From: Oscillospiraceae bacterium | GTDB lineage: Bacteria > Bacillota > Clostridia > Oscillospirales > Oscillospiraceae | Reading direction: 5' to 3' | Assembly: GCA_017432615.1 (NCBI GenBank) | Contig: JAFRIV010000031.1 | Coordinates: forward strand, 36,284-100,283 | DNA length: 64,000 nucleotides | Part shown: one piece after another, positions 1-64,000 of the stretch | Numbering within the stretch: the stretch's first letter is position 1 | Layout of the letters: each line of letters opens with the position of its first letter | Made by a program: the position numbers and the translations under genes | Notes under the pieces: model-generated | The model's input: only the letters and a program-made list of their open reading frames with translations | The model's database searches: none | Told to the model about the DNA's origin: nothing

Positions 1-53
1 AACCATGACCTCCTGAGTCAGAGTCAGGCGTGCTGCCATTACACCAATCCGGA
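1..53 (-). tRNA. tRNA-Gln (CTG), 3' part beyond window edge
   Basis: Read on the minus strand, a 7-nt acceptor strand TCCGGAT is followed by a D arm (GTGT/GCAC with a GG-containing loop) and a 5-bp anticodon stem CCTGA/TCAGG closing a 7-nt loop with anticodon CTG. The T arm and the 3' acceptor strand lie outside the window. It sits 8 nt from tRNA-Glu, so both probably belong to one tRNA cluster. Confidence 0.85.
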
Positions 54-61
54 ATATATGG

Positions 62-135
62 TGATCCCTGCGGGATTTGAACCCGGCATTACCGCCTTGA
101 AAGGGCGGTGACCTATCCTGTTAGTCGAAGGGACC
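62..135 (-). tRNA. tRNA-Glu (TTC)
   Basis: A complete cloverleaf can be drawn. The acceptor GGTCCCT pairs with AGGGATC with one G-T wobble. The anticodon stem CGCC/GGCG closes a loop with TTC, and the T arm carries the usual TTCAA loop between GGG and CCC. The discriminator is A and no CCA is encoded. It is co-oriented with tRNA-Gln. Confidence 0.93.
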
Positions 136-178
136 GTGCCAGCCCGATCATTTGGGCTGGTTTTTATTATGTGGGGAT

Positions 179-421
179 TCAGATCGTTCCATCGACTTGA
201 AATATCAGGATATCCTCGATCCTCACCCTGAACACTACTGCAAGGACGACAAGGTTGTCCACGGTCGGCAAAGCCGTGCCGCGCTGCCACTTGTAAATGG
301 CCTGAGGGGTGCTGAAGCCGAAGATTAACTGGAGATCCTTCACGGTCAGGCCTGCGTTGACTCGCAAGTGTGCGATGTTGATTCCTGTTGCGGTCAAGTC
401 AATGACCGGTATTCGATTCAT
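179..421 (-). CDS. Small XRE-type helix-turn-helix protein (80 aa)
   Basis: A short protein whose middle matches an XRE HTH: helix 2 begins near LTVKDLQLIFGF, followed by the recognition helix STPQAIYKWQRG and the common LPTVDNLVVLA tail. The start chosen is the ATG at 421, because an AGGAG lies 9-10 nt upstream; the longer open frame to 463 has no ribosome site. It is likely a DNA-binding regulator, target unknown. It lies between the tRNA pair and the RNA-repair genes and has no visible toxin partner. The position beside tRNAs is also compatible with a leftover of an integrated element. Confidence 0.7.
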   Translation of the reverse strand: MNRIPVIDLTATGINIAHLRVNAGLTVKDLQLIFGFSTPQAIYKWQRGTALPTVDNLVVLAVVFRVRIEDILIFQVDGTI

Positions 422-482
422 TTCATTTACGCTCCTGTTCCGGCCTTGTGGCCTGTGACACATATTGTTTGTAATACATAAA

Positions 483-512
483 GGCCGCTTGCCTCATACA
501 AGACAAGCGGCC
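483..512 (-). terminator. Rho-independent terminator of the RNA-repair operon
   Basis: A perfect 9-bp stem GGCCGCTTG/CAAGCGGCC has a 12-nt loop. On the minus strand it is followed by TTTATG. It lies 260 nt downstream of the nucleotidyltransferase stop and would end the minus-strand transcript. Confidence 0.7.
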
Positions 513-771
513 CGTGAAGTACCTGATTAGCCTATTCTGGCTGTCGTTTCACAGTTCTGTTCTCTGTCTTATATGGGCATGCCAAAGGACCATGCATCTT
601 GTAATTAAAGCTGCACTGCGAACGACCCTGATATTCGGATTTGAACAAAACGGAGATCTGTCTGAGGATCATTTCTTTTTTCCTTTCCGGGCATAGTCCT
701 GATTTCTGCTTTTACTATACCACCCTGTTTCCGAGAAGTAAAGAAACCCGTAGTATAAAATGCACCTGTCG
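513..771. other. Intergenic stretch, no gene seen
   Basis: Apart from the terminator at its edge, I see no ribosome-binding site joined to a plausible reading frame and no clear RNA structure. A 60-codon plus-strand frame at 514-696 has no Shine-Dalgarno sequence and unusual composition, so it was not called. Confidence 0.5.
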
Positions 772-1524
772 TTATTGAAGCTGGGACAGAAATAGCCGAT
801 CCAGTTCCTCCCACCCACGGTTTGCGTCTTCCGACAGCTGAACAATACGGGAGCGTACTTCTTCGATGCTGCTGTCCAGGTAACGGTTGATGCTCTCGAT
901 TTTTGGAATGGTTTTGATCTCTGGAGCATTCATCTTCAAATTGAGCAGCCGGTCGATATCCGGAAGCAGAGCGGGATCAAGTTCCGTTTCTACCAATTCG
1001 GAAAAGAGCATGGGCGGAGGGGTATCTTTGTCCAGGATCCATCTGCAGGCCAGGACAGGGCGAAGCACATAAAAGTATTTTTTGGCCTTGACCATGTCAC
1101 CCTTCAGGTATTCGCGGTAGTTGCTGCTGGCCATGCTGAGGTAGTGGCTCAGCCCACGCTTGGATGAGAAATACCTCTGCATTACAGCACGGAACTCATC
1201 TGCAAATGCGTTCTCGCGATACACGATCGGCGAAGAGAACCACTCAAACAGTGTCGGGTTCGATGCACGCAAAAGGCGCAGCGTTTTGTCCAGATCCCAG
1301 CCGTTGATATCCAACTCTTCCTCGATGGGCAGTTCAATCACGTCTCTGTTCTTTTCCAAACGCAGATAATCCTCTTTAGGACGGACATAGATAAAACGCA
1401 CGTCGTAGTCACTGTCCGGAGAGGCAAAGCCCCAGGCACGGCTGCCGGACTCAACTGCCAACAGAATCCTTACGTTTTCCTTCTTTTCAATTTCACTCAG
1501 TTTGTATAGAATCGTTTCCCTCAC
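772..1524 (-). CDS. RlaP/YcgL-type nucleotidyltransferase of RNA-repair operons (250 aa)
   Basis: A polymerase-beta-fold nucleotidyltransferase. Near residues 27-41 it shows ESGSRAWGFASPDSDYDV, the G-S motif followed by DxD that binds the metal and NTP in this superfamily. The rest (YLRLEKNRDVIELP, LFEWFSSPIVY, KKYFYVLRPVLACRWI) fits the PF10127 family, called RlaP because it recurs beside RtcB ligases. The inferred role is adding nucleotides to broken RNA ends before or after ligation; the substrate is unknown. The start is a GTG with GGAGG 9 nt upstream. It is the last gene of the minus-strand unit DUF2828-RtcB-RlaP, 146 nt after rtcB. Confidence 0.8.
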   Translation of the reverse strand: MRETILYKLSEIEKKENVRILLAVESGSRAWGFASPDSDYDVRFIYVRPKEDYLRLEKNRDVIELPIEEELDINGWDLDKTLRLLRASNPTLFEWFSSPIVYRENAFADEFRAVMQRYFSSKRGLSHYLSMASSNYREYLKGDMVKAKKYFYVLRPVLACRWILDKDTPPPMLFSELVETELDPALLPDIDRLLNLKMNAPEIKTIPKIESINRYLDSSIEEVRSRIVQLSEDANRGWEELDRLFLSQLQ

Positions 1525-1669
1525 AGGGCATTTCCTCCTTCCTTAAGTATTCGATGATCATTTCTTTTGCTTTTCCCGTTGCCCGCTTGTCCCGGATAGT
1601 GGGAGCGTCAGGTTGATTCCCTACAGGCAACCTATCTGCTGGGCATACGCGCTTTTGACCATTGCCACC
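1493..1669 (-). other. 58-codon open frame continuing in phase past the rtcB stop
   Basis: The codons after the rtcB TAA stay open in the same frame for 58 codons, to a TGA inside the nucleotidyltransferase start region. The translation is hydrophilic and protein-like in its second half (TIRDKRATGKAKEMIIEYLR). The only ATG with many codons after it is at MIIEYLRKEE, giving 22 residues, and it lacks a good ribosome site. It may be chance, a decayed C-terminal extension, or the relic of a gene once located between rtcB and rlaP. Confidence 0.25.
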
Positions 1670-2872
1670 TTACTCCGCTGCCTTGAAGTTATAAACCGGG
1701 CGGATTCTCTCGATGATGTAGGCAGTGGGGCCAATCTCGGAGACGATCTCATCAATGGGCTTGTATGCCATAGGCGATTCGTCAAGCGTATCGCTCACGA
1801 CACAGGAAGACCAGATACCCTCCATCTCGGCGGTATATTCATCCATCGAGAGCTGGGCGAACGCCTGCTTGCGGCTCATGATGCGTCCGGCGCCATGTGG
1901 AGCAGAGCAATTCCATTCCTCGTTGCCCTTGCCGCTGCAGATGAGGCTGCCGTCACGCATATTGATGGGGATCAGCAGCTTTTCTCCGGCTTCTGCAGAG
2001 ACAGAACCCTTGCGGAGGATCATCTTCTCGGTATCAATGTAATTGTGAATCGTAGTAAACTCCTCGACCTTCGTCAGCCCCATGCCGCGCAGGATCACAT
2101 CGGTCATGGCTTTGCGGTTGAGCATGGCAAAGTGCTGGGTAATACGCATGTCGTGGATGTAATCTTCAAAAAGCTTTCCCTCTACATAAGCAAGATCCTT
2201 GGGGATGCTGATAGGATGTTCCCTGCGCAGTTCGTTGATGGCGCTCTGGATATCTTTCCAGCGGCCTGCGGTACGGTATTCGGCAATCAGCTCGTCGATT
2301 TGATGACGGGCGCCGCCCCACATAGCAAAGCGGCCCTGATCCTGGTAGTACTTGCATACCTGAGTGCCGAGATGACGGCTGCCGGAGTGGACGACGAGAT
2401 ACAGTTCGCCGTTCTCTCCGCGGTCGACTTCGATAAAATGGTTGCCTCCGCCGAGGGTTCCGATGCTGCGCTTTGCCCGCTCAATGGAAACATAGGGCGC
2501 ACAGCAAAGCTGGTAAAGATTGATTTCTTCGTTGTACGGATGCTCATCCTTGCGGATATTCTGCCCGCAGGGTATTTCCTTACGGATCAGGGCATCCAAG
2601 GCGGCAAAATCTATTTCCTTCTCCGCAAGACGGACCGTCTCCATTCCGCACCCAATGTCCACGCCAACCATACCGGGAACGATTTTATCCTGAATCGTCA
2701 TGGTCGTTCCGATGGTGCAGCCCTTTCCGGCATGCACGTCAGGCATGATGCGGATCTTACAGCCGGCAAAAGCCTCCTGGTCGCAGACGGTCTTGATCTG
2801 AAGTTCAGCAGCCGGCTCGAGTGCAGGTGTATAACAAAGGGCAGTGTTGTGCAGTCCTCGTATTTCTATCAT
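1670..2872 (-). CDS. rtcB: RtcB RNA-splicing/repair ligase (400 aa)
   Basis: RtcB joins 2',3'-cyclic phosphate or 3'-phosphate RNA ends to 5'-OH ends using GTP and Mn2+. The family motifs are present in order: RIMPDVHAGKGCTIGTTM (metal Asp/Cys) near 40-57, GVDIGCGME near 71-79, GTLGGGNHFIEV (metal His) near 137-148, HSGSRHLG near 162-169, and APHGAGRIMSR with the His that becomes guanylylated, in the last third. The length matches the family (about 400-480). The start ATG follows GGAAAGAAG. It is flanked by DUF2828 upstream and the RlaP-type nucleotidyltransferase downstream, a known RNA-repair pairing. There is no archease or RtcA in view. Confidence 0.95.
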   Translation of the reverse strand: MIEIRGLHNTALCYTPALEPAAELQIKTVCDQEAFAGCKIRIMPDVHAGKGCTIGTTMTIQDKIVPGMVGVDIGCGMETVRLAEKEIDFAALDALIRKEIPCGQNIRKDEHPYNEEINLYQLCCAPYVSIERAKRSIGTLGGGNHFIEVDRGENGELYLVVHSGSRHLGTQVCKYYQDQGRFAMWGGARHQIDELIAEYRTAGRWKDIQSAINELRREHPISIPKDLAYVEGKLFEDYIHDMRITQHFAMLNRKAMTDVILRGMGLTKVEEFTTIHNYIDTEKMILRKGSVSAEAGEKLLIPINMRDGSLICSGKGNEEWNCSAPHGAGRIMSRKQAFAQLSMDEYTAEMEGIWSSCVVSDTLDESPMAYKPIDEIVSEIGPTAYIIERIRPVYNFKAAE

Positions 2873-2967
2873 TTCACTTCTTTCCTTTCAAAAAGCGGAC
2901 GCACGGCGATTCCGTAATCAAATCGGATACCGTGCGCCCGCTCGTCTTTCTCTGGGAGCTGGCAAGC

Positions 2968-4419
2968 TTATGCGGCGATGGGAGCGTACCGCTCCGTATC
3001 GATCACGCTCAGCATGAAGTCGTACGGATTCAGTTCGCCTTCCATGACCATAGAGAAGATCCGGGGACTGTTGCCGGAAACCAGCGCAACACCGCGGCCA
3101 TTCTCTTTTACAGGCTGCTGCTCATGACGGCTGTCAACGTTCCAGAACACGAGGTCCGGGAGTTTGTAGCCGGCAGCCGCATAGCTTGCCCTTGCGTTTT
3201 CGAAGTTCGTCATGGACGAGTTCATCACGCAGTCATCAAACTCCATGTCGGAGATGATATACAGCTTTGCGGGCATCTCAGCCTGAGGGACATGGTTTTC
3301 TACCGCCGCCTGCAGAATCAGATCGAATACCGCCTCCAGGTTGGTGTTGGCGCATTCGTTGAAGGTTCTGCAGTAGCGCACCTTCTCCACGAAATCTTTT
3401 CCCTTGATCTCAACAAGCCGGGGGCTCATGGAGAAGGCGAGGAAATGATTGTGGAATTTGCCTTTATTATGTTCCGCGAAATAAATCGCGAGAGATTGCG
3501 CGACCGCTGCGGGCATCGGCTTGCTGCCCCAGTACATGGAGCCGGAGCCGTCCGCCACGACAAGTGCGTTCTCATCAGTCGTGAAGTCCTCCAGCGTTCG
3601 CCAGGTGACGTCCAGAGACCGGCGTTCTTCCTCGGAGCAATCATACGCGTGCTCGACGAGCTCATAGGGCATCAGCGTGCCGGTGTGCAGCTTCTCCTCG
3701 CCGCGATCTACCTTATCCATGAAAGCGCCGTAACGCTCACCGTCATTGCGAAGGAACGCCTTACGGTACTTGAACATGGCCTTGGACGGCTGCTTGGAGT
3801 AATCGAACGTGTAGTCCTTCTCACGGAGATTGTTCTCGATGATCCGGATACACGCGCGAAGCTTGGTCAGCGCCTTGCGGTAGTCACGGTCGGACAGGCC
3901 GAAGGACTTAGCAACCAGCTTGGCCATGACAACCGTTTCCTGATTGGACGCGTTGACGGAAGGCAGCCACTTCCCAAGCAGGGAAATGTCACCGCTGTTC
4001 TCCAGTGCGGCAAGATCCTCCCGGAACTGCTTTTTCAGCAGCGCCATGGCTTCCTTGCAGCAGGGAGTCTTCAGCAATACAAGAACATCATCCCAGCGGC
4101 CGTACTCAGCGATATAGGGCAGGTTCCTCACAACGGAGCCCTTTTCGTTGGATGCAAGCCAGGAAAGGATGCTCCGGAACACGCGGCGCTCGCCAAGGCC
4201 GCCACGCACGTCACGGGCATAGAACAGGATCTTCATAGCCAGATCAGGATTCTCCGCATACGCCTTCAGGAAGCGGTTGCAGATATCCTGCTCGTCTGCA
4301 CCGCGCAGGGCACCAATGGTGGCGAAAAGATCAAGGCAGTCTTTCCCACTGGTGCGATACGTGACTGCACCGTTTTCGGTATAGGTTTTGTTAGCAGTTT
4401 TCTTCAGGACTTCCAGCAC
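2968..4419 (-). CDS. DUF2828 / TROVE-like plus vWA protein (Ro60-like)
   Basis: The N-terminal two thirds is alpha-helical and matches DUF2828, a TROVE-related module (GAVTYRTSGKDCLDLFATIG, ARDVRGGLGERRVFR, EYGRWDDVLVLL, KWLPSVNASNQET). The last third is a von Willebrand A domain with a MIDAS motif, VADGSGSMYWG. TROVE-vWA proteins such as Ro60/Rsr bind misfolded RNA and Y RNAs and work with nucleases or RtcB. The start is the GTG at 4419, with AAAGGAGG 8 nt upstream; the open frame runs on to 4458 but would then overlap the SD. It is directly downstream of the tRNA-like array and 95 nt before rtcB. An RNA-binding scaffold role is inferred, not shown. Confidence 0.85.
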   Translation of the reverse strand: MLEVLKKTANKTYTENGAVTYRTSGKDCLDLFATIGALRGADEQDICNRFLKAYAENPDLAMKILFYARDVRGGLGERRVFRSILSWLASNEKGSVVRNLPYIAEYGRWDDVLVLLKTPCCKEAMALLKKQFREDLAALENSGDISLLGKWLPSVNASNQETVVMAKLVAKSFGLSDRDYRKALTKLRACIRIIENNLREKDYTFDYSKQPSKAMFKYRKAFLRNDGERYGAFMDKVDRGEEKLHTGTLMPYELVEHAYDCSEEERRSLDVTWRTLEDFTTDENALVVADGSGSMYWGSKPMPAAVAQSLAIYFAEHNKGKFHNHFLAFSMSPRLVEIKGKDFVEKVRYCRTFNECANTNLEAVFDLILQAAVENHVPQAEMPAKLYIISDMEFDDCVMNSSMTNFENARASYAAAGYKLPDLVFWNVDSRHEQQPVKENGRGVALVSGNSPRIFSMVMEGELNPYDFMLSVIDTERYAPIAA

Positions 4420-4555
4420 GGGAAAGACCTCCTTTACAAATGATATAAAACAAGGCACAGTTTGCTGTTTACAGCTTTTTTTGACCGATACATCTTTCTT
4501 TTTTCTAATGGGTTGAAAAGTAAAAAGTGTTGCTGTCTATGCCTTTATTAACTAA

Positions 4556-4624
4556 TCAAGGTGTGCCCCTTGGCGGGCTGTGTCCTGCGCACGGCAGGAA
4601 GGGTTTGCCAAGCCCTGACCTGGA
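4556..4624 (-). ncRNA. tRNA-like element 6 (His-GTG-like, no TTCRA loop)
   Basis: A cloverleaf-like fold is visible. The acceptor TCCAGGT pairs with ACCTTGA at 6 of 7 positions. A D-arm-like hairpin AGGG/CCCT has a GG-containing loop, then TCCTG/CAGGA closes a 7-nt loop centred on GTG. A short GCCC/GGGC hairpin stands where the T arm should be but lacks TTCRA, and position 33 is C rather than T. It is therefore probably not a translating tRNA-His but a tRNA mimic or a decayed tRNA. Confidence 0.5.
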
Positions 4625-4643
4625 CAGATGATTTTGCTGTACA

Positions 4644-4732
4644 CACCTTTTTTACCAAGTAGTTTTCCCATCTGGTAATTGGCCGGTCCAAAGCACGCTC
4701 TTAAGATAATCAGTCTTGAATAAAAGAAGGTG
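4644..4732 (-). ncRNA. Structured element 5, ends paired with one bulge (Y RNA-like shape)
   Basis: The 5' end CACCTTCTTTT pairs with the 3' end AAAAAAGGTG through about 10 bp with a single bulged C. Inside, TTACCAG and CTTGGTAA form a second hairpin. A long terminal stem with a bulge is the shape of Y RNAs bound by Ro60-family proteins, but I could not identify the conserved Ro-binding bases. It occupies exactly one repeat-to-repeat unit. Confidence 0.35.
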
Positions 4733-4759
4733 ATTAACATTGCTGTCAGTGCTTTTCAT

Positions 4760-4905
4760 CGGAATATGAAAGGATCTTTATCCCTCAATCTGCGCCGGAC
4801 TACCAGCCTCATGCGCTGAGGGGATTTTGCGGTGGCTTCAAGATTCTTTTGCCTCACAAACCGATGCGACCGTTTATAGGGCAAGCCGGGCTTCAGTTGC
4901 CCGGG
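4760..4905 (-). other. Long array unit with several hairpins; IS200/IS605-end-like sequence
   Basis: This unit is about 2.4 times normal length. On the minus strand it has hairpins GGGCAA/TTGCCC, a TTGAAGCC...GGTAGT pair around CCTCA/TGAGG, and on either strand a larger imperfect hairpin at about 4780-4825 (TCCCTCA paired with TGAGGGGA). The TTGAAGCC...GGTAG pattern recalls the right ends and guide RNAs of IS200/IS605 elements, but no transposase or TnpB frame is present. It starts immediately after a half repeat. Confidence 0.35.
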
Positions 4906-4926
4906 GCCTTTCAAAAAAGCAAGGCA

Positions 4927-4996
4927 CCATCGAAGCGGGATTCGAACCCGCAGTCGCCGGTTATGAGCCGGCTGCTAAACCATTCAGCTATTCATA
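4927..4996 (-). tRNA. tRNA-Met(CAT)-like element 3 with bulged acceptor stem
   Basis: The anticodon stem GCCGG/CCGGC closes CTCATAA (anticodon CAT), and the T arm GCGGG-TTCGAAT-CCCGC is perfect. The D arm is short (GCT/AGC) with GG in the loop. The acceptor pairs TATGAA with TTC(G)ATG only if one G is bulged. A bulged acceptor suggests it may be a poor aminoacylation substrate. It could be a degenerating tRNA-Met/Ile2 or a deliberate tRNA mimic; automatic tRNA finders may score it as a weak tRNA. Confidence 0.6.
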
Positions 4997-5028
4997 ATTG
5001 CTGTTAGTGCCTTTCAAGACACATTTTT

Positions 5029-5101
5029 GAATTCATGCGGGATTCGAACCCGCGCCCCCCTGGTCCGAAACCAGGTGCTCTCCAGTAGAGCTAATGGATT
5101 C
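5029..5101 (-). tRNA. tRNA-Arg(TCG)-like element 2 with 8-bp acceptor
   Basis: The acceptor GAATCCAT pairs with ATGAATTC (8 bp, one C-A mismatch), longer than the usual 7. The D arm is GCTC/GAGC, and the anticodon stem CCTGG/CCAGG closes TTTCGGA with anticodon TCG. The T arm is identical to that of the neighbouring Met-like element (GCGGG-TTCGAAT-CCCGC). Discriminator A. It looks close to functional, but the long acceptor and the mismatch are odd, and the context is the RNA-repair array rather than a tRNA operon. Confidence 0.65.
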
Positions 5102-5130
5102 TACAGTTTTGCTGTCTGTGTCTATCATTT

Positions 5131-5206
5131 CAAGATGCCGGTATGGCTCAGCCATCGGTATCGACCGGTTTTACAGTCGACCCTGCTATTCCTCCTTTCC
5201 ATCTTG
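5131..5206 (-). ncRNA. 76-nt tRNA-sized element 1, perfect 7-bp terminal helix
   Basis: CAAGATG at the 5' end pairs perfectly with CATCTTG at the 3' end, giving a 76-nt unit of exactly tRNA size. Inside are CGACT/GGTCG around a loop holding CTGTAAA (GTA reads like a Tyr anticodon) and a compact ATGGC-TGA-GCCAT hairpin in the T-arm position, but no TTCRA. It is not a normal tRNA. It is the first unit of the array after the upstream terminator. Confidence 0.45.
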
Positions 5207-5252
5207 CAAGTTTAAAATAGCATCTCGGAAAGGCTTTTTCATGGAAAAAAAG

Positions 5253-5286
5253 TTGCGAACTCTTCTTTTTCAAAAAAAGTTCGCAA
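5253..5286 (-). terminator. Terminator between the WYL genes and the tRNA-like array
   Basis: TTGCGAACT/AGTTCGCAA (9 bp) is followed on the minus strand by seven Ts. It lies 10 nt after the second WYL stop codon. It would separate the regulatory genes from the array and repair genes, or act as an attenuator. Confidence 0.8.
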
Positions 5287-5295
5287 TTTTTCTGT

Positions 5296-6210
5296 TTATT
5301 TCTGTTCCAATATGGCTGCTTGGCGTTCAAGCCGGTCTCGAATCTGAGAAACCATGGTCTCGGGTTCGAGCACTTTCAGCACTGGGCCGAATGAAAGGAT
5401 TCGGATCAGGATCTCCGTTTCGTCCCCCTGTTTGTAGTTGAGCGTGATGCGGTAGTGTTTGTCTTCGATCCGTTCCGTTTCCTTCTCCAGATCCGTGAAG
5501 TGGAGCATTACACGCTCAAGGGCATTGCGGGTATCAAACAGATCCATGACCAGAGTCTTTTCTCGTTCATTTGGCCGCTGATACTCGCTTTCATCCCAGG
5601 GATCGAGCCGATGCACCGAATCCATACGGGAGAGATTTACGATCAGCGGTTTGCCCCTGAATCCCGTAATCAGCCGAAACTTATCATCCTTCGAAGAGTA
5701 CTCCAGCTTATAGGGAATGCAGATATAGCTTTGCCGGGTGCCGCGATGACCGTGGAAGCGCACGCGCAGCTTTCGCTTCTCATGCATTGCCTGGATAATC
5801 GTATGGAAATGCTCAATGTAGCGCGAATCAGAAAAATCATCTCCGTTTGAATAACGGTCATAATAGACGATCTGGTCTTGGGTAAAGAGCGGCTCCACAT
5901 CTTCCAGGCCTTCTTCGGATGGGGCGAACAGCTGGATCCGCGGGTCAAGCAGGAGCGCCTTAAGCCACTGCTTTTCCAGGGTGGTGAGCGGCAGATGCGG
6001 GGAACGGGTCAGAGGAGTGCCGAAGTTCCGAGTTAGCAGCGGCCAGCTGCCGTCTGTCAGCTTGGCAGGGATAGTGACCAGACTTTCGCCGAAAGCGTTC
6101 TCCAATACAGTTCTGGTTAGTTCCCGCTCAGTCAGGTTGCCTTCGACTGCCTTGGTGAGGATAGCGGATACCGCCTTAAAATACGAACCGTAGATTTCAG
6201 AGAAGATCAT
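5296..6210 (-). CDS. WYL-domain protein (304 aa)
   Basis: The central part is a WYL domain (KRKLRVRFHGHRGTRQSYIC, IPYKLEYSSKDDKFRLITGF), an Sm-like fold that binds nucleic acid or nucleotide ligands and regulates defence and repair loci. The C-terminal part resembles the WCX extension (HYRITLNYKQ, LSFGPVLKVLEPE). The N-terminus shows no clear HTH. The start ATG overlaps the stop of the first WYL gene by 4 nt, so the two are translationally coupled. It is a likely partner of the longer WYL regulator in controlling the RNA-repair locus. Confidence 0.85.
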   Translation of the reverse strand: MIFSEIYGSYFKAVSAILTKAVEGNLTERELTRTVLENAFGESLVTIPAKLTDGSWPLLTRNFGTPLTRSPHLPLTTLEKQWLKALLLDPRIQLFAPSEEGLEDVEPLFTQDQIVYYDRYSNGDDFSDSRYIEHFHTIIQAMHEKRKLRVRFHGHRGTRQSYICIPYKLEYSSKDDKFRLITGFRGKPLIVNLSRMDSVHRLDPWDESEYQRPNEREKTLVMDLFDTRNALERVMLHFTDLEKETERIEDKHYRITLNYKQGDETEILIRILSFGPVLKVLEPETMVSQIRDRLERQAAILEQK

Positions 6211-7442
6211 GTTTTCTCCCCTCCCCGATACATCTCGGCCATGCGCCGCACATCCCCGTAGAACCGGTCGACAGCGAACTTGTTGTCGCTCTCAAAGCAG
6301 ATCACCCGACCGATGAAACTGCGTGCCCAGGTCAGCAGCTCTCCGGCATCATAAACGTCAGCAACGAACTTGTACGTATGCTCGTCGAGCATTTCGATCT
6401 GCCCGTGCCGCTTCTCACGCTCCAGCCGGTCAATGATATAGCCTTCTTCATCGCCCACATGCAGCGTGAGTTCCACGTGGTCAACACTGTAGTCGCCTCC
6501 GGTGGAAACACCCCAGAGGTTTTCATCGAACTTGTCTGCAAAGCCCTCGTATTTTTCATGTCGCGATTCGACCGGGCCAGGCGTAATAGCGCGGATATTA
6601 TCAAGTCGAAAAAACATCGGCTTACGGAACTTGTAGTGGAAGGCAAGCAGATATTCCCGTCCGGTCTGTGTGCTGATATAAAAACGCAGCGGATAGACCC
6701 TGTGCTCATGTTCTTCGTCTTTGCGGACGCTGAAATTGACGATATCGATGCAGCGTTTTTCCTTCATGGCGCAGAGTGCATCATACAGGATCTGCGTATC
6801 CAGTGTATGGAGCAGATAGTGGTGCTTATAGCTGAAATGCTCAGGAGCCTCAGCCTGCCGGTCAAGCAGATAGGATCCGACCACGCCGAACGGCGCCTCT
6901 TCGGAGAAGAAAGCAGTCGCATCTTCCCAGGAGGGAAGATCGACCTTATCCTCAGCAAGGCGGAAGTACAGAAAACGGCCATGCTTCTCGTCCTGAAGGA
7001 TCCCCAAATCCGTGTATTCTTTCAGCTTTTTGCGAACAGTGGACTCATCGATCTCAAAGGGAGTCTCGGTATGGGAAAGATAGTCTGTCACACCATCGGT
7101 GATTTCACCCACGCTGCGGGCAGCGCCGTCAGCAAGGATATCCAGGATACAGAAATGCAGTACGATATCCTTGTCAGTGAAGCTCTTTGCTTTCCAGGCG
7201 TTGTGCAGCGGATTGAATGTAACGCTGCGGTTGTCCACGGAGATGAAGACGTTTTTCCCCTCGGCAGTGTGCCGGAAGGCCATATAGCCGCCCAGCCAGC
7301 TTTCGATACGGCGGCGCTCATCATCATAGGAGCGGGCGCTCTTCTTTTTGTAATCCTCACGGCTCTTAAAGCCGTACACATAGAAATCCCGCATGTAGTC
7401 GCGGATCTTTTCAAAGCTCTTGATCAGTTCGCTGTAGGCCAT
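6207..7442 (-). CDS. WYL-domain transcriptional regulator with N-terminal winged helix (411 aa)
   Basis: Residues about 95-165 look like a winged helix (FTDKDIVLHFCILDILADG, STVRKKLKEYTDLGILQ). Residues about 215-300 form the WYL domain (KEKRCIDIVNFSVRKDEEHEHRV as two stretches; YPLRFYISTQTGREYLLAF). A WCX-like C-terminal part follows (VELTLHVGDEEGYII...). In sequenced RtcB systems WYL proteins replace the sigma54 activator RtcR as control elements; that role is inferred here. AGGAGGTGA lies just before the ATG. It overlaps the next WYL gene by 4 nt and starts 34 nt after the ATPase stop. Confidence 0.87.
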   Translation of the reverse strand: MAYSELIKSFEKIRDYMRDFYVYGFKSREDYKKKSARSYDDERRRIESWLGGYMAFRHTAEGKNVFISVDNRSVTFNPLHNAWKAKSFTDKDIVLHFCILDILADGAARSVGEITDGVTDYLSHTETPFEIDESTVRKKLKEYTDLGILQDEKHGRFLYFRLAEDKVDLPSWEDATAFFSEEAPFGVVGSYLLDRQAEAPEHFSYKHHYLLHTLDTQILYDALCAMKEKRCIDIVNFSVRKDEEHEHRVYPLRFYISTQTGREYLLAFHYKFRKPMFFRLDNIRAITPGPVESRHEKYEGFADKFDENLWGVSTGGDYSVDHVELTLHVGDEEGYIIDRLEREKRHGQIEMLDEHTYKFVADVYDAGELLTWARSFIGRVICFESDNKFAVDRFYGDVRRMAEMYRGGEKT

Positions 7443-7476
7443 GTCTTCACCTCCTTCCGGGAAAACTGTTTCTTTG

Positions 7477-8223
7477 TTATTTCTCTTCTAAAAGGATACG
7501 CAGCATCCTGTCCGGGTTCACCAGGAAGTCTTTTGTTACTTGAAAGTGTTCGGTGTCCTGATACTTCACGTGTTCAAGGCCTTTATCGGAAAACTGAATG
7601 ATATCCGAATCCGGCAATGTGATCAAAATCGGGGAATGGGTGGATATTATGAACTGGGCGCCTTGGGTGGCCAAGTCATGTATCTCGGCCATAAGGCGCA
7701 GCATACGCATAGGAGAAATGGCAGCCTCAGGTTCATCCAGAATAAATAAGCCGTCTGGAGAGAAACGGTTTTCAACAAGGGCCAGAAAACTCTCCCCATG
7801 TGAAAGCTTGTGCAGTGACTGCCCTCCGTAGGATCCCAACACTTTGCTGTCCATCGTGTCCAGATACGAAGCGGCGTTGTAGAAGCTTTCAGCCCGAAGA
7901 AAAAAACCATCATAGTGGCGGCCGACGCCTCGCACCAGGTGTATATGTTCATGCAGTGTCGAATGGGAATCAGCAGTCGAGAAGCTGTAGTTTCTTGTTC
8001 CGCCTTCCGGATTGAATCCTGCAGCAATCGCGACGGCCTCAATCAGTGTCGACTTTCCGATTCCATTCTCCCCGACGAAAAAAGTTATGGGCTTTGAGAG
8101 CAGGATGCCTTGTTCCTGGATGATCTGCTTTATGGCGGGAAGACTCGCAAAGTATTCCGTTTTCGGAATATCTTCATCAATACGGATCTCCCGGATATCC
8201 AGTGTATTAAAACTGTCTGCCAT
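7477..8223 (-). CDS. AAA family (ABC-type) ATPase, SMC/RecF-like fold
   Basis: The Walker A motif FVGENGIGKSTLIEA is near residues 51-65 (numbering from the ATG at 8223). LSHGESFLAL is an ABC-type signature, LFILDEPEAAIS is the Walker B, and FIISTHSP is the switch His. It is a single-domain ATPase of about 248 residues without a nuclease domain. Such stand-alone ATPases occur in defence and repair operons. It lies 5 nt after the zinc-ribbon stop and 34 nt before the WYL gene, so it is probably co-transcribed. A GTG 12 nt further upstream is an alternative start. Confidence 0.8.
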   Translation of the reverse strand: MADSFNTLDIREIRIDEDIPKTEYFASLPAIKQIIQEQGILLSKPITFFVGENGIGKSTLIEAVAIAAGFNPEGGTRNYSFSTADSHSTLHEHIHLVRGVGRHYDGFFLRAESFYNAASYLDTMDSKVLGSYGGQSLHKLSHGESFLALVENRFSPDGLFILDEPEAAISPMRMLRLMAEIHDLATQGAQFIISTHSPILITLPDSDIIQFSDKGLEHVKYQDTEHFQVTKDFLVNPDRMLRILLEEK

Positions 8224-8228
8224 AATCG

Positions 8229-8462
8229 TCACCAATCTTCATCCAGCAGAGCAGACAGCCCTTCAGCCTCATCTGCCCATGACGGATCATACTTGGATCT
8301 GCCCATCACCGACTGGCAGTCGGGGCAGACCTTATACGGCTTGCTGTATGCGGCACCGCACCGGGAACAGATATATTCATCTGCCTTGAACAAATGCGTC
8401 TTCTGAATCCATTGTACGGCAACCGGTTCTTTTCCTTTCTTGAAAAGGCCGAATAATCCCAT
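8229..8462 (-). CDS. Small zinc-ribbon protein (77 aa)
   Basis: Two CxxC knuckles, CSRCGAAY and CPDCQSVM, define a rubredoxin/zinc-ribbon fold at about residues 32-52, framed by a basic N-terminus and an acidic, Trp-containing C-terminus (LLDEDW). Function unknown; small zinc ribbons often serve as adaptor or metal-binding proteins. It is first in the minus-strand run ZnR-ATPase-WYL-WYL, and its upstream leader is nearly the same as that of the desulfoferrodoxin gene, hinting at shared control. Confidence 0.7.
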   Translation of the reverse strand: MGLFGLFKKGKEPVAVQWIQKTHLFKADEYICSRCGAAYSKPYKVCPDCQSVMGRSKYDPSWADEAEGLSALLDEDW

Positions 8463-8514
8463 TATTATTCCTTTCCGGCGTGATGGTTCCCTTTACTATC
8501 TAGGACCCGGCAGC

Positions 8515-8551
8515 ATTCTGCCGAAGCATTTCTTCTTCGGCCTGGCAGAAT
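8515..8551 (-). promoter_or_regulatory. Strong leader hairpin before the zinc-ribbon gene
   Basis: ATTCTGCC/GGCAGAAT continues into a GAAG/CTTC stem, giving about 12 bp with one 5-nt bulge. No T tract follows on either strand. It lies about 50 nt upstream of the zinc-ribbon start and could be a 5'UTR structure or a processed terminator of the gene before it. Confidence 0.45.
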
Positions 8552-8569
8552 TCATACGAAAGCAATGCA

Positions 8570-8656
8570 GATGGACGGTCCACGCGGGATATGGATGAAC
8601 GATGTCTGTCAATGGCTTATGGTTTCCTCTCTCCGGTATAATAATACCATAGGGAC
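8570..8656 (-). repeat. Copy 1 of a duplicated leader/promoter module
   Basis: About 85 nt are nearly identical to 10212-10298: a near-palindrome GGTATAATAATACC (8635-8648), a run with TTGACA (minus strand, 8607-8612) and a CATATCC box. The two copies precede the zinc-ribbon gene and the desulfoferrodoxin gene, both on the minus strand. TATTAT within the palindrome may be a -10 box, making it an operator for a Fur/PerR-type repressor; this is inference. Confidence 0.65.
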
Positions 8657-8662
8657 CGGGTG

Positions 8663-9652
8663 CTACTCCATCAGCTTTTTGAGCATATCATCGCTTATGT
8701 TGTAGAAAACTTCATAAAACTGAGGTCCGTAACGAAAGACCCCGTTTTCCTCCGGCAGCAGCATTTCATACAGCCAATTATATAACGGGTCGGATGCGGC
8801 CAGCTGTGGGTATACACTTTTGGAGGGCGGGAGCATATATTGGAGTCTCCCTTCCTGCATGCAGAGAGCATATGAAAATTGCGGGTCGGCCATGATTTCC
8901 AATAAATCCAGACAGTCAAGCAGCTTTTCTTCCTGCACATGATTCCCCAGGGAGGCGTAATCGACCATAAAAAGAGGCATCTGATCTTCTTCGTTGTCCG
9001 AGAAATTGGCAAAACGCACGATGTAATCACCCGGCTCCAGTAAGCGAAGGCTCTCTGTGAAACCAAGCAGATATTTGCATTCGCCCCGGTTAAAGCGCCC
9101 GATCCCGTCATATTCCGCCAGTGTGGATTTGTCAGGGAGCAATTCCTCTCCCATCAGATTCTTCAAATGCGTCAGCACGGCAGACACTTTTTCAGACTCG
9201 CCCTGATAGTTGCACAATGCCTGCAGGTAGTAGTACATGAGCATCGAACGGAGGGGGATGGCAACGCTGTCATGAAGCTGCATGATGTTCCTTATATTGC
9301 GGTCATCCTCTTTGCGGCAGAAAAGCGTGTTGGCACAGACCATCAGCGGAATGCCGTATGTCTTTTTCTGAACCTTGCTCTTGTCAATGGTCCAGCTGAA
9401 CATGTCGCCCGTGTCAATGATTTCCGGAAGCTGGTGGAGAAAACCTTTGCTCACGAGAGCGCTCATCGCGATGGCATCGTATATAAAGAGATCTCCGTCT
9501 CTTCCCGGCAAGCCCTGGTAGCAGTTCCAGTTAATGAATTTGACAGGGCGCGTATGCCCTGACTCGCGGAATCGCCTTTCCAGTTCCCGACAAAAGTAGT
9601 CCGTATCGGTGAAATCATAATAGTAATAAATCACGATAGGAGACGACATCAT
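8663..9652 (-). CDS. Thiaminase I-like (thiamine pyridinylase family), type 2 binding-protein fold
   Basis: The 329-aa protein has the layout of thiaminase I, a periplasmic-binding-fold enzyme: a beta strand at the start (IVIYYYY), WNCYQGLPGRDGDLFIYDAI, GIPLMVCANTLF with a Cys near residue 106 that could be the nucleophile, and LLGFTESL with Glu 200 in the place of the catalytic base. Thiaminase I cleaves thiamine by exchanging the thiazole for another nucleophile. There is no signal peptide, so it would be cytosolic. Alternatively it is a binding-protein-fold sensor without catalysis. It is downstream of desulfoferrodoxin and a tiny ORF whose stop is 3 nt before this start. Confidence 0.5.
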   Translation of the reverse strand: MMSSPIVIYYYYDFTDTDYFCRELERRFRESGHTRPVKFINWNCYQGLPGRDGDLFIYDAIAMSALVSKGFLHQLPEIIDTGDMFSWTIDKSKVQKKTYGIPLMVCANTLFCRKEDDRNIRNIMQLHDSVAIPLRSMLMYYYLQALCNYQGESEKVSAVLTHLKNLMGEELLPDKSTLAEYDGIGRFNRGECKYLLGFTESLRLLEPGDYIVRFANFSDNEEDQMPLFMVDYASLGNHVQEEKLLDCLDLLEIMADPQFSYALCMQEGRLQYMLPPSKSVYPQLAASDPLYNWLYEMLLPEENGVFRYGPQFYEVFYNISDDMLKKLME

Positions 9653-9655
9653 GTT

Positions 9656-9739
9656 TCAGCCTTTATTGTTTTTTGCAGAATTTGTGGCAGCATCTGCCCT
9701 TCGGGGGCTTGGGAAGCGGTTCACCCTTGATTGCGGCAT
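9656..9739 (-). CDS. Possible 27-aa ORF coupled to the thiaminase-like gene
   Basis: An ATG with a strong AAGGGAGG 7 nt upstream opens 27 codons rich in Arg, Ser, Pro and Asn, ending TGA 3 nt before the next ATG. It may be a leader peptide that couples translation. No known family is recognised. Confidence 0.35.
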   Translation of the reverse strand: MPQSRVNRFPSPRRADAATNSAKNNKG

Positions 9740-9765
9740 TGGTTTTCCTCCCTTTCCTGTTTTGT

Positions 9766-10125
9766 TTATTCGGCTTTCCAGAGTCCATGCAGATTGCAAT
9801 ATTCATAGGCGGCAACGACAGTTTCATCCTCTGCAAGGGCAAAGTGAGCAACAGGTTTTTCACCGGGGCGGAGATTCTTCTTCTGATAACCCTGGGTTGT
9901 TTCCAAAACGATCCACATGATGTAGTGAGCTTCCAGCATCGGATGCTCTGCGGATCCGACTCTCACGGTAACTCTCCTGTCTTCCGTCTCGATGACCGGT
10001 ACATGTTTTTCCCCGGATGCATCCGTCGTGTTGGGCTTCAGTTCAACCCATCCGTCTTCACAGCACCCCAGAGACTTTTCCTGGATCATGACGGTATCGC
10101 AGTCACTGCACTTATAGAATTTCAT
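9766..10125 (-). CDS. dfx: Desulfoferrodoxin / superoxide reductase (119 aa)
   Basis: The N-terminal rubredoxin-like centre has YKCSDCD and a second Cys pair LGCCEDG. The C-terminal superoxide reductase domain has EKHVPVIE, VGSAEHPM, HYIMWIVLET and AYEYCNLHGLW, supplying the four His and one Cys that hold the catalytic iron. It reduces superoxide to peroxide using rubredoxin or a similar donor, typical of anaerobes. The ATG follows AAAAGGAGG. It lies behind the duplicated leader module and upstream of the thiaminase-like gene. Confidence 0.93.
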   Translation of the reverse strand: MKFYKCSDCDTVMIQEKSLGCCEDGWVELKPNTTDASGEKHVPVIETEDRRVTVRVGSAEHPMLEAHYIMWIVLETTQGYQKKNLRPGEKPVAHFALAEDETVVAAYEYCNLHGLWKAE

Positions 10126-10211
10126 TTTGCTTGTCCTCCTTTTATTTCTGGTTGTTTGTGGTTACTCTTCGTCTTAGCTGACCGCCAACGACCCGTGTGA
10201 TAAAGAAATGC

Positions 10212-10298
10212 AGATGGGCGGTCCGATTGGGATATGGATAAACGATGTCTGTCAATGGCTTTTGGTTTCCCCTTCCGGTATAATAATACCATAGGAAC
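10212..10298 (-). repeat. Copy 2 of the duplicated leader/promoter module
   Basis: This copy is 1642 nt from copy 1. The palindrome-like GGTATAATAATACC is at 10277-10290, the TTGACA-containing run (minus strand) follows, and identity fades on both sides. It lies about 90-170 nt upstream of the desulfoferrodoxin ATG. Confidence 0.65.
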
Positions 10299-10642
10299 CA
10301 AGTGTCATTCAATGCTTTTTCGTGTTCTCTTTTGAATAGGAGATTGTCCGCAAAGTTTTCTTTCAGGAGCTTTGTTTATTATAACAATAGCATACTGCAC
10401 GAAGTACCACAGGGTGCTGACAATCATCATTTTTGAGTACAGAGGGGCGCCTCCTAATCCCTGATACCCACGATAACGATATCACATGTACCGGGGTGAC
10501 ATTGTGTGACAGTTTTTAATAGTGCCAAGCATATTTCGAAATCGTTGCAAAACCTATGTTTTCAGGTAAAAAGCACGCGGATTCTATTGAAATCTGATCT
10601 ATATGAAGGCCGTCGAGAATACAGCAATTTCTCTGCCTCCTA
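10299..10642. other. Intergenic stretch without recognisable gene
   Basis: AT-rich sequence between the duplicated leader and the next promoter. I see no reading frame with a ribosome site and no strong hairpin followed by a T tract. Confidence 0.5.
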
Positions 10643-10671
10643 TTGACATTAGGGGATATATCCCATATAAT
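10643..10671 (+). promoter_or_regulatory. Consensus promoter with internal operator palindrome
   Basis: A perfect -35 TTGACA and a perfect -10 TATAAT are separated by 17 nt. The spacer contains a perfect 12-nt palindrome GGGATATATCCC (10653-10664). A palindrome between the two boxes is a classic repressor site, most simply for the XRE protein encoded downstream (autorepression). Confidence 0.85.
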
Positions 10672-10752
10672 AGTAATGAATCAACGGAGAAGTATAAGAA
10701 GCTGCCTCCCCTTGACTGATAGTATTTATGCAACTGCAAGGAGGTGTCTGTC

Positions 10753-11223
10753 ATGCTTCATAAAGCCATCGAATTGAGGCTGTTGGAAGGGACCGCAATG
10801 GAAATAACCTTTCAGGACGGCGTCGTCAAGCGCTACGATATGAGTGCTTTGTTTCCGAAGTACCCACAGTTAAAGCAGTTAGGAAATAGAGACTTGTTTC
10901 TATCCGGAAAGTTGATGGGCGCTTACGGTATCGTTTGGAATGACGAGCTTGATATTGAAACCGAAACGATCTACGAAGACGGAAAGACTGTTCGTAAAGA
11001 GGAAATTGTGATTCACAAGGCTTCTTCACAAGCGGTAGCTGCTGCACGTGCCGCCGCAGGAATCTCGCAAAAACAGCTTGCGGCTCTCACCGGGATTGAT
11101 CAATCCGATATTTCCAAGATCGAGCGAGGCATAGCAAATCCATCCGTTGAAACGTTGGATAGGATTGCAAATGCGTTGGGAGGACAATTGACAATCTCAA
11201 TCAAAATGCCAACTGCAACCTGA
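10753..11223 (+). CDS. DUF2442-XRE fusion regulator (antitoxin-like, 156 aa)
   Basis: The N-terminal half is a DUF2442 domain (ITFQDGVVKRYDMSALF, YGIVWNDELDIETETIYEDG). The C-terminal half is an XRE HTH (ISQKQLAALTGIDQSDISKIERGIANPSVETLDRIANALG). DUF2442 is often the antitoxin partner of DUF4160 toxins; here it is fused to the HTH and no toxin gene is adjacent. The ATG at 10753 has AAGGAGG about 9 nt upstream; the earlier GTG at 10744 overlaps the SD and is rejected. It is expected to bind the palindrome in its own promoter. Confidence 0.85.
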   Translation: MLHKAIELRLLEGTAMEITFQDGVVKRYDMSALFPKYPQLKQLGNRDLFLSGKLMGAYGIVWNDELDIETETIYEDGKTVRKEEIVIHKASSQAVAAARAAAGISQKQLAALTGIDQSDISKIERGIANPSVETLDRIANALGGQLTISIKMPTAT

Positions 11224-11261
11224 TTAGAACAGAATAATAAAGTGCTTGGAAAAACATAGGA

Positions 11262-11296
11262 GGAGCTGTAGCAAAATAAAAATTTTGCGCAGCTCC
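11262..11296 (+). terminator. Long hairpin after the DUF2442-XRE gene
   Basis: GGAGCTG...GCAAAAT pairs with ATTTTGC...CAGCTCC (14 bp, interrupted by 1-2 nt). No clear T tract follows. It is probably a terminator or RNA stability element, 38 nt after the stop. Confidence 0.5.
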
Positions 11297-11384
11297 ATGA
11301 TATTATGACCCTTAATTACAATCACTCACTGTGAGTCGGCCATGACAACCGACAGCGCAATGCTCGGAATATTGTAATATATTA

Positions 11385-12359
11385 CTATAGAGAATCACGG
11401 ATAGAATCTTCCACGGGACGCGGGTGGTAATCAAATTCGCGGTTGGCTTTCTCGTGGGAGAAGCGTCCGTTCGTGTGCAGGGTATAAACAGAATAGGGAG
11501 TAAGCAGCGGAACTTCCTTGCTGAACACGCGGGAAACCCACTCGGCAGCCGGGGCTATCAATTTCGCTGCGGCATGAGGAGCTTCGAGCCTTGTTGTTTT
11601 CTTTCCCTGAAGTCTGCGAACGGTGTTGACCAGTTCCAGCACGCCGATATAGTGGCCGTTCAGAATATAGCATTCTCCCGGACGGCCTTTCTCCTCGCAG
11701 CCAATAATACCGGCCGCAACATCTCTTGAATCGACAAAATCGTATCCTCCCTGCAGTCCGACAGATATTTTTCCCTCTGCCATCGCTCGAATGGTGCGGA
11801 TCATATGATTCCGAGACTGAGTATCCCCTGGTCCAATGATCCCGGAAGGATGGACAATGCTCACATTCAGTCCTGCTTTCGCGTAATCCATCACGATTTG
11901 AGCCGCAGCGGCTTTGGATTTTGCATACTGCCCATGGACCAGATCAGGTGAAAAACTGCTGACTTCAGTAATCGTTTCGTTGGCCGGTCTCTCAGGAATG
12001 GCATGAACGGAACTGACGTAAACAATGCGGTCGACTCCGGTATCCCGGGCCAGACTCATCACGTTGTTTGTGCCATGAACATTAATGTTCCAGACCTCCG
12101 GATTGTGCTTTGACGCAATGGTGATCAGCGCTGCACAGTGGACCAAAGAAATATAATTGTAGTCGCCCCGGTCAAAAAAAGGTATGAGCGATTCTCTGTT
12201 CCGAATATCTCCTTCACAGATCTCGACATCTGAATGTATATCGACGTTGCTGCCCGGACGTACAAGAGCGCGGATATGCTCGCCCCGCTGCTGAAGAACA
12301 GATACGAGTATCGAACCGACATGCCCCGTAGCGCCGGTAACGAGCCACAGCTTTTTCAT
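11385..12359 (-). CDS. NAD(P)-dependent epimerase/dehydratase, extended SDR (324 aa)
   Basis: The Rossmann start MKKLWLVTGATGHVGS has the TGxxGxxG dinucleotide motif. The active site is split between VYVSSVHAI (Ser) and YAKSKAAA (YxxxK), as in extended SDRs of the dihydroflavonol reductase / 3-beta-HSD type. The substrate is not predictable. GAGGTGAGC lies just upstream of the ATG. It is a single gene, convergent with the XRE gene and divergent from the nitroreductase. Confidence 0.85.
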   Translation of the reverse strand: MKKLWLVTGATGHVGSILVSVLQQRGEHIRALVRPGSNVDIHSDVEICEGDIRNRESLIPFFDRGDYNYISLVHCAALITIASKHNPEVWNINVHGTNNVMSLARDTGVDRIVYVSSVHAIPERPANETITEVSSFSPDLVHGQYAKSKAAAAQIVMDYAKAGLNVSIVHPSGIIGPGDTQSRNHMIRTIRAMAEGKISVGLQGGYDFVDSRDVAAGIIGCEEKGRPGECYILNGHYIGVLELVNTVRRLQGKKTTRLEAPHAAAKLIAPAAEWVSRVFSKEVPLLTPYSVYTLHTNGRFSHEKANREFDYHPRPVEDSIRDSL

Positions 12360-12604
12360 TTTTGCTCACCTCTACGGCCTAAATCTCAACAGTATCATAG
12401 CACAGCATCGGCTCAAAGGCCACTCGGAAATTATTGAAATTCTCCTGCCCAATGCAAACCTCATTCTCGAGGATCTCCAGATCCTCAATCTGCAGCTCCC
12501 TACTGTCATCTGGTTTTCCCTTATTGGATTTTTCCGGTTTGGAGAGATCCTTAAAAATGTCCTGTGACCGGTTCCTTTTCTGAAAATAAAAAGGCCGTAC
12601 ACCC

Positions 12605-12633
12605 TTGGCATTTGGGCGCCGGCATGGTATGCT
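12605..12633 (+). promoter_or_regulatory. Promoter of the nitroreductase gene
   Basis: TTGGCA and TATGCT are separated by 17 nt and end 33 nt before the ATG. Confidence 0.6.
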
Positions 12634-12666
12634 GTGTATATTACTGTCCCGGGGAGGAATTGAATC

Positions 12667-13395
12667 ATGAATCCCGTAATTCAATCACTGTTTGACCGCA
12701 AGTCTGTCCGTGCATACACCGACCGGGAGATTTCAGAGCAGGATGCTGAACTGATACTCACCGCCGCGACCCGGGCACCGACGCCGGGTAACCAGCAGCT
12801 TTACACCATCCTGCGGATCACCGACCCGGAACTGAAGCACCGGCTGAGCATCTCATGCGACAACCAGCCCTTTATTGAAAAGGCTAAGCTTGTCCTGGTG
12901 TTCTGCGCGGACTGCCTGAAATGGGTTAACGCATACAAGGCAGGCGGATGCGCTCCCAGGAAGCCGGATGTCGGGGACTTGATGCTGGCTGTATGCGATG
13001 CGAACATCGCAGCTCAGAACGCGGTTACCGCTGCCGAGTCGCTTGGGATCGGTTCCTGTTATATTGGAGACATCATGGAAAACATTGAGACCCAGCAGGA
13101 TATCCTGGGTCTGCCAAAGTATGTCTTCCCGGCAGCAATGCTGGTGTTTGGATACCCGACAGAACAGCAGAAGGCACGGGAAAAGCCGGCGCGCTTCGAT
13201 CTGAAATACATCGTTCGGGAAAACACGTATCACGAACTGGACGATTCGGAACTGAAGGAGATGTTCACGGAGAGAATCGGCGACCGTTCTTTTGAGGACT
13301 GGATGAAAGCATTCTGTGAGCGCAAGTACAATTCGGGCTTCTCCAGGGAGATGTCCCGTTCCGTACGAAAAGTCATTGACAGTTTTTGTGACTGA
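12667..13395 (+). CDS. Nitroreductase family FMN oxidoreductase (242 aa)
   Basis: The opening FDRKSVRAYTDREIS and APTPGNQQLYTI are the FMN-phosphate binding hallmarks of the nitroreductase fold. ALGIGSCYIGDI-like residues (AESLGIGSCYIGDI) and LVFGYPTEQQ follow. Such enzymes reduce nitro compounds or quinones with NAD(P)H. The C-terminal 50 residues, rich in charge (ERKYNSGFSREMSRSVRKVI), are a common extension in clostridial members. GGGGAGGAA precedes the ATG. Confidence 0.9.
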   Translation: MNPVIQSLFDRKSVRAYTDREISEQDAELILTAATRAPTPGNQQLYTILRITDPELKHRLSISCDNQPFIEKAKLVLVFCADCLKWVNAYKAGGCAPRKPDVGDLMLAVCDANIAAQNAVTAAESLGIGSCYIGDIMENIETQQDILGLPKYVFPAAMLVFGYPTEQQKAREKPARFDLKYIVRENTYHELDDSELKEMFTERIGDRSFEDWMKAFCERKYNSGFSREMSRSVRKVIDSFCD

Positions 13396-13485
13396 AGCTA
13401 AAGGAAAAGCAGCCCCGGCTATTATATAGAGACTCGCTGGTGTCGTTTCCACGGCGGATTGCCCGATCAAGGGCCATTACTGTGG

Positions 13486-13506
13486 CGATGGCACCATCGT
13501 TTTTTC
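13486..13506 (+). terminator. Terminator downstream of the nitroreductase
   Basis: CGATG-GCAC-CATCG is followed by six Ts, 90 nt after the stop codon. Confidence 0.6.
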
Positions 13507-13803
13507 TGTGGACCTTGCTTTGTCTGGCTTGATATTCCAGGAAAGATCGGTCCGGATACAGATCCGGAAAACGGGAAAAAACCTGCCGAAAAACCGGGCG
13601 GCCGTGATGCGGCAGGAATTGCGGCTGATTTTATAAGAATTTAAAATTCAGCCGAACACAGCAGAGAAGGTGTTCGTGCTCTTTATCAAACGGAAAGATA
13701 TAAAAACGCCGAATCATCATTCTTGCGCAAGCATTTGAATATGACACGTGTTCCGAGTATCTTAGAAACAATACTTGCAGTAAAGCAGATATCTCCGCAC
13801 AGA
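13507..13803. other. Intergenic stretch, no gene seen
   Basis: Short frames exist but none has a ribosome site. A 61-codon plus-strand frame at 13459-13644 runs through the terminator and was not called. Confidence 0.5.
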
Positions 13804-14322
13804 TCAATCATCCTGCGTTGTTTTCCCGAGCAATCTAAGTTTGAATTTCCTTATTTTTGCCGCATACTTGCTTGTAAAAACCACGCCGAGAATAACCATA
13901 CCAAATGCAATGCCAAGGCCGAAACTACCGATGCCTTCGTAAGGCGATGTCTTATCAAGACCAAGATATGTAATCACAAGGAATGTGGCAAATCCGATTA
14001 ATCCTGCAATAAACAACCAGTGCATCCTGCGCAACAGTCTCGTTTTTTCCTCATTGCTGTAATCCGCGACCTGTAATACAGTCTCTTTCAATTCTTCGTT
14101 CATGCGCTCACTTTTCCTTTCACCGCTTAAAATATCTCGGAGATCGACTTCGTAAAGATCTGACAATTCCATTAAAATATCAAGATCTGGCATATTGGTT
14201 CCCGTCTCCCAACGCGATACCGTTCTGCGTGAGACGTTCAACTTCTCTGCGAGTTCTTCCTGAGTGAATCCATTTTCTTTTCGAAGCAGTTGCAGAAATT
14301 TACCGGTTTTGACAAGATCCAT
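13804..14322 (-). CDS. XRE regulator with two C-terminal membrane helices (172 aa)
   Basis: Residues 6-62 are an XRE HTH (FLQLLRKENGFTQEELAEKL, VSRRTVSRWETGTNMPDLD). Two hydrophobic segments follow (about 105-122 and 133-155), ending in a basic tail. Membrane-tethered XRE proteins of this kind are frequent in Firmicutes and usually sense the cell envelope or control a neighbouring transporter; no transporter is adjacent here. AAAGGAGG lies 9 nt before the ATG. Confidence 0.85.
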   Translation of the reverse strand: MDLVKTGKFLQLLRKENGFTQEELAEKLNVSRRTVSRWETGTNMPDLDILMELSDLYEVDLRDILSGERKSERMNEELKETVLQVADYSNEEKTRLLRRMHWLFIAGLIGFATFLVITYLGLDKTSPYEGIGSFGLGIAFGMVILGVVFTSKYAAKIRKFKLRLLGKTTQDD

Positions 14323-14510
14323 ATTCTGTCGGCCTCCTTTCTGGCTTAAGCCTAACTCAATTTAATCATTAAAAACAGGACACAAAGTGAGCAAATGCCC
14401 CGTTTCACAAGATGAGACAATCTATGTCTCACAAAAAACACTGGTTTTCCGATACTAGGGAAACACCGACGGCGGCAAAGTCGATTGTTTCTGTAGTCAT
14501 AATACTTACT

Positions 14511-15722
14511 CTAGTCTCTCAGCTTTGTAATATCTTGATCATTTTGAGCTACAATGTTTTCGTATCCTTCCGGATCAGTATCTCCTTCTGTACTGATCAG
14601 GAGAATGATCGATTCTTCGTTGATTCCCATTTCTCTTTTCATGGAATCGTCTTTGATGATCTCCCTGAGCACGCCAAATGTCACTGCACCGCTTTCACCG
14701 GCCACCACGCGCTCTTCTTCCTTTGGGAACCGAGCAAGCTCACGCATTGCATTCTCTGACACTTCATCGGTGCAGGCACAGTAGAAGCCGGCTCTGTCGC
14801 GGATGATTGGCCATGTGATGGTGCAGGGAGTTCCGCAGTTCAGCCCGGCCATGATCGTTACAGGATCTCCTGAGACGGAGCGGATGTTCCCGTCTCCGGC
14901 TTTTGCGGATTCATAGAGACATGCGACCATTGACGGCTCAACGATCGTGAAGACAGGCTCTTTCGCAGCAAAAACATTGGACAGATAACCCAGGATCCCG
15001 CCTGCCATTGCTCCAACACCGGCCTGCAGAAACACATGCGTCGGAACGTCTCCGTCAAGCTGCTCGCAGATCTCTGCGCCCATTGTGAGATACCCTTCTA
15101 CGATCCACTGCGGAATCTTCTCATAGCCTTCCCACGATGTATCCTGGATCAGTGTCCATCCGTTTTCTTCGGCTTGTCTCCTGGCGAACTGGACGACTTT
15201 GTCATAGTTGAGATCACAGATGACGGCTTTCTCTGCACCCGCATCTTCGATCGCTTTTCTGCGTGCTTCCGCGGAACCTGCCGGCATGAAGACATATGCC
15301 TTGCATCCAAACAGGCTCGAAGCCCAGGCGACACCTCTCCCGTGATTTCCGTCCGTTGCAGTGACAAACACCACGTCACTGCATTTTTCCCGGATTTCCT
15401 CTGTCGTGAAGTCGCTGAAGACCGCGTCCCTGTGATCCAGGCCCAGTTTTTCACATAAGACCCTGAATACAGCGTAGCTTCCGCCAAGCCCCTTGAATGC
15501 CTTCAATCCGAATCTCGTTGATTCATCCTTGAGATGGATTGCTTTCACACCGAGTTCCTCTGCAGCAGTCCGAAGAGAAACAAGCTTTGTCTTTTCGTAC
15601 ATCGGGAGACTCCTGTGAAAGCGCAGCGCATTTTCTGCAGCCTCCTGATCAAAAGGAGAACCTGGAGTTCCTTTCATGTCTGTTGATAATACTATGGTGT
15701 TTGTTATTTTTGTCTCTTTCAT
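14511..15722 (-). CDS. dpaL: Diaminopropionate ammonia-lyase (PLP enzyme, about 403 aa)
   Basis: A fold-type II PLP enzyme related to threonine dehydratase. LKDESTRFGLKAFKGLGGSYA carries the PLP lysine, TATDGNHGRGVAW the phosphate-binding neighbourhood, and AGVGAMAGGILGYL the Gly-rich loop; the C-terminus has VVAGESGAVTFG. It converts 2,3-diaminopropionate to pyruvate and ammonia and resembles YgeX. An ATG at 15722 is used; no strong SD is visible for it or for the GTG at 15734. It is a stand-alone gene; the other genes of the usual ygeX purine/ureide cluster are absent. Confidence 0.88.
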   Translation of the reverse strand: MKETKITNTIVLSTDMKGTPGSPFDQEAAENALRFHRSLPMYEKTKLVSLRTAAEELGVKAIHLKDESTRFGLKAFKGLGGSYAVFRVLCEKLGLDHRDAVFSDFTTEEIREKCSDVVFVTATDGNHGRGVAWASSLFGCKAYVFMPAGSAEARRKAIEDAGAEKAVICDLNYDKVVQFARRQAEENGWTLIQDTSWEGYEKIPQWIVEGYLTMGAEICEQLDGDVPTHVFLQAGVGAMAGGILGYLSNVFAAKEPVFTIVEPSMVACLYESAKAGDGNIRSVSGDPVTIMAGLNCGTPCTITWPIIRDRAGFYCACTDEVSENAMRELARFPKEEERVVAGESGAVTFGVLREIIKDDSMKREMGINEESIILLISTEGDTDPEGYENIVAQNDQDITKLRD

Positions 15723-15822
15723 CTTGAAAACCACTTTTTCTGTCAGTTAACTGTTTAGTATCTCCAAATCCCGAGTAGTTGAGATGGAGTATATCATAAA
15801 TCCCGGGCTTTCGGAAGAGGCT

Positions 15823-16122
15823 TTATAGTCTCCCCTGCCTGTAAGTGAAGGTCGTGCCTCCTTCTCCCATGACAGATACAGAGTTCTCCCCATGCCGCAG
15901 CTCCTGTTCTGGGATCTCCCATGTGCCTGCGCTGATGGTTTTCTGGAAGGACTCTCCGTCAATCGCCCAACGGAGGGTGGCTTCCGCTGTAGTCGTGATG
16001 ACTGGTACGGCAGGTATGAAGTCATTATGGAGAGTGACTGTGCCGCTGTCGTTGATGGTCATGACCGTCTCATCCGTATGGTAGAAAAACGCATCCCCGT
16101 CCGTGCAGGATAACTCAAGCAT
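15823..16122 (-). pseudogene. Phage tail protein fragment (C-terminal domain, about 99 aa)
   Basis: The last 60 residues (AIDGESFQKTISAGTWEIP, LRHGENSVSVMGEGGTTFTY) look like the C-terminal beta domain of siphovirus tail proteins, which end in a conserved GTxTFTYRxGRL pattern. The N-terminal remainder of a tail protein is missing and no other phage gene is next to it. It is a probable relic of an excised or deleted prophage, close to the tRNA 3' fragment at 16331. Confidence 0.55.
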
Positions 16123-16292
16123 TCCCTTGCCCGTAACACATCATTGACAAACCTACAGATTTTTCAAAGATTGCACCCACCTGTCTCGCTTTGCACCTGT
16201 ATCAAGGGTTTTCCCGGGTAGATACGCAAAAAATACACTGGCTATTGTATCATGTACCAACGTGGCTAAAGACTGCTGTTTTAACAAAAAAG

Positions 16293-16325
16293 TAGGATTG
16301 CTATCTTGTTAAAATAGCAATCCTA
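16293..16325 (-). terminator. Perfect 12-bp hairpin with T tract on the minus strand
   Basis: TAGGATTGCTAT/ATAGCAATCCTA has a 9-nt loop; on the minus strand CTTTTTTG follows. It would end transcripts coming from the two membrane-protein genes at 16416-17583. Confidence 0.8.
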
Positions 16326-16330
16326 TTCTG

Positions 16331-16376
16331 GTTGTGCGGAAAGGGTTTGAACCGGCGGTCTCCGGATCATGAGTCT
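16331..16376 (-). repeat. tRNA 3'-end remnant, probable attachment-site scar
   Basis: The minus strand reads from an anticodon-loop-like CTCATGA through TCCGG, a variable region and a TTCAAAC T-loop to a 3' end. The 5' half of a tRNA and a perfect T stem are missing. Such 3' tRNA pieces are left by integrases that target the anticodon or T arm, and the neighbouring phage-tail fragment supports this. Confidence 0.5.
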
Positions 16377-16415
16377 GATTGGAATAAGTGAACTTTCCAG
16401 TTCTGTCAGGTCATT

Positions 16416-16892
16416 TTATGCTTTGCTTTCCCCCGTATCCTGCTTCCGGACGCTGCGGATATGCCTGCCGCAGCACTGCAGGACCAGGCTTGTCCCGGCA
16501 GGAGGGAATCCTTTTGCTTTTTCTGTGTTCAGATACAGAACGTGGTCCTCCTGATCTTCATCAAACTGAATATGCACGGGGAAAACCATGGCCCCATCCC
16601 GGAGCTCTGCTTCTTCTGAAACCGAGAGGATCGTACCGCGGATCTCCTGCTCCAGTCTTGTATCCAGATCCTTCAGGAACCTTCGGTATTGAAGGTCCGG
16701 CAGGATCGCAAAGGTGATCCCAAAACAGCCTGCCGCAAAGCAGGCTGCGCCGCTGAGCATGGCCCCCCATTTGATGCGGCTGATGAAGCACGCAATATAT
16801 ACTGCCAGAAGCAGCAGAAGGATCATCCCCAGCAGTATGCTCTTTTTTCTGATCCTTCGGTCGATAAGAATATGATCCTGATTGGAATACAT
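16416..16892 (-). CDS. Small two-helix membrane protein (158 aa), function unknown
   Basis: The start ATG at 16892 is preceded by AGAGGA. Two hydrophobic segments (SILLGMILLLLLAVYIACFI, then the Gly/Ala-rich AACFAAGCFGITFAIL) are followed by a roughly 95-residue soluble domain with acidic stretches and a CxRHIRSVRK end. No family recognised. It is co-oriented with and 20 nt downstream of the gene at 16912-17583, so the two probably act together at the membrane. Confidence 0.6.
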   Translation of the reverse strand: MYSNQDHILIDRRIRKKSILLGMILLLLLAVYIACFISRIKWGAMLSGAACFAAGCFGITFAILPDLQYRRFLKDLDTRLEQEIRGTILSVSEEAELRDGAMVFPVHIQFDEDQEDHVLYLNTEKAKGFPPAGTSLVLQCCGRHIRSVRKQDTGESKA

Positions 16893-16911
16893 AGCTATCC
16901 TCTTTGTATTT

Positions 16912-17583
16912 TTATGGTGCGGCATTCAGGCTCTGAAGGGAATGTACCAGGATCTCCAGGCAATACAGTGTGGTGTCCCGATTGGTCCCGTTTGCGGCAA
17001 CGGCAAGAGTGGATCCTTCATTATAAAACGCTCCCATTTCCGATAAGGCCTCCAGCGTATCAATCTTTAGGCCTGCAAGAAATGTGAATTTCTCCCCTGT
17101 CTCCTCATCCGTATAATCGGCATAATAAGGTTCCAGGGGGCAGTCGTTCATCCAGCCCTCTTCCACCGGTCCGTCCAGGGGCAGAAGCGCCCCTCCCGCT
17201 ACCAGCTGATCCATCACCGTCTTGCTGGCAAGGAAGGCATCCCCCTCTCCTACAGACAGTTTTGCCATCAGCACCATAGGGCCTGAATAGTCCATATCCG
17301 GTTCATAATACGGGATACTCTGAAACTCCACCGTTTTCAGCTTTGGATCGAACTTTTTCCCCTGGGTCAACATTTCCTCTGCGATGCCTTCCAGCGCTTC
17401 CGGGTTTGAATAGCTGCCCGCAAGGTAAATGATGACCGCCTGCTCTGCAGGGACAGCAGGGGTTGTGACGGTCCACAGCAATTCCGTTCCGAACAGGCAC
17501 GCTGCGATTCCGATCAGGTAAACTGCTCCGTACTTCCTCAGATGTTCTAAAAAAGCACGGATGGTCAATTTGGTGTCAGGCAT
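16912..17583 (-). CDS. Membrane-anchored extracytoplasmic protein (223 aa), function unknown
   Basis: After about 18 residues comes one membrane segment (AVYLIGIAACLFGTELLWTV); the remainder is predicted outside the cell. It has alternating helices and strands (VIIYLAGSYSN, LKTVEFQSIPYY, GDAFLASKTVMDQLVAGGALLPLDG) that resemble one lobe of a solute-binding protein, but I cannot assign a ligand. No clear SD. It is paired with the downstream membrane protein. Confidence 0.6.
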   Translation of the reverse strand: MPDTKLTIRAFLEHLRKYGAVYLIGIAACLFGTELLWTVTTPAVPAEQAVIIYLAGSYSNPEALEGIAEEMLTQGKKFDPKLKTVEFQSIPYYEPDMDYSGPMVLMAKLSVGEGDAFLASKTVMDQLVAGGALLPLDGPVEEGWMNDCPLEPYYADYTDEETGEKFTFLAGLKIDTLEALSEMGAFYNEGSTLAVAANGTNRDTTLYCLEILVHSLQSLNAAP

Positions 17584-17916
17584 ATGTCGTTCCTTCTCAG
17601 CAGGTATACTTGGATATACTCGGGTGCAGGCTGAAAATGCCGGGAAAGTCTGTTTTTCAGCGTCTGCGATCCCATAATGCCGGTGTTTCCTCGTTGTTTT
17701 CCTTTATAACACATTCAATTTCTGTTGTCAAACGGCACGGTGAAGATATGCATCACAAAATTATTTATATCTTCGTGCGAAATAATCACACTTTTATTCT
17801 AACATGCTTCAAGCAGAAGCGCTGATTGCTTACCGCAGCCCTCCTTTACCTTGCGTTTTTGCAAGATTGCGGGAGAGCCTTTTTGATTTCTTGCGTAACT
17901 GCGGGGTTTTCACGGT
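17584..17916. other. Intergenic stretch, no gene seen
   Basis: AT-rich, with short unsupported frames only; adjacent to a decayed winged-helix gene. Confidence 0.45.
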
Positions 17917-18176
17917 CTAAGACTTTTTCTCCGTATATTCAGATGGCAAAGAAAAATCTCCTGGGCCTTTTCGTAATTGTGAGAGTTCGACCAGCACTTT
18001 CCAATGGCCGTTTTGCTTTCCGTTGGCACGGCGGATAAAGCCTTTTTCCTGCAGCGCGACCGTGTGTATTTTGATCGTTCGCTCCGATTTACCAATTGCT
18101 GCAGCAAGATCTTTTTGCGTGATCGCCGGATTTAATGATTTGACGCTTACGATCTAAAAGTCGTTGCAGTAACATA
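17917..18176 (-). pseudogene. Winged-helix C-terminal fragment of an ATP-binding/AlbA-type protein, frameshifted
   Basis: In two frames one reads RLLDRKRQII and then NPAITQKDLAAAIGKSERTIK, HTVALQEKGFIRRANGKQ and GHWKVLVEL: the terminal winged helix of the Schlafen-AlbA/RecG-like ATP-binding proteins common in Firmicutes. One extra base near 18136 breaks the frame, the rest of the gene is absent, and the end is altered. It is a remnant. Confidence 0.7.
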
Positions 18177-18213
18177 GCCGGCCTGGCTGTAAAATATTCC
18201 CGATAAAGCAAAA

Positions 18214-18261
18214 ATGAACTCAGGAAAGGTCCTGTATGTGCAGGGCATCTCATGAGTTCAT
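18214..18261 (-). terminator. Terminator of the spoVB-like/rqcP operon
   Basis: ATGAACTCA/TGAGTTCAT (9 bp) with an inner CCTG/CAGG pair; TTTTTG follows on the minus strand, 50 nt after the S4 protein stop. Confidence 0.75.
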
Positions 18262-18311
18262 CCTGTTTCCGGTCAGTATTCTCGATATCGGGATGGTGGT
18301 GCAGAGGATCC

Positions 18312-18554
18312 TTACGGAATCTCCCTGTACATACCGGAAGCATCCGCCTTGGAAACATTGTCTTCCGTAGACAGCACTTCCACCTTCAGCGTCCTCTTCC
18401 CCAGATTCAGCTGGATCACATCTCCGGGTTTCACCTGGTATCCGGCTTTCTGCTCCCTTCCGTTTACCAGAATGCATGCTTCATCACAGGCCTCATTGGC
18501 GACCGTACGCCGTTTGATCAGCCGTGAGACTTTCAGGTATTTGTCCAGACGCAT
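18312..18554 (-). CDS. rqcP: S4-domain RNA-binding protein, RqcP/Hsp15-like (80 aa)
   Basis: A single S4 domain (MRLDKYLKVSRLIKRRTVAN, EACILVNGREQKAGYQVKPGD) of the usual 80-90 residue size. In Bacillus the orthologue YabO/RqcP binds the 50S P-tRNA region and drives Ala-tailing of stalled nascent chains with RqcH. It is co-oriented with the flippase gene 11 nt upstream, the same order as yabM-yabN-yabO but without the mazG-like yabN in between. Confidence 0.88.
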   Translation of the reverse strand: MRLDKYLKVSRLIKRRTVANEACDEACILVNGREQKAGYQVKPGDVIQLNLGKRTLKVEVLSTEDNVSKADASGMYREIP

Positions 18555-18565
18555 AGGCTCTCCTT

Positions 18566-20173
18566 TCAGCGCATATGCAGCACCGCTGCGATTTTTTCTC
18601 CCTTCGGAAGCATCTTCATATCTTCCCTGGTAACCCCTCTTGTCCGAATAACCGCCGCAAAGTAAATGATCACACCCGCGGCGACCCCGGCCGCCATGCT
18701 TACCGTCATTCCGAACCGGTCACCCGGCCGGAAGAAGCGCTCCGCAAAACGGTAAATGCAGAAAACACTGCCGCCCATAACCGCACTGCAGATCAGCGGC
18801 TTTCCCAGCACGCGCCACAGGTTGGGCGCTGCTTTCATTTTTGTTCGGATAAAATAATAGTTCATCGCTGCCATGCAGCAGTAACCGGTCAGCGTTCCGA
18901 TGGGGGCTCCGTAGATGTTCACGCTTGGAATGGCAATAATGATCCAGTTGATAACGATTTTCAGCAGCGATCCGCTGATAAGCGCGACCATCGGCAGCCT
19001 TTCTTTCCCGGCAGCCTGCAGGATCGCGTTCTGCATCAGTACCGTGCTTACGAAAAATGAGGCAAATCCCATAATGCACAGGATGCCGGGCCCTGCCGGG
19101 TCGCTGTTCGGATACAGAACATTTACCAGAGGAAATGCAAGCACTGCCAGCCCTACTCCCATCGGCAGGGATATCACTGCAGCCAGGCGCATGGCATCCT
19201 CGGCGGTTTTTTCCGCTTCCGGTCTGTTTCCCTGTGCCATGGCCCGGGCTACGGCAGGCACAATGGCAATCGTCAGCGGGGTCATAAATGCCGCAGGCAG
19301 GTTGAACAGCGTCTGCACTTTCCCGTAAACTCCGTACAGCACTCCCGCCTGGTGCTCGGAAAATCCCGCCGCCAGCAGTCTCGTATGGCAGATCCCGGGA
19401 TCGAAAGACGTCAGGATAGACATGATGCTTGCACCCAGCGAGATCGGGATCCCGATGCGCAGCAGGTCTCTCGCGATCTTCCAGGAACTCTCACTGCACT
19501 GCTCGACAGTCTGCCCTCTGGGATGGTTCCTCCATTTATAAAAGAGCATATACCCCAGCGAAATGACCGATCCGATCGACGTGCCGAGGATCGCCCCTGC
19601 CGATGCTTCCGGCAGGCTGTGATGGGTCTTCACCAGATAGTTTGCGATCAGCAGTCCGGAAATAGCTTTAAACAGGACCTCCAGCACTTCATCGATGGTT
19701 GTCGGGATCATATTCCCGTTCCCCTGATAATAACCCCGATAGGCCGACACGAAACACACCAGCAGGATGCACGGGGCCATTGCCCGCACGCTCATCGCGG
19801 CATCCGGCTTCCTCAGATAGGAAAAGGCAAGCCAGTGATTCCCGAAAAACATAATGCCGGAAAAAACGATTCCGATAAAGCCAAACGTCCAGATCGCCGT
19901 GCGGAATGTTTTCTCCTTGCGCGCAGTCAGCCCGTTGGCATCCGCCTCGGCAATCAGTCGTGACAGAGCTACCGGGAGTCCCGCCGTCGAAACGGTAAAA
20001 AAGATGTTATAGACATTGTATGTGGCGACAAAGATCCCGTACCCGTAATCCCCGAGGATATTGCCGAGCGGCACTTTGTACACCAGCCCCAGCAGCTTCA
20101 TGATCAGGACGCCGACGGTCAGGATCGCCGCGCCATGCATGAAGTTCTGTTTTTTTTCAGAAGGAGCTTGCAT
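18566..20173 (-). CDS. SpoVB/MurJ-type lipid flippase (polysaccharide transport, about 535 aa)
   Basis: A MOP-superfamily protein with about 14 membrane helices. The opening GAAILTVGVLIMKLLGLVYKVPLG and later AFMTPLTIAIVPAVARAMAQGN and SLGASIMSILTSFDPGI are typical of SpoVB/YabM. It probably flips lipid-linked cell-wall or polysaccharide precursors. The start is taken at ATG 20173 with GGGGG upstream; TTG/ATG codons at 20191 and 20188 are alternatives. It forms an operon with rqcP. Confidence 0.85.
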   Translation of the reverse strand: MQAPSEKKQNFMHGAAILTVGVLIMKLLGLVYKVPLGNILGDYGYGIFVATYNVYNIFFTVSTAGLPVALSRLIAEADANGLTARKEKTFRTAIWTFGFIGIVFSGIMFFGNHWLAFSYLRKPDAAMSVRAMAPCILLVCFVSAYRGYYQGNGNMIPTTIDEVLEVLFKAISGLLIANYLVKTHHSLPEASAGAILGTSIGSVISLGYMLFYKWRNHPRGQTVEQCSESSWKIARDLLRIGIPISLGASIMSILTSFDPGICHTRLLAAGFSEHQAGVLYGVYGKVQTLFNLPAAFMTPLTIAIVPAVARAMAQGNRPEAEKTAEDAMRLAAVISLPMGVGLAVLAFPLVNVLYPNSDPAGPGILCIMGFASFFVSTVLMQNAILQAAGKERLPMVALISGSLLKIVINWIIIAIPSVNIYGAPIGTLTGYCCMAAMNYYFIRTKMKAAPNLWRVLGKPLICSAVMGGSVFCIYRFAERFFRPGDRFGMTVSMAAGVAAGVIIYFAAVIRTRGVTREDMKMLPKGEKIAAVLHMR

Positions 20174-20337
20174 CCGATTCCCCCGCATCAAATAATTATC
20201 CTGCTCTTAAACATACAGACTTTTTTATTATAGCTTTTCTCCGGTACTTTGGCAAGGAAAATCCGCCGATTATCCCCTGTTGTCCTTCCGGAACGCCGCA
20301 AAACAGAGGGGCTCCCGATGATTTTATGAGATACAGC

Positions 20338-20377
20338 TTGCTTTTCTTTCAGGATTAGTTTATAATAACCAATGGTT
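20338..20377 (+). promoter_or_regulatory. Promoter plus +1 operator palindrome of the ATC-hydrolase operon
   Basis: TTGCTT, a 17-nt spacer and a perfect TATAAT (20361-20366). Directly downstream is AACCAATGGTT (20367-20377), an 11-nt palindrome at the expected transcription start, a likely repressor site. No regulator gene is adjacent. Confidence 0.7.
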
Positions 20378-20442
20378 AGATTGATTTAACTTTCTGTCCC
20401 CGGTTGGCAGAAAACTGCACTGCGTGAAAGGAGTCAGAACTT

Positions 20443-21075
20443 ATGAAATACAGGGGGATGCCCTGGGGGATGTGGAACCTGTTTGCGGGATCCTTCAGGG
20501 AGAACCTGACGAAGGTTTACGGGTTTAAGCCCGAAATTGCAAGAGCAATTACGGAAAAAGCAAAGTCAGAATATAAAAAGATCATCCGAAAACTGCCGGA
20601 GTTTGAAAAGACCGACCGTTTCAAAATGAATATTGTAAGCTGTGCCATGCTTTCCGCCTTTCTTCTGAATTTACCGGAAAAGCCGGGCGTCGAAGAGACA
20701 GCGGCGTATTATCGCGCTTCCATGATGACAGCTTCCATGAAATGGTTCTGCCGCATGAGCGGAAAGAAGAAATTTTCAAGATCCGATATCGCCGGAATGA
20801 AGAAAACGGCCGCTTTACAGGCAGCGGACCGGAATCCCTATTCCTGGAACATGGAATTTCTGCCTTATCCGGACGGCAGCGGTTATGAGGCGCGGTTCAC
20901 AAAATGCGGCATCTGCACGCTGATGAGGGAACTGGGGCTTTATGATCTGGTTCCTGCCATGTGCCGTCTGGACTACACCATGAGCGAGGCGGGCGGCACG
21001 ACAGAATTTGTGCGGGAATACACACTTGCTTCCGGAGGTCCTTACTGTGACTGCGGATACAGAAGAAAGGGCTGA
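20443..21075 (+). CDS. L-2-amino-thiazoline-4-carboxylate hydrolase-like protein (210 aa)
   Basis: The mostly helical protein ends with a Cys-rich signature (KCGICTLMRELGLYDLVPAMC, LDYTMSEAGGTTEFVREYTL, GGPYCDCGYRRKG) that matches the ATC hydrolase family PF14196. The founding member opens a thiazoline ring on the way to L-cysteine; most family members have no tested substrate. It is the first gene of a tight four-gene plus-strand operon with two methyltransferases and an alpha/beta hydrolase, so a small-molecule pathway is plausible. Confidence 0.75.
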   Translation: MKYRGMPWGMWNLFAGSFRENLTKVYGFKPEIARAITEKAKSEYKKIIRKLPEFEKTDRFKMNIVSCAMLSAFLLNLPEKPGVEETAAYYRASMMTASMKWFCRMSGKKKFSRSDIAGMKKTAALQAADRNPYSWNMEFLPYPDGSGYEARFTKCGICTLMRELGLYDLVPAMCRLDYTMSEAGGTTEFVREYTLASGGPYCDCGYRRKG

Positions 21076-21079
21076 TCTC

Positions 21080-21922
21080 ATGAAATACCATATAGAAAAG
21101 AACACGGTTCAGGAGACACTGGTCATTCCTCTTTTCGGGCGGCTCGTTTGCTCCGAACATTATCCGGAACTGTTTTCCGATCCCGAAGCAAAAAGGATCT
21201 GCGACAGCCTGGACTACGATTTCGCGGAAAAGCGAAAGAAGATGGAATCTGCCGCAGGTCTTTTCGGTGCACTGGAGGTTGCCCAGCGCCAGTATGATCT
21301 CCGCTGCGAGGTGGAAGACTATCTGAAGCATTGTCCGAAAGCTGCAGTAGTCAACCTGGGCTGCGGTCTGGATGATACCTTCTCCAAAGTCGATAACGGC
21401 GAGTGCAAAGGATATAACATTGATCTGCCGGATGTGATCCGGGTTCGGAACGACCTCCTCCCGCCGGGCAAACGGGAAAGGAATCTTTCCTGCGATCTGA
21501 ATGACCCTGCCTGGATGAACGAGATCGACGCGTCCGGCGGCGCAGTCTTCTTCGCCGCGGGCGTTTTCTGCTATTTCAGAACGGCGGACGTGAAAAAGCT
21601 GTTTCGCACAATGGCAGAACGTTTCCCCGGAGCCGTGCTTGTCTTCGATTCCTGCAATGAGCGCGGTGCGAAGCTGATGCGGAAAACATGGCTGAAGGAG
21701 GCCGGGATCACCGATGTGAGTGCCTTTTTCTCCCTGGAAGACGAGTCGGAGCTTTCGGGATGGAGCGACTGTTTCCTCTCCGTCACAGCCAGAAGCTATA
21801 TGCGGGGATATCGGGATATCTATAAAAATGTCGGCACTTTCCATAAGCTGATGATTCGTTTCTGTGACGGACTAGTAAAAATGAAGATCATCAGGATCGT
21901 TTTCAGAGGGGTAAGCAAATGA
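21080..21922 (+). CDS. Class I SAM-dependent methyltransferase, LCM/TcmP-like (280 aa)
   Basis: The N-terminal half resembles leucine carboxyl methyltransferase-type O-methyltransferases: VVNLGCGLDDTFSKVD is the SAM-binding motif, YNIDLPDVIRVR the acidic loop, and AGVFCYFRTADVKKLF a later motif. The ATG at 21080 is 4 nt after the ATC-hydrolase stop, and an AAAGG overlaps that stop. It overlaps the next gene by 4 nt (ATGA). The target is unknown; small-molecule O-methylation is the likely role. Confidence 0.82.
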   Translation: MKYHIEKNTVQETLVIPLFGRLVCSEHYPELFSDPEAKRICDSLDYDFAEKRKKMESAAGLFGALEVAQRQYDLRCEVEDYLKHCPKAAVVNLGCGLDDTFSKVDNGECKGYNIDLPDVIRVRNDLLPPGKRERNLSCDLNDPAWMNEIDASGGAVFFAAGVFCYFRTADVKKLFRTMAERFPGAVLVFDSCNERGAKLMRKTWLKEAGITDVSAFFSLEDESELSGWSDCFLSVTARSYMRGYRDIYKNVGTFHKLMIRFCDGLVKMKIIRIVFRGVSK

Positions 21923-22599
21923 CAAGAAAAGAACAGATCAGAAGCGCCTATAAGCTGACGGGCGGTCATGCCGGCTTCTACGACGGGATGATGACCTATG
22001 CTACTCTGCCTGGAAAAGCGGTCTGCCGGATCGTCTGGAATATGGACAGGGAAAAGAACCTCCGGTATCTGGAAAAGGCGCTCTCCGGTATTCCGGAGAA
22101 TTTCTCCGGGAAGCTGCTGGAGGTCCCGGTTGGAACAGGCGTACTGACCATGCCGGTTTATCGGGAACTTCCGGATGCGGACATCACCTGTCTGGACTAT
22201 TCGGAGAATATGATGAGATCGGCACGGGAAAAAGCCGAAGCTGTCGGGATTAAAAACATAACGTTCCTGCAGGGGGATGTTGGCGCATTGCCCTTTGAAG
22301 ACGAGTGCTTCGACGTTGTCCTGTCACTCAACGGCTTTCACGCTTTTCCGGACAAGGAAGCCGCTTATCGGGAAACTTACAGAGTCCTGAAAGCCGGAGG
22401 CACCTTCTGCGGCTGCTTCTACGTACAGGGAGGGCATAAGCGAACCGACTGGTTCATCCGTCACCTGTATCAGCCGAAGGGTTTTTTCACCCCTCCCTAT
22501 GAAACAGCTGAAAGCCTTCGCGTCCGGCTTTCAGGGCTTTACAGAGAGGCGGAAGTCACGATGGTGGAGGGGATCGGGTGTTTTCTCTGCAAAAAATAG
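21919..22599 (+). CDS. Class I SAM-dependent methyltransferase, UbiE-like (226 aa)
   Basis: Canonical motif I KLLEVPVGTGVLTMPVYREL, acidic LDYSENMMRSAREKA, motif for adenine FLQGDVGALPFEDECFDVV and GFHAFPDKEAAYRETYRVLKAGG. Glycine-rich residues are partly replaced by VPVGTG, as in many clostridial UbiE relatives. It is third in the four-gene operon and overlaps the preceding gene. Confidence 0.85.
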   Translation: MTRKEQIRSAYKLTGGHAGFYDGMMTYATLPGKAVCRIVWNMDREKNLRYLEKALSGIPENFSGKLLEVPVGTGVLTMPVYRELPDADITCLDYSENMMRSAREKAEAVGIKNITFLQGDVGALPFEDECFDVVLSLNGFHAFPDKEAAYRETYRVLKAGGTFCGCFYVQGGHKRTDWFIRHLYQPKGFFTPPYETAESLRVRLSGLYREAEVTMVEGIGCFLCKK

Positions 22600-22669
22600 A
22601 GGGGTTTTCCGTTCTTTGCAGCTGTGACCGTTCGTCTGTGCAGCATATACGAAAAAGGAGAACTTAACG

Positions 22670-23437
22670 ATGAAATTTGATGAAATGGGTCCGGAAAACG
22701 GGAAAGTCCTGTTTCTCCTGCCCGGAACAGCCTGCGATTATCAAACAAACTTCGGTTCCGTGCTGGATCGGCTTTCCCGGAAGTATCATCTGGTCTGTGT
22801 CAATTATGACGGGTTTGACGGCAGCGATCTGATCTTCCCCGACATGCTGACGGTGACGGAAAAGATTGAGCAATATATCCGGAACCGTTTTAACGGCAGG
22901 ATCGATGGCGCGATCGGCTCCTCTTTGGGCAGCAGCTTTGTGGGGCAGCTGATCCAGAGGGAAAACATCCATATCGACCATGGTATTTTCGGCAGTCCGG
23001 ATCTTGACCAGAGCGGAAAATTCAGCGCGTGGCTGCAGTCGAAACTGGTGGTGCCCATTCTGACGGGCTTTACGCGCGGGGAAAAGAAGAAAGCGAAATC
23101 CCGGGAAAAAATCAAAAACTTCTTTGAGATGAGTGATGAGACTGCAGATAAGTTTATGGCCTGTTTTGAGAAGTTTTCTCCGGAATCCATCAAAAATGAA
23201 TACTACACGGATCTGCTCACATGGCTCAGGGATGACATCCATGTAGAGCATACAAAGGTACACTTCATTTATGCGAACAAAATGGGAGAAAAGTATCTGA
23301 AACGGTACAGAAAATATTTTCGCGATCCGGAGATCCGTGAATTTAACATGCAGCACGAGCAATGGCTGTTCGGTGAGGAAAAGTATGCACTTCCTGTCCT
23401 GAAAGCGATTGATGAGTTCATGGAAACGCCGGTATAA
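22670..23437 (+). CDS. Alpha/beta hydrolase (255 aa)
   Basis: LFLLPGTACDYQTNFG is the oxyanion region, and AIGSSLGSSFVGQL holds the GxSxG-like nucleophile elbow (G-S-S-L-G). A lid region rich in Lys follows, and MQHEQWLFGEE may supply the terminal His. The substrate is unknown. The SD AAAAGGAG lies 9 nt before the ATG. It is last in the ATC-hydrolase/methyltransferase operon, before a strong terminator. Confidence 0.78.
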   Translation: MKFDEMGPENGKVLFLLPGTACDYQTNFGSVLDRLSRKYHLVCVNYDGFDGSDLIFPDMLTVTEKIEQYIRNRFNGRIDGAIGSSLGSSFVGQLIQRENIHIDHGIFGSPDLDQSGKFSAWLQSKLVVPILTGFTRGEKKKAKSREKIKNFFEMSDETADKFMACFEKFSPESIKNEYYTDLLTWLRDDIHVEHTKVHFIYANKMGEKYLKRYRKYFRDPEIREFNMQHEQWLFGEEKYALPVLKAIDEFMETPV

Positions 23438-23515
23438 CACATCCTGCAAGAGGAAAATGGGGATGTCCGTACGGATAAAGTGGATCTCCCCATAGATTTC
23501 CACGGCAAAAAACAT

Positions 23516-23553
23516 CGGGTTACTGCGTTGCGTTCAGTAACCCGATCCTTTTT
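23516..23553 (+). terminator. Terminator of the ATC-hydrolase operon
   Basis: CGGGTTACTG/CAGTAACCCG is a perfect 10-bp stem with a 9-nt loop followed by ATCCTTTTT. Confidence 0.85.
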
Positions 23554-23644
23554 ATGCCGTGAAGGCTTCCCCATCGGTCTCCCTGTGCCGGCTGTTTTTT
23601 GCAGTTCACAGGAAGCCGGAGTATATTACGCACCTCGTTGCCCG

Positions 23645-26600
23645 TCAGAAGATATAGCAGCCGCAGCGCCCCGCTTCCTTGACGTGGTACAGCGCGGTAT
23701 CTGCATCCTTGAAAATATCGCCTTCCGGATTCTCACGGTCTGCAAATGCCACTCCCACACTGAGAGAGGTTGGCGGCAGATCATCCTTCGGTTTCTGCAG
23801 CATCACGTTGGCCTGGTCGATCTTCCGTTTGACCTGTTCCCGCATGGAACTGTCCACATTGGTCATGATCACAACGAATTCATCCCCGCCGAGACGGAAA
23901 ACCAGATCTGTGGAACGGAAGCTGTATGTCAGCACTTCCGCCACATGCTTCAAAACCAGATCGCCTACATCATGTCCGTACGTATCATTGATACCCTTGA
24001 ACCTGTCCACATCCACCAGGAGGAGAGCGTTTCTGGACATATCCAGATCGTTGCGCATGAAGTTGTATGCACTGCGGTTATACAGTCCTGTCAGGGCGTC
24101 GTGCATATTGCCGTAGGTCAGCCGTTCCTGGGTCCTCCTGTTCTCTTCAAAAATTGCGTTATAGGTTTCTGAAACAAAGCGCAGTTCCTCTGCGCCTGCA
24201 GGAGGCACTGTCTCTTTGGCCTTCATCTGTTCAACCATACGGGAGAGCGGTTTCCGGATCCATCCGCTGATAAAAGCCACAATGGCAAGGACTACCGCCA
24301 GCAGGACCACGGTTAATACGGTCTGGATGCTGAGCAGGACGTTCATGCGTGTATTCAGGCGAATTCTTTCCCGGTTGGACTCTTCGATCAAATTCTGCGT
24401 ACACAGGCTTGTATTGTCGCGGATCTTCGTTTTACAGTCTTCATATTCATCGCCGTATACCAGTTCCAGCGCCAGCTTTCGTTTCTCTCCTGCCGGACGT
24501 GCTTCATCCTCGGGGCTCAGTTCCCTTTCCCTGAGTACAGCCGGGATCTGTTCCTCGTCGTAGGTCCCTGTGGACAGGATCAGTTTCATTGCCTGATACT
24601 CATCGTCCATCAGCTCGTTGGACAGTCTCAGTGCCGTGGAAAGATGCTCGTAGGCGGCGCTGTCCCGCGTTATCATTGTTTCCAGATTGGCGACTGCCTT
24701 GTCTCTGCGCCGGGTCTCATTTGCCTCGGTAAAGTAGTTTTGCAGATATTCAAACTCTTCCGTTACCACAAAGCTTCGGACCGACTCTGTCAACATGTCC
24801 GAACCGATTTCCAGATTCGTGGCAGACTGCTGCGCGAGGATGTAGCGCTCGCTGGCCTGCTCCATACGCAGATATCCGTGCGTCACCATGGAATCGGCGG
24901 CATATAGTGCGGTAGCCACAAGGAAAGCCACGCACACAAACAGGATACTCGCCTTCTTCATGGGAATGCTCAGTTTTTCGCTCCAGCGCTTGAGGGGAGA
25001 CAGTCTCTCCATTCCGAAGTTTTCTCTCCCGGTTCTGCGCTGTTTTATCTGTGCTGTCTCTCCTGCAGTCTGTTTCTGCTGCGCCTCCTGCAGAAAAGCT
25101 GAAAACTTTTCCCCGGGGACGGGAGGTGAAAAATAATAGCCCTGCACCATGTCACAGCCGATCTCTTTCAGGGCTGTTATCTGCTCCTCTGTTTCCACAC
25201 CCTCCGCCACGACCGGTGCGCCGATATGCCGGGCAATCTCAAGAATGATCTCCAGCATATGGATATCCTTATCCCCGGCAAAAGCAGTGCTGGTAAACTT
25301 CATATCCAGCTTCAGCACATCGATAGGGAGCGTAGAGAGCATATTCAGTGACGAATAGTCCGTCCCGAAATCATCCATCTCCACCGGAAAACCCATCGAC
25401 CGCAGCCGTTTTACCGTTTCAATGATCTGCTCCGCGTCCTCGGCGTAAGCAGATTCTGTAACCTCTAAATGCATCTCACCGGGCTCCAGCCTGCTCTCTT
25501 CCAGGATATCCAGCAGTGTATAAACGATGTTTGCATCGTACATATCCACGCGGGATACGTTCATAGACACAGGTACGGTGTAACCGAGTTCATCCTTCCA
25601 GATGCGGATCTGTCGGGCGGTTTCCCGCCACACATAATGATCCAGGGCCTGAATGAGGCCGTTTTCCTCAAACAGCGGTATGAATACGCCGGGGCTGATC
25701 AGACCCAGTTCCGGATGCTGCCAGCGTATCAGGGCTTCTGCCCCGGCGAGAAAAGGCTCTTCGGCAGTGATATTGTACTTCGGTTGGAAATAGACCCGAA
25801 ACTGTTTCTCCTCGATTGCCTTATGATAGTCATCGATCAGCCGTTCTGCATACAGTTCAGCCTTGTGCAGGGTATCGTCATAGATGCCGATATTCGGCGT
25901 AAAGCTGTTTCGCACAGAATCGGAAGCACTTTTGGCGCGATCGAAGCGCCGCACCAGCTCCAGCGATTTATCCGCATTGGAGTAGACCCCCATGCGCAGA
26001 CGCACACGGCTGTTGGAGTTTTTCTCATCGGTCAGTCCTGTGGAGGCATTATCCAGAATGGCTTTGTAATCTTCTCTGTGAGGACAGTAAACGAGGAAGA
26101 TATCCGCCTCCCGGCGGCAGACGATCCCCCCCCGATGCCCGAACCATCTCCTGCGCCTTCTCCCCCACACGGCGGAGCACTTCATCGGCATACGCGCGGC
26201 CGTATCGTTCATTGATGATACTGAAGTGGTTGATATCCAGGACGATGGCATCCATCGGGATATCCTTATGGTGCTGGTCGTACTGCTCCGCATAGCTGAA
26301 GAAGAATTCGCGATTGTACAGTCCTGTCAGCGGATCGCGCTCGGTGGACTGGATGATCTGCCGTCCCTCAAACAGTTCGATGGCACGGCGGACCCGCGCT
26401 AAAATGACGCCGGGCTCCGGATACGGTTTCTGGATAAAATCGCTGGCGCCCATATTCAGGCATTCGATTTCCTGGGACTGATCGCCGGAGGCCACGATAA
26501 CAGGGATATCCTGATAAGCCGGTTCTTCCTTGATCCGGCACAGCACCTCCCTGCCCGGCATAACAGGCATGATAAGGTCCAGAATAACAAGGGAAAGGAG

Positions 26601-26774
26601 TTTCTTGTTCTCCTCCACAATATGAAGGGCTTTTTCGCCGTTCTCCGCGAAAATGACCTCATAGTAATTCTCTAAAACCGTCCCCAGTAAAGCGCGATTG
26701 ATTTCTTCATCATCCACAACCAGGATGAGTCGTTTGCCGTCAACGGAATGAAAATTCGCCTGATTGTCCTGCAT
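23645..26774 (-). CDS. REC - degenerate GGDEF - EAL - membrane sensor - GGDEF protein, frame broken at a G8 tract
   Basis: If one base is removed from the G8 run at 26126-26133, one frame of 1042 codons results. Domains: receiver about 10-130 (VVDDEEIN; LDLIMPV), a GGDEF-like fold about 150-290 whose active site is altered (READIF instead of GGDEF), EAL phosphodiesterase about 305-560 (YFQPKYN, GAEALIRW, DDFGTDYSSL), membrane helices near 607-625 and 828-850 around a helical extracytoplasmic sensor, and C-terminal diguanylate cyclase with RLGGDEFVVIM. It would make and break c-di-GMP. As sequenced, the product stops early. The kinase at 26960 and a 43-aa ORF lie just upstream. Confidence 0.85.
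26126..26133 (-). repeat. G8 homopolymer (slippage site) inside the c-di-GMP gene
   Basis: Eight Gs on the coding strand, at the junction where the receiver/GGDEF part and the EAL part lie in different frames. Seven Gs restore the frame (A-S-G-G-I-V instead of A-S-G-G-D-R). It is either a phase-variable switch or a sequencing error. Confidence 0.8.
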
Positions 26775-26801
26775 GCGTGCTCTCCTTTCCGGAAGGGGAT
26801 G

Positions 26802-26933
26802 TCAGTCCTCTTCGTATACCCGGATCCCTTCAGCGACGGTCTGGAAGCAGGTGCCCGGTTCCTGTCCGTCTTCAAACCATCGATGGTCATATTCCGGGAG
26901 ATCTTTTGCTGATTTTCTGTGCGGCCGCCGCAT
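26802..26933 (-). CDS. Small ORF (43 aa) between the kinase and the c-di-GMP gene
   Basis: ATG with AAAAGG 8 nt upstream; 43 codons ending TGA 28 nt before the next ATG. The sequence is polar and protein-like (SAKDLPEYDHRWFEDG, TVAEGIRVYEED) with no membrane segment. No family recognised. It is placed in the same transcript as the hybrid kinase and the receiver-GGDEF-EAL protein, so it could be a small accessory factor. Confidence 0.5.
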   Translation of the reverse strand: MRRPHRKSAKDLPEYDHRWFEDGQEPGTCFQTVAEGIRVYEED

Positions 26934-26959
26934 TTGTTTGCCTTTTATCACGGTGCTGT

Positions 26960-28468
26960 TTATCTTCCGGGTTCTGTTGCTGCAGCGATCCAGTATTTCA
27001 ATGTATCATACAGTTTCCCGGCATCTGTCGGTTTGGCAAGGTGGGCGTTCATTCCCGCAGCCAGTGACGCCTGAACATCGCTCTCAAAGGCATTGGCTGT
27101 CAGCGCGATGATCGGTATCGTCCGGGCATCTTTGCGCTCCAGGCTCCGGATCTGTCTTGTCGCTTCCAGCCCGTCCATGATCGGCATACGCAGATCCATC
27201 AGAATGGCATCATAATAATACTCGTCGGATTGCTGTACCATGTTTACGGCAGCAAGTCCGTTTTCCGCAAGTTCGCTTTCCGCGCCCTCCAGTTCCAGCA
27301 GATTCGCCACAATTTCGGCATTGATGGGCATATCCTCTGCGACCAGGATGCGCCGTCCCTCCAGTTTCGTCTCTTCCCCGTCGGCATGGGAATCGCCGCA
27401 GGGATCCGTTTCTTTCTCAGATCGGGCTCCTGACTGCGGCATCAGCGGGACAGTGATCGTAAAAGTGGAACCTGCGCCCTTTGTGCTGTCCGCTTTGATC
27501 GTGCCGCCCATCTGGTCGATGATCCGCTTCGCCACCGCCAGGCCTATGCCGCTGCCTCCGAAACGATTGGTAAAGCTGGCATCCTCCTGTGTCAGGGAAT
27601 CGAAGATTCGGGGCAGAAAAGCCTCGTCGATCCCCACGCCGGTGTCCTGCACAACAAAATGGATCTCTGTGCTGCCTTCATTCCCTTCGCCGCAGTTTAC
27701 AGTAAAGGAGACGGTCCCGGGAGCGTCCGTGTATTTGACGGCATTCTCCAGAATGCACAGCAGAGCCCGTTTGAGCTGTATCGCATCGCCGGTATAATCC
27801 TGCGCCGTACATGCGGCAAAGGAAGGAATGTATCTGAGTCCTTTTTCTTTGCAGGCGGCGGCAGTGATCGAGTCGATCTGTTCCAGCAGCTCTTTCAAAG
27901 AAAAACTCTCCTGGCTGACTGTCAGTTCTCCGCTTTCTGTTTGCTGCAGATCCAGGATATTGTTGATAAGCGCTGCGAGTTGCCGGGCACTGTCGTCGAT
28001 TTTCATCAGCTGGCCACGCGTCTCATTCGGCAGATTGGGATTATTCAGCGCCAGCGTATTCAGACCCTGAATTACATTGATAGGCGTACGCATCTCATGG
28101 CTGATGCTGGCCAGAAATTCGTTCTTGGCCCGGTTGGTTTCCTCCGCTGCCAGAAGTCTGGCCTCGATCTCCTCATTCTCCAGAACCCGTCCCATAATGC
28201 TGCTGAGCATTCTGTACATAACAAAGACAAAAATGCTGCCGCCAAACAGTATAGAAGCCACGACGAGATCGGGTTTTCCGAAAAACGCCACGGTCAGATA
28301 GCCCAGCAAAAAAACGATCAGCAGAAAAACAGGAATAAAAAGGGCACGGTCCTTCCCGCTCCAGCTTCTCCGTTTTCTGACAGAGCGGATAAAGGTAATA
28401 AAGCCGTAAATATTATAAGCCATCAGCGCACTGCCGAGATATATCATGCCGTAGACAAGCAGTCGATA
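26960..28468 (-). CDS. Hybrid sensor histidine kinase with receiver domain (about 502 aa)
   Basis: Three or more N-terminal membrane segments (VYGMIYLGSALMAYNIYGFI, ALFIPVFLLIVFLLGYL, VVASILFGGSIFVFVMY). The HisKA box is ASISHEMRTPINVIQGL, and the ATPase has N-box AVKYTD-type residues, DTGVGID and GGSGIGLAVAKR. The receiver at the C-terminus has LVAEDMPINAEI and ILMDLRMPIMDGLEATR (Asp acceptor). The GTG at 28468 is chosen since GAAAGGGGG lies 8-9 nt upstream; the longer frame to 28516 lacks an SD. The N-terminal part shows no known sensor domain. It likely signals to the adjacent receiver/c-di-GMP protein. Confidence 0.9.
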   Translation of the reverse strand, partial: YRLLVYGMIYLGSALMAYNIYGFITFIRSVRKRRSWSGKDRALFIPVFLLIVFLLGYLTVAFFGKPDLVVASILFGGSIFVFVMYRMLSSIMGRVLENEEIEARLLAAEETNRAKNEFLASISHEMRTPINVIQGLNTLALNNPNLPNETRGQLMKIDDSARQLAALINNILDLQQTESGELTVSQESFSLKELLEQIDSITAAACKEKGLRYIPSFAACTAQDYTGDAIQLKRALLCILENAVKYTDAPGTVSFTVNCGEGNEGSTEIHFVVQDTGVGIDEAFLPRIFDSLTQEDASFTNRFGGSGIGLAVAKRIIDQMGGTIKADSTKGAGSTFTITVPLMPQSGARSEKETDPCGDSHADGEETKLEGRRILVAEDMPINAEIVANLLELEGAESELAENGLAAVNMVQQSDEYYYDAILMDLRMPIMDGLEATRQIRSLERKDARTIPIIALTANAFESDVQASLAAGMNAHLAKPTDAGKLYDTLKYWIAAATEPGR

Positions 28469-28789
28469 CACTTGGGAGCCCCCTTTCAGTTTTTGACGGT
28501 TGGTTCCTTGGCGCACAGCCCCGGATACTGGTGGATCCGTGTAAATCAGATACCGTTGCTTACTTTATTGCATTATAGTCTTTCCACCTGTTTTTGGCAA
28601 GATGGAAAGCCCGCGTCCCGGCGTAAAGCGCTGTCCGAAACACTTGGCGGGCGAAACCGGCACCCATTGACAGGGGCTGAAACTTAAGCTAAAATAACAG
28701 TTGTTGTTTCTTCCGGGGAGAGCGGTTCCGTGCAGTCTGCTCCTCTTGGGAAACAGGAATCGAAAAAGAACATTCTTTTTAAAGGAAAT

Positions 28790-30313
28790 ATGAAGCTGAA
28801 TTCTATCGAAAAAAAGGAATACTGCCTGCTGTCTGCCATGCTGCTTGCGGCCTTTCTGGTGATGTTTTGCCTAACCACACTCACGCCGATGGTGGCGGAT
28901 GACTATGATTACAGCTACAGCATGTCTACCGGGCTGCGGGTCGACTCATTGTATGAGATCCGCCAGACGATCCGGATGCATTGGAAGGGCCTGAACGGCA
29001 GATTTTTTTCCCATATCTTTGCCTATTATTTTCTCTGGCAGCCGAAAGCCCTGTTTAACTTTGCAAACGCTTTTGTTGCTGCCGTTCTGGTGCTGTTTGC
29101 CTACCGTTCGATCCGTCTGGCCTCTCCCTCCCACGCTTTTTTCTATACGGTGACCTGGTGTATGTTGGTTTTCTGTTTTATTCCGGTGTTCGGGCAGGTC
29201 TTCCTCTGGCTGGACGGCGCCTGTAACTATTCCTGGGGTCTTGCCTGGAACCTGATCTATCTGTTTCCTTTTCTCTCCTTCTGGTTCGATAAGCGGTCCC
29301 GGCGGCACCTTCTCCCAGAGCTTTTGCTTCTGGCCGACGCCTTTCTCGCAGGGTCTTACAATGAGACGATCTCTCTTTCTTTTCTCTGCCTTACTTTTCT
29401 CATTCTCCTGGTCAGTGCCTTAAAAAAGCGCGGCATGGATGCCGTGCTGATTCTCCATTTTCTCTTTGCGTTTGGCGGATTTCTCTTCCTGATTCTGGCA
29501 CCGGGCTCTTCCAACCATATGAGCAGTCTTTCCGCTCCGGCTCTTCTGAAAAAAGTCGGTGCTTTTCTCTCCGTTCTGCCGACGGCTGTCCGTTTCGGCA
29601 TTCCGGTGCTTCTGGTTTCTTTTTCGGTACTGCTGGTCTGTCTGCGTCGCCGTCCGAAAGCTCTTTTTATCTGTTCTCTCTCCGGCATTCTTGCCGGTAC
29701 CCTTCTTCTCGGTTATCTCACAAGGCCGAGGGGCGGCGTCCGGTCTGTGCTTGGGATCCTCAGCAAGGTTTCTTCCTCCTCTGTCTGGGGGCTTCTGGTG
29801 CTCACCGCCCTGTTTCTGAGTCTGTTTATAATCGCCCTTTATTGCAAAATTCCCGGGGATACACTGCTCCTTGCAGCGATGGTTTTTGTCTCCGCTCTGC
29901 TTCCCCTCTGTGCCCTTCTCCTGGCGCCTTATATTCCCATGCGCCAGTTCTGTGCCTATGCGGCACTGTCGTCGCTTGCTGACGTGCTGCTGCTGTCCGC
30001 TCTTTTTCCCGTTTGTTCTGCGAAGCCGCTTCGGTTCTTTTCCCTTTTCCTGATCTGTATTTTCATCGTCCATTTCTTCTGCGGTTGCGTGGATATTATC
30101 AGAGTCAGGCAGGTTTCCGATGTACGCACCGCATTGCTGGAGGAAGCTCGCCACAGCGAAGACGGGGTTGCACGGATTCCGATGTGGGCACCGCTGACCA
30201 AATACAGCGCCGCATACGGCCTGGACGATGTAAAAGATCACCCGATTGCCTGGCCCAATACCACGATGCGGGATTACTACGGTGTCACCGACGTGATCGG
30301 CTACTACGAGTAA
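28790..30313 (+). CDS. DUF6056-type polytopic membrane protein (507 aa)
   Basis: About ten or eleven membrane helices. After helix 1 comes the extracytoplasmic VADDYDYSYSMSTGL and RQTIRMHWKGLNGRFFSHIF, a region typical of DUF6056 and reminiscent of GT-C glycosyltransferase-like membrane proteins with an acidic pair after helix 1. The end (YSAAYGLDDVKDHPIAWPN) is soluble. Possible function in surface glycan assembly; not established. The ATG at 28790 has AAAGGAAAT directly upstream and is preferred over 28730. Confidence 0.75.
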   Translation: MKLNSIEKKEYCLLSAMLLAAFLVMFCLTTLTPMVADDYDYSYSMSTGLRVDSLYEIRQTIRMHWKGLNGRFFSHIFAYYFLWQPKALFNFANAFVAAVLVLFAYRSIRLASPSHAFFYTVTWCMLVFCFIPVFGQVFLWLDGACNYSWGLAWNLIYLFPFLSFWFDKRSRRHLLPELLLLADAFLAGSYNETISLSFLCLTFLILLVSALKKRGMDAVLILHFLFAFGGFLFLILAPGSSNHMSSLSAPALLKKVGAFLSVLPTAVRFGIPVLLVSFSVLLVCLRRRPKALFICSLSGILAGTLLLGYLTRPRGGVRSVLGILSKVSSSSVWGLLVLTALFLSLFIIALYCKIPGDTLLLAAMVFVSALLPLCALLLAPYIPMRQFCAYAALSSLADVLLLSALFPVCSAKPLRFFSLFLICIFIVHFFCGCVDIIRVRQVSDVRTALLEEARHSEDGVARIPMWAPLTKYSAAYGLDDVKDHPIAWPNTTMRDYYGVTDVIGYYE

Positions 30314-30337
30314 ACGGGCAATATCCCTAAAAACCGA

Positions 30338-30366
30338 TTGACTTTTTTCAGTATCGGTTTTATAAT
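30338..30366 (+). promoter_or_regulatory. Promoter of the TPP riboswitch-thiT transcript
   Basis: TTGACT, a 17-nt spacer and a perfect TATAAT, ending 9 nt before the riboswitch. Confidence 0.8.
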
Positions 30367-30375
30367 AACGACGAA

Positions 30376-30470
30376 AATCGGGGAGCTGGGTAAGCCCGGC
30401 TGAGACGAAGGCGGCTTGACGCTTCGAAACCCTTGAACCTGTTCGGATAATGCCGGCGTAGGAAGAATAA
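30376..30470 (+). ncRNA. TPP (THI-box) riboswitch
   Basis: The conserved parts are in order: GGGGAGCTGGG, GGCTGAGACGAAGG, ACCCTTGAACCTGTTCGG and TAATGCCGGCGTAGGA. The downstream platform offers two competing helices: GCGGGTTC with GAGCCCGC, or TTTCTGCGGG with CCCGCAGAAA, the latter ending 5 nt before the GGAGG of thiT. TPP should shut off thiT, through termination, SD masking or both. Confidence 0.93.
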
Positions 30471-30542
30471 GGCTTTTTCTGCGGGTTCAATTCGTCTGAG
30501 CCCGCGGTTTCCTTTCTCCCGCAGAAATCTTGGAGGTTTACT

Positions 30543-31103
30543 ATGAATACTGCTTCTCATCAAAAGCTTCGCTGTCTGACCGAATGTGCCATTTTTGCCG
30601 CGCTGGCACTGGCACTCAGCTATCTGAAGATCCCTATCGGCTTCAGCTTCGGGGGCTTCGGAGGGTCGATCGACCTGGTTATGGTCCCGCTGATCATTGT
30701 TGCATTCCGCTGGGGGCTGGGCTGGGGCCTCGGCGCAGGGCTTGTTTTCGGTACGCTGAAATTCTTTTTTGCCGGCGGGAGTGCGCTGAACTGGCAGTCC
30801 ATGCTGCTGGATTACAGCGTTGCATATATGTTCGTCGGGTTCGCCGGCCTTTTGAAGCGGCAGCAGGGCAAAATGTGGCTGGCCGCTCTGATTGGATGCT
30901 TTTGCCGGTTTGTGATCCATTTTATCAGCGGCATTACGATCTACGCTGAGTATATGGGAGATATTTTCGGCCTGCCGATGACGAATACATGGGTCTATTC
31001 CGCTTTATACAACGGTTCCTATATGCTGCCGAATACGATCATTGCCGTTATCGCCTGCTGGATCCTGGAAAAAACACTGTCAAAATATCTCCATGACGAT
31101 TGA
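30543..31103 (+). CDS. thiT: Thiamine-specific ECF substrate-binding component ThiT (186 aa)
   Basis: Six membrane helices typical of an ECF S-component. The first carries the ALALALSYLKIP segment that contacts the ECF-T subunit; FGGSIDLVMVPLIIVAFRWG and NWQSMLLDYSVAYMFVGFAG fit ThiT, which binds thiamine at nanomolar affinity. It needs the general EcfAA'T module encoded elsewhere. GGAGG is 8 nt before the ATG. Regulated by the upstream TPP riboswitch; its stop overlaps the next gene. Confidence 0.92.
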   Translation: MNTASHQKLRCLTECAIFAALALALSYLKIPIGFSFGGFGGSIDLVMVPLIIVAFRWGLGWGLGAGLVFGTLKFFFAGGSALNWQSMLLDYSVAYMFVGFAGLLKRQQGKMWLAALIGCFCRFVIHFISGITIYAEYMGDIFGLPMTNTWVYSALYNGSYMLPNTIIAVIACWILEKTLSKYLHDD

Positions 31104-31650
31104 TCCCGTAGTCTATTCCGCCCGTCCGGAAGAGAAGCGCATTCCGGTGGAGGAGCGCTGTTATGATCTGCTGGAAGATCTGCAGGTTCCCTTTGACCGG
31201 GTGGATCATGAGCATGCCGACACTATTGAAGCCTGCCTTGCCGTAGAACAGGTGCTCGGCTGCAGGATCTGCAAGAATCTCTTCCTCACGAACCGCCAGA
31301 TGACGGATCTTTATCTGCTGCTGATGCCGGGCGAAAAACCCTTCAAAACGAAATTTCTTTCCCGTCAGCTGGACTGTGCACGCCTCAGTTTCGCCACATC
31401 GGAGCAGATGTTGCAGGCTCTTTCTGTTACTCCCGGCAGCGTCAGCATTCTCGGGCTGATGAATGACGCCTCCGGCGCGGTCCGCCTTCTGATCGACAGG
31501 GATCTTCTGAACGAAACCTATCTCGGCTGTCATCCCTGCATCAACACTTCCTCTCTGAAAATAAAGATGGAGGACGTCCTTCAAAAAATCCTCCCGGCCA
31601 TGAAGCATTCCTTCACCCCTGTTGATCTCCCTTGGGATCCTGAAGCGTAA
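31093..31650 (+). CDS. YbaK/ProXp-type aminoacyl-tRNA deacylase (185 aa)
   Basis: YbaK-like editing domain: VPFDRVDHEHADTIEACLAVE, CKNLFLTNRQMTDLYLLLMP, GSVSILGLMNDASGAVRLLID and the GCHPCINTSSLKIK end are the hallmarks of stand-alone ProX/PrdX proteins that hydrolyse Ala-tRNA(Pro). Length matches the family. The ATG at 31093 overlaps the thiT stop by 11 nt, so it shares the TPP-regulated transcript, an unusual pairing of thiamine import with tRNA editing that may be incidental. Confidence 0.87.
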   Translation: MTIDPVVYSARPEEKRIPVEERCYDLLEDLQVPFDRVDHEHADTIEACLAVEQVLGCRICKNLFLTNRQMTDLYLLLMPGEKPFKTKFLSRQLDCARLSFATSEQMLQALSVTPGSVSILGLMNDASGAVRLLIDRDLLNETYLGCHPCINTSSLKIKMEDVLQKILPAMKHSFTPVDLPWDPEA

Positions 31651-31666
31651 CACAGTACAGGCAAAG

Positions 31667-31699
31667 AGTGCCCTGCACATTTCATGCAGAGCACTTTTT
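31667..31699 (+). terminator. Bidirectional terminator after the ProX gene
   Basis: AGTGC(C)CTGCA...TGCAG(A)GCACT followed by TTTTTG; the reverse side also has As upstream. It separates the plus operon from the convergent phosphodiesterase gene. Confidence 0.75.
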
Positions 31700-31723
31700 G
31701 TTTTTCTTCCTTTATTGCCGCCG

Positions 31724-32191
31724 TCAGAGTTTCCGGATTTCCGTTGCAATTCCGCCGTTCTCGTTCACTTCCACCCAGGCGTACGTCAGGATCCTTCCTT
31801 TTCCCGCTGTCCCGGGGTTCAGCAGGCGGATGCTCCCCAGTTCCCCGTTCATTGCCTCATGCGTATGGCCGAACATGGCAATCTGGCATTCGGCCTCCTG
31901 CGCCGCATAAGCCAGGGAATCTGTACTCCAGTCAACGTTATAAAGATGGCCGTGTGTGATGAACGCTTTTACCGGGCCGAGCGGAACAATGTCTCTGTCC
32001 GGTGCCGTCGTAAAAAAGTCGCAGTTTCCGCGGACGCTGAATAATGGGATCTCCGGGAACTCGCTTTTCAGGCAAAGCGTATCCCTGTCGTGATCGCCGA
32101 GATGAATGATCACATCCGGTCTGGTGCGGCGTACCGCCTCCAGCATCAGGGCCGTATTGGAGTGCGTATCGGAAAATACAGCTGCTCTCAT
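31724..32191 (-). CDS. YfcE/MJ0936-type metallophosphoesterase (155 aa)
   Basis: The dinuclear-metal motifs are FSDTHSN, HLGDHDRD, VRGNCD and ITHGHLYNVD...GHTH. At 155 residues it is a minimal calcineurin-like phosphodiesterase of the YfcE family, acting on small phosphodiesters in vitro. Convergent with the ProX gene and divergent from the GDPD gene. Confidence 0.9.
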   Translation of the reverse strand: MRAAVFSDTHSNTALMLEAVRRTRPDVIIHLGDHDRDTLCLKSEFPEIPLFSVRGNCDFFTTAPDRDIVPLGPVKAFITHGHLYNVDWSTDSLAYAAQEAECQIAMFGHTHEAMNGELGSIRLLNPGTAGKGRILTYAWVEVNENGGIATEIRKL

Positions 32192-32263
32192 TTGTCTGTT
32201 CCTTTTTCATCCTCTCTGTGGTAAAATATACACAGCAAACATACTGTAAGGAAGTGCTTTATA

Positions 32264-33091
32264 ATGAATCAAAAATCGAAAATTCTGATCGGTCTCTCTG
32301 CTGCCGCCGTTGCTCTGCCGCTTTGGATGCTCGCACCGGGGAAAGCATCCAAACGCCAGAAAGCGCCCTTTCTGGGCAGAAATTTTGCCCATCGTGGGCT
32401 GCACAGCCGGGATAAATCTGTTCCGGAAAACTCGCTGGAGGCTTTTCGCCTTGCCGCAAGCCAGAATTACGGCGTAGAACTCGATGTACAGCTTTCCAAA
32501 GACGGCCAGGTCGTGGTCTTTCACGACGATACGCTGGACCGCGTCTGCGGCGTTCATGGCCGCGTGGATGAATTTACCTATCAGGAACTTCAGGCCATGA
32601 AGCTCTGTCATACTGCCTGGGGGATCCCCCTGTTTTCCGAAGTGCTGCAGACCATCAACGGCAGAGGGCCCATCATCTGTGAATTAAAACACGGCCGCCG
32701 CAACCGTGAACTGTGCAGAAAGACTTATGATCTGATTTCTTCCTACCGCGGCGAGATCTGCATTGAAAGCTTTGACCCGACTATTGTCGCCTGGTTTCGT
32801 TTCCATGGCAAAGATCTCCTTCGCGGTCAGCTGGCCATGCCCATGAAGGAATATCCGGAAGACACCCCGGGCGGCAAAGGGTTTTCCTTCCTTGCCAGCC
32901 GCACACTTCTCAATTTCCTTGGCAGACCGCAGTTTATTGCCTATCAGATTGCCCGCCAGCCCCTCACGGTCCGTCTTGCCCAGATGCTCGGTGCCATGAA
33001 GGTCTGCTGGACGTCCCATGAGCCCCGGAATGAAAAAGGCAAAGATGCCGTGATTTTTGAATATTACAAACCCCGCGAGAAATTCCTTTAA
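32264..33091 (+). CDS. Glycerophosphodiester phosphodiesterase (275 aa)
   Basis: An N-terminal hydrophobic segment (ILIGLSAAAVALPLWMLAP) acts as anchor or signal. The TIM-barrel GDPD follows: NFAHRGLHSRDKSVPENSLEAF (split His and Glu), VELDVQLSKDGQVVVFHDDTLDRV and CELKHG. It cleaves glycerophosphodiesters to glycerol-3-phosphate and an alcohol, probably at the outer membrane face. AAGGAAG lies upstream of the ATG. Confidence 0.92.
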   Translation: MNQKSKILIGLSAAAVALPLWMLAPGKASKRQKAPFLGRNFAHRGLHSRDKSVPENSLEAFRLAASQNYGVELDVQLSKDGQVVVFHDDTLDRVCGVHGRVDEFTYQELQAMKLCHTAWGIPLFSEVLQTINGRGPIICELKHGRRNRELCRKTYDLISSYRGEICIESFDPTIVAWFRFHGKDLLRGQLAMPMKEYPEDTPGGKGFSFLASRTLLNFLGRPQFIAYQIARQPLTVRLAQMLGAMKVCWTSHEPRNEKGKDAVIFEYYKPREKFL

Positions 33092-33104
33092 AGGCTCAAC
33101 TCTT

Positions 33105-34520
33105 TTACGATTCCCGCAGGTCCTTCGGAATGATCGTGACCAGATCCTCTTTTGTCGGGTTCTCCATCGCCGCCAGCCGGTTGGATTGGCGGACGACGGT
33201 GTCTTCAAAGAAGTTTCTCACGTCCCGTCCGTTGCCGAAGTTGTCGCTCCGGTTTTCATACATCTGATGGAAGATCTCTTTGGCATCTTTCTGCGCTTTT
33301 TTGCTCAGTTCATACTTATTTTTCTTGCATCGCATCAGGAAGATCTTGTAGAGTTCCTCGCCGTTATAATCGGGAAAGTGAAAATACTTATTAAACCGGG
33401 ATTCCAATCCGGGGTTGGAATCCAGAAATTCTTCCATCGGCCCGGTGTACCCTGCCACGATTACGATCAGATCATCCCGGTGGTCTTCCATCGCCTTTAA
33501 GATCGTCTCGATAGCCTCTTTCCCGAAATCCTGTTCTCCGCCGCCGGAGAGAGCATAAGCCTCATCGATAAAGAGCACTCCCCCGAGGGCGGATTTGATC
33601 ACTTCCTGCGTTTTCAGCGCTGTCTGGCCGACGTAGCCTGCCACCAGGCCGGAGCGGTCCACTTCCACGAGCTGGCCTTTGCTCAGCACCCCGATTGCTG
33701 CATACATTCCGCCGAGGAGCCTTGCAACGGTGGTTTTCCCTGTGCCCGGATTCCCCATGAATACCATGTGGAGAGACATCGCTGTATTCGGCAGGCCGTT
33801 TTCTTCCCTCAGCTTGCGCACTTTCACAAGATTGATGAGGTTCTTCACGTCTTTCTTGACTTCTTCCAGCCCGACGAGTTCCTCCATTTCAGCCATCAGT
33901 TCTTCCAGGCTTTTCTTTTCCTCTTCCGCAGGCCTGGCTGTCTCCGCCGTCGTGTTCCCGCCGGCAGTTGCCGTCTGCGGCGGGTGCTTCTCTTTGAATG
34001 ACGGCTCACTGGATGTCACATAATCCATCGGGTTCATGGCCGTACGGGTATTTTTGACCCCGGTTGCATCACAGATGGCGCTGAGTTTGTCCTGGCACTC
34101 GGTAATATACTCTGCTTCGGAAAGCGTCACATCGTCGTCTACCGCCGCGCAGTACAGCAGCACATTGGTGATCACGCGCACCAGGGACCGGGAGTTCTCC
34201 GTCCCGCGCTTCACATCACTTTCGGCAAGATTCCAGAAAAAGACCGGCGGCAGGAACAGATCGCTGTCACACACGGAGCTCGTCAGGCTCCAGAGCATCC
34301 ATGTCGGCTTCGGCTGACCCTTTGAATAGATCTCATTGGCCATATCCACATGATGCTGGGAAAGGCCGCCCGCCCTGCTCCAGAGGGCCAGTGCGCATTT
34401 GGTCATAAATTCATCCAGTTCCCTAGCGTGGGCAGAGCCGCCCGCTTTATAAAAGGCATCGGTATTCGCCACATAGATCTTATGGAATTCTTCCGGGCTT
34501 CTGTTCCAGGTGGTAGGCAT
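33105..34520 (-). CDS. CbxX/CfqX-type AAA+ ATPase (472 aa), SpoVK-like
   Basis: Residues about 205-460 form an AAA+ module. [24 protein letters not shown] (split) is the N-linker of this group; Walker A is [16 protein letters not shown], Walker [11 protein letters not shown], pore-side [20 protein letters not shown]. The first 200 residues are helical and hold a tellurium-resistance-like region ([20 protein letters not shown]). Likely an unfoldase or remodelling factor with unknown client; in other bacteria relatives act on Rubisco or in sporulation. GGAGG lies 10 nt before the ATG at 34520; the longer frame to 34697 has no support. Confidence 0.9.
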
Positions 34521-34644
34521 TGTTCGTTTTCCTCCGTACATTCTTGGTTTCGTCTGATCTATTATAGTACAAATTACCGCTGTTGCAAAGTGGTAAAAAA
34601 TATGGTTTAATAGCAATAGTTCTGAAGATCCGGAGGCTTCCTTT

Positions 34645-35385
34645 ATGCCCAGATTTTTTATAGCCGGCACCAATCTCAAGGGCGGCATGGCCATCATGAA
34701 AGGCCGTGACGCCGAACATGCACATGTTCTCCGGTTGCGGCCCGGGGATGATGTGATCCTCTGTGATACCGAGGGCAGTGATTATAAATGCCGCATCGTC
34801 AGGACCTCCAAAGAAGAAGTGGAGGCGGAGATCCTCTCTGTCACGCCCTGCCTGTCGGAGCCCACTGTCAAAGCGTCCGTGCTCTGCGGTCTTCCCAAGG
34901 GCAGTGATAAAACGGACTATATCATCCAGAAGTCTGTCGAAGCCGGCGCTTTTGAGGTCTGCTTTTTCTCCTCCGAGCGCTGTGTCGCCAGGCTGGATGA
35001 AGGCGGCCGTGCAAAGAAGCTGGAACGCTGGAATCGGATCTCCGAAGAAGCTGCCAAGCAGTCCGGCCGCGGGATCATCCCGGAAGTTCGCTGGCTGGGG
35101 GATTTTACCCAGTGTCTTGATACTGCTATCAAAAAGGATCTTTCCCTCTTTCTGTATGAAACCGGTGAGCGTGAAAGCCTCGACAATGCTCTTTCCGGCT
35201 GCAGATCCGTTCAGACAGCTGCCATTATCACCGGGCCCGAAGGCGGGTTTGCTCCTTTTGAAGCGGATCTCGCCCGTGTGATCGGCTGCCATGTCTGTTC
35301 CATGGGAGAACGCATTCTGCGCTGTGAAACTGCCCCGATCGTCGCCCTCTCGGCGCTGATGTTTGCCTCCGGCAATCTCGGGTAA
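34645..35385 (+). CDS. rsmE: 16S rRNA m3U1498 methyltransferase RsmE (246 aa)
   Basis: A SPOUT-class methyltransferase. An N-terminal PUA-like domain ([15 protein letters not shown]) precedes the knot: [16 protein letters not shown] and [18 protein letters not shown] bind SAM. It methylates N3 of U1498 in the 30S subunit. GGAGG is 8 nt before the ATG. In many clostridia it follows prmA; here it is alone, divergent from the AAA+ gene. Confidence 0.95.
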
Positions 35386-35410
35386 CGCCGGCTCTCAAAA
35401 AGGATAATCG

Positions 35411-35452
35411 CCCGCATCGTCTCTCCGCACAGGCAGCCGATGCGGGTGTTTT
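35411..35452 (+). terminator. Terminator of rsmE
   Basis: CCCGCATCG/CGATGCGGG, perfect 9-bp stem, followed by TGTTTTATT. Confidence 0.8.
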
Positions 35453-35738
35453 ATTGGCAGCAACGGCCGGCAGGGAAGTCAAGAGAAACTGTTTTCCGTC
35501 GAATGGCGTAAATTGGCCTTGTTGCGTTGCTGTGGTAGTATTATTTGAAAAACAGCGGTACAGAATACGCGAAAAACCCTGTTGATGAATATCGTTCGCT
35601 TTGTACCGCTGTTCCGGACTCTCGCTGCAATTACGAATTGCAGTGCTTCGGATTATCAGGGGAAATCTTTACCCCCCCCCTTGTCTTTATTTCTTTTACG
35701 GGTTATTCTAAGAAAAAACAAGAAGGAGAAAAAAACGA
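35453..35738 (+). other. Leader region with a C9 tract
   Basis: No supported gene. A run of nine Cs (35672-35680) lies about 60 nt upstream of the next start codon; a 65-codon frame at 35545-35742 crosses it without an SD. TTGTTGCGTTGC...TATTAT near 35520-35542 may contain the promoter. Confidence 0.45.
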
Positions 35739-36137
35739 ATGAGCAAATATCTTGATAGAGCCAAGGAACTGAGAGCAATTACAGAACCGCACTATAACTG
35801 CGGCCAGTCCGTGGTAATGCCGTTTGCGGAGGATGCCGGGATCACCGAAGAACAGGCATTCGGCATCTGCGCCAATTTTGGCGGAGGGCTGAAAAGAGCA
35901 TCTGCCTGCGGCGCCATTACCGGAGGCCTTGTCGTTCTGGGGCTTTTCGGCTTAGACAACCCCGCAGAATACTATCAGGCTTTAAGGGAAAGCCATGAGG
36001 GAATGCTTGACTGTGCCGACCTGCTTCGCAGAAATAAAGAACTGGGCGGTGAAAAGAAACCGCACTGCGATTCTCTGGTTTTTGAATGCGTCAGCCTTGT
36101 CGAAAAGATCTTAAAAGAACACGGAAAAATTCGCTGA
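35739..36137 (+). CDS. C_GCAxxG_C_C family (putative redox) protein (132 aa)
   Basis: The spaced cysteines NCGQSVVMPF, ICANFGGGL, SACGAITGGLVVLGLFGL, CADLL and FECVSLVEKIL define this small helical family in anaerobes, thought to bind an Fe-S or haem-like centre. Biochemical role unknown. AGAAGGAG lies 11 nt upstream of the ATG. It is followed by a tandem repeat and a terminator. Confidence 0.88.
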   Translation: MSKYLDRAKELRAITEPHYNCGQSVVMPFAEDAGITEEQAFGICANFGGGLKRASACGAITGGLVVLGLFGLDNPAEYYQALRESHEGMLDCADLLRRNKELGGEKKPHCDSLVFECVSLVEKILKEHGKIR

Positions 36138-36263
36138 TGCCCTGCTGACGGTTCCTGCTGTCCCAACTATCCTGGTTTCTTACAAAAAACAGTGATGCCC
36201 TGCTGACGGTTCCTGCTGTCCCAACTATCCTGGTTTCTTACAAAAAACAGTGATGCCCTGCTG
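36135..36263 (+). repeat. 58-bp tandem duplication ending in the terminator arm
   Basis: Two identical 58-nt units start at 36135 and 36193 and a 13-nt third start is at 36251. Each begins TGATGCCCTGCTG, which is the 5' arm of the terminator that follows; only one 3' arm exists. Confidence 0.95.
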
Positions 36264-36291
36264 CTCTCTTGTGAACAGCAGGGCTCTTTTT
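36255..36291 (+). terminator. Terminator after the C_GCAxxG_C_C gene
   Basis: GCCCTGCTG/CAGCAGGGC (9 bp) followed by TCTTTTTT. The 5' arm is present three times because of the tandem repeat. Confidence 0.85.
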
Positions 36292-36298
36292 TGAAAAA

Positions 36299-36326
36299 CC
36301 TCTCTCCGAAATTTATCGGAGAGAGG
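36299..36326 (-). terminator. Terminator of the PFOR gene
   Basis: CCTCTCTCCGA/TCGGAGAGAGG is a perfect 11-bp stem with a 6-nt loop; TTTTTC follows on the minus strand, 35 nt after the PFOR stop. Confidence 0.85.
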
Positions 36327-36361
36327 TGCATAACTACTGTATAGGGATTCTGTCGCAGGAA

Positions 36362-39300
36362 TTATTCGTACATTGCCTGCAGCTTGACCAGATGATCGAA
36401 ACGGGCCTTTGCATTGTCCTCGGATTCCTTGAACAGTCTCTCGGCGCGCTCCGGGAACTCGCGGGTCAGACGGCTGTAACGGGCTTCGTTCATCAGGAAC
36501 TCCTGATAGCCGCCGGCCGGTGCCTTGCTGTCGAGCGTAAACTGCTTTCCGTCGGCTGCCGGGTTGTAGCGGAAGAGATTCCAGTAACCGCACTTCACGG
36601 CTTTCTCCATCTCTTTCTGGCAGTTCTCCATGCCGCCCTTGATGCTGTGCATCTCGCACGGTGCATAGGCAATGATGAGGGACGGGCCGGGATAGGCTTC
36701 CGCTTCTGCAATTGCTTTCAGCGTCTGGACCTTGTTGGCACCCATGGCGATCTGTGCTACATAGACGTAGCCGTAGGTCATTGCCATCTCGGCAAGGCTC
36801 TTGCTCTTGATTTCCTTACCGGCCGCTGCGAACTGAGCAACCTGGCCGATGTTGGAAGCCTTGGAAGCCTGTCCGCCGGTATTGGAGTAAACTTCCGTGT
36901 TGAATACGAACACGTTGACATCTTCTCCGGATGCGAGGACGTGATCAACGCCGCCGTAGCCGATATCGTAAGCCCATCCGTCACCGCCGAAGATCCATGC
37001 GGACTTCTTGTTGAGGTAATCCTTCTGGGCGAGGATCTGAGAAGCAAGCTGGCATGCATCGCAGGTGCACACGTCGCTGCCGGCAGCTTTCGCCGCTTCC
37101 GCTTTTGCAAGTGCTGCAGGCTGTGCATCTCCGTAGATGCCCTTTGCCGTGTCAGACTTGAGGAAGTCGATGCAGGTGTCAATACCGGTAACGCACTCTT
37201 TCAGAGTATCGATCAGTGCTTTGGAAGCTGCCTGGTTCTTTGCTCCGTCGTTGTAGGTATCCAGCCATTCCTGAGCGACGGTCTTCAGCCCTTCATAGCA
37301 GGAAGGAGCTGCAATCATCGCTTCCACCTTGGCTTTGAGATCATCACGGATCTTCTTCTGGCCGAGGTACAGGCCAAGGCCATGCTCTGCATTGTCTTCA
37401 AAGAGGGAGTTTGCCCAGGAGGGGCCTTTGCCTTCCTTGTTGATGGTATACGGAGAGGTTGCCGCCGGGCCGCCCCAGATGGAAGAGCATCCGGTCGCGT
37501 TGGAGATCATCATATGATCGCCGAAGAGCTGAGTTACGAGACGGGCATAGCTGGTCTCAGCGCAGCCTGCGCAGGAACCGGAGAACTCAAGATACGGCTG
37601 TGCAAACTGGCTGAACTTCACATTGTCCGCAGCGATCATATCGGCCTTTTCGGAAACAGAGGACACCATGTAGTCAAATACCGGCTGCTGGTCTTCCTGG
37701 CTCTCAAGCGGCTTCATTTCGATTGCGCCGACCGGGCACTGGCTGATGCAGACGCCGCAGCCCATGCAGTCGAGCGGAGAAACTGCCATTGCAAACTTGT
37801 ACTCGCCCTTGCCTTTGCCGACTTTGATCTCGGCAAGCTTGGTCTGGGCAGGTGCAGCCGCCGCTTCCGCCTCGTTGAGGGCAAAGGGACGAATCGTTGC
37901 ATGCGGGCAGACAAATGCGCAGTTGTTGCACTGGATGCACTTCTCGGCATTCCATTCCGGTACGGAAACGGCAATGCCGCGTTTCTCGTATGCGGAAGCG
38001 CCAAGTTCAAAGGTGCCGTCTGCATGGTTGACGAAAGTGGAAACCGGCAGTGCGTCGCCGTCCATTCTGTCGATCGGGTCAAGAATCGTGTTGACCATTT
38101 CAACCGTCTTTGCAAGGCCGGTGTGCTTGCTGGGCTTTACTTCATCTTCCGCCGTCTTCCAGCTTTCAGGAACATCCACTTTCGTGTAGGCCGTTGCACC
38201 GGCATCGATGGCATTGTAGTTCATGTCGACCACATCCTGGCCCTTCTTGAGGTAGGAGTGAAGTGCGGCATCTTTCATGTAGCCGATGGCTTCCGCCTCG
38301 GGCAGGACCTTTGCCAGAGAGAAGAAAGCGGACTGCAGAATGGTGTTGGTACGCTTGCCCATGCCGATCTTCTTGGCAAGGTCAATGGCGTTGATCATGT
38401 AGAGCTGGACATTGTTGTTGGCAATGTAGCGCTTGGAAGCAGCATCCAGATGATGCTCAAGTTCCTCAAACGTCCACTGGCTGTTCACGAGGAAGATTCC
38501 GCCGGGTTTCACATCACGGGCAATCGGGAAAGCCTTCATGATGTAAGACGGCACATGGCAGGCCACAAAGTCAGCCTGGTTGATGTAGTACGGGCTCTTG
38601 ATGGGCTTGTCGCCGAAGCGCAGATGGCTGATCGTCACGCCGCCCGTCTTCTTGGAGTCATACTGGAAATACGCCTGAACGAATTTATTCGTGTGATCGC
38701 CGATGATTTTGCAGGAGTTCTTGTTTGCGCCGACGGTGCCGTCGCCGCCGAGACCCCAGAACTTGCACTCGATGGTGCCGGCCGGTGTGGTGGAGGGAGC
38801 CTTCGTCTCTTCCAGGGAGAGATTCGTTACATCGTCCACGATGCCGATGGTGAACTGGCGCTTCATCTCGTCCTTCTTCATCTCGTTGAATACAGCGAAG
38901 ACGGAGGCAGGAGGCGTATCCTTGGAGCCGAGGCCGTAACGGCCGCCGATGACAGCGATATCATTCTTGCCGGCGTTGGCCAGTGCCGTAACAACGTCGA
39001 GATAGAGCGGCTCGCCCTGTGCGCCGGGCTCTTTGGTGCGATCGAGAACAGCAATCTTCTTTGCCGTGGCGGGAATTGCGGCAATCAGTTTGTCCGGGCA
39101 GAACGGACGGAACAGGCGAACCTTTACAAGGCCGACCTTCTCACCCTGTGCGGTAAGATAATCAATCACTTCTTCTGCGACATCGCAGATGGAGCCCATT
39201 GCCACGATCACGCGGTCAGCATCCGGTGCACCGTAGTAATTGAACAGCGCATAATCCGTACCGAGCTTTTCATTGATCTTGCCCATGTACTCTTCCACCA

Positions 39301-40027
39301 CTGCCGGAACTGCTTCATAATACTTGTTGGAAGCTTCACGGTTCTGGAAGAAGATATCGCCGTTTTCGTGGGAGCCGCGCATGGTCGGATGATTCGGGTT
39401 GAGCGCACGGGCGCGGAACTCCTCAACAGCCTTCATATCGACCATATCAGCCAGGTCTTCGTAATCCCAAACCTGAATCTTCTGGATCTCGTGGGAGGTA
39501 CGGAATCCATCAAAGAAGTTGAGGAAAGGCACTCTGCCCTTGATTGCTGCCAGGTGTGCAACCGGGCTGAGATCCATCACTTCCTGAACGTTGGATTCGC
39601 ACAGCATGGCAAAACCGGTCTGGCGGCAAGCCATAACGTCAGAATGGTCGCCAAAAATGCTGAGGGTGTGGGAAGCCAGTGCACGGGCCGTCACATGGAA
39701 GACACCGGGAAGCAGTTCGCCGGCGATCTTATACATGTTCGGAACCATCAGCAGCAGGCCCTGGGAGGCCGTGTAGGTGGTCGTCAGTGCTCCGGCGTTC
39801 AGACTGCCGTGAACAGCACCGGCCGCACCGGACTCTGCCTGCATCTCCTGGACTTTCACAGTGCTGCCGAAAATATTCTTTCTTCCGGCGGCGGACCACT
39901 GATCCACATAGTCAGCCATCGGGCTGGACGGTGTGATCGGGTAGATCGCTGCTACTTCCGTAAACGCATAGGATACGTGGGCGGCTGCGTTATTGCCGTC
40001 CATGGATTTAAAGTGTCTCTCAATCAT
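36362..40027 (-). CDS. nifJ: Pyruvate:ferredoxin (flavodoxin) oxidoreductase, single-chain (1221 aa)
   Basis: It oxidises pyruvate with CoA to acetyl-CoA, CO2 and reduced ferredoxin. All domains are fused: TPP-pyrimidine domain at the N-terminus (MDGNNAAAHVSYAFTEVAA, YPITPSSPMADYVD), domain II, gamma domain with GLGGDGTVGANKN, two CxxCxxCxxxCP clusters in the middle (CIQCNNCAFVCPH; CMGCGVCISQCPVG) and the TPP domain with GDGWAYDIGYGG and the Cys ligands of the proximal cluster. Slightly longer than the usual 1170-1190. A TTGACA lies about 85 nt upstream, inside an inverted pair GTTGCCT/AGGCAAC. Confidence 0.97.
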   Translation of the reverse strand: MIERHFKSMDGNNAAAHVSYAFTEVAAIYPITPSSPMADYVDQWSAAGRKNIFGSTVKVQEMQAESGAAGAVHGSLNAGALTTTYTASQGLLLMVPNMYKIAGELLPGVFHVTARALASHTLSIFGDHSDVMACRQTGFAMLCESNVQEVMDLSPVAHLAAIKGRVPFLNFFDGFRTSHEIQKIQVWDYEDLADMVDMKAVEEFRARALNPNHPTMRGSHENGDIFFQNREASNKYYEAVPAVVEEYMGKINEKLGTDYALFNYYGAPDADRVIVAMGSICDVAEEVIDYLTAQGEKVGLVKVRLFRPFCPDKLIAAIPATAKKIAVLDRTKEPGAQGEPLYLDVVTALANAGKNDIAVIGGRYGLGSKDTPPASVFAVFNEMKKDEMKRQFTIGIVDDVTNLSLEETKAPSTTPAGTIECKFWGLGGDGTVGANKNSCKIIGDHTNKFVQAYFQYDSKKTGGVTISHLRFGDKPIKSPYYINQADFVACHVPSYIMKAFPIARDVKPGGIFLVNSQWTFEELEHHLDAASKRYIANNNVQLYMINAIDLAKKIGMGKRTNTILQSAFFSLAKVLPEAEAIGYMKDAALHSYLKKGQDVVDMNYNAIDAGATAYTKVDVPESWKTAEDEVKPSKHTGLAKTVEMVNTILDPIDRMDGDALPVSTFVNHADGTFELGASAYEKRGIAVSVPEWNAEKCIQCNNCAFVCPHATIRPFALNEAEAAAAPAQTKLAEIKVGKGKGEYKFAMAVSPLDCMGCGVCISQCPVGAIEMKPLESQEDQQPVFDYMVSSVSEKADMIAADNVKFSQFAQPYLEFSGSCAGCAETSYARLVTQLFGDHMMISNATGCSSIWGGPAATSPYTINKEGKGPSWANSLFEDNAEHGLGLYLGQKKIRDDLKAKVEAMIAAPSCYEGLKTVAQEWLDTYNDGAKNQAASKALIDTLKECVTGIDTCIDFLKSDTAKGIYGDAQPAALAKAEAAKAAGSDVCTCDACQLASQILAQKDYLNKKSAWIFGGDGWAYDIGYGGVDHVLASGEDVNVFVFNTEVYSNTGGQASKASNIGQVAQFAAAGKEIKSKSLAEMAMTYGYVYVAQIAMGANKVQTLKAIAEAEAYPGPSLIIAYAPCEMHSIKGGMENCQKEMEKAVKCGYWNLFRYNPAADGKQFTLDSKAPAGGYQEFLMNEARYSRLTREFPERAERLFKESEDNAKARFDHLVKLQAMYE

Positions 40028-40175
40028 GTCTGGTACTCATCTCCATTTTTAAGAATTGATAAAATAAGTTGCCTCTGAACAGACAGATATAATATATCAT
40101 GTTTTCTGTCAAAAGGCAACCGTTGTTCTTCCTAAAATTGACGATTCTTTCTCTGCTCCGTAAAACTTTTTCTCT

Positions 40176-40964
40176 TTATTTTCCTTCTGCCGCCGGGTTC
40201 GGCAGAAGCGTCTCTCTGTGCGAAAGATCCTGATACCGCTCAAAGCCAAAAAGGAGATTTTTCTTCGCGTGACAGTCAGACGAGAGGATGATCTCCTTTC
40301 CGGCGGAAAGCCACCGATCCAGAAACCGCTTTTCCGGATAGGCTTCCGTACGGTAAAGGCGCGAAATGGCGCCGGTGTTTACTTCCAGGAGGCACGGTGC
40401 CTGCAGGAGCCGCTTCAGTGCTGCGTCCGCCGCCGCACGGTACCGGGGATGACCGGTATCGAACAGGCAGTTCCCCTCATTAAACTTGGTAATCAGGTCA
40501 AAATGGGCAATTATATCACAATGTGTCTGTTCCCACAGATTCCCAACCAGGGCATAATAGTCCTCTGCCAGAGCATATCCGTCCCCTCCATATTCTTCCC
40601 GGACGATCCTTTGAAAACAGGAAGGGCTTTCATCGACCGTATGCAGGTGTCCGTTCTTTCTCACGAAATGAACCGCACCGATGACATAATCAAACTGTTC
40701 TCTGTCGATCCGGGAGAAATAATCCTGTTCGATGCCAAGCAGGATGCGGATCTGCCCGCAATAAGCTTTCTGCAGACGCCGGATCTCCCGGCAATAGGCG
40801 ATCGTACCTTCCGGGGTCATACTGCAGCAGTCCTCCGCCAGATGAGAATGCCCGGAGAAACCGATCTCCGGGCAGCCGAGACGAATTGCTTCCCGCACCA
40901 GATCTTCCGGACTGTCCGTGCCGTCACAGAATGTGGTGTGCGTATGGTAATTGGAAGCATTCAT
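40176..40964 (-). CDS. hisK: Histidinol-phosphatase, PHP family (262 aa)
   Basis: PHP-fold metal motifs: [43 protein letters not shown] and LSSDCHAKK. It removes phosphate from histidinol phosphate. The ATG overlaps the hisIE stop by 4 nt. It is last in the his operon and replaces the HAD-type phosphatase of HisB. Confidence 0.92.
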
Positions 40965-41620
40965 ACCATTTTCTCCTGTTTGACCTTGTGGTCGATGATA
41001 TGGCGGGAAGCGAGCTCCTTGCGGATCTCTTCCGGGCGGATGCCAAGCTGTACCAGCAGCACCAGAACATGATAGGCCAGATCCGCCGTTTCATAGATCG
41101 TCTCCGCCCTGTCTCCGCCCTTTCCGGCAATGATCACTTCCGTACATTCCTCTCCGACTTTTTTCAGAATCTTGTCGGTTCCTTTCTGGAAAAGATAGCT
41201 TGTATAGGATCCCTCCGGCAGCTCCTTCTTCCTGGACAGGAGCAGCGCATAGAGCGTATCCAGATCAAACGGCATCTCTTTTTCGTTTTCCTCTGCTGCC
41301 TGAAAAACCGGTGTTTCAAAGCAGGAATCGTTACCGAGATGGCAGGCCGGACCGTCTTTATGCACCCTGACGAGAAGAGCATCCCGGTCGCAGTCAGCCG
41401 TTACAGAAACGATGTGCTGATAATTCCCGCTCGTCTCCCCTTTGAGCCAGAGTTCCTGCCGGGAACGGCTCCAGAAGCAGGTCATCTTTTTTTCCAGAGA
41501 AATCTTCAGGCTCTCCCGATTCATATAGGCCAGCGTCAAAACACGCCCGGTGTCGGCGTCTTCCACAATAGCCGGGATCAGCCCGTGTTCGTCAAATTTC
41601 AATTCGTCAAGATCGATCAT
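40961..41620 (-). CDS. hisIE: Bifunctional phosphoribosyl-AMP cyclohydrolase / phosphoribosyl-ATP pyrophosphatase (219 aa)
   Basis: The N-terminal HisI half has [27 protein letters not shown] and [10 protein letters not shown] (Zn cysteines and His). The C-terminal HisE half has [39 protein letters not shown] and [13 protein letters not shown]. It catalyses steps 2 and 3 of histidine synthesis. It abuts hisF without a gap. Confidence 0.95.
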
Positions 41621-42376
41621 CTATACTCTCCTTACCGGTATTCCGTTTTCTGCAAGCATTTCCTTCAGATCCCGGATCTTCACTTCGCCAAAATGGAAGA
41701 TCGAGGCGGCAAGCCCCGCATCGGCACCGGGCACCTCGCGGAAAAGGGTCAGAAAATCCTCCATGCATCCCGCACCTCCGGAGGCAACGATCGGTACATT
41801 CAGGTCAAACGCACGAAGCATTTCCAGATCAAATCCCTGTTTGACCCCATCCGTATCAATGGAGTTGAGGACGATCTCCCCCGCTCCGCGTTCAACCCCT
41901 TCCTGAATCCACCGGACGGCATCCATCCCGGTGTTGATCCTGCCGCCGTGGGAAAAAACCCGAAACTCTCCGTCTACCCGTTTTACATCCACTGAGAGCA
42001 CCACGCACTGGCTGCCGTATTTTTTTGCCGCTTCCTCAATCAGGGCCGGTGTACGAATCGCCCCGGAATTCACGCTGACTTTGTCCGCGCCGCATTTCAG
42101 CACACGATCAAAATCTTCCAGCGAGTTGATGCCGCCGCCTACCGTCAGCGGGATAAAAATCTGTTCCGCCACGGCACGCAGACAGTCGGTAAACAGGCGC
42201 CGCCCCTCCGCACTGGCTGTGATATCGTAAAAGACAAGTTCGTCCGCCCCTTCTTCGGAATAACAGGAGGCAAGAGCCACCGGATCCGACACATCCTGCA
42301 GCCCTTCAAAATTGGTTCCCTTCACTACGCGCCCGTTTCGTACATCCAGGCAGGGAATGATCCTTTTTGTCAGCAT
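41621..42376 (-). CDS. hisF: Imidazole glycerol phosphate synthase cyclase subunit (251 aa)
   Basis: TIM barrel starting RIIPCLDVRNGRVVKGTNFEG. Catalytic Asp residues in IPCLDV and LNSIDTDGVKQGFDL; phosphate loops GGGINSLED and ASGGAGCMED. It works as a heterodimer with HisH to form IGP and AICAR. Start overlaps the end of hisA by 7 nt. Confidence 0.97.
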   Translation of the reverse strand: MLTKRIIPCLDVRNGRVVKGTNFEGLQDVSDPVALASCYSEEGADELVFYDITASAEGRRLFTDCLRAVAEQIFIPLTVGGGINSLEDFDRVLKCGADKVSVNSGAIRTPALIEEAAKKYGSQCVVLSVDVKRVDGEFRVFSHGGRINTGMDAVRWIQEGVERGAGEIVLNSIDTDGVKQGFDLEMLRAFDLNVPIVASGGAGCMEDFLTLFREVPGADAGLAASIFHFGEVKIRDLKEMLAENGIPVRRV

Positions 42377-43089
42377 TCCTGCACCTCCCGCAGCGCATTC
42401 CGGAGAGAGACCGCTCCGCTATAGTATGCTTTTCCGACGATCGCTCCCGCCATCCCCAGATCTTTCAGTGCCAGCAGATCCTCCAGACCGGATACTCCGC
42501 CGGAAGCGATCAGGTCGACAGGAAGCGCCTGGTTGAGCTGCTTATAAAGGTCATGATTGCTGCCGGAAAGGATCCCGTCACGGGAGATGTCGGTACATAT
42601 TACCGTCTGAACGCCGAGGGATGCCAGATGCCGGAGAAACCGTTCCGCCGTCCATTCACTTCCCTGCTCCCAGCCCCGTACTGCCACGGTACCGTCCAGC
42701 AGATCCATCCCCACTGCGACGGCTTTCCCGTACCGTTCGATCGCTTCTGACAACAGTGCCTCATTTTCCACTGCCGCAGTACCGAGGATCACGCGGGAGA
42801 TCCCAAGGTCCAGATAGCGGCGGATCGTTTCCATGCTGCGGATACCGCCGCCGACTTCCAGAAACAGACCGGTCTGTGCCGCGATCTGCCCGATCACGCC
42901 ACAGTTGGCCGTGCCGCCGAAACGGGCTCCCTCCAGATCCACAAGATGAAGATGGGTCGCCCCCTCTTCTTTCATCCGACGTGCACGGGAAAGAGGGTCT
43001 TTGTCGTAAACCGTCATCCGGTCAAAACGCCCTTTCTCCAGGCGTACCACCTGTCCCTGATACAGGTCGATAGCGGGATAGAGGATCAT
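42370..43089 (-). CDS. hisA: ProFAR isomerase HisA (239 aa)
   Basis: Starts MILYPAIDLYQGQVVRLEKG. Catalytic Asp in PAIDL and CTDISRDGIL; phosphate sites GGGIRSMET and ASGGVSGLED. The ATG at 43089 overlaps the hisH stop (ATGA); the GTG-type extension to 43104 is rejected. Amadori rearrangement, step 4 of the pathway. Confidence 0.96.
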   Translation of the reverse strand: MILYPAIDLYQGQVVRLEKGRFDRMTVYDKDPLSRARRMKEEGATHLHLVDLEGARFGGTANCGVIGQIAAQTGLFLEVGGGIRSMETIRRYLDLGISRVILGTAAVENEALLSEAIERYGKAVAVGMDLLDGTVAVRGWEQGSEWTAERFLRHLASLGVQTVICTDISRDGILSGSNHDLYKQLNQALPVDLIASGGVSGLEDLLALKDLGMAGAIVGKAYYSGAVSLRNALREVQEC

Positions 43090-43700
43090 ATCGTCACCTC
43101 GCAAAAGGCTTTCAGAATGGAAAGGCCGACTTTTCCGCTTTTTTCCGGATGGAACTGACAGCCCATTACATTCTCCCCGGCTACCGCTGCCGGTACGGCA
43201 GTGCCATATTCACACACTGCCAGGATGCTTTCTTCACAGTCGCTTGCATAAAATGAATGGACAAAATACACGCAGTCGCCTTCGCGTATATGCTGCAGAA
43301 GAGGGTGTGGTCGACGGATCTGAAGGGCATTCCATCCCATCTGCGGGATCTTCAGTCCTTTGGGGATCGTGCCCTGCATCGGAATAATGCTGCCTTTCAG
43401 CAGCCCCAGGCCCTGATGCTCCCCGAATTCACAGCTTTTCTCAAACAACAGCTGCATTCCAAGACAGATGCCCAGAAGGGGCTTGCCCGCAAATGCCTGC
43501 TTTCGGATCACCGCATCCAGCCCGGACTCTCTCAATTTCTCCGCAGCATCCCCGAATGCCCCCACACCGGGCAGGATCACCCGGTCAGCTGCGTTTATCA
43601 CTTCTTCTTCGGAAGTCAGCACCGCATCCTGCTTCAGATAGCGCAGAGAGGAAATCAGAGAAAACAGATTTCCCACGCCGTAATCCACAATCGCCGTCAT
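43086..43700 (-). CDS. hisH: Imidazole glycerol phosphate synthase amidotransferase subunit (204 aa)
   Basis: Class I glutamine amidotransferase. LPGVGAFGDAAE, nucleophile GICLGMQLLF, catalytic His/Glu CQFHPEKSG. It feeds ammonia to HisF. It overlaps hisB and hisA by 4 nt each. Confidence 0.97.
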   Translation of the reverse strand: MTAIVDYGVGNLFSLISSLRYLKQDAVLTSEEEVINAADRVILPGVGAFGDAAEKLRESGLDAVIRKQAFAGKPLLGICLGMQLLFEKSCEFGEHQGLGLLKGSIIPMQGTIPKGLKIPQMGWNALQIRRPHPLLQHIREGDCVYFVHSFYASDCEESILAVCEYGTAVPAAVAGENVMGCQFHPEKSGKVGLSILKAFCEVTI

Positions 43701-44275
43701 GCCAGGATCCCCTTGGTACTCGGGATCGCGTCCGGGTTCTCCGCATCCAATGACAGAGCGGCCTTCAGCGCACGGCCTGCCGCTTTAAAGCAGGCTTCTA
43801 TAATATGATGGGAATTGCATCCCGCGATCTGCCGCAGATGGATCGTAATACCGGATTCTCTGGCAAATGCAATAAAGAATTCCTCGCACAGCTGCGTATC
43901 AAAATCCCCGACCTTTTCCGTCGGGATAGCAAGCTCTCCGTAAAACCCGCCGCGCCCGGAAACATCTACCGCGCAGAGGATCAGTGCCTCATCCATCGGG
44001 AGAAGAATGCTTCCGTAGCGCACGATGCCTCTTTTTTCTCCCATCGCTCTTTTCAGTTCACGGCCCAGGCAGATACCGACATCCTCCACGGTATGATGAT
44101 AATCCACATCGGTATCCCCGCTCGCCTTCAGCTGCAGGTCGAAGCCGCCATGGCGGGTGAAAAGGGTCAGCATGTGATTAAGAAAACCGCAGCCGGAGTC
44201 GACCTTTGCTTCTCCGCTGCCTTTGATCTCCAGGGAAAGGCAAATCTGTGTTTCCGCAGTATAACGTTCCGTCAT
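43697..44275 (-). CDS. hisB: Imidazoleglycerol-phosphate dehydratase (192 aa)
   Basis: Manganese-binding motifs FLNHMLTLFTRHGGFD, DVDYHHTVEDVGICLG, and later IALRESG-like FARESGITIHLRQ and NSHHIIEACFKA. It is monofunctional; the phosphatase step is provided by HisK. It overlaps hisC by 4 nt. Confidence 0.96.
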   Translation of the reverse strand: MTERYTAETQICLSLEIKGSGEAKVDSGCGFLNHMLTLFTRHGGFDLQLKASGDTDVDYHHTVEDVGICLGRELKRAMGEKRGIVRYGSILLPMDEALILCAVDVSGRGGFYGELAIPTEKVGDFDTQLCEEFFIAFARESGITIHLRQIAGCNSHHIIEACFKAAGRALKAALSLDAENPDAIPSTKGILA

Positions 44276-45336
44276 GACTGTTCCTCCAAAATCGCTGCTG
44301 TCTCTTCCAGCAGCGCTTCCATTTCCTCTCTCGTTCCAATCGTGATGCGTACATAGTCATCGATCCGCGGCAGTGTAAAGTGGCGGACAAGAATGCCGCG
44401 TTCTTTCAGCTTCCGATACAGTTCCCCTCCGCCGATCCTGCTGCAGCAGGCAAAAAGGAAGTTTGCTTTGGAATCCGTCACGGTAAAACCAAGTTTACGC
44501 AGCGCCTCCGCTGTAAAGCAGCGGTTTTCCATGATCGTCCGGGCATTCGCACGGTAATAGGCATCTTCCCGCAATGCGGCAACTCCGGCCGCCGCCGTCA
44601 TCCGGTTGACATTGTAGGGGTTGGTGGAATACTTCAGTGTGTTCAGATCGGCAATCAGATCCTCCGATCCCGCAGCGAACCCAAGCCTTGCTCCCGCCAT
44701 GGAACGGGATTTGGAAAACGTCTGGATCACGAGAAGATTGTCATACCGGGAAACCAGGGGCAACACCGATTCCGCCCCGAAATCCACATATGCCTCATCC
44801 ACCACCAGCACGGAATCAGGCCTGGACCGCAGGAGCCTTTCGATCTCTTCCCGACCCTTAGCAAGGCCGGTGGGTGCGTTGGGGTTGGCAAGAAACACCG
44901 TGCCGTGCAGACTCTCCAGCTTTTCCAGGGAGAACCGCAAGTCCTCCTCCAGCGGAATCTCCCGGAACGGGACACGGTTGACGCCGGCATAGACCGGATA
45001 GAACCCGTATGTGATATCCGGGAACAGTGCCGGGCAGTCCTCATCACAAAATGCCATAAAAGCAAAATTCAGCAGCTCATCGGATCCGTTCCCCGCCAGG
45101 AACTGTTCCGGCGCCAGATCATAAAATTCAGCCAGCGCATTCCGTAAAGCGCGGCACTCCGGATCGGAATAAAGCTGCAGGCGCTTTGCCTCTTCCTGCA
45201 CAGCCGCCATTACACCGGGTGACGGCGGGAAAGGCGATTCATTGGTGTTGAGTTTGATATATCGCCGCTCCTGCGGCTGCTCCCCCGGCGTATAAGGAGT
45301 AAGTGTTTGGAAACGCCCGGAAAAATAACGGCTCAT
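44272..45336 (-). CDS. hisC: Histidinol-phosphate aminotransferase (354 aa)
   Basis: Fold-type I PLP enzyme. KLNTNESPFPPSPGV, LAGNGSDELLNF, VVDEAYVDFG and the PLP lysine in TFSKSRSMAGARLGF. It converts imidazole acetol phosphate to histidinol phosphate. The ATG overlaps the hisG stop by 4 nt, where hisD would normally stand. Confidence 0.95.
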   Translation of the reverse strand: MSRYFSGRFQTLTPYTPGEQPQERRYIKLNTNESPFPPSPGVMAAVQEEAKRLQLYSDPECRALRNALAEFYDLAPEQFLAGNGSDELLNFAFMAFCDEDCPALFPDITYGFYPVYAGVNRVPFREIPLEEDLRFSLEKLESLHGTVFLANPNAPTGLAKGREEIERLLRSRPDSVLVVDEAYVDFGAESVLPLVSRYDNLLVIQTFSKSRSMAGARLGFAAGSEDLIADLNTLKYSTNPYNVNRMTAAAGVAALREDAYYRANARTIMENRCFTAEALRKLGFTVTDSKANFLFACCSRIGGGELYRKLKERGILVRHFTLPRIDDYVRITIGTREEMEALLEETAAILEEQS

Positions 45337-45953
45337 CCGATCTCCTCCTGCAGTTTAGCTGTGAGCGTATCGATTTCCTTTCTCAGAAAGCGGTAGGCCG
45401 TCTGGTTGGCCACCAGCCTTGCACTGATCGGGCAAACCGTATCCAGCACCACAAGCCCGTTTTCCGCCAGTGTTTTGCCCGTCTCCACAATATCCACGAT
45501 CACGTCAGAGAGGCCGAGAATCGGCGCAAGTTCAATGGACCCGTTGAGTTTGATCAGCTCCACATCCCGTGACAGACGTGCATAATACTCAGCGGCAATA
45601 TGGGGAAACTTTGTCGCCGCCCGCAGCATACGGCTGCGGTCATCCTGAAATCCCGCCGGCCCGGCTACACACATGCGGCAGATACCGGTCTTCAGATCCA
45701 GCAATTCATACAGGTCAGGCCGGTTTTCCAGCAAGATATCCTTCCCCGCAATCCCGAGATCCGCCGCCCCGCGTTCCACGTAGATCGTCACATCCAGAGG
45801 CTTCACCCAGAAATAGCGTACTCCCGTTTCTTCGTTTTCAAATACAAGACGCCTGTCCGGCTGTTCAATAGCCGGGCAACCGTAGCCCGCCTGCCGCAGC
45901 ATGGAATACACGCGCTCACCGAGGCGACCTTTCGGCAGGGCGATGTTAAGCAT
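45333..45953 (-). CDS. hisG: ATP phosphoribosyltransferase, short form (206 aa)
   Basis: Short HisG that needs HisZ: starts LNIALPKGRLGERVYSML, with DVTIYVERGAADLGIAGKD and GLSDVIVDIVETGKTL. First step of histidine synthesis. The ATG at 45953 overlaps the hisZ end by 8 nt; the longer frame to 45995 would run far into hisZ. Confidence 0.95.
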   Translation of the reverse strand: MLNIALPKGRLGERVYSMLRQAGYGCPAIEQPDRRLVFENEETGVRYFWVKPLDVTIYVERGAADLGIAGKDILLENRPDLYELLDLKTGICRMCVAGPAGFQDDRSRMLRAATKFPHIAAEYYARLSRDVELIKLNGSIELAPILGLSDVIVDIVETGKTLAENGLVVLDTVCPISARLVANQTAYRFLRKEIDTLTAKLQEEIG

Positions 45954-47064
45954 GTCGCACTTCCTTCCGCAGATCTTCCGCCGGTTCGCTGTCATCGGAA
46001 ACGTTCCGTTCCACGCAGATCAGCTTTCCCTGATTTCGCAATCCGTCAGCTCTTTCCCAAACGGCTTCCAGGTCGCTGTTCCCGTCATACAGCAGGTGCA
46101 CCGGTTCCGGCTCCGTCTGCGGTTTTCGCTGCTGCTCCAGCAACCCGAGATAAACAGCAAACCCCGCAGCCGATCCTTTTTTATCCATACGCCGCAGCAA
46201 GCTGTCATACCGCCCCCCGGAAAGGATCTTTTCCGAAATCCCCCGGATAAAGCCCTGAAAGACAAGCCCGTTGTAATAATGAAGATCGTTGATCACCGAA
46301 AAATCAAACAGTGCTCGATCCTCCGTATGCCGGGAGAGCAAAGCCAGCAGGCGCAATTCCTCCAAAACATCTTCCTCTGCCCAGCTCAGTGAAAGGGCCT
46401 GCAGCGCTTGCGGGAGCTGAGCGAGTGTGCAGGAAAGGCCGAGCAACGCCTGCAGATCCTGCAGAAGACTGTTCTCCCAGCCACGTGCGGCAAAAAGCGC
46501 TGTCAATTCATGCAGGTTTCTTGCCGCGATCAGAGAAAGCAGCTGCATCTGAACCGCTTCTCCCACGCCAAGCTTACGAAACAGCCCTTTCAGCAGCCCA
46601 AGATGGGAAAAGCTCAAAACACTGTCTTCCGAAACTGCACGGAGACTTTGCTCTGCCAGAAACAGGACTTCAAACATCCCGTAATAATCCAGATCTCCGA
46701 TACACTCCAGCCCGCATTGCAGCATCTCCCGAAAATGCCCGGCGCTGCCGAACGGGCGGTACACATTTTCCTGATAGAAAAGCCGTTCCACCTGCAGCGG
46801 GCGGAACTGAGCACTCTTTACGATCGACAGGGTAACGTCGGGTTTGAGCGCCAAAAGCTCTCCGTCCGTATCATGGAAGGTTATTATTCTGTCACTGGCC
46901 AGGAAGTCTTTATTCCCGGCATAAAACTCATATTTTTCAAACTTGCTCATCCGGTACATCCGGTATCCGTACCGGCGGTACAGATTCCTGAGGCGGAACA
47001 GCAGCTGCTCTTCCGGAAGGATGCTCTCTTCCGGAATATTGGTGCTCCGATTATGGTTTTCCAT
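45946..47064 (-). CDS. hisZ: ATP phosphoribosyltransferase regulatory subunit (372 aa)
   Basis: A catalytically dead HisRS-like protein: YRRYGYRMYRMSKFEKYEFY, LKPDVTLSIVKSA, ERLFYQENVYRPFG and GGRYDSLLRRM replace the class II tRNA synthetase motifs, and the anticodon-binding domain is missing. It forms an octamer with short HisG. First gene of the his operon, with a consensus promoter 45-75 nt upstream. Confidence 0.93.
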   Translation of the reverse strand: MENHNRSTNIPEESILPEEQLLFRLRNLYRRYGYRMYRMSKFEKYEFYAGNKDFLASDRIITFHDTDGELLALKPDVTLSIVKSAQFRPLQVERLFYQENVYRPFGSAGHFREMLQCGLECIGDLDYYGMFEVLFLAEQSLRAVSEDSVLSFSHLGLLKGLFRKLGVGEAVQMQLLSLIAARNLHELTALFAARGWENSLLQDLQALLGLSCTLAQLPQALQALSLSWAEEDVLEELRLLALLSRHTEDRALFDFSVINDLHYYNGLVFQGFIRGISEKILSGGRYDSLLRRMDKKGSAAGFAVYLGLLEQQRKPQTEPEPVHLLYDGNSDLEAVWERADGLRNQGKLICVERNVSDDSEPAEDLRKEVRHA

Positions 47065-47108
47065 TCTTGCCGCTCTCTTTACTGATTTATTTCGCTAAAT
47101 TATGGCCA

Positions 47109-47137
47109 ATTATATGAAACCCTCCGGCAATTGTCAA
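47109..47137 (-). promoter_or_regulatory. Promoter of the his operon
   Basis: On the minus strand TTGACA, 17-nt spacer, TATAAT: a full consensus. The leader is short and shows no T-box. Confidence 0.85.
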
Positions 47138-47159
47138 GGGGAAAATACCGCTGTACGGT

Positions 47160-50156
47160 TCAGGAGATATCCGACAGCTTCAGTTTTGCAACTTTACGCA
47201 AAGCGAAACCGTTGGTAAGAACGGAAAATCCGCTGGTTATCAGTGCGGAGAAAAGGAAAGACTGGATCACCGGTTCACGGATCATTTGGATCTGCGGTGT
47301 TTCCGTGACGCGAAGGATCTGGGCGCCAAGGATCCCGCCAAGGACAAGTCCGAGGGCTATCCCGAGGATGGTGGTAACAATGAGATCGATTGCTATATAG
47401 CGGATACACTCTCCTGTCGTAAAACCGTTGATGCGCATGATCGTGAGTTCCCTTGTCTTGCGCTGGATATAGATCAGTGTGAAATTCGCCACGATAAAAC
47501 AGGCCATCATTCCCGCAAGGAAAAGCATGATCCAGACCACGAAGTTCAGAGACACGGAAAACTGATCGAGGATCTTCCTTTCCGCCGCCGCATCGGCAAG
47601 CTTTACAAAACCGTCGATTCCGGCAACTTCCTGCTGCAGTTGCTCCAGTTCCAACCCGTTTGTTCTGACGAACAGGCAGTTTGCTTCCGGAACGCTCCCG
47701 AAAGCTTCTTCATAGGCCTGCGGAGTCATGAAGAAAAGCTGGCCATAATAGTTTTCAAAAACGCCGGCCACTTCCAGCAGGCGGGGATTCATCTCCGCAT
47801 CGTATACCGTTACGTTTTCTCCGGGATTGATGCTGTAAACCTCCCAGAATCGTCTGGGAACCAGTGCACCGCTTTCCGGGATATCCAGGATGCCGCCGTC
47901 ATCAATACTGCACAGTTTATAGTAGTCCTTCAGCATTCCCCGATCCGCAATGATCATCGTCAGCGACCCAAGCGTATCCTCGGCGTCAAAAACCCCGGTC
48001 TCTTTCCGTACATTCACATAAGAAAGCCCGTCTTCCTTCAGAACCGCTTCGATCTCCGAAACTGCCTCTTTGTTTTCTGCGGCATTGTAAAAGATTTCCG
48101 CGTCATAGGTCATGACCTGCCCGAACTGTTTCGGCGTCACGCCACTGATGCCGTAGCGAAGAGTAAACCCGATTACCAGCAGCAGGCAGCCGCCCGCGAT
48201 GCTTGTCGTGGTAACCATGACCCGGCGCCAGTCTGTACGCATGTTCAGAAGGATCAGCCTTGAATACAGCGTCTTCCCTCCGGATCTGCGGGCTTTCTTC
48301 CTTCCGGAAGACGGCTGCAGCCCCTGCATCAGCTGAATTGCGGGGAGCCGAAGCAATTGGCTGCAGCCCAGGAATACGGCACCGACCGAAATCCCGAATG
48401 CTCCTGCCACCACAATACCGGTTTCTCTCGGTAAAAAGCTCTTTGTTCCCACCCCGTAATTAAAGAGTTTTTCATAAGTTCCCAGCATATAGCGCTGTAA
48501 CGGCAGCCAGGATATAAGAATGCCCAGCCCTACCCCTATCAGGGTCGAGCTACATCCGAAAATAAGATATTTTGCAAAAACCTCACGGTTATAAAGGCCC
48601 ATCGCCTTGGTTGCCCCGACCAGCTTGCGCTGCTGTTCCACCATTCGCCCGATGGTAGCATAGATCACCAATGCGCCGACCACAAGAAAGATTGAGGAAA
48701 AGGCCATGCTCAACGAACCCAGTTTATTAAAATTACCTTCCGCATAGACATATCCCGGATTAGAGCGATTATCGAGAACAATCCAGCGACACTTTCCTAT
48801 CTGTGTCAGTTCCTTTTTCTTTTCCTGCAGTTCCCTCTCGGCTTCGTTCAGTTTTTCCTGGTTTTTATCGAGCTCCTGTTTCCCCGCATCCAGCTGCTTG
48901 ATGCCGTCTTCCAGCTGTGTTACGCCGTCCAGGTATTCTTCCCCCAGAAAATACCAGTCTCGCCTGGCAGACTCCAGCCGTTCCATGGCTTCTTTCAGCA
49001 AGCGTTCCCCTGCGTTGTAGCCGGTTACTTCATACAGCCATGCCATGGTAACCTTGCCATCCCTGAGTGCCTGCTCAAACTCCGCATAGGTGAGATCCAG
49101 ATCTTCCGGCCATTGCGATTCATCAAAATGATCCAGGATCCAGTTTTCTCCCTTGGCTATGATCGGCCGAATGGCTTCCAGCAGACCTCTCGCTTTCTCA
49201 AGCTGCGCAACACCTGCCGTGATCTTTCCCCTGGCTTCGTTAAACATGGCAGGGGCTCCGAACAGCTGGGCTGCCATCTGATTCAGCTGCTCCGACGCCG
49301 TTTCAATTTCCTGATAACCCGTATCGAGCTTATCCTGCGCTATCTGCAGCTGTTCTTTTCCTTCATCCAGCTGTGCCTGGCCTTCATTGAGCTTCTCCTC
49401 ATATTTGTCATGCAGCTTATCCTCCCTTGCCCGGGATCGGGTCTCCTGCAGGACTTTGAGCGCCTCCTCTTCCGCCTGGACCGTCTCCAGATAAGCGTCA
49501 CTGTACCGGTCGCTCGGCGCCTCCAGAAGAACTCGCACTTTCATAAAGGCTCCATCCAGACCCTCACGGTCGAAGCAGTCTTCACACACAAAGATATACG
49601 GTGTTATCGGGATCATATTTGTGATATGATCCGGTGTCTGAAAAGCACCTGTTATCCTGTAATTTTTACTTATTAAGGGGTCAATCCCCGAAATTGTACC
49701 CGCTTCCACCTGAATCTGCTGCCCGAGAGAAAACCCCTGCTCGTCCATCAGCTGCTTCTCCATGGCACATTCTTCTGCTGTTTCCGGAAAACGGCCTTCC
49801 AGCAGCACCGGCCGTGAGATCTTTTCCGGCAGACTGATGACCGAGACGTTCACCCTCTCACTGCCGATGCGAAGACCGGCTTCAACCTGATAGACCGGTT
49901 CTGCCTCCCTCACCCGAGGGAGCTTCCGGATCGCCTCCAGATCCTCTTCATCCAGCAGCAGCGTGGAGGATATTTCCAGATCCCACAATTCATTGCTGTT
50001 GAAAAAGCTGAGCGCATCCTTTTTCAAGGTAGCAGCCGAATAAATGACCGAAAGGAAAGCCATCGAGGCCAGCATCCCGATCATCATAATCGAGAAGAAG
50101 GAAACGATTTCCTTCTGAATATTTCGGCGTGCATCTAATGCCTGTGTTCGCTTCAT
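47160..50156 (-). CDS. Large FtsX-type ABC transporter permease with coiled-coil domain (about 998 aa)
   Basis: After a first helix (FFSIMMIGMLASMAFLSVIYSA) come an extracytoplasmic domain and a 250-residue coiled coil rich in Glu/Gln/Lys (KLNEGQAQLDEGKEQLQIA, GIKQLDAGKQELDKNQEKLN). Three FtsX-type helices follow (near 520-620), a second extracytoplasmic domain, and three more helices at the end (WIMLFLAGMMACFIVANF). It is the YhgE/MacB-like fused permease found in clostridia, with both FtsX halves in one chain. It may export lipids, peptides or transmit force to the wall; not established. It is directly behind its ATPase. Confidence 0.88.
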   Translation of the reverse strand: MKRTQALDARRNIQKEIVSFFSIMMIGMLASMAFLSVIYSAATLKKDALSFFNSNELWDLEISSTLLLDEEDLEAIRKLPRVREAEPVYQVEAGLRIGSERVNVSVISLPEKISRPVLLEGRFPETAEECAMEKQLMDEQGFSLGQQIQVEAGTISGIDPLISKNYRITGAFQTPDHITNMIPITPYIFVCEDCFDREGLDGAFMKVRVLLEAPSDRYSDAYLETVQAEEEALKVLQETRSRAREDKLHDKYEEKLNEGQAQLDEGKEQLQIAQDKLDTGYQEIETASEQLNQMAAQLFGAPAMFNEARGKITAGVAQLEKARGLLEAIRPIIAKGENWILDHFDESQWPEDLDLTYAEFEQALRDGKVTMAWLYEVTGYNAGERLLKEAMERLESARRDWYFLGEEYLDGVTQLEDGIKQLDAGKQELDKNQEKLNEAERELQEKKKELTQIGKCRWIVLDNRSNPGYVYAEGNFNKLGSLSMAFSSIFLVVGALVIYATIGRMVEQQRKLVGATKAMGLYNREVFAKYLIFGCSSTLIGVGLGILISWLPLQRYMLGTYEKLFNYGVGTKSFLPRETGIVVAGAFGISVGAVFLGCSQLLRLPAIQLMQGLQPSSGRKKARRSGGKTLYSRLILLNMRTDWRRVMVTTTSIAGGCLLLVIGFTLRYGISGVTPKQFGQVMTYDAEIFYNAAENKEAVSEIEAVLKEDGLSYVNVRKETGVFDAEDTLGSLTMIIADRGMLKDYYKLCSIDDGGILDIPESGALVPRRFWEVYSINPGENVTVYDAEMNPRLLEVAGVFENYYGQLFFMTPQAYEEAFGSVPEANCLFVRTNGLELEQLQQEVAGIDGFVKLADAAAERKILDQFSVSLNFVVWIMLFLAGMMACFIVANFTLIYIQRKTRELTIMRINGFTTGECIRYIAIDLIVTTILGIALGLVLGGILGAQILRVTETPQIQMIREPVIQSFLFSALITSGFSVLTNGFALRKVAKLKLSDIS

Positions 50157-50158
50157 TA

Positions 50159-51385
50159 TCACCAAACCAGTTCTGTTGCATGCAATGGGTGCAAATTGAT
50201 CTTTATATCTCCAATCCGGCCGTTTTGAAGCCGGATGACTCTGTTGGCCATTTTGGCTATTTCCGGATTGTGTGTAATCATGACGACTGTAGTATCATGG
50301 TTCTGCATTATTTCCTCAAAAACAGAGAGGACCTCAATGCTTGTCTGGTAATCCAGGGCTGCAGTAGGTTCATCAGCAAAAATGACATGGGGCTGTTTCA
50401 CAAAAGAGCGGGCAATGGCCACCCTTTGCTGCTGTCCCCCTGAAAGTGCGGCCGGATAATAATCCGCCCGGTCTGCAAGGCCGACCCTGGCAATGGCTTC
50501 GGCAGGCGGAATGGAATTCCGGGCTATGTCCGCGATAAACTGTACATTCTCCAGGGCTGTGAGATTGGGCATCAGATTATAGGATTGAAATACAAAGCCC
50601 ATATAATCCCGCCTGTATTCGGTCAATTGCGTATCTTTCGGATGGGAAAAATCCTTTCCTTCGATCAGCAGACTGCCTTCTGTAAGGCTGTCCATGCCGC
50701 CGATGATATTGACCAGGGTAGACTTCCCGCAGCCGGATTCCCCTAAAATTACGAGAAACTCCCCTTTATAAATATCCAGATCAATGCCTTTGAGTACACG
50801 AATAACCCCTTCGCCTCCGGGAAACTCTTTGGTAACACCCAGCAGACGGATTAGGACCTCCTTCTTCCTGCCTGCATGGACCTCAAGCCCTTTCTCCCCG
50901 ATCGTCAGCGCGGCAAGCGCAGCAAAATTTCTGCAGATCCTGTGCTCCTCTTCGGTGAAAGAGGATGCATCCTTTTTATTGACGATCTGCAGGCATCCTA
51001 TGATCTCATCTATCCTGTTCAGCGGAACACAGATCATATCCTTCACCGTCAGCCCGATCTCGCTGAGGAACGTTCCTGTGTAGCGGGGATCAGGCGTCTG
51101 ATCACGCACAAGGACAGATTCTCCGGACTGTGTGACATAACTCTCTGCGTTTGTGCCCATCTCCATGCTGACATTGGACAGATCTACGGGTCCCGTTTGA
51201 AACAGCGGAACGAGCTTCCCTGCCTTTTGATCCAGCAGCCAGATGATGCCCACTTCCCCTTTCAGCGCACGCGCAAGAACGCTCAGGCTGTCAGCCAGTG
51301 CAGCTTCCAGATCCTCTTCTCCCAGAAGTTCCTGAAAAACTTCCATCAGTATTTCGGTATATGAATTTCTGTCTTTCACAAGCAT
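50159..51385 (-). CDS. GAF domain - ABC ATPase fusion (408 aa)
   Basis: Residues about 10-165 form a GAF domain (EVGIIWLLDQKAGKLVPLFQ, GESVLVRDQTPDPRYTG, ICVPLNRIDEIIGCLQIVNK). Residues about 175-405 form a MacB/LolD-type ATPase: Walker A LGESGCGKSTLVN, Q-loop FVFQSYNLMPNL, signature LSGGQQQRVAIARSFV, Walker B VIFADEPTAALD, H-loop MITHNPE. A ligand-sensing GAF in front of an exporter ATPase is unusual and suggests transport gated by a small molecule or redox signal. It overlaps or abuts the permease start. Confidence 0.92.
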   Translation of the reverse strand: MLVKDRNSYTEILMEVFQELLGEEDLEAALADSLSVLARALKGEVGIIWLLDQKAGKLVPLFQTGPVDLSNVSMEMGTNAESYVTQSGESVLVRDQTPDPRYTGTFLSEIGLTVKDMICVPLNRIDEIIGCLQIVNKKDASSFTEEEHRICRNFAALAALTIGEKGLEVHAGRKKEVLIRLLGVTKEFPGGEGVIRVLKGIDLDIYKGEFLVILGESGCGKSTLVNIIGGMDSLTEGSLLIEGKDFSHPKDTQLTEYRRDYMGFVFQSYNLMPNLTALENVQFIADIARNSIPPAEAIARVGLADRADYYPAALSGGQQQRVAIARSFVKQPHVIFADEPTAALDYQTSIEVLSVFEEIMQNHDTTVVMITHNPEIAKMANRVIRLQNGRIGDIKINLHPLHATELVW

Positions 51386-51545
51386 TCCTCTCTGTAAGGC
51401 GCCCTTCCGGCATTAGCCGTCAAGCCGACAGGACAGCATGCTTTCTCTCTGTTCGCTCTCTCCGATCGGCTCTCCAGAAGATAATAAATGCAGTTTTTAC
51501 GCACGTCAAGAAAAATCTGGTGCTGCCGGGAACACTTTTTCATTA

Positions 51546-51574
51546 TTGTGCAGTTGAAAAAGCTGTGATATAAT
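51546..51574 (+). promoter_or_regulatory. Promoter of the panE operon
   Basis: TTGTGC, 17-nt spacer, perfect TATAAT, ending 77 nt before panE. Confidence 0.6.
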
Positions 51575-51650
51575 TTTATGAATTGAACAGAGAGGGACGA
51601 AACTGCTGTCCTCTGACAGCTTACCATGAATAAGGAGCTGAACTGCAGAC

Positions 51651-52598
51651 ATGAATATCGCTGTATTGGGAACCGGAGCTATGGGCTGCCTGTTCGGAAG
51701 TTATCTTTCCAGGCGCAACGATGTTGTTCTGATCGGGCACAATAAGGAAAAGCAGGAAAAGCTGGATCGGTCAGGCATTGTCATTCGGGAGCAGGACGGC
51801 TCGGAATGCCGGTATTTTCCTCATGCCGTATCCGACTGTTCCGGACTTCCCGTAATGGACCTTGTCCTTGTTTTTGTCCGGGTGATGGATACCTGTGAAG
51901 CGCTGGAATCCAACCGGTCCCTTATCGGGCCGGACACATTTCTGCTGACTCTCCAAAACGGTGCCGGCCACGAAGAACGGCTTTTGCAGTATGCGGATAA
52001 AGAGCATGTGGTTATCGGCTCTACAAAGCACGGAAGCTGCGTTCTGGAACCCGGAAAAATCTTTCACAGCGGGACCGACAAAACCTCCATCGGCCTGTTA
52101 AGCGGTGAAGCAGGAATCTCCCGGATCGCAGAAGAGTTATCCTGCTGCGGTTTCCCGTGCGAGGTTTCCGGTTCCATTCAAAGGCAGATCTGGGATAAGC
52201 TGTTCGTGAACACCGCTGCCTCCTCTCTCACGGCAGTGCTTCAGGTACCGCTCGGCTTTATTTACGAGGATATCAATGCCCATGCCCTTATGGAAAACCT
52301 GGTCCGCGAGGCGGTGACTGTTGCCAACGCAGAGGATATCGGCGTCTTTGAGGAAAGAGACGTCAGAGAAGCGGTAGAACACGTGATACAGAACGGGAAA
52401 GAAGGCATCCCCTCCATCTGTACCCATTTAAAAACCGGTCAGAAGACCGAGGTGGACTATATCAGCGGCTATGTGATCCGGAGAGCAAAAGCGCACGGGA
52501 TCGCAGTGCCGTACCATGAGGCAGTGGTGGCGATGATCCATGCAATGGAAAACCGGAATTGCCAGGACGGCAACTTCATAAAGGATAAAAAAAGATGA
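51651..52598 (+). CDS. panE: 2-dehydropantoate 2-reductase (ketopantoate reductase, 315 aa)
   Basis: Rossmann start MNIAVLGTGAMGCLFGSYLS. LTLQNGAGHEE and SIQRQIWDKLFVNTAASSLTAVL (split: catalytic Lys in WDKL) are PanE/ApbA marks. It reduces ketopantoate to pantoate with NADPH for CoA synthesis, or acts on a related 2-oxoacid. No panB/panC beside it. It overlaps the pectinesterase-like gene by 4 nt. Confidence 0.9.
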   Translation: MNIAVLGTGAMGCLFGSYLSRRNDVVLIGHNKEKQEKLDRSGIVIREQDGSECRYFPHAVSDCSGLPVMDLVLVFVRVMDTCEALESNRSLIGPDTFLLTLQNGAGHEERLLQYADKEHVVIGSTKHGSCVLEPGKIFHSGTDKTSIGLLSGEAGISRIAEELSCCGFPCEVSGSIQRQIWDKLFVNTAASSLTAVLQVPLGFIYEDINAHALMENLVREAVTVANAEDIGVFEERDVREAVEHVIQNGKEGIPSICTHLKTGQKTEVDYISGYVIRRAKAHGIAVPYHEAVVAMIHAMENRNCQDGNFIKDKKR

Positions 52599-53455
52599 AA
52601 CAGCCTGTATGCCCGGAAGATGATCTGCAGTCGGTATTTGACGCCGCCCCGGCCGGATCTGCCATCTATCTCGCGGAAGGAACCTGGCGTCAGAAAACCG
52701 TGATCCGCACACCGGGACTGCATCTTATCGGTGCGGGTGCAGAGAAGACCGTAATCGCCTATGATGATTATGCACTAAAAAAAGACGAAGCGGGGAGAGA
52801 ATACAACACCTTCCGTACCTGGACCATGGCCGTGTGTGCGTCGGATGTGCATATGGAAGATCTGGCCATCATCAACGATTCGCTCTCTCCGGAGATAAAA
52901 GGGCAGGAAGTTGCACTGAGCGTCTGCGGAGACAGTTTTCAGATGGATCGGTGTCTTCTGCGGTCTACCCAGGACACGCTGTTTCTCGGCCCGCTGCCGC
53001 CGGATCTGATCGAACGGTATCAGGGGTTCCTGCCGGACGAGCTCCGTCAGAGGCAGATCCTGCACCAGAAGTTTTTTCGCTGCAGGATAGAAGGGACAGT
53101 AGATTTCATTTTCGGCTGCGGGGAAGCCGTTTTCGACGATTGTGAGATCCGCTCTCTCCGCGACGCACGCGACATCGGTTATTTGGCAGCTCCTTCCCAC
53201 AGTCTCTGTCAGGAAAACGGTTTCCTTTTCCGCAACTGTGCCATTACCTGTGAAGACGGTGTGTCTCCCGGCAGCATTTATCTGGCACGCCCCTGGCGGG
53301 ATTACGGACTCTGCCGGTTTGAAAACTGCTGTTGCGGCATGCACATAGCCCCTGCAGGTTTTGACAAATGGAACGATACCAACCGTGACCGGACCGCCCG
53401 TTTTTATGAATTTCCGCCTGTTCCCGGCCGTGTCGGGTGGATCAATCGATCTTGA
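52595..53455 (+). CDS. Pectin methylesterase-like protein, CE8 family (286 aa), no signal peptide
   Basis: Right-handed beta-helix with the CE8 motifs: DRCLLRSTQDTLFLG (Gln/Asp), GTVDFIFGCGEAVFDDCE (nucleophilic Asp) and YLARPWRDYG (Arg). It removes methyl groups from pectin. No export signal, as in cytosolic pectinesterases of gut Firmicutes that act on imported oligogalacturonates. It overlaps panE and shares its transcript, an unexplained partnership. Confidence 0.92.
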   Translation: MKQPVCPEDDLQSVFDAAPAGSAIYLAEGTWRQKTVIRTPGLHLIGAGAEKTVIAYDDYALKKDEAGREYNTFRTWTMAVCASDVHMEDLAIINDSLSPEIKGQEVALSVCGDSFQMDRCLLRSTQDTLFLGPLPPDLIERYQGFLPDELRQRQILHQKFFRCRIEGTVDFIFGCGEAVFDDCEIRSLRDARDIGYLAAPSHSLCQENGFLFRNCAITCEDGVSPGSIYLARPWRDYGLCRFENCCCGMHIAPAGFDKWNDTNRDRTARFYEFPPVPGRVGWINRS

Positions 53456-53489
53456 GGAAGGAATTGTTTTAAAGGAGAAAATGTGACCC

Positions 53490-54338
53490 ATGGCAACCAT
53501 TCTTGACGGCAAAGTTCTTGCTGCATCCATACGACTCAAATTAAGGGAAGAAGCCGCCCTGCTCCCGCGAAGGCCGGGCATTGCCGTAATTCTGGTGGGA
53601 GATGATCCCGCCTCTCAACTCTATGTGAAAAACAAGGCAAAAGACTGCGAGGAGTGCGGTTTCCTTTCCCGCCGGATCGACTTGCCGGATACTGTTTCAG
53701 AAGAAGAAATACTCGGGATCCTCAACAAACTCAATGCCGAGACGATTTACGACGGGGTATTGGTGCAGCTGCCTCTCCCGGCCCATATCAGTGAAAAGCG
53801 TGTTATCGAAGCCATTGCCCCGGAAAAAGACGTTGATGCGTTTCATCCGCTGAACGTCGGGCGAATGGTGCGGGGAGATTCCGTAATCTGGCCATGCACT
53901 CCAGCCGGGATCGGTGCCCTGCTGGATGCCTACGATATTTCAGCAGACGGGAAGGTCTGTGTCATGGTAGGACGCAGCAACATTGTGGGCAAACCAATGG
54001 GACTTTTGCTGCTGCGTCGACACGGCACAGTGATATACTGCCACCGCCATACACCGGATCTTGCCGCCATGACCCGCCAGGCTGACATTCTGGTGGTGGC
54101 TGCCGGGCAGCCCCGTCTGATCTCCGGTTCCATGGTAAAGCCGGGGGCCACCGTGATCGATGTTGCGATGAACCGCGACGCGGAAACCGGCCGGTTTACC
54201 GGTGACGTCTGCTTTGATGAAGTCAGCGAAAAAGCTGCGTTTATCACGCCGGTCCCGGGCGGGGTGGGGCCAATGACGCGGGCTATGCTGATGCAGAACG
54301 TACTTACCCTTGCGAAGCTCCATATGGGACTGCTCTAA
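53490..54338 (+). CDS. folD: Methylenetetrahydrofolate dehydrogenase/cyclohydrolase FolD (282 aa)
   Basis: LVGDDPASQLYVKNKAKDCEE (split; YxxxK active site), LVQLPLPAHI, PEKDVDAFHPLNVG and VMVGRSNIVGKPMGLLLL are the FolD signatures. It interconverts 5,10-methylene- and 10-formyl-THF with NADP. AAAGGAG precedes the ATG. Confidence 0.97.
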   Translation: MATILDGKVLAASIRLKLREEAALLPRRPGIAVILVGDDPASQLYVKNKAKDCEECGFLSRRIDLPDTVSEEEILGILNKLNAETIYDGVLVQLPLPAHISEKRVIEAIAPEKDVDAFHPLNVGRMVRGDSVIWPCTPAGIGALLDAYDISADGKVCVMVGRSNIVGKPMGLLLLRRHGTVIYCHRHTPDLAAMTRQADILVVAAGQPRLISGSMVKPGATVIDVAMNRDAETGRFTGDVCFDEVSEKAAFITPVPGGVGPMTRAMLMQNVLTLAKLHMGLL

Positions 54339-54370
54339 ATCCACTATTATTTATTCAGGAGAACAAAAAG

Positions 54371-55453
54371 ATGAATCATTTTTCCCAGATCCGTCAGCAG
54401 CTTTCTGCCAGAAACATCGATGCCATGCTGATTAGCAGCGCATCCAATGTGTTTTATGCTTCCGGTTTTCATACCACCGGTGAAGGCGACGCACTTGTGC
54501 TTGTGACGGAGAAAGCAACCATTTTCATTACAGACAGCCGTTATACAGAAGCAGCCACTGCCCGGGTGCAGGATGCGGAAATTGTCATTCGTGAAAATGC
54601 AGCTCCGTATACCGCCGTTCTGAAAAAATATCTTCTCCGTGACGGCGTGAAAAAACTCGGTTTTGAAGATGCCGCTCTGACGGTGAAGGAATACAACACC
54701 TACCGGGATGAGCTGGGCTGTGAATTTGCCCCCGCTTCCGATCTGCTGCTGACCCTTCGCCAGTCGAAGGATGAAGAGGAGATCGCCAAGCTGAAAGCCG
54801 CCCAGAATATTGCCGACAGAGCTCTGCTGCAGCTCTGGGAAGAGATCCGCCCGGGGATGACCGAAAAGCAGATCGCAGCCCGGCTGCAATATCTGATGCT
54901 CGCCGGCGGAGCCGAACGCATGAGTTTTGATCCCATCATTGCCGGCGGCCCCAACAGCAGCATGCCTCACGCCGTTCCGACCGATCGCCAGGTCCGGGAC
55001 GGAGACTTTCTCACCATCGACTTCGGTTGTGTTTATGACGGATACTGCTCCGACACTACGCGTACCGTCGCCATCGGCCATGCCACACCGGAAATGGAGA
55101 AAGTCTACTATACGGTGCTGGAAGCGCAGCTGGCAGGGATAGCCCTTGCCAAAGCGGGTGTCATCGGCAAAGAGGTGCATCAGGCCGCTCTCGATGTGAT
55201 CACAGCGGCCGGTTACGGTGATTATTTCGGCCACGGTTACGGCCACAGCCTTGGCATCGATATCCACGAAGCGCCGTTTTTCAACCTTCGAAACGGCAAA
55301 CCCATGCCGCTGCATGCGGCCGTTTCGGCTGAGCCCGGCATCTATCTGCCCGGGAAGTTCGGAGTCCGCATCGAAGACGTGATCATTCTTCATGAAAACG
55401 GCTGTGAAGACATCACTTCGCTGCCGAAGGAATTGAAGATCCTTCCGGTGTAA
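54371..55453 (+). CDS. M24 Xaa-Pro peptidase (360 aa)
   Basis: Pita-bread metallopeptidase. Metal ligands: IDFGCVYDGYCSDTTRT (two Asp), YFGHGYGHSLGIDIHEAP (His), SAEPGIYLPG (Glu) and GVRIEDV (Glu). The creatinase-like N-domain spans residues 1-130. It removes the residue before proline in cytosolic peptides. CAGGAG is 10 nt before the ATG. efp often follows such genes but is absent here. Confidence 0.95.
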   Translation: MNHFSQIRQQLSARNIDAMLISSASNVFYASGFHTTGEGDALVLVTEKATIFITDSRYTEAATARVQDAEIVIRENAAPYTAVLKKYLLRDGVKKLGFEDAALTVKEYNTYRDELGCEFAPASDLLLTLRQSKDEEEIAKLKAAQNIADRALLQLWEEIRPGMTEKQIAARLQYLMLAGGAERMSFDPIIAGGPNSSMPHAVPTDRQVRDGDFLTIDFGCVYDGYCSDTTRTVAIGHATPEMEKVYYTVLEAQLAGIALAKAGVIGKEVHQAALDVITAAGYGDYFGHGYGHSLGIDIHEAPFFNLRNGKPMPLHAAVSAEPGIYLPGKFGVRIEDVIILHENGCEDITSLPKELKILPV

Positions 55454-55477
55454 CGCTGCTGCAGAGGGGAGTACCTG

Positions 55478-56443
55478 TTGACAAATCCGACTTTTGAACA
55501 GATCCGTTCCATGACCTATCAGTGGTTTCCGCTCTGGATCTCTGTCCTCTATTTGTTTCTGTTTATCGCATCTTCCCTCAAATGCTTTGCGGAAGAGAAG
55601 TCCTTCCCGAAAATCATCCTCCTTGCATTTTTCTCCCCTGCTGCCCTGACTGCCGGCGGAACGGCTGCGGGGAAACTGCTCTCTTCGGCTCTCCGGACTA
55701 TCTGGTGGCCGCTGGGGCGTCAGTTCGTCACGATTTCGGAAAAGCTTACCGACGGCGCCCTGAAGATTGCTTTTCTCCTGCTGGGCCTGTTGTTCTACCT
55801 GATGATCATGAAGCCGAAAAACAAAGCTTTCGGTGTGTTTGTCTTTTTGAGCGCTCTCACGCTGCAGCAGATCGATTGCAGCATTTCCCGTTTTTCTTCC
55901 TTTCTTGCCGTCCGCTTCTTTTATCCGACAGTTGCCGCGCTGGCTGTGTTTGTTATTCTGCAGGCTGTACTGTTCATGGCGACGATCATCGCGCCTCTTT
56001 CCGATCTCAGTTGCGGAGAACAACCCGTCCTTTCCCATAACTGGAGTATTCTCCCGCTTCTTCCTCTCTCCGCCTTTGCTGTTCTTTTGCTTGCCAACAC
56101 CATGCAAAGCAACACGCTGTACTCTGCCAACCTGCTCTATGAGTCGATCCGTTCCTATCGCGCGGGTATTGTCGAAACGGTCGGGAACTATCTCTCCAAC
56201 AATGCGCTGTTCGTCTCATCCGAACTCATTCTGCTGTTACTGGTGGCGGATCTCGCCCTCATCTGGCTCTCCGACAAAACCATCCAGAATGCAGCCGGAA
56301 TCAACCGCCTTGAACAGCCGGAATCGGCTGTCGACCCTCAGGTCGTTCAGGGTATGCTGGACATGATCGTTGAAGAAGATCCTCCGATACCGGCAGACAG
56401 GGAAGAAGCAGAACCGCCGGAACCGGAAGACGAAGACATATAA
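55478..56443 (+). CDS. Polytopic membrane protein (321 aa), function unknown
   Basis: Seven or so membrane segments (WISVLYLFLFIASSL, FPKIILLAFFSPAALTAGG, IAFLLLGLLFYLMIM, AALAVFVILQAVLFMATII, ILPLLPLSAFAVLLLANTM, ELILLLLVADLALIWL), and an acidic, proline-rich cytosolic tail (EEAEPPEPEDEDI). No family recognised. A TTG start at 55478 is chosen because GAGGGGAG lies 8 nt upstream; the ATG at 55511 is an alternative. Same transcript as the M24 peptidase. Confidence 0.7.
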   Translation: MTNPTFEQIRSMTYQWFPLWISVLYLFLFIASSLKCFAEEKSFPKIILLAFFSPAALTAGGTAAGKLLSSALRTIWWPLGRQFVTISEKLTDGALKIAFLLLGLLFYLMIMKPKNKAFGVFVFLSALTLQQIDCSISRFSSFLAVRFFYPTVAALAVFVILQAVLFMATIIAPLSDLSCGEQPVLSHNWSILPLLPLSAFAVLLLANTMQSNTLYSANLLYESIRSYRAGIVETVGNYLSNNALFVSSELILLLLVADLALIWLSDKTIQNAAGINRLEQPESAVDPQVVQGMLDMIVEEDPPIPADREEAEPPEPEDEDI

Positions 56444-56447
56444 AAAT

Positions 56448-56486
56448 ATCCGGATGCTCTTTTGCATGGAGCACCCGGATTTTTTA
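56448..56486 (+). terminator. Terminator of the panE-to-membrane-protein operon
   Basis: ATCCGG..GCTC pairs with GAGC..CCGGAT; six Ts follow. Confidence 0.85.
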
Positions 56487-56688
56487 TCAGGATTTCATCC
56501 TACTCATTAATAAAACAATTTAAAATACATTCTCTGCCAGTAATGCTATGAATTCCTCATTGGTTATCGAACAGATTGTCTCATATAACCGTTCAATTAC
56601 TTATTTGTTCATTTTTGCTTTTATGAGGAAGTCAGGAAACATGTGCACTTGAAGAGGTGCGTGACAAAACGGACAAAGAGGACGTTGC

Positions 56689-58104
56689 TTAAACATCGAG
56701 AGTTGTTTCGGTAAGCACCGCATCATTCAGCACCGGAAGGATATTCGAAAGGAAGGCCTCCACCTGTTGCTCACAGCGTCCGGTATAGTTACATGGATCC
56801 AGAAGCGTTTTCAGCTCCGCCTCGCTCATGACAAATTCCGGACAGGCAGCGAGGCGCGTAAGCAGATCGCAGTCTCCTCCGTCTTTCATCCGGGCTGTCG
56901 CCTCCATGGAGCAACGGCGGATGATCTCGTGCAGCTGCTGCCGGTCGCCGCCACGTTTGACGGCTTCCATGAGCAAGTTCTCTGTTGCAATGAAAGGCAG
57001 ATACTCCCGCACGGTTTTGTCCACAATCTTCTCGTTCACTCGCAGCCCGGCACTCACATTCTGCAGCAGGCGCAGGACCGCGTCGGCGCAGAGAAAGCTC
57101 TCCGGCAGGGACAGGCGGCGGTTGGCCGAGTCGTCCAAGGTGCGCTCCAGCCACTGGGCCGAGGCGGTAAGCGGGGCGTTTATAGCCTCTGTCATCAGAT
57201 AGCGGCTCAGGGAACAGACCCGCTCGCAGCGCATGGGATTGCGCTTATAGGCCATGGCGGAGGAACCGATCTGGTTTTCCTCAAAAGGCTCTTCGAGCTG
57301 GCGGTCATGCTGCAGGAGACGGATGTCCTGCGCCATGCGGTAGGCGCTCTGCCCGATGGCGCTCAGGCAGTTGAGAATGCGGCTGTCCGTCTTGCGGGGA
57401 TAGGTCTGTCCGCAGACGGGAAAGCACTCTGTGAACTCAAACTCGGCGGCAATGCGCCGGTTGAGCTCGTCGATCTTGGCTTCATCGCCCTCAAAGAGCT
57501 CCAAAAAGCTCGCTTCCGTTCTGGTCGTGCCGCGGCAGCCGAGAAAGCGCAGCGTCCCTAGTACGAAGTCCAGCTCCTCGAGATCAGACAGGAAATCCTG
57601 CATCCAGAGCGTCGCGCGCTTTCCAACCGTGACAAGCTGCGCCGGCTGGTAATGGGTATAGCCCAGTGTCGGCGTGACCTTGTAGCGTTCGGCAAAAGCA
57701 GCGAGATTTTTCAGCACCTTGAGCAGTTCACCGCGCAGATAGCGCAGCGCCTCGCGGTAGAGGATCAGATCGCCGTTGTCGGTGACGTAGCAGCTTGTCG
57801 CGCCCAGGTGAAGGATGCCCGCCGCCGAGGGTGCGGCTTTTCCATAGGCGTAAACATGCGCCATCACATCGTGCCGTACCTCCTTTTCCCGCGCGGCGGC
57901 ACAGGCAAAGTCGATATCCGTGATGTGCGCCTCCAGCTCCTGTATCTGCTCGGTGGTGATGGGCAGACCCAGCTCGTGCTCGGTCCGCGCTAGGGCGACC
58001 CAAAGCCGCCGCCAGGTCTCGATCCTTTTCTGCGGAGAGAACAGTTCGAGCATGTAGGCGGAGGCATAGCGTGAGGCAAGCGGGGATTCATAGCGGTCGT
58101 TCAT
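56689..58104 (-). CDS. purB: Adenylosuccinate lyase (471 aa)
   Basis: Fumarase/aspartase superfamily. LHLGATSCYVTDNGDL, the signature SSAMAYKRNPMRCERV, and YTHYQPAQLVTVGKRA. It releases fumarate from SAICAR and adenylosuccinate. 11 nt after purA in the order guaA-purA-purB. The gene is visibly richer in GC than those before 56.5 kb. Confidence 0.96.
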   Translation of the reverse strand: MNDRYESPLASRYASAYMLELFSPQKRIETWRRLWVALARTEHELGLPITTEQIQELEAHITDIDFACAAAREKEVRHDVMAHVYAYGKAAPSAAGILHLGATSCYVTDNGDLILYREALRYLRGELLKVLKNLAAFAERYKVTPTLGYTHYQPAQLVTVGKRATLWMQDFLSDLEELDFVLGTLRFLGCRGTTRTEASFLELFEGDEAKIDELNRRIAAEFEFTECFPVCGQTYPRKTDSRILNCLSAIGQSAYRMAQDIRLLQHDRQLEEPFEENQIGSSAMAYKRNPMRCERVCSLSRYLMTEAINAPLTASAQWLERTLDDSANRRLSLPESFLCADAVLRLLQNVSAGLRVNEKIVDKTVREYLPFIATENLLMEAVKRGGDRQQLHEIIRRCSMEATARMKDGGDCDLLTRLAACPEFVMSEAELKTLLDPCNYTGRCEQQVEAFLSNILPVLNDAVLTETTLDV

Positions 58105-58115
58105 AGTCTGTCACC

Positions 58116-59390
58116 TTACCGTAAAATGATGGCGTCGCGCTCGGGGCCGACCGAGACATAACGGATCGGGCAGCCGACGCGCGCTTCAATATACTCCACA
58201 TAGCGCTGCGCCGCTTTGGGCAATTCCTCCCAACGGCGCACGCCGGCAATGTCACGGTTCCAGCCCTCCAGCGTCTCGAACACCGGCTTTGCCCGCTTCA
58301 GCGCCGTTGGGAAAGGAAAACTGTCGGTACGAACTCCGTCCAGCTCGTACTGCACGCAGACTGGGATCTCCTGAAGATAGCTTAACACATCAAGCTTGGT
58401 CAGTGCAAGGGCTGTTGCACCCTGAACCTGCACGCCGTAGCGCGTGGCCACCAGGTCGATGGGCCCCACGCGGCGCGGCCGACCGGTCTTTGCGCCGTAT
58501 TCACCCCCGGCCTCACGCAGCCGGGAGGCCTCTTCCCCGAAGAGCTCACACACAAAGGGGCCCTCCCCTACACAGGTGGAATAAGCCTTCACAACTCCTA
58601 CGACCTCGTCCAGTCGCGCCGAGGGTAGTCCGGACCCTATCGGGGCGTAGGCGGCAATGGCGTTGGAGGAAGTCGTATAGGGATAGATACCGTAATCCAG
58701 ATCGCGCAGGGCGCCGAGCTGCGCTTCAAAAAGCAGCTTCTTTCCCTCGTCCACAGCGGAGCGGAGATACGCCCCGGTGTCACAGAGGTAGGGCTTGATT
58801 TTCCCGCCATAGTTTTCAACCCAGGCCGTCAGTTCCACCAACGTATATGGCTTTGCGCCGTATACGCCGGTCAGGATCAGGTTCTTCCATTCCAATAGCT
58901 CACGCAAATGCTCCTGCAGTTCCTCCGGGTCGTTCAGTTCCCCGGCGAGGACGGTTTTTTTCTGGTATTTATCCGAATAGAACGGGGCGATGCCCTGTTT
59001 GGTCGAGCCATACTGTTTGTCCGCGAGGCGCGCCTCTTCCAACGCGTCCAGCTCCCGGTGCCAGGGCAGGAGCAGAGAAGCCCGGTCGCTGATTTTCAGA
59101 TTCTCCGGACTGATCGCCACGCCCTTTTCCCGCAGGGATTCAATCTCGATCCAGAGGTTTTCGGCGTCCAGCGCAACGCCGTTGCCCAAAACATTCACGA
59201 CGCCGGGGTGAAAAACGCCGGAGGGCAGCAGGTGTAGTGCAAACTTCCCATAGTCGTTGACGACGGTGTGGCCCGCATTGCCGCCGCCCTGATAGCGGAT
59301 GACCACGTCAAAGTCCTCCGTCAGCAGATCGACCATGCGGCCCTTGCCCTCGTCACCCCAGTTGATGCCTACGATCGCGCATGTTGTCAT
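58116..59390 (-). CDS. purA: Adenylosuccinate synthetase (424 aa)
   Basis: IVGINWGDEGKGRMVDLL holds the catalytic Asp and P-loop-like region. GGGNAGHTVV binds IMP, and GPIDLVATRYGVQ and ALTKLDVLSYL follow. QYGSTKQGIAPFYSDK is a divergent version of the usual GTTGRGIGPAY loop. It converts IMP plus aspartate to adenylosuccinate. The ATG at 59390 is 15 nt after guaA. Confidence 0.95.
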   Translation of the reverse strand: MTTCAIVGINWGDEGKGRMVDLLTEDFDVVIRYQGGGNAGHTVVNDYGKFALHLLPSGVFHPGVVNVLGNGVALDAENLWIEIESLREKGVAISPENLKISDRASLLLPWHRELDALEEARLADKQYGSTKQGIAPFYSDKYQKKTVLAGELNDPEELQEHLRELLEWKNLILTGVYGAKPYTLVELTAWVENYGGKIKPYLCDTGAYLRSAVDEGKKLLFEAQLGALRDLDYGIYPYTTSSNAIAAYAPIGSGLPSARLDEVVGVVKAYSTCVGEGPFVCELFGEEASRLREAGGEYGAKTGRPRRVGPIDLVATRYGVQVQGATALALTKLDVLSYLQEIPVCVQYELDGVRTDSFPFPTALKRAKPVFETLEGWNRDIAGVRRWEELPKAAQRYVEYIEARVGCPIRYVSVGPERDAIILR

Positions 59391-59404
59391 GGCTTTATCC
59401 TCCC

Positions 59405-60940
59405 TCATTCGTATTCGACAGTTGCAGGCGGCTTGGAGGTGATGTCGTAGAGCACGCGGTTGACGCCCTTCACCTCGTTGACGATGCGCACCGAAACGCG
59501 GTCCAACAGCTCATACGGCAGGCGTGACCAATCGGCGGTCATGAAGTCCGAGGTCTGCACGCTGCGCAGCGCCACGGCATAGTCATAGCTGCGCCCGTCG
59601 CCCATCACGCCCACTGAACGCAGGTTCGTCAGCACCGCAAAATACTGGCTGGCCGTCTGATCCAGGGCGGCCTTTGCCATCTCCTCGCGGAAGATGGCGT
59701 CGGCCTCCCGCAAGAGAGTCAACTTTTCCTCCGTCACATCCCCAATCACGCGGATGGCAAGGCCCGGGCCGGGGAAGGGCTGACGGGCGACCAAGCTCTC
59801 CGGGAGCCTCAATTCACGCCCGAGCTGCCGCACTTCATCCTTGAAGAGCAGTCGCAGCGGTTCGAGGATCTCCTTGAAATCCACATATCCAGGCAACCCG
59901 CCCACATTGTGATGGCTCTTGATGACGGCGGATTGGCCGAGGCCGGATTCGATCACGTCCGGATAGATCGTCCCCTGGGCGAGATACTCCACCGCGCCGA
60001 TCTGCTTGGCCTCCGCCTCGAAGACGCGGATAAACTCCCCTCCGATAATATGGCGTTTTTCCTCCGGCTCCGTTACGCCCCGCAGCCGTTCAAGGAAACG
60101 GGCGCTCGCATCGACGCGGCGGAAATCCAACGCTCTGTCAGCGAAGGCCGCTTCCACCTCATCCCCCTCGTTCTTGCGGAGCAGGCCGTGGTCGACAAAG
60201 ACGCAAGTAAGCTGGCTGCCGACGGCCTCGCTCAAAAGCGCCGCCAGCACCGAGGAGTCCACGCCCCCCGAGAGAGCCAGCAGCACCCGGCCCGTGCCCA
60301 CGCGCTCAAGCAGTTCCTCAACGCTGCGGCGTTTGAAATTGGCCATGGTCCAGTCACCGTGCGCATCGCAGACGGTGTACAGGAAATTATGCATCATCTC
60401 CCGCCCGAAGGCCGTGTGGTTGACCTCCGGGTGGAACTGCACGCCGTAGAAGCGCCGTTCCTCGTCACAAATGGCGGCGGTGGGACAGGCCGCGGAGTGG
60501 GCAGCCAAACGGAAGCCCTCCGGCACCTGGGCTATGTAGTCCCCGTGGCTCATCCAGGTCACGCTCTCCGCCGGTAAGCCGCGGAACAGAACGCAGGACG
60601 GGTCAAAGGCCGTATCGGTCTTGCCGTATTCCCGGGCGGAATCAGCCTCCGCGGCGGTGACCAGCCCGCCCAGAGACTGGGCCAGCAGCTGGCAGCCATA
60701 GCAGATGCCGAGGATCGGGACGCCGAGGGTAAACACGCCGGGGTCGGGCCTGGGTGAGTCGGGGAGATAGACGCTGTGCGGCCCGCCGGTGAAGATGATG
60801 CCGATGGGATCAAAGCAACGGATCTCCTCCAGGGGCATGTTGTGCGGATGCAGCTCGCAATAGACCTGTTGCTCGCGCACGCGTCGGGCGATCAGCTGGT
60901 TATACTGGCCGCCAAAATCAAGAATCAGAATTTTGTCCAT
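59405..60940 (-). CDS. guaA: GMP synthase (glutamine-hydrolysing, 511 aa)
   Basis: The N-terminal GATase has [17 protein letters not shown], nucleophile [11 protein letters not shown] and His/Glu GVQFHPEV. The ATP-PPase domain has [16 protein letters not shown] and the C-terminal dimer domain [11 protein letters not shown]. It makes GMP from XMP. It overlaps the pyrG remnant at its start. Confidence 0.97.
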
Positions 60941-60943
60941 ACA

Positions 60944-61427
60944 TTACTCCTTCAGAGAAGCAGATATGAGCCCCATGAACAGCGGATGCGGATGATTGGG
61001 GCGGCTCTTAAACTCCGGGTGGAACTGGACACCGACGAAAAAACGCTTTTCGCTCAGCTCCACCGCCTCCACAATGTAGCCGTCCGGGGACTGGCCGCAG
61101 AGACAGAACCCCTACTCCTCGAGCGGCGCGCGATAGTCGTTGTTGAATTCGTAGCGGTGACGGTGCCGCTCGCGGATCTCCTCCACACCGTAGCAGCGGC
61201 GCATGACGGTCCCTTCCGCGATGCTGCAGGGATAAGCGCTGAGCCGCAGTGTGCCGCTCTTGCTGACCGTTTCATCCTGATCGGGTAAAAAGTCAATGCC
61301 TTTATGCGGCGAGTTGGGGGCCAGTTCTCCCGAGCTTGCATCCGGCAGCCCGCAGACGTGGTGGGCAAACTCGATTACTGCCACCTGCATGCCGAGATAA
61401 GAGATGTCGTGTTCCCGGGCGTACTGC
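60944..61427 (-). pseudogene. CTP synthase C-terminal remnant (pyrG'), broken
   Basis: Only the glutaminase part remains: KAQYAREHDISYLGMQ, VIEFAHHVCGLPDA, FLPDQDETVSKSGTLRLS, ERHRHRYEFNNDYR, then [18 protein letters not shown] and [19 protein letters not shown]. The nucleophile elbow GICLG is deleted (SYLGMQ remains), an amber stop interrupts at 61112-61114, and the synthetase domain is absent. It cannot act as a glutaminase. Confidence 0.9.
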
Positions 61428-61566
61428 GCCTTTGCCCTCGATGATCCCTTTCTTATGACCATTGAAGGCGGTTGCATCATCTTTGTAAGAAACGATCACA
61501 ACATTTGAATCTTTCGTGACACAGACCCGTTTTGTTCCCCTCGTAGAGCTGCTCGCGCTTTTGCAT
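61427..61566 (-). pseudogene. SAICAR synthetase N-terminal remnant (purC') fused to pyrG'
   Basis: From ATG 61566 one reads MQKREQLYEG, then, after a frame change, VIVSYKDDATAFNGHKKG and IIEGKGA: the N-terminus of PurC. At GKGA the sequence passes directly into pyrG sequence out of frame. A deletion must have joined purC to the 3' part of pyrG; a piece after QLYEG is also lost. Confidence 0.85.
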
Positions 61567-61590
61567 GATGGAATATCCCCTGAAACACAA

Positions 61591-61649
61591 AAAAGTGTTT
61601 CCCGATGCCTTAAAGGGGCACGAGGCCCCCGGCACCGAAAAACACTTTT
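61591..61649 (-). terminator. Large attenuator-like hairpin before the purC remnant
   Basis: AAAAGTGTTTTTCGGTGCC pairs with GGCATCGGGAAACACTTTT around an inner GGGGC/GCCCC; TTTTTTG follows on the minus strand. It is 25 nt upstream of the former purC start, so it was probably a purine-operon attenuator and may still control guaA-purA-purB. Confidence 0.7.
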
Positions 61650-61801
61650 CGCGAGTTGTTATTCAAGACACTTGAAACTATAGCATATGCTGAAAGACAC
61701 TGTCAAGAGAGCAAAAAGCAAGCAATATGAATTGCATATATTGAAATATACGAAAAAGATATCATGACAATCGGTCGGCTGAAAAATCAGTCCGCCGATT
61801 A

Positions 61802-61909
61802 TCACACTGCTGAGCCTGACCGGGCGGCTTTGCTCACCGTACGAATCCTGGTCTCAATCTTTTCGTTCGATTCCGCGTGCTTTTTAAGCGATTTTTTTGC
61901 GTAATCCAT
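61802..61909 (-). pseudogene. Malic-enzyme N-terminal stub (35 codons)
   Basis: ATG with AGGTGA 8 nt upstream, immediately after fumC. MDYAKKSLKKHAESNEKIET resembles the N-terminus of malate dehydrogenase (oxaloacetate-decarboxylating), where the second part would continue to a SRVPVKT-like strand; here it ends at TGA. The rest of the gene is missing. Confidence 0.55.
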
Positions 61910-61921
61910 TATTCTTCACCT

Positions 61922-63310
61922 TTATACCATGTTCTCGGGCTGCACCAGGTCGTCAAAGCGCTCGGCATCCAGAAAGCCGAGGCGCAGGCAGGCTTCCTTC
62001 AAAGTGATATTGCTCTCATGTGCAAGCCTGGCAGCTTTTGCTGCGTTTTCATAACCGATCACCGGATTCAGGGCCGTCACAGTCATCAAGGTCCGGTCGA
62101 GATAGCGCCGCATGGCCTCTGCGTCAGGTATGAGTCCGACAAAACAAAAAGATGTGAAAGCTGTGATGGATTCCGTTAGCAGCCGCGCCGACTGCAGGAA
62201 ATTATAGGCCACAACCGGCTGAAACACGTTCAGCTCAAAATTGCCCTGGGACGCGGCAAAGCCGATGGCAGCATCATTCCCCATAACCTGAACCGCCACC
62301 ATTGTGACCTGCTCGCATTGGGTGGGGTTGACCTTGCCAGGCATGATGGAGCTTCCCGGCTCGTTGGCCGGGATACGCAGCTCCCCGAGGCCGCAGCGCG
62401 GGCCGCTGGCAAGGAAGCGAATGTCATTGGAAATCTTCATCATATCCGAAGCCAGCGCTTTCATGGCCCCGTGGGCAAAGACCAGCTCATCCAGCGAGGT
62501 GAGGGCGTGAAATTTATTCGGTGCGGTCACAAATGTTGTGCCGGCAAGCTGTGAAATCTCTTCCGCCGCCTGTTCGGCAAAGCCCGCTGGGGCATTCAGA
62601 CCCGTTCCGACCGCTGTACCGCCCAAAGCGAGCTCTCGAAGCAGCGGCAGGGCAAGTCGAAGCAGCTCAGCATCACGCTCCAATGAGCTGCGCCATCCGC
62701 TGATCTCCTGGGAAAAGCGGATCGGCACCGCATCCTGCAGATGTGTGCGGCCGCATTTTAAGATATCACGAGATTCCTCTTCCTTTTTCAGCATGACGTC
62801 AATCAGCTTTTCGACTGCTGGAAGAAGATTTCTTTCGAGGGAAAGAACAGCGGCAATGCGCATGGCGGTTGGATAACAGTCGTTTGAAGACTGGCTCATG
62901 TTGATATCGTCATTGGGATGGCACAGTTGTTTCCCAGCCAATTCGTTTGCCCGGTTGGCAATGACCTCATTGGCGTTCATATTGCTGTGCGTTCCGGAGC
63001 CTGTCTGCCAGACGACCAGCGGGAAATGGTCGTCCAACTGTCCAAGAGCCACTTCCTCTGCTGCCTGCTCGATCACGGAAAGCTTTTCCGCCGTCATTCG
63101 ATTTGCACATAACTTGCGGTTGACACGCGCTGCCGCGTGTTTGACGATGCCAAACGCATGGACGATCTCTATTGGCATGATCTCTTTCCCAACGCCGATC
63201 GGGAAGTGTTCCAGGCTGCGCTGTGTCTGTGCACCCCAGTGGCGATCCGCGGGAACGGCAATATCTCCCATGGAGTCATGTTCAATACGCGTCTTACTCG
63301 CTTCCTTCAT
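61922..63310 (-). CDS. fumC: Class II fumarate hydratase (462 aa)
   Basis: Signature GSSIMPGKVNPTQCE, which separates FumC from aspartase, plus VVWQTGSGTHSNMNANEVI, SQSSNDCYPTAMRI and GRTHLQDAVPIRFSQE. It interconverts fumarate and malate. The ATG at 63310 is preferred (AGAGGTT upstream is weak) over 63340, which overlaps the LysR stop. Confidence 0.95.
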   Translation of the reverse strand: MKEASKTRIEHDSMGDIAVPADRHWGAQTQRSLEHFPIGVGKEIMPIEIVHAFGIVKHAAARVNRKLCANRMTAEKLSVIEQAAEEVALGQLDDHFPLVVWQTGSGTHSNMNANEVIANRANELAGKQLCHPNDDINMSQSSNDCYPTAMRIAAVLSLERNLLPAVEKLIDVMLKKEEESRDILKCGRTHLQDAVPIRFSQEISGWRSSLERDAELLRLALPLLRELALGGTAVGTGLNAPAGFAEQAAEEISQLAGTTFVTAPNKFHALTSLDELVFAHGAMKALASDMMKISNDIRFLASGPRCGLGELRIPANEPGSSIMPGKVNPTQCEQVTMVAVQVMGNDAAIGFAASQGNFELNVFQPVVAYNFLQSARLLTESITAFTSFCFVGLIPDAEAMRRYLDRTLMTVTALNPVIGYENAAKAARLAHESNITLKEACLRLGFLDAERFDDLVQPENMV

Positions 63311-63336
63311 GATAGAACCTCTTCTCTGACCTTGGA

Positions 63337-64000
63337 TCACAGGTACTTGGTATCCTCCGGCGGGAAGTATTCCCGCTCAGGCATGATATAGGGCTGGGTG
63401 CCGCGGCGCTCCTCCTCCATGCAGTCCTGCACATAATTGATGAATTCCTGCTGGAGCTCGGTTTGTCGGTCGTTGCGTTTCCAGACCATGGCATACTCCA
63501 CCTGGCGGGAGCTCTCGGTGATGATCTTCGTCACGATCAGATCGCTGACGTTATAGGTGGTCATCGGATAGATGCAGATCCCGGCGTTCTGCTCGGCGAG
63601 TGCGACAGCGTCTATATAGTGGGAGAGGTCGCCTGCAATGTTGGGCTCTTCGCCCAGTTCCTCAAACCAGGCGCGGATGGAGTCGAGACGGGAGCGGCGG
63701 CTGGGGATATACAGCGGCTGACCGACCAGCTTGCGCAGCGGCAGGAACTGTCCCTCCTCCGCTGCAAGGGGATGATCCTTGGACATCATGGCCGCCCAGG
63801 GCTCGCGCCCGACAGAGAAGCCGTCGAGCTGCTCGGCGTTATAAGGAGTGGCGACCAGGGCCAGATCCGCCAGACCACGCTGCACCCGCTCCATGACCTC
63901 GTCGCCGCTGCCGTTCCAAAGATGGATCGCAACACGCGGAAACTCGGAGCGAAAACCCGCGATCCAGCGGGCCAGCAGAAAAGGAGCGCGGCCTTCCACC
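63337..64000 (-). CDS. LysR-family regulator, effector-binding domain (5' part beyond the window)
   Basis: The visible 220 residues are the periplasmic-binding-like effector domain: IAGFRSEFPRVAIHLWNGSG, ADLALVATPYN, HPLAAEEGQFLPLRKLVGQP, DAVALAEQNAGICIYPM. The DNA-binding HTH lies outside the window. The C-terminal tail (about 25 residues, acidic) is longer than usual. It is 26 nt upstream of fumC on the same strand and may control it. Confidence 0.85.
   Translation of the reverse strand, partial: VEGRAPFLLARWIAGFRSEFPRVAIHLWNGSGDEVMERVQRGLADLALVATPYNAEQLDGFSVGREPWAAMMSKDHPLAAEEGQFLPLRKLVGQPLYIPSRRSRLDSIRAWFEELGEEPNIAGDLSHYIDAVALAEQNAGICIYPMTTYNVSDLIVTKIITESSRQVEYAMVWKRNDRQTELQQEFINYVQDCMEEERRGTQPYIMPEREYFPPEDTKYL

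What the first reader, a model, noticed from the sequence alone, without database searches (positions are those of the whole stretch)
4440..5206. Array of tRNA-sized structured RNAs in front of a Ro60-like/RtcB/RlaP operon
Seen: at least five units of 69-89 nt lie between six copies of a degenerate repeat (ACAGC core), with three spacings of 104-111 nt. Two units are near-normal tRNAs with identical T arms, three keep tRNA size and paired ends but lack the TTCRA loop. Known: Ro60-family proteins bind Y RNAs, some with tRNA-like domains (YrlA), and are encoded next to RtcB. Inference: these are substrates, guides or decoys for the repair proteins, for example sacrificial tRNAs for anticodon nucleases or a Y RNA family made by tandem amplification.
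Basis: partly seen in the sequence, partly recalled or inferred. Interest (0 to 1): 0.88.

Follow-up and report, generated by a model that had tools for sequence, protein, structure and literature searches.

The report
Tandem tRNA-mimic RNAs beside Ro-like gene
In front of an RNA-repair operon this bacterium carries a row of small RNA genes, each a fixed hairpin frame holding a fake tRNA or another folded piece, and the same frame occurs beside the related protein gene in other bacteria and in phages, which suggests a widespread set of RNA decoys against enzymes that cut tRNAs.

Summary
On the minus strand, window 5206-4451 holds five units (plus one divergent) of the form A-AARRYRC-NN-ACAGCAA-insert-GYRYYUU-G, with pairing arms. 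In 79 relatives of the DUF2828 gene, 227 of 239 such 5' motifs have a perfect partner arm downstream (swapped arms 3.6%); 3' arms chosen blind to pairing pair fully in 224 of 231 (shuffles 32±5). The pattern occurs in 5 of 6 sampled genomes with the gene and 0 of 54 without. Homologues lie in 667 phage records; 66 of 80 viral loci carry the frame (13 of 80 on the wrong strand). Inserts include tRNA mimics: normal-order tRNAs without CCA (two here), permuted tRNAs with closed acceptor, and isolated anticodon stem-loops (26 of 118 short viral inserts, 0.8 in shuffles; most often tRNA-Lys UUU); many inserts show none of these. No Rfam family but tRNA/tmRNA reached its cut-off in the window or ten loci. 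It is a new variant of the bacterial Y RNA idea. I favour decoys for anticodon nucleases, held by the Ro-like protein beside RtcB/RlaP (about 0.5, untested). Ordinary Y-RNA gating or tethering is the main rival.

The parts
5131..5206 (-). Unit U0, divergent: AAGATG...CATCTTG closing stem, no ACAGC; inner part folds into hairpins
   Evidence: fold; coordinates; assignment to the family is inference
5015..5125 (-). Unit U1: TAGACAC-AG-ACAGCAA, whole tRNA-Arg(TCG)-like insert (acceptor with one mismatch, no CCA, anticodon loop UUUCGGA), GTGTCTTG; outermost pair of the closing stem is a mismatch
4920..5014 (-). Unit U2: AAAGGCAC-TA-ACAGCAA, tRNA-Met(CAT)-like insert with short acceptor, anticodon loop CUCAUAA, GTGCCTTG
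4757..4919 (-). Linker between U2 and U3 that fits no unit; two G+C-rich hairpins
   Evidence: unexplained
4689..4756 (-). Unit U3: AAAAGCAC-TG-ACAGCAA, short insert (a 4-bp hairpin with loop CUGAUUA), GTGCTTTG
4557..4650 (-). Unit U4: AAAGGTGT-GT-ACAGCAA, structured insert without tRNA signature, ACACCTTG
4451..4546 (-). Unit U5: AAAGGCAT-AG-ACAGCAA, A+T-rich insert, GTGCCTTG (one G-U pair); ends 31 nt before the probable start of the next gene
2968..4419 (-). DUF2828/DUF7788 (vWA with DGSGSM) Ro60-like protein; probable GTG start at 4419 after AAAGGAGG
   Evidence: Pfam; PHROG_850 'RNA-binding protein' E 7.8e-135; start
1670..2872 (-). RtcB family RNA ligase
   Evidence: Pfam
772..1524 (-). 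RlaP nucleotidyltransferase (RNA repair)
   Evidence: Pfam
5296..6210 (-). WYL/WCX-domain regulator, second of a pair
   Evidence: Pfam (just under both cut-offs), PADLOC WYL 1.1e-13
6207..7442 (-). WYL-domain regulator, first of a pair
   Evidence: Pfam
5253..5286 (-). Terminator-like hairpin after the WYL pair, before the array
   Evidence: 8 such sites found, 8.0 expected by chance in the region
482..513 (-). Terminator-like hairpin after RlaP
   Evidence: same caveat

Best explanation
The array encodes a family of small Y-RNA-like RNAs. Shown by sequence: each unit closes with a stem of about 7 bp, carries the constant ACAGCAA just inside it, and occurs next to genes of the DUF2828 Ro-like family; a good part of the inserts are tRNA mimics (whole tRNA without CCA, permuted tRNA with closed acceptor, or an isolated anticodon stem-loop). 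Inferred: the units are cut from one transcript, the Ro-like protein binds the stem and ACAGCAA, and the RNP displays anticodon loops that draw anticodon nucleases (of toxins, phages or defence systems) away from real tRNAs, while RtcB and RlaP re-seal cut tRNAs and decoys. In phages the same RNP would act as counter-defence.
For: Frame: 227/239 perfect closing stems, swapped arms 3.6%; 224/231 with 3' arms chosen blind to pairing, shuffles 32.1±4.9, within-locus shuffles 90.4±7.7. Linkage: 239 motifs on the gene strand in 2.5 kb upstream, 0 on the other strand; an independent family search over 398 genomes found six others with the gene, all six with units; pattern in 5 of 6 genomes with the gene, 0 of 54 without. 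Viral set: stem-bearing motif in 66 of 80 loci against 13 of 80 on the opposite strand; in the 750 nt upstream 146 motifs (96 with stem) against 0. tRNA mimicry: ARAGORN tRNAs in 25 of 227 units of the relatives, 18 more with open acceptor and 4 permuted by my reading; T arms in 43 of 127 long inserts of the relatives and 23 of 51 long viral inserts, shuffles 0.1. Anticodon stem-loops in short inserts: 12 of 100 in the relatives (shuffles 0.28, max 2) and 26 of 118 viral (0.76, max 4), CUUUUAA (Lys) 10 of 26. Repair neighbours: RtcB in 56 of 79 loci. Neighbouring units have the same stem in 10 of 162 cases versus 21.5±4.1, as expected if units fold within one transcript.
Against: No expression, binding or cleavage data for this locus. 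Most short inserts (88 of 100 and 92 of 118) show no strict anticodon stem-loop. In this window only U2 fits the strict loop; U1 has an Arg-type loop with G37, U3-U5 have none. The hairpin excess is not confined to 7-nt loops: in short inserts of the relatives 9-nt loops are also above chance, 25 versus 10.9 (max 18), while 5, 6 and 8 are not. Two of the 26 viral loops (CUUUAAA, CUACAAA) are not loops of usual tRNAs. Salmonella work reports that the related YrlA RNA was not cut by the nuclease studied (PMC7790460, passage), so a decoy need not be sacrificial. DUF2828-TROVE homology is weak in my tests. RtcB was not seen in 23 of 79 loci and RlaP in 69 of 79, partly because contigs end.
Confidence: 0.5

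Rival explanations
1. Ordinary Y-RNA function: the tRNA-like domains gate the Ro ring or tether it to an enzyme that recognises tRNA shape (PNPase, modification or processing enzymes), for RNA quality control; anticodon loops are merely the handle.
For: Rsr tethered by Y RNA to PNPase in Deinococcus and tRNA-like YrlA are published (PMC7790460 passages); permuted inserts have the topology of a YrlA-like RNA beside a TROVE gene (L155).
Against: Does not by itself explain arrays of up to 8 units or isolated anticodon loops of several tRNA identities with tRNA-Lys UUU commonest in the viral set.
Confidence: 0.3
2. Sensor: units are bait whose cleavage products signal RNA damage, for instance to the WYL regulators, which then induce RtcB/RlaP.
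For: WYL2 homologues in 51 and WYL1 in 50 of 79 loci; an RNA-repair operon regulated by damaged tRNAs is known (PMC7790460).
Against: No WYL2 homologue was seen in 28 of 79 loci, contig ends limiting this. None of the 13 annotated phage or plasmid loci names a WYL regulator near the gene (annotation only; not searched).
Confidence: 0.12
3. Ordinary or decaying tRNA genes that happen to lie in the operon.
For: Two inserts pass the tRNA cut-off.
Against: Closing stem kept by compensatory changes, no CCA, no near copy of the tRNA-Arg insert in the genome (longest other match 70% over 59 of 74 nt, E 1), same frame with non-tRNA inserts and in phages.
Confidence: 0.05

Closest known systems
Bacterial Y RNAs / YrlA (Rfam RF02553) with Ro60/Rsr (TROVE)
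   Same: Small RNA whose ends pair, encoded next to a Ro-like gene and often RtcB; a tRNA-mimic domain; permuted topology in six phage units and four units of the bacterial relatives
   Different: Motif ACAGCAA and 7-bp stem instead of the Y RNA Ro site (recalled); no YrlA match at Rfam's cut-off in the window or ten loci; normal-order tRNA inserts and isolated anticodon loops; tandem arrays; protein is DUF2828
Y RNAs reported for mycobacteriophages (Chen et al. 2014, not held; known only through a sentence in PMC12282133) and the putative Y RNAs of Listeria phage CKA15
   Same: Proposed Y RNAs beside a phage Ro-like gene; CKA15_055 lies in the DUF2828 family, and three units lie directly upstream of it (25551-25498, 25462-25409, 25393-25291)
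   Different: The passages I saw name no motif; the one hot spot with printed coordinates (26,236-26,727) is 0.7-1.4 kb from the units
Phage tRNAs that evade anticodon nucleases (PMC10264068, passages)
   Same: tRNA-related phage RNAs proposed to counter tRNA-cutting defence
   Different: Those are taken to be working tRNAs; the units lack CCA and some are only anticodon arms

Membership tests
Bacterial Y RNA | 5' and 3' ends pair into a stem | tested here: met
   (ends of the mature RNA are not known)
Bacterial Y RNA | Encoded beside a Ro60/Rsr (TROVE) orthologue | tested here: inconclusive
   Gene is DUF2828; hhalign to one TROVE protein Prob 43, P 2.5e-4, vWA region only; PDB TROVE entries E 0.34; HHpred match to Rsr for a phage member is published (PMC12282133)
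Bacterial Y RNA | Known conserved Ro-binding sequence (recalled) | tested here: inconclusive
   Units have ACAGCAA. A loose scan of 4 TROVE loci gave 5 stem-bearing ACAGC[AG] matches, two of them ACAGCAA, none with the full frame to my eye
Bacterial Y RNA | Binds the Ro protein | not testable with these tools
   needs pull-down
YrlA (RF02553) | Matches the Rfam model at its cut-off | tested here: not met
   Searches (window; 10 loci): none; no match over the cut-off in the own genome
YrlA (RF02553) | Permuted tRNA with closed acceptor (topology read from L155) | tested here: not met
   Window tRNA inserts are in normal order; permuted in 6 of 39 phage/plasmid and 4 of 227 bacterial units
tRNA | Cloverleaf over the Rfam cut-off | tested here: met
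   U1 57.8 and U2 46.2 bits versus 29; U2 matches model positions 5-66 of 71 only
tRNA | Charged and used in translation | not testable with these tools
   -
Anticodon-nuclease decoy | Binds or is cut by an anticodon nuclease and spares tRNA | not testable with these tools
   -

The most novel reading that the evidence does not exclude
A widespread RNP shared by Clostridia and phages in which a Ro-like protein displays a changeable library of anticodon stem-loops and tRNA mimics on one constant RNA frame, an RNA-encoded antidote to anticodon nucleases whose units can be swapped and multiplied.
Probability: 0.45. Interest if true: 0.93.

Novelty: new variant of a known kind. Interest (0 to 1): 0.82.

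Why it matters
What Ro60 proteins and Y RNAs do in RNA-repair operons was left open in PMC7790460 (passages). A constant frame that carries recognisable anticodon loops gives a direct, testable idea: the identity of the loop should predict which nuclease is countered. It also gives a simple motif for annotating an RNA family that no Rfam model recognised here, beside a gene with homologues in 667 phage records.

Tried and rejected
Rejected: spacer-repeat reading (the repeat is the 5' part of each unit); ordinary tRNA genes; membership in YrlA. A YrlA search in five genomes and 14 control genomes gave only sub-cut-off matches, some at tRNA genes of the own genome, at least three within 1.4 kb of TROVE genes. 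A first viral-contig scan with the window protein alone found none; the profile A3 found 518 and kept 80. PDB searches: A1 nothing at E up to 1, A3 only two TROVE entries (E 0.34) and a SIR2 protein (E 0.93). NCBIfam named neither the window protein nor two phage members. A possible extra unit after RlaP (571-496) overlaps a terminator-like hairpin and lacks the spacing; not counted. The idea that the very abundant ncRNA of Listeria phage CKA15 is a unit was checked and rejected. Literature: 'RtcB'+'DUF2828' 0 papers, 'DUF2828' 4 plant papers; Chen 2014 and a recalled id for Burroughs & Aravind 2016 are not held, so prior description there is possible.

Rows dropped: L010 (no upstream DNA) from the 80 relatives; L011, L012 and L070 from the first protein list (stop near the start of the matched stretch); A1 holds the window protein and 37 of the 79 relatives, A3 the window protein and 17 others; L135 and L137 left out of the phage motif count; identical viral inserts merged and inserts under 20 nt dropped (173 to 169). 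The 80 viral loci include near-duplicates, so counts are not all independent. The strict loop pattern asks for A37, which partly explains the U36/A36 bias. I call the units of the 79 bacterial loci 'clostridial' in scripts, but some records are labelled Synergistaceae, Synergistales or Chloroflexi.

Full report
What is there. The window belongs to a 2.4 Mb genome in 50 contigs. On the minus strand the order is: two WYL regulators (7442-6207, 6210-5296), a terminator-like hairpin (5286-5253), the array (5206-4451), a DUF2828/DUF7788 protein (probable start 4419), RtcB, RlaP, another terminator-like hairpin. A cluster of tRNA genes follows off the window edge. ARAGORN and Rfam at its cut-offs see only two tRNAs in the array; an Rfam search of 4300-5300 at E up to 10 gave no other match near a cut-off.

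The unit. Read as RNA, each unit runs A-AARRYRC, two bases, ACAGCAA, insert, GYRYYUU, G. Window units: U1 5125-5015, U2 5014-4920, U3 4756-4689, U4 4650-4557, U5 4546-4451; U0 5206-5131 has a closing stem but no ACAGC. U1 has one mismatch and U5 one G-U in the seven pairs, so only U2 and U3 match the strict genome pattern. The tRNA-Arg insert has no near copy elsewhere in the genome: the longest other match is 70% identical over 59 of 74 nt at E 1.

Comparison with relatives. A scan of genome contigs gave 125 relatives, of which the best 80 were kept; 79 have upstream DNA. In up to 2.5 kb upstream there are 239 5' motifs in 77 of 79 loci; 227 have a perfect 7-nt partner 30-180 nt downstream against 3.6% for swapped arms, and the base after the arm is G in all to rounding. 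To avoid choosing the 3' arm by pairing, I took the first downstream G[CT][AG][CT][CT]TTG: 231 of 239 had one, and 224 of 231 pair at all seven positions, against 32.1±4.9 (maximum 49 of 2000) after shuffling between units and 90.4±7.7 (maximum 117) within loci. Motif counts were 239 on the gene strand and 0 on the other in that 2.5 kb, and 5 and 2 in the remaining 914 kb. Loci have 0 (2), 1 (19), 2 (22), 3 (8), 4 (12), 5 (8), 6 (5), 7 (2) or 8 (1) units; 75 of 150 gaps between units are 16 nt or less. Neighbouring units share the same stem in 10 of 162 cases against 21.5±4.1 expected, all pairs within a locus in 38 of 379 against 50.3±6.5. RtcB was found in 56, WYL1 in 50, WYL2 in 51 and RlaP in 10 of 79 loci, with contig ends limiting these counts.

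Independent checks of linkage. A Pfam DUF2828 search of 398 genomes of the phylum found 7 including the own genome; all 6 others have at least one unit with a perfect stem near the gene. In 60 genomes (own included) 6 have the gene; the unit pattern occurs in 5 of these and in 0 of 54 others, Fisher P 1.1e-6. The one with the gene but no match (G020) has about 0.2 kb of contig upstream.

Phages. tblastn finds the protein in 667 of 50,697 phage records, 664 of them over at least 80% of its length, and in 4 plasmids. PHROG_850, 'RNA-binding protein', covers the window protein with E 7.8e-135. In 16 of 18 fetched phage and plasmid loci given to the count, 53 ACAGC[AG]A lie on the gene strand around the gene and 33 have a 6-bp closing stem; on the other strand 7 and 0; 13 of the 16 have at least one, L144, L148 and L150 none, though L148 has two units with ACAGCAG. 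Stem sequences differ between phages, and the units lie upstream or downstream of the gene. In the independent set of 80 viral loci 338 motifs lie on the gene strand outside the gene, 173 with a stem, against 60 and 12 on the other strand, so perhaps a fifth of motifs get a stem by chance; 66 of 80 loci have one on the gene strand and 13 of 80 on the other. In the 750 nt upstream the counts are 146 motifs, 96 with stem, against 0. Among the 13 annotated loci, tRNA genes are annotated in 8 and an RNA ligase in 3.

Inserts. ARAGORN sees a normal-order tRNA in 25 of 227 units of the bacterial relatives; doubling trimmed inserts gave 22 more, which I read as 18 normal-order with open or short acceptors and 4 permuted; among 39 phage and plasmid units it gave 7, of which 6 are permuted. 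In permuted units the order is an anticodon-arm-like hairpin where present, T arm, closed acceptor, D arm. An RNA beside a TROVE gene, matched by the YrlA model below its cut-off, has the same order. Short inserts (under 62 nt) carry 5-bp/7-nt hairpins in 41 of 100 (bacterial) and 46 of 118 (viral) against about 12 and 16 in shuffles, while loops of 5, 6 and 8 are near chance; loops of 9, tested in the bacterial set only, are also in excess, 25 against 10.9. Strict anticodon loops YUNNNA[AG] occur in 12 of 100 (0.28, max 2) and 26 of 118 (0.76, max 4). The viral loops are CUUUUAA (10), CUGUUAA (4), CUUGAAA (3), CUGCUAA (2), CUGCAAA (2) and five others once each; position 36 is U in 28 of 38 and U or A in 37 of 38. 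That most of these loops equal those of real tRNAs (Lys, Asn, Ser, Cys and others) is from my knowledge; CUUUAAA and CUACAAA do not.

How it may work. Inferred model: one transcript, processed units, Ro-like protein on the constant stem and ACAGCAA, variable domain displayed. Since some units are just an anticodon arm, and anticodon nucleases act on that arm (PrrC on tRNA-Lys UUU; PMC10264068 passages; a cited title on stem-loop substrate analogues of tRNA-Lys seen in the reference list of PMC2610378), I favour decoys. Competitive inhibition of a nuclease by YrlA has been suggested in print (PMC7790460, passage). A search for tRNA decoy, anticodon nuclease, phage and sponge gave 4 papers, none on this to judge by the listing.

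Expression. For a phage member, Listeria phage CKA15, three highly transcribed non-coding regions were reported within 2 kb upstream of CKA15_055, with Y RNAs as one proposal (PMC12282133, passages and one section). Three units lie in the unannotated 395 nt before CKA15_055, at 25551-25498, 25462-25409 and 25393-25291. The only region with printed coordinates (26,236-26,727) lies 0.7-1.4 kb away, and the other two are not located in the text I saw. So expression of the units is plausible, not shown.

Verdict. The RNA family and its link to DUF2828 I hold at about 0.95, tRNA mimicry in a good part of the units at about 0.9, decoy action at about 0.5. It is filed as Y-RNA-like, not as YrlA, since the Rfam model is not met and the Ro kinship of DUF2828 is only weakly supported by my own tests.

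Noticed in passing
L137 about 3475-3966 (Listeria phage cka14): Corresponds by coordinates to the CKA15 region 26,236-26,727, whose ORFs CKA15_059 and 060 are reported to give 7-34% of all transcripts: a large non-coding RNA that is not one of the units.
   Followed up: partly
window 4757-4919: Linker between U2 and U3 with two hairpins but no ACAGC unit; a similar linker follows the tRNA-Met unit in L003.
   Followed up: no
window 571-496: After RlaP, AAGACA...ACAGAA...TGTCTTG overlaps a terminator-like hairpin; may be a decayed unit or chance.
   Followed up: partly
L021, L036, L042, 1.5 kb upstream of the gene: Runs of tRNA genes (12, 12 and 4 called; the last in L042 is a unit) lie in front of the DUF2828 gene.
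   Followed up: no
L153 164-210: One AAGTAA-C-ACAGCAA...TTACTT hairpin beside a YrlA-like RNA at a TROVE locus; chance or a hint of shared origin.
   Followed up: no
L008, L021, L027, L035, L036, L042, L081: The RtcB homologue lies upstream of the Ro-like gene instead of downstream.
   Followed up: no
window 7477-8235: Small ABC-type ATPase with similarity to ATPases of several defence systems, upstream of the WYL pair.
   Followed up: no
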